This document shows positions 1 through 28,531 of a DNA stretch of 28,531 nucleotides, one piece after another. Under the pieces are notes generated by a model, which was not told the DNA's origin, did no database searches, and saw only the letters and a program-made list of their open reading frames with translations. The stretch's first letter is position 1. Each line of letters begins with the position of its first letter. The stretch comes from Podaxis mareebaensis (lineage: Eukaryota; Basidiomycota; Agaricomycetes; Agaricales; Agaricaceae), in NCBI GenBank assembly GCA_018524725.1, contig JAEUWP010000016.1:1-28531 (forward strand). The letters are read 5' to 3'. The translations under genes and the position numbers were made by a program.

Positions 1-135
1 AGTTCTTGATTATCTGAAATCAATGGTAGTTCTTGATTATCTGAAATCAATGGTAGTTCTTGATTATCTGAAATCAACAGTAGTTCTTGATTATCTGAAG
101 TCAATGGTAGTTCTTGATTATCTGAAATCGACAGC
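1..135 (+). repeat. 27-bp tandem repeat, five units
   Basis: Five head-to-tail 27-bp units start at 1, 28, 55, 82 and 109; the array may begin before the window. The unit begins AGTTCTTGATTATCTGAA and the copies differ by a few transitions only. The length is a multiple of three, so the array encodes a 9-residue repeat. In the frame that runs on into the gag-like reading frame of element A, each unit reads SS-stop-LSEING or a close variant, with the same TGA in all five. A second frame is open and reads VVLDYLKSM-like units. Probably a repeat inside the N-terminal part of element A's gag ORF. Confidence 0.9.
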
Positions 136-2273
136 CCTCAGTCATTCACCCCTTCATCTATTTATTCTACCTTATCATCTTCCTGGACTTCTTCACAGCA
201 CAGTATTTCCTTTTTCTCCTCAATTCCTATAGAACTTCAACAACTTGATCTTTCACCTTCTCAAATCCAAGAATTGATTCAAGCCCTTATTGAGAGGAAC
301 CTTGAATGTCCTTCCACTCCCCCACTCCCATAACCATTGAAGGAAACACCACTGCACTATTGGAATGAGTCAGAAGTCAAGAGTCAGATAGCAGTGACAA
401 AACAGCTTGATGATCAGCATTACCCATCTCACCTATCATATCTCCCACCAGAACAAGACCCCCCAGGAGAACAAGATCTCTTAACCTCAATGAAGTTGCA
501 CCTTGGGAACTGTGACTTACTGCCAATATTAGAGGAAGAAGAGAAGCAGCCAGAGAATGAAGACAACAAATGTTGACCACTGTCACTATCCCTCCCACTG
601 TTGTACAACCACCACAACAACTTGCTCAACCTCCAAGCATGGCCTCAATTCCACCCCTATACCAGCAACAACTACCACAACACTCTACTCCCCCTCCACA
701 ATCAATTCCCCAACAGATGCAACCCCCAGTTCCTAGAATGGATTCCACAGCATCTGTCAATCAAGCCACTACCTTCATGTTTGGAAGTAATATCATGCCC
801 CCAAATCAAAGATTCTTCTAACAACCCCTCTTCACCAACCCAGCAATTTCTGGACAGCAAGCAACTGGAATTGTACAAGGAAATCAGGGAAACCTGGCTC
901 AGACTGGAGCAGCTGAGTCAACAAACCTGCTGCAAGCAGGAAACCCTCACTCATCTTCTGGACAACTTCCACCTGGATGACTGCCATCAGGACCAGGGCA
1001 ACCAGGTCCAAATCTGCTACTAGGACCACCAGGAGCACCACCTCCACTACTACCAGGAGCACTGCCCCCAGGACCTCCAGCACCAGGGCAACCAGGAGCA
1101 CCTCTACCAGGATTTGGTTTCCTCCAACAAGCATAAATACCTGCTGCCCCTTCCACACCAAAATACAAGGCACCACCCTTGTATGATGGAGACCTGCAGA
1201 AGTACTTGGCATGGAAGCAGCAATGTGCCCTGTACATCATTGCCAACCAGCATAAATTCCCTACTGACCACAATGCCATCATATTTATGCTCTACTACAT
1301 TGGAGGAGCAGCAGAACCTTGGAAAACAGAGTATTTCCACCAGCACAACTTCAATGGAGTCTTACACCTTGGAACATTCAATGCCTTTCAAGATGAGCTT
1401 GATAGAGTCTTCCTCCCTTACAACTACACTGAAGATGCTTTCTAATGACTCCATGCTCTCAAGCAAAAATGAAGACCAGTGGACCAGTACATCTCAGAGT
1501 TCAAGGTCCTTGCTACTCAGGCAGGAATGGTTAACCCACAAGAACTCATCTATTGCTTTAGAGAAGGACTGGACTTCAAAATTGGTCTCAAAACCATTGC
1601 CCTCAGACCCAGACTGGACATTAATATCTGGTTCAAGGCAGCAAGAGCAGTGGAAGAACAGCATTGCATGGAGAACAACTATTGTGCAAGCCACATCTGA
1701 GAATGAACTAATAGAGCTATACCCCAACCAAAAAAGAAGGCATCCTATAATACAAATTAGTCATGAAGCCAGGTGTATAAAGATCCATATACTATGGACA
1801 TCAATAATCTGGTACTGGCACTCTCTGAAATTGCACTTGAAGAAGACTACCCTCTGGAAGAGAATTCAGACACAGAAGTTAATAAAATGGAAGAAAACCA
1901 CAACATCTTGGAGACATTCCTTCAAAACATCCTCATGCCAAAAATGCAAAATGACCTCAAACAGGGCAAATGTTTTAATTGCAGACAGACAGAACACTTC
2001 ACCCAAGAATGTCCAAAGAAACCAAACCCACCACAATCAACATGAAATCTACCACAGAATGCCCAAGCAAAGGTTTCCAAGCATAAGCCACCCATACTCC
2101 CTAAAATACCCTGCAACAAGGAAAAACAGCAAAAACAAAAAGCCATGTTCACCTGGATCAATGAGATAATTCAGGAAGCTGATGACAAAGAAGTTGCTGA
2201 GATTTTCACTGAATTCTCAAACTCCACCAGTACTCAAGCAAAGGAAATCCAGGATTTTGCCTCAGATGACTAG
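130..2273 (+). pseudogene. gag: Element A gag polyprotein, degraded
   Basis: Structural nucleocapsid/capsid protein of a Ty3/gypsy element. The reading frame starts in frame 1 (about 130-576: acidic and Q/L-rich segments, one stop near 331) and moves to frame 3 near 570. It then runs to a TAG at 2271-2273 with internal stops at about 819, 978, 1134, 1443, 1698 and 2043. Order of parts: a proline/glutamine-rich stretch (570-980), a collagen-like Pro-Gly segment (about 990-1120), a retrotransposon capsid-like region (about 1179-1700, containing YLAWKQQC and AFQDELDRVFLPY), and one CCHC zinc knuckle (CFNCRQTEHFTQEC, near 1972-2013). The frame changes and stops make it non-functional. The long ORFs in other frames here are shadows. 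Family assignment is firm; the exact start is not known. Confidence 0.8.
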
Positions 2274-2328
2274 CCTCTACATCTAGATCATCTGAAGAAA
2301 AGAAAGATGCACCAAAGGACCACTCTTC

Positions 2329-2333
2329 TCCCT
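2329..2333. repeat. Left target-site duplication of element B
   Basis: The five bases before B's 5' LTR are TCCCT; the five after its 3' LTR (8604-8608) are CCCCT. They match except for one C/T transition, as expected for a 5-bp gypsy duplication that later mutated. Confidence 0.75.
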
Positions 2334-2593
2334 TGTTACAGTCTCATCTATATTTAGAACATACTTACTCAGTATACTATTTCATCCCATATTTCAGCCC
2401 CTTGCTACATCCCACCTTAGTCATCCACTGACTCACCCTCTTGTTTCATCTATTCTTAGCTATCCTTTCCATAGTACATAAACCCTAGGTAGAGCACCTG
2501 TATTCCTTATGCTTTACCAACTAGTTCTTTCCCCTTTCCTCATCCTCAAGTCTTTGCCTAGTTGCAACCTGAGTTCATACAAAGGTCATAACA
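2334..2593 (+). repeat. Element B 5' LTR
   Basis: 260 bp, starting TGTTACAGTCTC and ending CATAACA. It aligns without gaps to 8344-8603 with about 11 differences by eye, mostly transitions. No clear tRNA primer-binding site follows it (the next bases are TTTGATAAAGTATC). Confidence 0.92.
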
Positions 2594-2666
2594 TTTGATA
2601 AAGTATCACTAACTCACCTTGCAACAAGGGAGGCCCAACTAGGGGCATATACCAAGGTACAATAAG

Positions 2667-3830
2667 GTGCAACACCAGTGCTCAACTAGGAGCAAGGCTC
2701 AGTGTATGAGTGGAAGCAATATTTGGAACAGTCAAGAAGGAACACCAGCACCATACAGCCTAGGACAGACCAGAGAGCCATCAGTGGCAGAATTTTCAGA
2801 TGTTACAGAGAGTGAGCACACCAACAACAAAGAGACCACCAAGTCAGAACTTGAAGGCCAACCAGAATCTGCAGATGAAGAGCAACCAGAGGAATCAGCA
2901 GACAAAGAAGAACCAGAAGAACCTGCAGACAAAGAAGAATCAGAACTAGCAGACAAAGAAGACATCAATATCAACATGGCTGAAGAAACAGCAGCAACTC
3001 AGCAGACAGGAGGGAAATCATTGGTCCCTGATCCAGGATTTTTTGATGGAAATAGAAGCCAGTTCGATGACTGGTGGAGGTTGATGACATTTTTCTTGAA
3101 GTTCAACAAGATTGATGAGGCCAACAGGAGGGCCATAGCAGTACTCTCACAAATGAGAGGAGGAACCACAGGACAATTCACAAGCATGAAGCTCAACCAG
3201 ATGGAGAACAGCAATGACACATTCATGTGGGACACATTCCAAAAGGAAGTAGAGGCAACATTCAGGAATGAAAGACAATAGAGTGATGCAGAATGGAGAA
3301 TCAAGACATACTGACAGAACAACAAGCACACAGCAGACTTCCTCATCAAATTCAATGTATTGAAGACAAGGTCCAAGATGGACAACAAACACACCATATT
3401 CCTGAGAAACACACATTCAGACATCATCAAGACCATATTGGGATTCCCAATTGAGGCAATGCCTGAATCCTACAAGCAATGGAAGGAGACCATCCTGAAT
3501 ATTGGCCTAGGATATGAAGCTGTCAAAACCCAAACCAGACACATGGGAACTGGCATCACATATGGAGGCATGGGTCAACCAATGGAGATAGGGAGACAGA
3601 TGATGCCCAACAACAAGGCACCACCCCAATGCTTCAAGTGCAACATCATAGGGCACATCACCTGAGACTGTAAGAAGCCAGGAGGGAGAAGGTGCTTCAA
3701 CTGTGGCAAAGAAGGGCACATCTCCAGAAACTGTGGAGCACCCAAGAAGACACACATCAGAAGCATGGAGGAAGAACAGGAAGGCAAGGGAGGACCAGAG
3801 CAGCAGGGTTTTTCCAAAGGCTCAGAGTGA
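2667..3830 (+). pseudogene. gag: Element B gag, degraded
   Basis: Nucleocapsid/capsid precursor of element B, about 387 codons in one frame, starting at the first in-frame ATG (2667; the true start could be 2706 or 2976). The N-terminal third is a low-complexity acidic region rich in E, D and P with repeats of the type ADKEEPEEP. The capsid-like part follows from about residue 110 (DPGFFDGNRSQFDDWW). Two CCHC zinc knuckles lie at the C-terminus: CFKCNIIGHIT-stop-DC near 3630-3671 and CFNCGKEGHISRNC near 3690-3731. Stops at 3279 (TAG), 3312 (TGA) and 3663 (TGA) break it; the last lies inside the first knuckle where Arg (CGA) is usual. No frameshift is needed within gag. Confidence 0.88.
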
Positions 3831-3831
3831 G

Positions 3832-6800
3832 TGTGAACTCTTGAGCTGCTGTATTTAAAGCTTCTTCTAGACAATCATACACAATTCCTCAAAGAAGAAG
3901 TGGAGTGTGAGAACTCTTTGTGAAACCAAAGGTTCAGACACCTAGAAACAAGTAATGGAGACTGATGACACTGGTCAATTCTAGATGCACACACACTTGC
4001 ATTGCAAAGAAGGCAGTCAAGGAGCAAGAGATACTGATGAAGAAGTTGGAGAAACCATTCGAAGTATACAATGCAGACAGAACTTGCAACAAGGGACAGA
4101 ACATCACAGAATACACAGAACTGGAGATGGATATTAATGGACACAAGGAACAACTGGCAGCAGTCATATCACACATCAATTCAGTGGACATATTCCTAGG
4201 ACATGACTGGCTAACACAGTACAACCCCAAAGTCAACTGGAACAATGGACAAATCAGGTTCACAAGATGCCCACCAGAATGCAAGATCAAATACAAAACT
4301 ATTGACATACCAAGGTTAAGAAAAAATGGCACACAGGCACAGGAAGAGAAAGTACTGGACAAAACAAAGGAAGCTGACTTACCAGAATACATCAGGAAGT
4401 ACACACACCTATTCAACAAACAAAACTTCAACAAGCTACCAGATCACACAGAATGGGACCATGAAATCAACCTTACAGAAGAAAGCCCATGAGAACTACC
4501 AGCCAAGGTGTACCCCATGACAATCAAGGAAAAGGAGGAGCTTCACAAGTTCATCAAGGAAAATCTCACATCAAGATGAATCTGACCATCAAAATCCCCC
4601 TATGCATCACTATGCTTCTTCATCCCAAAGAAGGACAGATCCAAATGACTGGTACAAGACTATCAAAGACTCAACAGCATTACAGTCAAGGACAAGACAC
4701 TATTACCACTAATTGGAGAGATCATTGACAAACTGAAGGATGCCAAGTACTTTAACAAGCTGGACATCATTTGGGGATACAACAATGTGTGCATCAAAGA
4801 AGGAGACAAATGGAAAGCAGCACTCCTGATGAACAAAAGACTATTTGAGCCCACCATCATGTTTTTTCAGCCTATGCAACTCCCCAGGCACATTCCAAAG
4901 GATGATGAACACAGTCTTCCGAGAGCTACTACAGGAAGGGGTATTGGTCAACTATATGGATGATTTCATCATCCCAGAAAAAACACAGCAAGAACTCAAA
5001 GAGTGGACAATACACTTCCTGAAGATTGCAGACAAACACAAGCTATACCTCAAACAGTCTAAATGCATGTTCAACACAAAGGAAATACCCATACTAGGAA
5101 TGGTAGTAGGAGATGGAAAGGTCAAGATGGAAGAAGAAAAAATTGCAGCAGTCAAAAATTGGCCTACACCAACCACAGTCAAGGACATCAAAAGCTTCCT
5201 AGGTTTTGCAAACTTCTACCAATGATTCATCAAGGGCTTCAGTGACATTGCAGGACTGCTACACAGGCTGAAGGGAGGTCAACCATGGGAATGGGGAGAA
5301 ACTCAGCAAAATGCATTTGAGGAACTGAAGCAATGCATAACAGAAGAACCAGTACTGGCACTCCTGCAGGATGATGGGAAATTTAGAGTGGAAGTTGACA
5401 CACCAAAATATGCCATTGGAGGAGTACTATCACAAGAACAGAGAGGGAAATGGCATCCCATTGCATTCCGATCCAAAACACTATCATTGGCAGAATGCAA
5501 CTACAAGATATATGACAGGGAACTCCTCACAATTGTTGAAGCACTAAAGACATGGAGACAGTACCTACTTGAAGCAAGAGAACCATTCAAAGTCTAGACC
5601 AATCACAAGAACTTGGAATACTTCCAATCTCCCCAATGAATCAATGCAAGACAAATGTGATGGCACCTGAAACTACAAGAATATGACTTCACACTAAAGC
5701 ACATACCAGGAAAGACAAACACCAAGGCTGACATCTTATCATGGATCATGCACTTCAATGAAATAGAGGAAGACAAGGAGGTCACAATACTCAAAGACAC
5801 ACTATTCCAATAATGACTCCATCAGGAAGAAACAATCACAGAAGAAGTCATCCTGGAAAGGGGATTATTTGAAGTAAAAGGAGATGAAGAAATACTGAGG
5901 GACATCAAGGGAGGCAGGAGAGAAATGATAGTGGACAAATGGCTGAAGGAGGAACCTGAAAGGACATGGGAATGAGAGGGAATCACATACCAGGATGGCA
6001 AAATCTATGTGCTGAACCACAAGGACCTATGAAGCAAGATCATGAAGAGGAACCATGACCCACCTGACATTAGACACCCAGGATCCCACAGAATGATAGA
6101 GCTCATCAAGTGAACATACTATTGGCCAGCAATGAAAGCTGATGTCAAGACCTATGTGCAGGGATGTGACAGCTGTCAAAGAAATAAAGTGATTCAGCAA
6201 AAGAAAGCAGCCCCACTCCACCCCCTTGAAATGCCTGAAGAGCCATGGCATGAGATCAGTATTGACATGATTGGACCACTCCCAGAGTCAAACAGAGCAG
6301 ATGCAATCCTAGTCATTGTAGACAGGTTCACTCAAATGATCTGACTAATCACAATGAACACCAACCTCAACTCCATGGGATTAGTGAAGATATACTGAGA
6401 CCATATCTGGAAACTCCACAGAGTTCCACAGAAGATTATCAGCAACAGGGGGCCACAGTTCACATCAACATTCATGAAGAACCTATGCAAGGCAACAGGG
6501 ACAGAGTGAGGACTATTGACAGCCTATCACTCCCAAACAGATGGATAGACAGAACAAGCCAACCAGGAAGTCAAAACCTTTCTACAAGCATACATCAACT
6601 ACACCCAAGATGACTGGGCAGATTGGTTATCCACAGCTGAATTCCAATACAATGACAAAATACACAGTAGCACTGGAGAAACCCCATTCTTCCTGAATTA
6701 TGGATGACACCCCTGGAAAGGAGACTTCACCACAGAATCACCAATGCCATCTATCACAGAACTTCTCAAGAAACTCACAGCATGCCAAACTCAAGCCAGA

Positions 6801-7328
6801 GAGCTATTAGAGAGCAAGAGACAAGTCATGACAAAGCACTACAACAAAAGGAGAACAGTAAGTAGGGATTACAAAGAAGGGACCCAGGTATGGCTTGAAG
6901 GAACAAACATAATAACAAATTGACCAACAAAGAAGCTTGATCACAAATGCTACAGACCCTTCAAGATACTCAAGAAAGTAGGACCAGGGACATACTAGTT
7001 GGAACTACCAGAAGGATGGGTCATCCATGATGTATTCAATGAAGCATTACTAATGCCATATTGACTGCTGAAGTTCATGAATCAGCAAGCCAAACCACCA
7101 CCACAGCCAGAACTTATTAATGGAGAAGAAGAATATGAAATAGAAGAAATCCAAGGATGTTGCAAGAAAGGCTGAGGGATGCAATACCTTGTGCACTAGA
7201 AAGGGTACAGTAATGAGCATGACATATGAATAGCTGAATCAGCACTCGAGAACACCCAGGAGGTGTTACAGGATTATCTCCAAAGGTTTTCTGGAGCAAA
7301 ACCTATAAAGAGGGGGGGTAATCAATAG
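3832..7328 (+). pseudogene. pol: Element B pol (PR-RT-RH-IN-chromodomain), degraded
   Basis: Enzymatic polyprotein of element B. The first part is in frame 2 (3832 to about 4865): aspartic protease with LVNSRCTHTC, where DSG is expected, and FLGHDWLTQYNP. A T-run at about 4862-4867 carries a one-base shift into frame 3, which continues to TAG at 7326. There follow RT with YMDD (near 4957-4968), RNase H (VEVDTPKYAIGG, near 5390), an integrase zinc-binding region (CDSCQRNK near 6165-6190), the catalytic core (SIDMIGPLP; then SNRGPQF, with Asn for the second catalytic Asp) and a chromodomain (about 7125-7295) in which the expected Trp codons after LVH and before IAESA are stops. Many TGA, TAG and TAA stops make it dead. 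Domain order places it in the chromovirus branch. Confidence 0.9.
7307..7320 (+). other. Internal purine tract of element B, at the end of pol
   Basis: The run AAAGAGGGGGGGTA lies at the 3' end of pol and resembles a polypurine primer tract, although the 3' LTR begins a further 1 kb away. It overlaps the last pol codons (Lys-Arg-Gly-Gly). It could be a second plus-strand priming site, a relic of an ancestral PPT, or just glycine codons. Confidence 0.35.
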
Positions 7329-7362
7329 TCATAACAACACAACATCCCAAGCAGACTCAGAC

Positions 7363-8307
7363 ATGGATGCAGACCAAAGCACCCAAACCTTTGTCCCCAC
7401 CACTCCCCCTACTGACACCCTTATCACTGACATTGAGCAGCAGTTAATGGACAATAACCCAACCAAACAATTTGAAGAGCACATACAACTGGCATGAGAT
7501 ATCATCTGCCTTCAGTGAGTTTACAATGACATATGAGAAGCCACTCAGTTATTCACCCAAGCAGTCCAAGCAACCATCCCACAAGTCCACAATTCAGCCA
7601 AAGGATCAGGACAAGCCACCCAGATGAACCAACATATCCACATCATTCTCCATGACACCAATGATTACCTTACATCTGACACAAGTGACTAATTCACCAG
7701 TATCCTAGTCATAGTAGCAGAGCAGCTCTCCAAGCTCAGCATAACTGATGATGAAGAGAAGGAGAACCTTGTATCCTGTCTTGTATCACTCACCCAAGGA
7801 AAAGACCCCTTCCCTCATGAACACCCAACTCCATGACCCACTCCACAATGCTATCCCTTGACAGATGAAGAATCAGATGAAGAAGCTCCCACCATCAAAG
7901 AAGAGGTCATGCACCTCATCAAGTTCCTTACCCCCAAATGCATGGGTCCCACTATGGTCAAGAAATGTGAACCCCCAGTCCCATTCAGAACTCTGAAGAA
8001 AGATGGCAAGAAAGATGAAGAGTACTGGAGGAAGATCCTCCAGGTCTTAATTAAAGACCACAGCAACACTGGTGCCACCTACTGAGGCACCATAATCCCT
8101 ATGTATGGCAGAGGACCTGACTATGCCCTATTCTTCATTGCCTGGAAGAAAGTCACCAACCAATTCTTCATTGGCCCCAACAAGAGGGACATTGCTCACA
8201 AAATCACTCATTGACTACAAGTCCCACCAACACTTGAAGAAGCCCAGAATTTCCTTGCACATTTCACCTTCCCAGTATGCTGTAACTTACATGGACCTTT
8301 GCATTAG
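7363..8307 (+). pseudogene. Element B extra sense ORF after pol, function unknown
   Basis: One reading frame of 314 codons runs from ATG 7363 to TAG 8305-8307, on the same strand as gag-pol and ending 36 bp before the 3' LTR. It is interrupted by seven stops (7495, 7516, 7534, 7690, 7834, 8083, 8212). Six are TGA and one is TAA, and each could arise by a single C->T change from CGA or CAA. No frameshift is needed, which supports a once-coding ORF. The N-terminus is Thr/Pro-rich, the middle acidic (EESDEEAPTIKEE near 7864-7905) and the C-terminal part more globular (DYALFFIAWKKVTNQFF near 8119-8170). I see no transmembrane segment, signal peptide, Cys cluster or enzyme motif and do not recognise the family. 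Its position matches the env/ORF3 slot of other retroelements, but nothing supports an envelope role. Confidence 0.65.
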
Positions 8308-8329
8308 TTTTCATGTGGTCATGACACCC

Positions 8330-8343
8330 TGGGAAGAGGGTGA
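8330..8343 (+). other. Element B 3' polypurine tract
   Basis: The purine-rich run GGGAAGAGGGTGA lies immediately before the TG of the 3' LTR, the expected place for the plus-strand DNA primer. Confidence 0.6.
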
Positions 8344-8603
8344 TGTAATGGTCTCATCTATATTTAGAACATACTTGCTCAGCATACCATTTCATCCCAT
8401 GTTTCAGCCCCTTGCTACATCCCACCTTAGTCATCCACTGACTCACCCTCTTGTTTCATCTATTCTTAGCTATCCTTCCTATAGTACATAAACCCTAGGT
8501 AGAGCACCTGTATTCCTTATGCTTTACCAACTAGTTCTTTCCCCTTTGCTCATCCTCAAGTCTTTGCCTAGTTGCAACCTGAGTTCATACAAAGGTCATA
8601 ATA
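8344..8603 (+). repeat. Element B 3' LTR
   Basis: 260 bp, starting TGTAATGGTCTC and ending CATAATA (the final CA mutated to TA). It is collinear with 2334-2593. The flanking 8604-8608 CCCCT is the second copy of the target site. Confidence 0.92.
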
Positions 8604-9613
8604 CCCCTCTCTCTATTTATTTTCTAACAGACTGGTTTCCAACTCCTATCCCCATCCAAAGGATGAAATTATGCCCCTTTTCTCCTCTTCAAATGAAGTA
8701 TCAGCTTCAGAATTGTATCTAAAGACTCACAAATCAAACACCTTTTATTGTCCAACCACCATGCATCTCTTTGAAAAATCCATGGAAAACCTTGCACTAA
8801 TCGATTCCAGAGTAGGATGAGATTTCATTGACCATAGACTGGTTGAGACCTGGGAACTAGAAATGTCACTATTAAAGAAACCAATCAAAGTCAGGAACGC
8901 AGACAGATCCCTCAATAAAGATAAGCAAATCACTCATTTTGTCACCCTTGATTTCACCATCTATGGAAAACAAATGAAGGTAAATTTGCAGGTGATTAAT
9001 CTGGGATGACCCAGAATAATCCTAGGAATCCCCTGGCTTACCAAGTACAATCCTGACATTGACTGGATGAAACAAACCCTCTCATAGAGACATTTAATGG
9101 AAAACACCACACTCTCTTCAATTATCAATAACACTCTTTCTGAAATCTATGTGAATGAACTTGAAGAAGACTTCTCCAAGGAAAACTTCACAGAAATCAA
9201 TGCCAAAACCTCCTACTCTCAAATGCTCACTCAAGCCAGAGAATAGAAGAAGAAAACTGATCCCAAGAAGATTGTTCCAAGGGAACTTCATGAATATCTT
9301 GACCTTTTCTCTCAGAAGAAAAGCAAAAGATTCCCTCCCACTCAACAATGGGACCACAAACCTTTACCCCAAAGGCTTTCCCTTCTTATAAACTCTCCCT
9401 GGCTGAAGAGAAGGAACTTGATAAATTCCTTGAAGAAAACCTTGTGAAGGGATATATCAGACCCTCAAAATCCCCAATGGCATCACCACTTTTCTTCATT
9501 TCAAAGAAAGATGGAAAACTTAGGCCCTGTCAGGACTACCATTACCTTAACATACAGTCAAGAATGGCTATCCAATCCCCTCTATTCAGTCCATACTCAA
9601 CAAACTATGAGGT
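8604..9613 (+). mobile_element. Element A, right part
   Basis: Continuation of element A after B. The first about 110 bases have no clear coding sense. Protease and the N-terminal part of RT follow and end abruptly at 9613, where element C's LTR starts. The rest of A would lie beyond element C, to the right of this window. Bases 9609-9613 (GAGGT) are the expected left copy of C's target site; the right copy is not in view. Confidence 0.75.
8716..9613 (+). pseudogene. pol: Element A pol fragment (protease and RT N-terminus)
   Basis: The first part is in frame 1. It has a retropepsin-like ALIDSRVG-stop-DFIDH near 8797-8835 (DSG-A expected) and LGIPWLTKYNPDIDW near 9022-9065, typical of gypsy proteases. 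The linker contains [17 protein letters not shown] and a stop near 9244. At about 9345-9365 the frame shifts to frame 3 and gives the RT start [31 protein letters not shown] and [16 protein letters not shown]. The RT is lost after about 70 residues, before the YxDD motif, because element C inserted here. Stops and the frameshift show decay predating or accompanying that insertion. Confidence 0.85.
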
Positions 9614-10334
9614 TGTTAAGAACTGACTCTGGACAGGGGCAGACCATGGGTGGCCAAGGGCAGATGCATGTGGACACAGGGTTGAGGCCTTGGCTTCAAC
9701 TTATGTATTGCACCCCTCTGATACTGTGGTGGCCTCACTTGACCAACTATGGACTTGAGTGGATGAGTGGACAGAGATTGGATGAAGACAGGACAAGCCT
9801 GGACCAAGGAGTGGACTTGTAGTAGACAAGCAGGAGAGAGGAGAAAGAATCTAAGTTGATATTCTGACTGAGGGGTACAAATGGTAATGATCCTACTTAT
9901 ATACTAGTAGTCAGGATAAAGTCCAGAGAGTAGTAGTTAAGTGAGAAACAATAGTAACTACTTAAAGGAGAATACTAGAAACATGTGAACTGATAACTAC
10001 AGTGAAGATACCAGAATAAGGAGTCCATCTGCAAAGTGTCTAGATGTCTGAAAGGATGGGGGTGGAAGTGAAACATCAGATAATGGAAAAACCAAGATAA
10101 GCAGATGATAATCAAGGGTAAAGGGAAAAGCCACAGATAAATGGAAAAACATGAGATAATTGGATAGAAGATCTGATAAGGAAAATAATGGAAGGGACAG
10201 GGATGGAGAAAAGTATTTACAAGGAAAGATATCCAACAGGAATGGAAGAAAGGTTAAACTGAATATGATCTACAGAATCCAGGTTGTAACCAAGGCTCCA
10301 AGAGTTTAATGGACATGAAGTGAAGTCCATAACA
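9614..10334 (-). repeat. Element C 3' LTR (left end, complete)
   Basis: 721 bp from TGTTAAGAACTG to CCATAACA on the plus strand (TG...CA on both strands). The first 139 bp match 27366-27504 with scattered transitions. Next to it at 10335 is the reverse complement of the purine tract AAGGGGGGAATAC. The U3 part contains a cluster of GATA motifs (separate entry). Confidence 0.9.
9991..10179 (-). promoter_or_regulatory. Cluster of seven WGATAA motifs in element C U3
   Basis: TGATAA or AGATAA occurs at 9991, 10078, 10095, 10106, 10135, 10154 and 10174, all in the same orientation, six of them within 102 bp. In the element's own direction this lies in the upstream (U3) part of the LTR, where transcription-factor sites are expected. 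Fungal GATA factors (AreA/Nit2 nitrogen regulators, SreA-type iron regulators) bind HGATAR. A regulatory role is inference. Confidence 0.4.
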
Positions 10335-10347
10335 GTATTCCCCCCTT
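10335..10347 (-). other. Element C 3' polypurine tract
   Basis: On the minus strand this reads AAGGGGGGAATAC directly before the LTR. It matches base for base the tract before the 3' LTR of element D (26492-26504). Confidence 0.8.
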
Positions 10348-10460
10348 AGGGCCAAGCCTCTGAGGCCCAAGTCTAGACTGGACACCTACCCTCAACTCTC
10401 TCTGCCAGATACAAAAAGGGCACCTTTGGAAAATGAACTTCATTCCTCAACTCACAAAAA

Positions 10461-11853
10461 ATGTCCCCTCAGAGCAACCAGACTCTGAATGCCAACCCCC
10501 CCTTCAACCCAGCAATGATAGTGGCTTTCTCCACCTTCTACCAACAATGGCAGGAGTAGCAACAGGTGTCCACAACTACAGAGAGCCCCACAGTGGAGGC
10601 AGGCCCCAGCAAGAAGCAAGGGAGGATAGAGGAAGTGGAGGCAGAGACATCAGTGGGAAAGACTAAGAAGAAGAAGAGGAAGATGAAGAAGGCTGAGGAG
10701 AAGTGGAGATGATGGGAGGTGGAGGAGTCAGAGCAGAGGAGGGTTGAGGAAGAGGAGAGGAAAAAGTGAGAGGAGGAGGAAAGGAAGGTGGCAGAGGAGG
10801 TGGAGGTGGAGCAGAGGAAGAGAGAGGAAGAGGAGAGGGAGTGGAAGGTGTAGGAGGAAGACAGAGAGAATCTGGAGGGAACAGGAAGAAGAGGAAGAAT
10901 GGTGGAGGGCAGAGGAAACCAGGAGGGTGGAGGCAGAGGCAGAGGTGCAGAAGAAGGCCAAGGGGAAGGGGAAGGCCATCCACCTGGAATTGGGCAATGA
11001 GTTAGATGTCCAGATTGTGGACCATCCAGCTGGGTTGTGGGCATGACTCCCCTACAAGATGGGGGGTGATAAAATGTGCCAGTGCTGCTATCAGTTGCAG
11101 ATCAGATGCATTCTGCATGAAAGTAAGTGGTTTTCTTGTTCACTAAATCCCACTGACTGTTCTTGTAGAGGAACAGATTCACTCCTGCACTGGGTGCTAT
11201 CAAAAGAAGTCCTGGTGCAAGCCATTCTACACTGAGGAGGAGTCAGAATGGAATCTGTGTGGGCCCCAGCACCCTATCCCACACATCCTTAACCTGTTCA
11301 CATAGACAGGTAAGGATATCTCTGAGTCTGAGGTCAAAATAATGGGGGCACTCCATGGTGTGGTAAGTGCCTATGTGGAGGATGGGGTTGGTGGTAAGCT
11401 GACCCAGAAATATGGTAGGTACCCCATTATGGCCCATTGAACAAGAAGTGGGTTGCCTTGTTCACCAATCTGATGGAGACCCTGATAGAAGCTGTCTGCA
11501 CCCTTACCACAGAGATCACTGCACTCCAGAGGGTATAGGAGGAGAACAATGCTCTTCTGTGAAGGGCATTTGACATCTTGGAGGAGGACATCCCACAGGT
11601 GCAAAGGACAGAAGCAGACAAAGAGGATGGATTGGATGAAGTGGAGGAGGAGCTGTAGAAGGAAACAGGCAAGAATGTCCAGGATGTGGATATAGAGGAG
11701 GGAATGGAGATGGAGCTGGCAGAACTGGAGGAAGTGGAAGGAAAGAAAGGGGAAGAGTCAGGTGAGGACAAGGAGGAGGAGGAGAGTGGACTGGAGGACA
11801 CAGAGGGAGAGAAAGGAGAGAGCAGGTCTGAGGGTGGAGACTTGGATGAGTAG
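10461..11853 (+). pseudogene. Antisense Zn2Cys6/coiled-coil gene carried by element C (decayed)
   Basis: Transcribed opposite to C's gag-pol, between pol and the 3' LTR. Three exons are inferred: 10461-11122, 11169-11362 and 11419-11853. Intron 1 is 46 nt (GTAAGTGG...CTGAC...TTGTAG), intron 2 is 56 nt (GTAAGTGC...CTGAC...TGGTAG), and both joins keep the frame. Order of parts: N-terminus MSPQSNQTL, a Lys/Glu-rich charged region (about 10660-10960), and a zinc cluster split by intron 1. The first half is CQCCYQLQIRC at 11077-11109 and the second CTGCYQKKSWC at 11186-11218, together CX2CX6CX10CX2CX6C. A heptad-like segment (NLMETLIEAVCTLTTEITA, from about 11464) and an acidic tail end at TAG 11851. 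Decay: TGA/TAG stops in exon 1, at 11044, about 11302, about 11527 and 11560, and one frameshift near 10850-10890. Zn2Cys6 proteins are fungal DNA-binding regulators; the role here is unknown. Confidence 0.8.
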
Positions 11854-12009
11854 CAGGTCCACACCTCCTCTAAAGTACATAGAATCTTGGAACTTTGTAG
11901 AAATTGAAAGTTTTTGAATGTGCTACTATCAATGTGAGGGGAAGACAATTAAGATTAGAAAACCAAAATCAGAGAATCAGCAGAAAACATAAGAACAAGA
12001 TAAGAGAAG
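11854..12009. other. Spacer between element C pol and its antisense gene
   Basis: A 156-bp stretch where the two opposed genes meet tail to tail. I see no ORF or clear signal in it beyond A-rich sequence. Confidence 0.5.
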
Positions 12010-12920
12010 TCAGAAAGAAGACAGAGGGCCAGGCTTGTCAGGATAGCTGGCATGAAAGTCAGCTACTAACTCTTGTGCGTGTTCAAGTTCCTTAGTCATC
12101 AGCCAACTAAACTCTTCATCCATACCTTCATAACCAGCCCAAATGACTTTGTACAGAAGCAGACATGTCCAGCAGCACTGGTCAATCTTGGAATCCATGA
12201 TCTGCTCAATATCATATTTGGGTTCACTGTCAATGATGACTGGAGGTAGAGGTGGAGGGACACAGTTAGGAATGGTGTTGGGAGTAGAAGGCTTGAGCAT
12301 GGAAACATGGAAGACAGGATGGACAGCACACATAGAGTCAGGAAGTCGGAGGGTAAAGAAATGAGAACTGGCTTGAGTGATGATCTCATATAGACCTAAG
12401 AACTTCTCAGATAATTTCTTTGAAGGTCTAGTAGTCTGGAAGAACTGGGCTTTGATGAAGACTTTATCACCAACCTTGAAGTCCAGAGTGGACAGATGAC
12501 AGGCATCCACAGACACCTGGTAACACTCCTGGGCTTGGGCAATTTCAGTCTTGAGAGTAGAATGTAAGTCATTGAGGTCAACTACAAAGTCTTGGGCCCA
12601 GGCAGACATGAGATTGCATTCAGGATGGATGGAGATGGCAGGGTGATAACCCTTGTTAGCAAAGAATGGAGAGACACCAGTGGTAGCATTAGGAGCATTG
12701 TTGTAGGTGAACTCTGCAATGGGAAGTAAGTCAGCCCAATTGTCCTGCTGATAATTGCAATATACTCAGAGGTATTGTTCAAGCATCTGGTTAGTCTGCT
12801 CAGTCTGTCCATCACCTTCCAGATGATAACCAGATGTGAAGTGCAGCTTCATATCCAGAGCCTTGCCTAAGGACCAGAAGAAGTGCAAGATGAATTCAGA
12901 GCCACAAGTGGATGTGACAT
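12010..12920 (-). pseudogene. pol: Element C pol, C-terminal part (integrase end and chromodomain)
   Basis: The minus-strand continuation of C's integrase after the LINE. It starts at GSEFILHFFWSLGKAL near 12905, includes GDGQTEQTNQMLEQYL-stop near 12780 (Glu of the DDE triad in TEQTNQ), the GPY/F-like region KKLSEKFLGLYEI near 12400, and a chromodomain (VIIDSEPKYDIEQI near 12230; LLYKVIWAGYEGMDEEFSWL near 12115-12170). It ends at a stop at 12010. It is collinear with the end of D's pol, including VADFHASYPDKPGPL, where D has VADFHAAYPAKPGPL. One stop (TGA or TAG type) and the LINE insertion make it dead. Confidence 0.9.
12906..12920. repeat. Left target-site duplication of the LINE
   Basis: AAGTGGATGTGACAT here is repeated at 14848-14862 just after the LINE's A/T-rich tail; 14 bases are certain, and the fifteenth (A) could belong to the tail. 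Long duplications of this kind are typical of target-primed LINE insertion. Confidence 0.85.
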
Positions 12921-14553
12921 CTTCTGGTTCGACAGAAGCCTCTCCTTCAAGGAACACATACGGTTCTACTCCACCAAGGCACCATCCACCATCCGATGCA
13001 TGCGCATGCTCAGCAACTCTGTCTGCGGTCTCTCCCCCCTCCACAAGAGACTCCTCTACTGCTTGTGTGTTGTCCCTATTGTGACCTATGGCTTCTGCTT
13101 ATGGTTCAATTGCAATGCACGCTACCGTGGGCTCATCAAATCCCTTCAGCACATGCAATGACAAGTGGCTCTCTGGATCACCAGCGCATTCCGCACCACA
13201 CCCACGGGCGGGGTCGAGGCCATCACTGGCCTCATCCCCATCCAACTTCATCTCTTTAAACTCACCAAACACTGTTCACTTCACTTCCATACCCTTCCCC
13301 CCTCCCACCCCCTCAAACTCCTCATGCGCGACATCGACCCTTTAGACACACACCAAACCAAACAGCGCTCATCAGTGCTAGATTTCGTCTCTGATGCTCA
13401 ACTGGTTACAGACCAGTTTCAGTGTCTCCACCCTAGTGCCAAACCTGGCCAGCGCCTGCTGGACTTGTTTGAAGAACAAATCAAATTCATCGAGTGTCCT
13501 GACCCTTCAAAAGAAGGCACCATGGTGCTTCACATTGCCAATGCTTCACATGCCCATGATCTTGCTTTTTCTTCCCCTGTCTCCCTACTTGTAGCCACAG
13601 ATGGTTCTGTTCCTTCCAATTCCTCCCTTTCTGCCACCTCCGCTTTCATTGTTTTCAACTCTTCTGACTTGGACATTCTTTCTTCTGTAGTCCACCCCTG
13701 TGGGGAAGTGACCTCTTCTGACTCAGAATCCTATGCTCTCCACCTCAGACTCTTCTCCTCTATTTCTTTTTCTCACCATCTTAATATCTCCTCAATTGTA
13801 GTTTTTACAGATTCAATTTCATCTGCTAAACGTCTATTTTCTTATAGGCCCCACAGCATGCACCTGGACTCCATTGCAGTCACCCCTCTCCTACACTCCT
13901 GGCTATCCTCCTCTCCTCTTAACCACATTCACTTCTAATCAATTCCCTCCTCCGCCAAATGGTCTATTCATCACAAGGCACATACCCTCACCAAGTCTCT
14001 CTGCCTCCCCAATCCTCGCCATCAACCTTTCCACACCTCTCTTGGGTTCGTTCGCAACCACTATACACAAAAATGCCTATCTCTATAGCACCAACTCATG
14101 AACAACCCTACTCACTGCAGCCACTCATGGCTCCCTCTCGTAGATGGTGCAGAGAACCCTCTCCTCCCCAAGTACACCAACAGTGGCACTTACCTAAAAC
14201 CACCCCTCGGGAAGAACGCCCAACTCTGTGTGTGCTTCACATGCTGCATTACCAATCACGTGCCCATTGGTGCCTTTCAGCAGCGTTTCTTCCCTGGGCG
14301 CCACATCACTTCCTGCCCTTGCGGTGAACCTCTCGAGACTCACGATCATATTCTCGATGCCTGCCCCCATTTTCGATACCCATATGGAGCCCGTGACAGT
14401 TTCCATTGGCTCATCCAATTCCTAGACCAAAACCCATCAGCATTCTCATTCGCCGACCAGCTTCAAGGACCTATCACACAAGAGGAGTTCACCACCTGCC
14501 ACCTCAACCATAGAGAACGACTTGCCAGAAATGGAGTCCCGGATGTACACTGA
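12921..14553 (+). pseudogene. LINE ORF2 fragment: RT C-terminus, RNase H, CCHC-like end
   Basis: A single plus-strand frame from the truncation point to TGA at 14551. RT palm/thumb end: FWFDRSLSFKEHIRFYSTKA, RMLSNSVCGLSPLHKRLLY and VPIVTYGFCLWF, as in Tad1/CgT1 and jockey-related LINEs, where this segment follows the FADD core (not present here). RNase H-like domain at about 13590-13890: VATDGSVP (first Asp), SDSESYALHL (Glu) and VVFTDSISSAKRL (Asp). The C-terminal motif CPCGEPLETHDHILDACPHF near 14317-14378 is the zinc-finger-like end seen in these elements. Stops at 13159 (TGA for an expected Arg), 13936 (TAA) and about 14089 (TAG) break it. It lacks the endonuclease and RT core, so it could never have moved on its own. 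Confidence 0.88.
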
Positions 14554-14848
14554 AGGCCTTTTCCCTTTCCTTTGCCTTGTAGCTAGCTCCCTGCTCCTAC
14601 CCCTCTATTCTTTCTTTCTCCATTTCTTTTACTCATTGTGTTAAGTTAGTCCGCTTTCTTCTCATTTCATCTGTATATAGAGTAGCCTCACTTGCTCTCA
14701 TACTTTCCTTCCTCTCTCTTTTCTCTGTCTTTTTCCTTTCTCTAAGTTTCGATATTGGGACTGCTATTGTGCACCCATTTGTAGTAGCTAGTTCTATTGC
14801 AATAAACATCGATTTAAATAAAAATAAAAATAAATAAAAATAAATAAA
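12921..14848 (+). mobile_element. 5'-truncated LINE (Tad1/CgT1-like non-LTR retrotransposon)
   Basis: A 1.9-kb insertion into C's integrase on the plus strand. It begins in mid-RT, encodes the RT end, RNase H and a C-terminal zinc-finger-like region, then a pyrimidine-rich 3' UTR, an AATAAA at about 14802, and a tail made of AAATA/TAAAA units (about 14814-14848). TSDs of 14-15 bp flank it. CpG content is clearly higher than in surrounding element C, so it arrived later or was less mutated. Confidence 0.9.
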
Positions 14849-14862
14849 AGTGGATGTGACAT
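14848..14862. repeat. Right target-site duplication of the LINE
   Basis: Second copy of AAGTGGATGTGACAT (see 12906-12920), directly after the A/T-rich tail. Element C's integrase resumes here. Confidence 0.85.
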
Positions 14863-17704
14863 GAGAGGGGACACCATGCTTTGAAAATACATGGAGGACA
14901 AATAGGCAGGCAAGTTTGGCAGAGGTAATGGTGTCATGAGTCAGAATGAAGATACTTTGCTTGGTGAGATGATTGATGATTACAAGAATAGTATCAAAGC
15001 CAGAGGACTTGGGGAGCTTCTCAATGAAGTCCATAGAGATGGAATGCCAAGAGTGATCTGGGATAGGGAGTTGCTTGAGGTTTCTGTATGGCCAATGATG
15101 CTGTGACTTGCTCCACATACAGGTTACACAGCTTTTGCAGAAGTCCTTGATGAAGGAGTGAATGTTCAGCCAGGTGTAGTCATAGTGGACCAACTCTAGA
15201 GTCTTGTTCTGACTGAAGTGTCTGGAAAGCATGTGATCATGCTTATACTGGAGGACTCACAAGCAGAGGTCATTAGAATTGGGGATGTAAATGTGGTTGT
15301 CAAGGCAGAGGAAACTGTCCAAATCCATGGACCAGTGGCCTTGGGGGTTAGAGATATGCTCAGCAGCAAGGGAATTGGAAGGGAGAGCAGAAAGAATGGA
15401 GCTGCTCATAGTCAAGGGCCACAGCTGCTCAGAGGAAAGGGGAAAAGAGGGAGGTGGCCTGGACAGAGGCTGCAAGTTGCTCTTGAGTGAAGACAGGTCT
15501 AAAGTTGTGAGGATTTACCATGGCATAGCCATTATTCCCCCCTTTAGGATAGATGTCCCATTGTCTAGTCAAAGTGTCTGGTTTTGTCCTGAGGCATCTG
15601 GGACAGAAGCAGATGATGAGATTGAACTGCAACAAGCACTCTGACTAATGAGCCTGGTGATGGGTCAGAACTTTAGTAGTAGAGAAATACTCAAGGTTCT
15701 TGTGATCAGTGACCATGTCAATGGGTAAGGGGGAGCCTTCAAGATAGTGTCACCAGATGTGGAAAGCCTCAAAGATGGCTAGAAGTTCCTTGTTGTGAGT
15801 ATTGTAGTTAGATTTGGACATATTGAAAGTGCAGGAATGGAAAGCAATGGGATGAATGTCACTATCAGGAGCAATGATGGAAAGAATGGCAGCCAGGGCA
15901 TAGTCTGATGCATCAGTCTCAACAATAATCTGAGAGTCTGGGATCCAGTGAGTCAAGACTGGAGCTGTGGTGAAAGCCTTTTTGAGCACCTCAAATGCTT
16001 TGTGACACTCCACTGTGAAGTTCTAGGGAGCACCCTTGCAGGTGAGACAGGTCAGGGGAACTACAATGTCAGAATAGCCATGAATGAAATGGCAGTAGAA
16101 GTTAGTGAAACCTAGGAAGGACTGAATGTCCTTGACTTTCTTTGGCTCAGGCCAATCTTGAATGATCTTGACTTTGTCTTCAGACATCTTGAGACCAAGA
16201 TGTAACCAAGGTATTTGACTGCTTCTGAATTGAACTCGCACTTGTCCACTCACACATATAAGCCATACTTGTGGAGCTGATGGAGGACTTCCCAGACATG
16301 TTGTTTATGTTGGGAGATATCATCCAAGTAGATCAGTATATCATCAAGATAGATAGTGATACATACATCTAATAGATTGCCAAAGATGTCATTCATGAAG
16401 TGCTGGAAAGCTGCTGGAGCATTGGTGAGTCCAAATGGCATAACCATCCATTCAAAGGACCTATAGCAGGTCCAGAAGGCAGTTTTCCACTCATCTCCCT
16501 TGGCTATCTGGATAAGATGATAGGCATGATGGAGATCTATCTTGGTGTAGATGCAAGCTTTGCGAGGAGAATCAAGGAGGTCAGAGATCAGGGGAAGGGG
16601 ATAATGGTCTTTCTTGGTGATCTTGTTGAGTCCATGGAAGTTGATGCAAAGGTGGAGAGAGCTGTCTTTCTTGTGGATGAAGAGGACCAGAACACCATAT
16701 GGAGAGGTTGATGGATGAATGAAGCTGATGGACAAGTGTTCATCAATAAATTCTCTTAATGCTTCCAGCTTAACCTGAGATAGAGAGTAAATGGTCCTGA
16801 TAGGAGGACTAGCACTCTCTTCCAGATTGATTTTAAGGTCATATGGATAATGCAGAGGCAACATATCTGTGCAGACCTTGCTGAAGACATCAGCAAATTT
16901 GTGATACTCTGAGGGAATGTTTGACAGATTGACAGGCTCAGAGGGCTGAGTGGACCCAGTGGAGATGGACAGAGAATGGATGTTGAAAGTAAAGGGAACT
17001 GAACCAGGAAGATGAGACACATGCAGGAAAGCTGCAGTGCCAATCAGGCTGATATGAGGATGGAGTGGAGGTGAATCAGACAGAGTGGAGGAACCAGGTG
17101 TAGAAGACAGGGGGACCTGATCAGAAGTGGAGGAAGGCAGATCTGGATGGACCAGAAATGCAGAAGAAAGTGCAGTGCAGAGAGTCAGAGCAGGGGTTGG
17201 AAAGACTTGTTGCTGTGGCTGGAAAGAGATACTGTTCAAGACCCAGTCAATCAATGGATTGTAGTTGGTAAGCCAGTTGTGACTAAGAACCACAGAGCAA
17301 GACAAGTCCAACTGAGTGATGTAGAAGTCCAAAGTCATTGATTCACTGGTAGGAAATGTAACAGGGATTTTCACTAGTTCAGTTATATACAAGTTTGAAG
17401 AGCTGTCAAAAAGTTGAAGTTCTACAGGAGTGACACAGAATATAGGAATTGAGCAATCATGAACAAGGAAAGAGTCAATGAAACAATGTGTTGAACCACT
17501 ATCCACCAAGACAGTTACAGTATCATCAGATGAAGGTGGATCAGAGGCAGACAAAGGAGCAAAAGATGGAGAAGCAAGAGAAACATGAAGAGCATGAGGG
17601 TCAGAAAGAGTGGATGCATTGAGTCAGAAACTCTCTGTAGCACAGACAAGTTCAATGCAGTCCCCAGTCTGTGCAGAGTCCTGAGGACTGCCCTCTATTT
17701 TTTC
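14863..17704 (-). pseudogene. pol: Element C pol, N-terminal part (PR-RT-RH-IN start)
   Basis: Minus strand, starting in the -1 frame relative to gag at the A6-TAG junction (17695-17703). Retropepsin: VLVDSGSTHCFID near 17510 and VLSHNWLTNYNPLIDW. RT: LHLCINFHGLNKITKKDHY, YTKIDLHHAYHLIQ and the active site IYLDDILIY near 16330. A frameshift near 16250 leads into KMSEDKVKIIQDWPEP. RNase H: IVETDASDYALAAILS near 15925. Integrase: CKSCVTCMWSK near 15105 and SISMDFIEKLP near 15030 (first catalytic Asp). At the second catalytic position C has TSTCGSEF, without Asp, right beside the LINE insertion at 14863. An early TGA sits between gag and PR. Closely collinear with element D pol. Confidence 0.9.
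15533..15544 (-). other. Internal copy of the polypurine tract in element C pol
   Basis: On the minus strand this is AAGGGGGGAATA, identical to 12 bases of C's own 3' PPT, located between RNase H and integrase. It codes for Lys-Gly-Gly-Asn. Element D has the same at 23327-23338. Candidate central PPT. Confidence 0.45.
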
Positions 17705-18912
17705 AAACCCAATGGGGGATTCGAAGGAGAGGGACTCTTCACCAGAACCTCAGCCTGGGCTTGAGCCTGCTGACCTTTGGCCTTCTGATCAGAGGCAGAT
17801 GGACCTGGAGGAGGACTGGAACCAGATGCTTTGTGTGGGCAGTTGTTCACCCAATGGTTAGCATCACCACAGAACATACAGAGGTTGTTGTCAAAGTGAC
17901 ATTGGCATTCCTGAGGGGTGAGCTTGCTATTTGGGCCAAGTTTATTGCCCAGAGATGACTTCAGAGCATTTCCAGACAAGTTCAGATGATTGCCAGACTG
18001 AGAGGAATTGGGAGGGGATTTAGCAGAGGATGAGTTAGGCTTCTGATTATTATTGTTGTTGGACAAATTGCCAGGTTTCTTCTAATTAGGGTTGTTCTTT
18101 GGGGGCTGCACAGAGTGGTCACTATGATGCTTACACTCACACTGCCACTCCCAGTGACATTGGTCAATAAGACTAGTGACCCTTTTCATTTCATCTAAGG
18201 AGTTGGGCTTACCCTCCACCCAAGTGGCAATCAAGTCCTGAATACAATCTGGAAGACCCCTGTAATAACAATGGCAAAGGACTGGGTCCAGCCACCTGAC
18301 CAAACTAGCTAGGTGGTTGAACTCGAGGTCATATTTGAGGATAGGTTGGTTACTAGCCATCCAGAGAGAGTCCAGCTCTTCAGTGGCTTCTCTGATAGGG
18401 TCTGCAAGTCCAAAATGGGTTTCTATTTCTCTAATGAAGACTTCCCAGTTATTGAGAAGCTCATGGTCAGACTAATCAAGATTTTCAGACCTGAGAATGG
18501 TTTGGAACCAGTTGAGAGCAGTGCCAGACAGATATGTGATAGCAAAACAGATTTTGGAAGAATCTTCTGCAAATTGATATACATTGGAAGTGAAATAGAG
18601 GTGGCACTAGAAGACCCATTGGCAGATTTTGAGAGGGTCCAAACTGTTGAAAGTGTCAGGTTCTCAGACCTTCATGTGAGAGGGATTTGCTGGGCCAACA
18701 GAGTTGCTACACTCCAAGGAATGGAGGGTACAGGAGAGGCAGCTGAGAGCATTGGCTAACATCTCCTGGGAGTCTTGATTTTCATCATCATCCTCACCAG
18801 GATCATTGCCACCACCACCACCCTTGTCTCTGGGGTCTGGAGGGCCACCAGAGCTTCCTTGCGAATACCCAGCAGAGGTTTGGTTTTGAGTTCTGGACTT
18901 GGCAGTAACTGT
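17695..18912 (-). pseudogene. gag: Element C gag, main part
   Basis: Gag of C downstream of element D's insertion. A Gly/Asp-rich segment (KGGGGGNDPGEDDDENQDS, near 18815-18760) precedes the capsid region, which is parallel to D: EPDTFNSLDPLK, AITYLSGTALNWFQTI, EATEELDSLWMA and VLCHCYYRGLPDCIQDLI. An Asn/Ser-rich linker and one CCHC knuckle (CMFCGDANHWVNNC near 17860) lead to the stop TAG at 17695-17697, preceded by AAAAAA. Stops: TGA in the V-stop-EPDTF segment, several others in the capsid region, and a TAA or TAG near 18080. All but the junction match a C->T or G->A origin. Confidence 0.88.
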
Positions 18913-18917
18913 AGAAG
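18913..18917. repeat. Left target-site duplication of element D
   Basis: AGAAG directly before D's 5' LTR, repeated exactly at 27196-27200 after the 3' LTR. Removing D and one copy restores C's gag reading frame across the site. Confidence 0.95.
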
Positions 18918-19608
18918 TGTCACAACTGCTCGTGTGCGTCCATGCTTACTTTCCTGTGCTTATCCGATGTCTGAAAATCCAATATCCGATGTTCCAATTT
19001 CGCACGACTCCGATCCACTCGTTCCGTTGATGGATTTCCATCCACCCTGTTATCCGAACAGGCGGGTGCACGCACTCGGTCGCTCACGACCACTGCAACG
19101 AGTGTTGTTCATTCGCTTTTCCTTTATCGTCTCGGATCCTTTACCCTTGCCTCGGTCCATTTGTTCCTTGCTTCCGTTCTACGTTTTATTACATTTCGAA
19201 CAGCCTCCTTTCCATTCTGCCTCCATACCTGTACCTTCCGCATGCTTCTAGCTTCTGCTTTACCTCCGAAATGTTTTACCCGTTTGTACTCGCTTTTGTT
19301 CTCCAGTTATTTTCCTGTTCCCTGTTTCCGGTTCTCGACGCATATTTAAGTGTAGTAGTTTCCTGTATCCATTTCCTCAGTCTGAATATCAACTTCGTTA
19401 TCCTCTTCCTCCTCTGTTCTGCTCGTCAGTCCTCTGGGTCGTCTTCCGACCACTCCTGCTGCTCGTCCGCACTCTGTCTCTCGTTCCCTCCGCCTCTGGG
19501 TTCCGCCTCTGTCCAAATTGGACCAACGTGATACCGGAAGGGCACAGCACATAAGCTGAGGCCGAGGTCCGCTCCCTGACGCCCTAGGTGCCCGTCCGGA
19601 ACGTAACA
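18918..19608 (+). repeat. Element D 5' LTR
   Basis: 691 bp, TGTCACAACTG...GTAACA. It aligns without gaps to 26505-27195. A manual count gives about 38 differences, all transitions. A TATA-like TATTTAAG lies at 19343-19350, about 265 bp before the LTR end, a plausible promoter. Confidence 0.96.
19343..19350 (+). promoter_or_regulatory. TATA-like element in element D LTR
   Basis: TATTTAAG in the 5' LTR, conserved in the 3' LTR near 26930. Spacing would place the transcript start, and so the U3/R border, near 19370-19390. This is inference from motif and position only. Confidence 0.4.
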
Positions 19609-19648
19609 GTATATTCAGACTCTGACTTCTGGTATTGCCATTTTTTCT
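19609..19648 (+). other. Element D leader with palindrome after the LTR
   Basis: The 40-nt leader between LTR end and gag ATG starts GTATAT and contains the palindrome TCAGA-C-TCTGA (19615-19625). I find no convincing match to a standard tRNA primer-binding site directly after the LTR; TGGTAT occurs at 19630 but is 21 nt away. Element C has a 41-nt leader with the related palindrome TCTGA-C-TCAGA. Confidence 0.45.
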
Positions 19649-21199
19649 ATGACTACCGGAACTATTACTTGTGCCACCGCTCATTCACAGAACATCACTA
19701 TCCCCACTCATCCGCTTCCTTCGGGCACTCGTCGCCGCTCCTCTGCTGCCGCTTTTGGCTCCTCCACTCCCCAATTCCCCGCATCCCATTCCAACTCTCG
19801 AACCCTTAGCGCTACAACCAAAGAGCCACTTATGGACCAAGAGCCCAACAACCGGGAACTCACTGAACACCAGTCCGAGGACGTCACAGAGTCCCAACCG
19901 GACAATAGAGAATCCCGCGTCCCCGATGACACTCAAGATGAGCTCGAGTACTATGACCTGCCCGACGACCTGAATCCAGCCGACAATGCTGAAGGTGGGG
20001 ATGATGGTCAGGGTGGTGGTGGTCCTCCAGGCGATGACCCCAGTGATGGTGACAGTCCAAGCGACAATGATGGCGATAGCGAACCCGAAGCCCGTGGCGC
20101 TCAGGAACCTCCCGAGGATGATGGTATGCATTTTATGAGAGTCATGGAGAGACTCGCCCATGGTATCGAATCCAGCGTACACAACCAATCCGTTCCTCCT
20201 CCTCCCGTTGCGCATCCCGAGAAGATCCAGGCAAAGGAACCTGACACCTTTGACGGATCTAAGCCACACAAGCTTCCGGATTTCCTTTTCCAGTGTCACA
20301 TCTATTTTAGGACGAACCCACAACTTTTCCAAACGGAGACCGCAAAAGTTAATTTCACCATTTCTTATCTTTCCGGGTCGGCGCGCCAATGGTTCCAGAC
20401 CATCCTGGACTCGGAGCCAGATTGGGATCAGATCCCATGGTACACCGACTGGAAACTCCTCTCCGATGAACTCAATCTCTATTTTGGTGCCATTGACCCC
20501 ATCACCGAAGCCACCGAGGAACTCGAAAACCTCACCATGGCTAACGGGTTGCATATCTCCAAGTATAACATCGAGTTCGCCCATCTTGCTGGTCTCCTCA
20601 AGTGGCCCGACTCCGTCCTCTGCCATCGCTACTACCGTGGTCTTCCGGACCGAATCCAAGATGCCCTTGTCTCACTTCCGAATGGCAAACCCACCTCCTA
20701 TGCTGACATGCATGCTGCTGTGGTGCACATCGACAATCACTACTGGGAACGCCAACGCGAGAAGAGCCGGGCTGGTAACCGGTCCGCATCACTCCACAAC
20801 AAACAGGAGTCTCCACAACATTCCTCCGACAAGGGCAAGGGCAAGAACCCGCCTCCGACTGCCAAATCCAGCAACAGCAATAACTTCACCAACACACCCC
20901 AGCAGTCCGGTAAAGGGTTCCATTCCACCAAGCCCACTCCATCCACCAATCAGCCTTCGTCTTCATCCTCGTCTTCATTTCCGCCCAAGTCACTCTCCAA
21001 CAAGCTCGGAAAGGATGGTAAGTTGACCCCCCAGGAATGCCAGCGTCGCATCGACAACAAGTTATGTCTCTTTTGTGGTGAACCGGGTCATCGGGTCGAC
21101 AACTGTCTGCAGAAATCCGCTAACAAGGCTAAGGCTCGCAAGGCCACTGCGGATGCCCCTCCCGCTTCGGGTCCCCCTTTGGAGGGCTCGAAAAAATAG
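19649..21199 (+). CDS. gag: Element D Gag polyprotein (intact)
   Basis: 516-residue structural protein that forms the virus-like particle and packages the element's RNA. ATG 19649 is the first in the transcript and begins MTTGTITCATAH. The first about 170 residues are Ser/Thr/Pro-rich, then strongly acidic and Gly-rich (DDGQGGGGPPGDDPSDGD, around residues 115-135). The capsid-like domain is at about residues 185-370 (EPDTFDGSKPHKLPDFLF, FTISYLSGSARQWFQ, VLCHRYYRGLPDRIQDAL). A low-complexity Ser/Pro/Asn/Lys linker follows, then a single CCHC knuckle CLFCGEPGHRVDNC at about residues 473-486 for RNA binding. It ends GSKK-TAG, with AAAAAA before the stop, where a -1 shift would enter pol. No internal stop or frameshift. 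Minus-strand ORFs in this region are shadows. Confidence 0.95.
   Translation: MTTGTITCATAHSQNITIPTHPLPSGTRRRSSAAAFGSSTPQFPASHSNSRTLSATTKEPLMDQEPNNRELTEHQSEDVTESQPDNRESRVPDDTQDELEYYDLPDDLNPADNAEGGDDGQGGGGPPGDDPSDGDSPSDNDGDSEPEARGAQEPPEDDGMHFMRVMERLAHGIESSVHNQSVPPPPVAHPEKIQAKEPDTFDGSKPHKLPDFLFQCHIYFRTNPQLFQTETAKVNFTISYLSGSARQWFQTILDSEPDWDQIPWYTDWKLLSDELNLYFGAIDPITEATEELENLTMANGLHISKYNIEFAHLAGLLKWPDSVLCHRYYRGLPDRIQDALVSLPNGKPTSYADMHAAVVHIDNHYWERQREKSRAGNRSASLHNKQESPQHSSDKGKGKNPPPTAKSSNSNNFTNTPQQSGKGFHSTKPTPSTNQPSSSSSSSFPPKSLSNKLGKDGKLTPQECQRRIDNKLCLFCGEPGHRVDNCLQKSANKAKARKATADAPPASGPPLEGSKK
21190..21199 (+). promoter_or_regulatory. Candidate -1 frameshift site at the gag/pol junction
   Basis: GAAAAAATAG joins the last gag codons (AAA AAA TAG) to the pol frame (GAA AAA ATA GAG). 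The same A6-TAG and following GAGGG occur at C's junction (17690-17703, minus strand), although the elements have diverged. It is not a textbook X-XXY-YYZ heptamer, so slippage here is inference. A suppressed stop cannot work, because pol is in another frame. Confidence 0.5.
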
Positions 21200-23326
21200 A
21201 GGGCGGTCCTCAGGACTCCGCACAGACTGGGGGCCGTGTTGATCTCCTCTGTGCACCAGGGAGTTTCCGCCTCAACGCATCCGCTCTTTCTGACCCTAAT
21301 GCTTTGTACCTCAAGTTTACTTCTTCCCTATTTCCTTCCGCTTCTTCCGACTCTCCTTTCTTCATCACTGCGCTTGTTGACAGTGGTTCTACTCACTGTT
21401 TCGTCGACTCCGGTTTAGTGCGCAAATTCGACATTCCGACTTCGTCTATCACTCCAGTGGAACTTCGCTTATTTGATGGCTCTTCAAATTCCTTTATCAC
21501 TCAGTCCGCTTCACTTCCTGTAACCTTTGATACCAGTGAATGTATGAACCTTGACCTGTATGTCACCCGGCTTGATTCTGCTTGTTCAGTGGTTCTAGGA
21601 CACGACTGGCTCACCCGCCACAATCCGTTGATTGATTGGGTTTCGGGCCGTATCACTTTCCATGCCCCTGACAATGCAAATCTCACACCTTCCGTTTCCG
21701 TACATGCATCCTCCGTTTCTGTGGAGTCACTTACCACTGTTCTGGATCCAGTTTCATCTCCGACTCTGATCTCCAACTCCACTCTCTTCTCTCCCGCGAA
21801 GCCTGACATCCGTCTCATCAATGCTGCAGCATTCATGCACGCTTCACATCTTCCAGGTTCATACCGCTTCGCCCTTAATCTCCGCTCCGCTGCCGTTTCT
21901 GCTTCCGCTGCCTCCACCGAAGAGCCTACCGATCTTTCCAAAGTTCCCACCGAGTATCACGAATTTGCCGACGTTTTCAGCAAAGCCCGCGCTGACTCCC
22001 TTCCTCTGCACCATCCTTTTGACCTCAAGATTAATCTAGAGGAGGGTGCTTCTCCCCCAGTCGGAACAATTTATTCGTTATTGCAGGTCGAGCTGGAAGC
22101 GCTCCGAGAGTTTATTGATGAACATTTGTCAATAGGCTTTATCTGTCCCTCCACCTCTCCACATGGTGCCCCTGTTCTTTTTGTCAAGAAGAAAGATGGA
22201 TCCCTCCGACTTTGTGTCGACTTCCGAGGCCTCAACCGTATCACCAAGAAGGATCGTTACCCACTTCCTCTCATTTCCGATCTCCTCAACTCGCCCCGCA
22301 AGGCCCGCATTTATACGAAGATTGATCTCCGTCACACTTATCATTTGGTCCGGATTGCTGAAGGTGATGAATGGAAGACCGCATTCCAAACCCGCTATGG
22401 CTCGTTTGAATGGCTCGTCATGCCTTTCGGTCTTACCAATGCTCCTGCTGCTTTCCAACGATTCATGAATGATATCTTCAAGGATTTACTTGATGTGTGT
22501 GTTACTGTCTATTTGGACGACATCCTGATTTATTCCGACAACCCGTCCGAGCACTGCAAGCATGTCCGGGAGGTCCTCAAACGTCTTCGCAAAAATGGTC
22601 TTTATGCACGTGCTGATAAATGCGAGTTCAACTCTGATACTGTTGAATACCTTGGTTACATTCTATCTCCCGAGGGTCTCAAGATGTCCGAGGACAAGGT
22701 CAAGATCATCCAGGAGTGGCCCGAGCCAAAGAAGGTTAAAGATATTCAGTCTTTCCTTGGGTTTGCAAATTTCTACCGCCATTTCATCCATGCGTACTCC
22801 GACATCGTTGTTCCGCTTACCCATCTCACCCGGAAAGGTACTACATGGAATTTCGGTGATGAAGCCCGCAAATCATTCAACACCCTCAAGGAAGCCTTCA
22901 CCACCGCTCCGGTTCTCACTCATTGGATCCCCGACTCCCAAATCATCGTCGAGACTGACGCTTCCGACTACACCCTAGCCGCAATTCTCTCCATCGTCGC
23001 TCCGGATGGCGATATACATCCCATAGCGTTCCACTCCCACACATTTTCCACTTCCGAGCTCAATTACGACACCCATGACAAGGAACTCTTGGCGATCTTC
23101 GAAGCCTTCCGCATTTGGCAACATTACCTCAAAGGCTCCGCTCTTCCGATAGACGTCATCACGGATCACAAGAACCTCGAGTATTTTTGTACCATGAAGG
23201 TTTTGACCCGACGCCAAGCCCGCTGGTCCGAATATCTTTCCCAATTCAACCTTGTCATCCGCTTCCGCCCTGGTCACCTCGGAACAAAACCGGACGCTTT
23301 GACTAGACGATGGGACGTCTACCCTA

Positions 23327-23338
23327 AAGGGGGGAATA
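23327..23338 (+). other. Internal copy of the polypurine tract in element D pol
   Basis: AAGGGGGGAATA, identical to the 12 bases of the 3' PPT at 26492-26503, lies between RNase H and integrase and codes for Lys-Gly-Gly-Asn. The same position in element C has it too. Candidate central polypurine tract. Confidence 0.5.
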
Positions 23339-24936
23339 GCAACTACTCAGTGGTCAATCCGCACAATTTCCGGCCCGTATTCACTCAAGAACAGCTTGCT
23401 GCCTCCGTCCGCGCTACCTACCTCTACACTCCGACCCTTCGTGCTGCCGTGGTCATGGATACGTTTAAACTCCATTCCGATATCCTCACCACTCTTCCTA
23501 ACGACCCAATAGCAGCTGAGCACCTCACTAACCCCGAAGGACGTTGGTCTGTAGATTCCGATGGCTTCTTACGACTTGATGACAGGATCTATGTACCCGA
23601 CTCCGACAACCTCCGCCTCCGCATCTTGCAGTACCACCATGACCACGCTCTAGCTGGTCATTTCGGCCAGAACAAAACCCTAGAGCTAATCCGACGCGAT
23701 TATACGTGGCCTGGTATCCAAGACTTTGTCAAGGAGTTCTGCAAGAGTTGCGTGACATGCATGCGATCCAAACCTCAACGTCATCGGCTGTATGGGAACC
23801 TCAAGCAGCTCCCGATCCCTGAACGCCCCTGGGACTCAATTTCCATGGACTTTATCGAGAAACTTCCCTCTTCCTCCAGTTACGACACTATCCTCGTAAT
23901 CGTTGACCGCCTCACAAAGCAAGCAATCTTTGTTCCGACGCATGATACCATCACTTCTGCTGAGCTCGCCCGATTATTCATCCTACATGTATTTTCCAAG
24001 CACGGTGTTCCTTCACACGTTACCTCCAACCGTGGTTCCGAGTTCGTATCACACTTCTTCTGTTCCCTTGGTCAAGCTCTCGACATGAAGCTTCACTATA
24101 CTTCCAGATACCATCCCGAAGGTGACGGACAGACAGAACGAACTAACCAGACCTTGGAACAGTACCTCCGCATTTATTGCAACTACCAACAGGACAACTG
24201 GGCCGAACTCCTTCCGATTGCTGAGTTTGCATTCAACAATGCCCCGAGCACAACTACGGGTATCTCTCCCTTCTTTGTGAACAAAGGTTACCATCTGAAT
24301 ATCACTGTTCATCCCGAACGTGATCTTGCTTCCGCCCGCGCCCGACAATTCGCTGTGGACCTTGATGAGCTTCACACTACTCTGAAATCTGAGATTGCTC
24401 ATGCCCAGCGCAGATACCAAGTTTCCGCCGACTCCTGTCGCCTTCCAGCTCCCGATTTCAAGGTCGGAGACAAGGTATTCGTCAAAGCGCAATTCTTCCG
24501 TACTACGAGGCCTTCGAAGAAGCTTTCCGAGAAGTACCTAGGTCCCTACGAGATCATCTCCCAGGCTGGCTCACACTCGTTCACAATCTGACTACCCGAT
24601 TCCATGCGCGCTGTCCATCCCATCTTCCATGTCTCTATGCTCGAACCCGCCACTCCGAACCCGATTCCGAATCGTACTGAATCTACTCCTGCACCCGTTA
24701 TTATTGACGGTGAACCCGAATACAAAATTGCTCGGATCGTCGACTTGAAAATCGATCGTCGCAGGGCATGCAAGTTATTGTACAAGGTTATCTGGTTAGG
24801 TTATGAGGATACTGACGAGGAATCCTCCTGGCTACCCGCTACGGAGCTAGAACACGCCGCTGAACTTGTAGCCGACTTCCATGCTGCTTATCCCGCAAAG
24901 CCTGGTCCTCTTTCCGCGCTCACACTTTCGCGCTAA

Positions 24937-25158
24937 GTTTCCATTTCTATTGTTGTTTTCAACTAATATTCTTTTCCTTATTATTTTCCAATTTTCATTT
25001 TCATTTTCATTTTCTTATTTTTTCACACTTCCCGGGACCAAGGCAAAACATTTCATTCACATTCGCAAACATTCCGACGACAATGCAGTACTACATTACA
25101 AGAAAATGAACGAACTCTGCACGAGGGCACTAGGAGGCGAGGGGACTCACGGGCCCTT
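24937..25158. other. Spacer between element D pol and its antisense gene
   Basis: A 222-bp T-rich stretch with TTTCA/TTTTC repeats (about 24985-25015) where the convergent genes meet. It could hold termination signals for both strands; I see no ORF. Confidence 0.5.
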
Positions 25159-26359
25159 TCAGACCCGCCTCAATGAACCTCCTCCGCGTCCCTCCGGATC
25201 CTCCTGACGACACACCAGCTCGAGATCCCACATCATCTCCATGTTCTGCTCCATCGTCGCCCACATCGCTTCTGTCGCCTCTGTGTTCCAATCCATCACC
25301 TCCACCGTCCGATCCGTTGAGCGCGTGATAGTCCGCTGCAGCGATTGATTTGACTTGATGCCCCGCTCCAGAGTGGTCTGCAGACGGTCGATCGCCTGCT
25401 GATTCTGGTTGTGTGACTCCCGCATCATCGCCAGCTCGTCGGAGAACCGCTCAATTGTAGAACCGAGGTATTTCATCTCCCACGCATGTTGGCGGGATTG
25501 CGGAGACGAGGGGGACTATCGGATTTCATCAGCTTTCATTATTCCCTGTACCGGATGCACTTACCAGAGACAACTCCCACCCAGCTTCAGCCTCCTCATG
25601 CTGAGGACTCTTAATTGGTATAGGAGCTGGCTGAGAGAACGACGACGGGGTCCAAGCGACAGCCGAAGAGCTAGATGGAGTCCGCACCATCGTAGATGTA
25701 GGTAGCGAGAAGGCTGGAGTTGTTAACCCGACTGGATTTCCGAAACCACTCCTCCCAGAGCTCGACGCTGCGCCCGACATCACTCCCGAAGCCACCGATG
25801 ATCCCCCAGTCTTCTTCCTAGGTGCAGGTGGCACCGTTGACCTCGTACCCCCAGATAGATCACACCCGATGTGTCCCCACTTGCATTCATTACAGGCCGT
25901 CCCCGGATACCCGTGACACACCAACCCCTTCTCCGAGCACCTCTTACACGGCACCAGCAGGATACCTCCCTCACCCGCTCCCGAGCTCGAACCACCCGAT
26001 CGCGAAGGCATGGGCGGAACCGTGACATGTGACATTGTAGGACCCGATGGAACTACTTGTTGTGAACTCCGTAATGCCCACTGACCGATTTGCACACTTG
26101 GAGCTGGCGTATCTGCCCCTTCATCGTCATCTTCCTCCTCCGGACTCTCCGCTCGCTTACTCTTCGACTTCTTCTTCGTCTTTTCCCTCACAGCCGCTTG
26201 ACTACCTTCCAACTCCCGACGATGCTTGCTCGCATCTCCGCTTTCACTCGCATCGACTTCCATAGCCGCCGAGGACTCGTCCGGGAACCCGAGCATTGCA
26301 CATTGCTCCGGGGTGAGCTTGCTGAGGTCGACAGTGACTTGGCTGGGCTGGGAAGGCAT
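25159..26359 (-). CDS. Antisense Zn2Cys6/coiled-coil protein of element D, spliced
   Basis: Encoded opposite to gag-pol. Exon 1 is 26359-25565 and exon 2 is 25515-25159, giving about 383 residues without a stop. The 49-nt intron (25516-25564) has donor GTAAGTGC, branch-like CTGAT and acceptor GATAG, is in phase 0, and leaves exon 2 open upstream of its first Met. Start chosen at MPSQPSQVTVDLSKL; an in-frame ATG at 26440 would add 27 residues. Parts: an acidic/Lys-rich N-terminus (KTKKKSKSKRAESPEEEDDD, about residues 60-80), then zinc cluster CKRCSEKGLVC (25948-25916) and CNECKWGHIGC (25894-25862), fitting CX2CX6CX7CX2CX6C. A Ser/Pro-rich linker and a C-terminal heptad-like helix (DELAMMRESHNQNQQAIDRL) follow. 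Probably a nuclear DNA-binding or regulatory protein by family; its target is unknown. It could be a captured host gene, but element C has the same layout. Confidence 0.83.
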
Positions 26360-26491
26360 GAGGGTATGAAGGGAAGGCTGGAACAAAAATTTTTTCGATG
26401 AGTTCTGACCCGGATACACGTTTTGATGACTCCTGATCACTTAGGCTTCGTTTCCGAGTCAGCCGCCTCAAGGCCTCGAGGGCTCAGCCTT
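26360..26491 (-). promoter_or_regulatory. Upstream region of the antisense gene
   Basis: A short region between the antisense ATG and the PPT. It includes stem-like repeats (AAGGC at 26470, GCCTT at 26487) next to the PPT. Element C has a comparable 126-bp region with GGGCC (10349) and GGCCC (10364). The antisense promoter must lie here or in the 3' LTR; no TATA box is evident. Confidence 0.35.
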
Positions 26492-26504
26492 AAGGGGGGA
26501 ATAC
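26492..26504 (+). other. Element D 3' polypurine tract
   Basis: AAGGGGGGAATAC immediately before the 3' LTR, the plus-strand primer of reverse transcription. Identical to the tract of element C. Confidence 0.85.
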
Positions 26505-27195
26505 TGTCACAACCACTCGTGCGCGTCCGCGCTTACTTTCCTGCGCTTATCCGATGTCCGAAAATCCGATATCCGATGTTCCGATTTCGCACGACTCTGA
26601 TCCACTCGTTCTGTTGATGGATTTCTGTCTGCCCTGTTATCCGAACAGGCGGGTGCACGCACTCGGTCACTCACGACCACTGCAATGAGTGTTGTTCATT
26701 CGCTTTTCCTTTATTGTCTCGGATCCTTTACCCTTGCCTCGGTCCATTTGTTCCTTGCTTCCGTTCTATGTTTTATTACATTTCGAACAGCCTCCTTTCC
26801 ATTCTGCCTCCATACCTGTACCTTCCACACACTTCTAGCTTCTGCTTTACCTCCGAAATGTTTTACCCGTTTGTACTCGCTTTTGTTCTCCAGTTATTTT
26901 CCTGTTCCCCGTTTCTGGTTCTCAACGCGTATTTAAGTGTAGTAGTTTCCTGTATCCGTTTCCTCAGTCTGAATATCAACTTCATTATCCTCTTCCTCCT
27001 CTGTTCTGCTCGTCAGTCCTCTGGGTCGTCTTCCAACCACTCCTGCTGCTCATCCGCACTCTGTCTCTCGTTCCCTCCACCTCCGGGTTCCGCCTCTGTC
27101 CAAATCAGACCAACGCGATACCGGAAGGGCACAGCACATAAGCTGAGGCCGAGGTCCGCTCCCTGACGCCCTAGGCGCCCGTCTGGAATGTAACA
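26505..27195 (+). repeat. Element D 3' LTR
   Basis: 691 bp, TGTCACAACCACTCG...ATGTAACA. Collinear with the 5' LTR. Near its start are four CCGAT motifs in about 35 bp (26551-26585). Confidence 0.96.
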
Positions 27196-27200
27196 AGAAG
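27196..27200. repeat. Right target-site duplication of element D
   Basis: AGAAG, matching 18913-18917 exactly. Confidence 0.95.
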
Positions 27201-27324
27201 ACATGGTGGAAGAAAAATGATGTGGAGTGGGAGTTGAAGAGATTTCATGATTTGTACAGGGGAGAACAGGTTCTGGAATGGTGATTCCTTGAGCTCATGC
27301 AGCACTACATGTCATAGATGGCAT
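27201..27324 (-). pseudogene. gag: Element C gag, N-terminal fragment
   Basis: The first about 41 codons of C's gag on the minus strand, from ATG 27324-27322 (MPSMTCSAA, then a TGA). The frame runs on to the D insertion point at the Met-Ser-Ser codons and joins the main gag part at 18912 once D and one TSD copy are removed. The start lies 41 nt from the LTR, as in D (40 nt). Confidence 0.75.
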
Positions 27325-27365
27325 AAAAATTTGGAATGATACCAGAGGTCTGAGTCAGAATATAC

Positions 27366-27504
27366 TGTTAAGAACTGACTCTGGATAGGGGTGGACCATG
27401 GGCAGCCAAGGGCAGATACACACAGACACAGGGTTGAGGCCTTGGCTTCAACTTATGTGTTGCACCCCTCTGATACTGTGGTGGCCTCACTTGACCAACT
27501 ACAG
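27366..27504 (-). repeat. Element C 5' LTR, partial (right end)
   Basis: 139 bp beginning TGTTAAGAACTG, matching 9614-9752 with scattered transitions. Beside it, 27349-27359 carries the palindrome of C's leader. The match stops at 27504, where sequence E begins with TG. Confidence 0.85.
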
Positions 27505-28531
27505 TGTTACGGCCTAAACTGTTTTCAGTCATGAAAGCAGTACTTAGATTATAATACAATCAAGTTTTATGGCTAGAATAACAGACTATGAACCCACACT
27601 AGAAAAAGCCTCAGCAGCTCGTGAGGGTTAACCCAGTAGTATAATCTAGGCACCTAGATTGGGAAAACTGTACTGACTAGAAGCATCCATAAGCTGTTGA
27701 TTCAGTGTTATCACTGAAGTCAGGATTATATTATTGAGAACTATTCATCAATAACAACCTTGCGAGGATCCTTTCTCACGTGAGCGACACTAGGGATTAT
27801 CTTGTTCAGTAGTATGCTTAGCTGCCACTATGTACCAGAGACCTAGCTCAGCTATGACCTCAGCAGATGGAGTCTGAGTCTGAAGAGAGAACTACCTAAC
27901 TAAGGGATCAACACGTCATCTCAGTGGAAGTGATTCATTGACCTCGTGAGATGTCAAAACCACGTGACTCATTAACAGTCAGTGATTCGAATCAGTTTAG
28001 TGAGAAATGTGGAGAATGAAGATTCATAATACTATTGAGTCAGAAATGGCGAAGGGTATTACACATGCAGTAGACTTGGTCAGTGAAAGCTGATAAATAT
28101 CATACACGTGTACTATATCAGTCCATGTGTCCAGTAGAAACACATATGCATCCACTATCAGAACACCCTATTGGGCAGAGAACAATGTAGATTATAAATT
28201 ATATGACTCTGTACTTGTATGCATAATCCTTTATTGAGTCAGAACACTGTAACACTAGATTGTAATCATTCCCCAACTTATAATATAAAAACCCCTCGAT
28301 GACGTGAGGTGAAGCAAGGAAATTCCTGCCAAGCTTCGCTTAGAGGGTTGTTGAATATTCAACGATCTTGAGTGATAGTTAAGCATTTATAGGAGTTTTC
28401 TTCGGTCAATGCGACCTACTAGCAAGAGTCAGAACAAAGACCCAGTAATTCCCTCAGAAGTTTCCATAAGTTGAGAATCAGAAGTTAGCCTTAACAAGGT
28501 TAACTAGGAGTACATCACAGCTGCGTATTGC
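27505..28531 (+). mobile_element. LTR-like sequence E inserted in element C's LTR (partial)
   Basis: It starts TGTTACGGCC exactly where homology to C's LTR ends and runs to the window end. It holds no ORF above about 60 codons and has ordinary CpG content. It carries promoter-like features: CACGTG at 27777, 27961 and 28105, TGASTCA at 27965, 28036 and 28235, and a TATA-like run at 28279-28290. These suit a long LTR of about 1 kb, possibly ending near TAACA at 28496, but the other end and TSD are not visible. It could also be another kind of repeat. Confidence 0.5.
28279..28290 (+). promoter_or_regulatory. TATA-like promoter element in sequence E
   Basis: TATAATATAAAA followed by ACCCCTCGATGACG. 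Upstream lie palindromic CACGTG and TGASTCA sites (see E). A promoter is suggested by motif clustering only. Confidence 0.45.

Follow-up and report, generated by a model that had tools for sequence, protein, structure and literature searches.

The closest described counterpart of the gene reported here is brtn, an antisense gene of the chromodomain Ty3/gypsy element Boty of Botrytis cinerea (Zhao et al. 2011 Virology, cited in PMC7264820, PMC8365987 and PMC4227169). A preliminary description of the present locus had stated that no such antisense gene was known in fungal chromoviruses, a statement that the published brtn, as cited in those three articles, corrects. Compared by description, brtn is likewise the antisense gene of a fungal chromodomain gypsy element and lies between pol and the 3' LTR; its mentions in the three articles name neither introns nor a zinc cluster, and its host, Botrytis, is an ascomycete. 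Antisense ORFs (aORFs) are also described in the plant gypsy elements Retand (TRP28), Grande (GENE23), RIRE2 and PvRetro13 (PMC11963269, PMC7264820). As far as these articles describe them, the plant aORFs resemble the present gene in position, orientation, presence in most copies and a suspected nuclear or DNA-related role, and they differ in their plant hosts, in the non-chromovirus lineage of Retand and in their domains (PF04195, SMC). For antisense genes located between pol and the 3' LTR, passages of the same two articles (PMC7264820, PMC11963269) give the function as unknown, and HBZ and APH-2 of HTLV are named in one of them (PMC11963269). HBZ and APH-2 share with the present gene the plan of a retroelement antisense gene coding for a nuclear regulator, an analogy for which we claim no homology, and they belong to a retrovirus. 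To our knowledge, neither has a cysteine cluster.

In fungal gypsy elements, additional ORFs of unknown function were marked by Novikova et al. 2010, in whose text, as far as available to us, neither orientation nor content of these ORFs is named (PMC2864245), and the accessible text on Laccaria elements (PMC3411680) yielded no passage concerning antisense or zinc. In the literature covered, which mostly excludes subscription journals, we found no description of an antisense gene with a cysteine cluster in a fungal retroelement. Within this coverage, antisense accessory genes are known already, and the cysteine cluster and the recurrence in a second clade were not found in print.

Layout of element D and its antisense gene

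We analysed a stretch of 28,531 nt from Podaxis mareebaensis (contig JAEUWP010000016.1), referred to as the window. Its minus strand carries, from 26359 to 25159, a two-exon gene (795 nt, a 49-nt intron and 357 nt, together 383 aa) seated between pol and the 3' LTR of a chromodomain Ty3/gypsy element, element D, and convergent to gag-pol. The features of element D are as follows, S1 being the subfamily of the window copy and S2 a second subfamily.

18913..18917, no strand: 5' copy of the target-site duplication AGAAG
18918..19608, plus strand: 5' LTR of element D, 691 bp
19607..21199, plus strand: gag reading frame, 530 aa from stop to stop (Retrotrans_gag, Ty3_capsid)
21133..24936, plus strand: pol, with protease, RT, RNase H, integrase and chromodomain; one premature TGA at 24589-24591
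24937..25158, no strand: AT-rich spacer separating pol from the antisense gene, whose 3' ends converge here; found beside the gene at 16 of 19 other S1 places (at C51:8011 in part only)
25159..25515, minus strand: exon 2 of the antisense gene, 118 codons and stop; predicted single helix at exon residues 5-105
25516..25564, minus strand: 49-nt intron in phase 0, GTAAGT ... GCTGATGAAATCCGATAG, at the same position in S2
25565..26359, minus strand: exon 1 of the antisense gene, 265 codons, with a basic/acidic stretch, the six-cysteine cluster and an S/P/T-rich linker
25862..25948, minus strand: six-cysteine cluster CX2CX6CX7CX2CX6C, residues 138-166
26360..26504, minus strand: conserved 145-nt leader of the antisense gene, including the sense-strand polypurine tract
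26505..27195, plus strand: 3' LTR of element D, from which the antisense promoter probably comes
26550..26584, no strand: five TCCGA direct repeats in U3, 7-8 nt apart, a candidate binding site
27196..27200, no strand: 3' copy of the target-site duplication AGAAG

The coordinates, strand, 383 codons, 49-nt intron (25564-25516) and spacing CX2CX6CX7CX2CX6C reported in the preliminary description were all exact on re-check, and exon 2 is indeed open in phase for 13 codons ahead of its first Met. The strict six-cysteine pattern arose in 0 of 100,000 shuffles for each of three proteins. The element had also been called nearly intact; it has a pair of 691-bp LTRs and a perfect 5-bp target duplication (AGAAG), and the term is to be qualified for pol, which has the premature TGA at 24589-24591. 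The two LTRs are 94.5% alike, and their 38 differences comprise 28 CpG transitions, 10 other transitions and no transversion. A chromodomain ends pol (Chromo PF00385, 32.3 bits against a cut-off of 25.1), and the gag and pol frames overlap by 67 nt (21133-21199), pol lying in the -1 frame, the arrangement seen in programmed frameshifting. Elsewhere in the window, element A, of a third lineage, is bounded by 251-bp direct repeats (LTRs; 2341-2591 and 8351-8601) that are 97% alike, so that it may be younger than element D; no antisense frame of at least 80 aa lies between its pol and 3' LTR.

Copies in the host genome and constraint on the reading frame

A DNA search of the organism's own genome gave 22 matching gene places including the window copy, and protein searches gave 25 matches per exon with fragments counted in. 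S2 comprises C415 (twice), C308, C234, C274 and part of C243, and its exon 1 is only 40-46% identical to that of S1. With the pol 3' end as query (at least 78% identity), the opposite-strand gene was found beyond it at 22 of 22 S1 and S2 places among the matches listed; at C30 and C243 the antisense gene beside the pol 3' end is left only in part, and C80, which matched only the first 541 bases of the pol query, was kept out of this judgement. These gene and pol-end counts refer to the matches listed, and further copies may exist. Four gene places are without the family's pol in the stretch examined (C51:8011, C218, C52 and C272), of which C218 sits at a contig end and C272 near a pol of another lineage (67%); all four retain leader sequence and three of them LTR sequence. 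The expected presence in related elements is thus borne out, the gene lying antisense between pol and the 3' LTR at all 22 pol ends among the matches listed, and it is an antisense ORF between pol and the 3' LTR in all or most family copies, the arrangement termed aORF-3R. Because the gene occupies the same place beside pol ends, keeps its intron and frame and has near-invariant cysteines, it is not a product of chance, and we consider it almost certain that this is a real gene and part of the element. At C200:63149-68316 (L010), two element copies face each other within 6 kb, 3' LTR to 3' LTR, with a pol piece between them.

The GT-AG intron is kept at the same position and in phase 0 in all 22 aligned copies (17 of 17 in S1, 5 of 5 in S2), its length ranging over 46-50 nt (46-47 nt in S2) and its sequence differing between the subfamilies. 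The 17-copy S1 alignment is without the fragments C52, C272 and C30 and without C308, which was counted as S2; C218 was left out of the exon 2 counts (incomplete) and C243 out of the S2 counts (partial). In all 22 copies the length of exon 1 is divisible by three (783, 789, 792 or 795 nt in the 17 S1 copies), and 5 of the 22 have no stop in either exon. Over the 17 S1 copies, exon 1 contains 16 TGA and 4 TAG stops in all, often, as judged by eye, at positions where relatives have arginine, as CpG decay would give. The window copy has a dN/dS of 0.21-0.36 against 15 others. When all six frames of exon 1 were compared in 10 of the 17 copies, the true frame gave a dN/dS of 0.29, four others gave 1.13, 0.68, 0.99 and 0.81, and the fifth gave 0.35; each of these five other frames has at least three stops in every one of the 10 copies. 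A chance open frame on the wrong strand can be dismissed, since the other frames are stop-ridden, the antisense frame has the lowest dN/dS and transversions agree.

Plain dN/dS ratios overstate the constraint, because CpG decay by itself lowers dN/dS to 0.47-0.49. This is the mean of a neutral-decay simulation with the mutation spectrum of the LTR pair (one-sided, 300 runs per pair); the observed values, 0.24-0.32, lay under its 1% tail for 6 of the 7 pairs. Neutral decay was rejected on this ground as the source of the low ratio, one pair not lying below the 1% tail. Transversions are the cleanest measure of selection, since CpG decay does not make them. Among transversion-only columns, S1 has 33 synonymous and 39 nonsynonymous in exon 1 (20% synonymous expected, p = 9e-7) and 8 and 6 in exon 2 (18% expected, p = 0.001), with transversion-only omega values of 0.30 and 0.16. 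In S2, exon 1 has 9 synonymous and 3 nonsynonymous columns (p = 4e-5), and the 2 and 5 of exon 2 are not significant and indicate no constraint by themselves. For pol, seven S1 copies gave 13 synonymous and 11 nonsynonymous columns (19% synonymous expected). Purifying selection across copies, one of the checks set by the preliminary description, therefore holds with CpG decay excluded, and its antisense gene is borne out as real, selected, spliced-looking and belonging to the element by copies, splice sites and selection. Judged from these substitution patterns, the gene is kept under purifying selection in two subfamilies.

Between the subfamilies, dN is 0.55-0.68 for the antisense gene against 0.08-0.14 for pol, about five to seven times as much (9 pol copies were used for this dN/dS comparison, and 7 for the transversion count). 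The corresponding dS of the gene, 1.2-2.8 by pair, is only somewhat above the 1.0-1.2 of pol, for which reason a module swap between subfamilies is not favoured. Among the gene copies, CpG observed/expected ratios range from 1.06 to 0 and offer a natural clock for decay after insertion.

Antisense gene of a second gypsy clade

Other gypsy lineages are represented, among the matches listed, by 8 pol places at 68-74% identity, 7 of them with the pol 3' end and one, C160:12926, without it. An antisense gene of a further clade, S3, stands beside 7 of 7 of these pol 3' ends among the matches listed (including C30:4188, in L026) and is frameshifted in C422; the S3 counts are without L038 (frameshifted). 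The copy at C51:24862-26256 has three exons of 652, 197 and 441 nt, separated by introns of 49 and 56 nt, and codes for 429 aa in the order long E/K-rich stretch, KLCLRCHQLGIKCVRHEKDQIHSCTGCYQKKSWC, core and acidic tail. Its first intron splits Cys3 from Cys4, and exon 3 has a clear heptad pattern (0 of 1000 shuffles). Over 15 pairs of six S3 copies, dN/dS is 0.10-0.24 (0.01-0.20 in the core), values to be read with the caveat that many pairs have a dS above 1 and that three are saturated in the core. A genome search with S3 exon 1 gave 23 places (28 matches), the copy in element B of the window among them, of which weak ones may be chance because the query is E/K-rich, and for exon 3 none of 1165 candidates was accepted in a set of 5.8 billion proteins.

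Profiles of the S1/S2 gene scored below 0 bits against six S3 loci. In hhalign (with a profile without C152, because of its in-frame tandem expansion), the C6 regions of S1/S2 and S3 were aligned with a probability of 9-10% and, taken as a single comparison, an E of about 0.003. CxRCxxxG(I/L)xC is common to the open S1, S2 and S3 proteins, and the sequence block around the polypurine tract next to the genes is similar. Two gypsy clades of this genome carry antisense genes of similar plan. One decayed copy lies in the window itself:

9612..12401, plus strand: decayed S3-type antisense gene in element B with LTR side and pol end; gene fragments matched at 10485-11097

The pol of element B is found in pieces at 12349-12927 and 14852-15403, and RNase H-like frames at 13162-14553 (plus strand), by eye a non-LTR element, lie inside its integrase part. 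One 28-kb window thus holds two different antisense accessory genes, those of elements D and B. A 139-nt piece resembling the LTR side of the S3 clade is located at 27366-27504, 170 nt beyond the end of element D's 3' LTR, with a like piece at 9613-9749.

Protein features, the U3 array and possible functions

The S1 protein has an N-terminal VDLSKL and a KKKSK followed by an EEEDDDE stretch, its N-terminal part being basic and then acidic; the cysteine cluster is followed downstream by the S/P/T-rich linker. Cys 1, 2, 3 and 6 are kept in 22 of 22 copies, and Cys 4 and 5 in 21 of 22 each. Exon 2 is predicted to form one 101-residue helix (mean pLDDT 89.7, with 92 of 118 residues at 90 or more); a crude heptad test of this helix was weak, with 28 to 147 of 1000 shuffles as good in four copies. 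Pairing of the protein through the exon 2 helix is likely. Comparing C131 with C415a, the most alike parts are the basic/acidic part (31/50 residues), the pre-cluster part (19/34), the start of exon 2 (10/19) and the cluster (17/33), while the coil (18/76, the lowest) and the linker (25/76) are among the least alike. In exon 2 of C152 (L020), a 7-residue unit (NQNWQVI and variants) has expanded in tandem and in frame, and the exon is 147 nt longer than the others.

The preliminary description had placed the protein in the fungal Zn2Cys6 family, for which the cysteine spacing rule is CX2CX6CX5-12CX2CX6-8C. S1 and S2 (CX2CX6CX7CX2CX6C) as well as S3 (CX2CX6CX10CX2CX6C) have this spacing, and to that extent the assignment survives; membership of the family does not, with a Zn_clus (PF00172) score of 14.8 bits for S1, no listed match for S2 and 9.1 bits for S3 against a cut-off of 21, and without a basic run. 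In GAL4-type proteins, a lysine/arginine run between Cys2 and Cys3 contacts CGG, and it is absent in all three proteins, which have SEKGLV, MNMGIT and HQLGIK. The likeness to GAL4-type factors accordingly lies in the cysteine spacing and in a helix fit for pairing, and the differences lie in the sub-cut-off Pfam score, the lack of the basic run after Cys2, the mid-protein position of the cluster and a predicted helix about 100 residues away from it. The Zn2Cys6 fold consists of two short helices around two zinc ions; the AlphaFold model has helices at 139-144 and 156-162, one per CXXC, at a pLDDT of only ~40-55, exon 1 being poorly modelled as a whole (pLDDT 45).

Searches with the spliced protein and the exon 1 alignment against the set of 5.8 billion proteins gave 7614 candidates and 7999 scored, none of them accepted, a result that says little about other fungi. 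None of 600 pattern matches in IMG/VR was confirmed, and the PDB searched by sequence gave 3 matches at E 1-1.9, none within the cysteine cluster. In Pfam, the best match of exon 2 was UPF0181 (18.3 bits, under the cut-off of 23.5), and PF04195, the domain of Retand TRP28, had no match at E up to 1 and up to 5.

At the start of U3, the S1 LTRs of the window copy and C51a carry an array of five TCCGA copies, and C129 has it with one lost and one further on. The S2 LTR of C415a, which otherwise gave one 70-base match to the S1 LTR, has five TCCGA at about the same place, 6-10 nt apart. With 300 shuffles of each of these LTRs (three of S1, one of S2), a TCCGA cluster of this kind never arose, and in a control with any 5-mer, five copies were reached in 3-9 of 100 shuffles. 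The array has decayed in other copies and is absent from four S3 LTRs examined. It lies 190 nt from the start codon of the antisense gene and reads on the other strand as CGG sites, triplets of the type recognised by Zn2Cys6 proteins. Since S1 and S2 are related, its occurrence in both is not independent evidence, and it could instead serve a host factor or the sense promoter.

These features suggest the following mechanism. Transcription would run from the LTR/leader side towards pol, with a promoter that probably lies in U3 or the leader, since the start of the gene lies 145 nt from the 3' LTR and its reading direction points away from that LTR. The intron could survive transposition because, being antisense to the genomic RNA, it would not be removed from it. 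The six cysteines may bind zinc, and the protein would pair through the exon 2 helix, would probably be nuclear and may regulate the element while bound to DNA or chromatin, the most likely site being the element's own LTR with the TCCGA array in U3. A nuclear dimeric regulator of its own LTR is favoured because the array reads as CGG sites on the other strand; against it stand the missing basic residues, the sub-cut-off Zn_clus score, the arrayless S3 LTRs and the fast change of the protein. Taken as a whole, the reading of a resident accessory gene of a chromodomain Ty3/gypsy lineage, whose product is such a regulator, stands in our estimate at an even balance. A bolder version, in which at least two clades encode an antisense, spliced, dimeric cysteine-cluster protein, and that of S1/S2 binds a TCCGA operator in its own U3 and sets LTR activity in trans as a self-specific factor, each lineage answering to its own because the factor changes rapidly from one subfamily to the other, is put forward tentatively and falls well short of even probability.

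The main rival to an LTR regulator is an import or targeting cofactor, that is, a replication-cycle accessory acting as a dimeric nuclear chaperone for entry of the pre-integration complex or for the choice of chromatin sites, with the cysteines used for protein contacts. The lack of basic residues between Cys2 and Cys3, which speaks against GAL4-like DNA reading, would suit it, as would the constraint and the constant presence in the elements. The pol of these elements, however, already has a chromodomain, the usual targeting module, and the TCCGA array fits a DNA-binding role better. Grande GENE23 is nuclear, and such a role has been discussed for this class of antisense genes in part of PMC7264820; on balance we regard a cofactor of this kind as possible at a fairly low probability. 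A regulator acting by self-silencing or copy-number control, which would repress its own LTR like a phage repressor and change fast to escape the repressors of old copies, appears doubtful to us: it would account for a replacement distance that exceeds that of pol about five- to sevenfold and for the different spacing of the U3 array in the two subfamilies, but loosely constrained linkers and coils also change fast (coil 18/76, linker 25/76, cluster 17/33), and dS of the gene is also somewhat above that of pol.

Two further explanations deny the protein a role for the element. That the antisense transcript acts instead, lowering sense transcription or making double-stranded RNA with the frame incidental, would be in keeping with a gene convergent with pol and with the antisense control of retroelements known in other systems, but it meets codon-level constraint in the true frame, an exon 1 that is always in frame, and the retention of splice sites and cysteines in subfamilies whose exon 1 sequences share 46% identity; after the selection tests, it is decidedly unlikely. 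Least credible, and in our judgement highly improbable, is a host zinc-cluster gene captured once and carried without function for the element. The host genome does have at least 18 places matching Zn_clus over the cut-off, and transduction-like capture is known in LTR elements (discussed in PMC7264820). Nevertheless, the gene is constrained and kept in two subfamilies separated by a pol dS of 1.0-1.2, another clade has a like gene, no clear host copy emerged from the protein searches of this genome, and the pol-less places keep the leader (4 of 4) and the LTR (3 of 4).

With a cysteine cluster, a long helix and an LTR repeat motif in two subfamilies, the candidate mechanism of a regulator of its own LTR is concrete, and the question of function becomes one for a binding assay and a reporter test. 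Since a second family of the same genome has a comparable gene, jumping genes may bring their own regulator, and its appearance in two clades points to the interval from pol to the 3' LTR as a regular site for genes of this type in the fungus. By the same token, some of the fungal cysteine-cluster proteins classed as hypothetical may really belong to retroelements.
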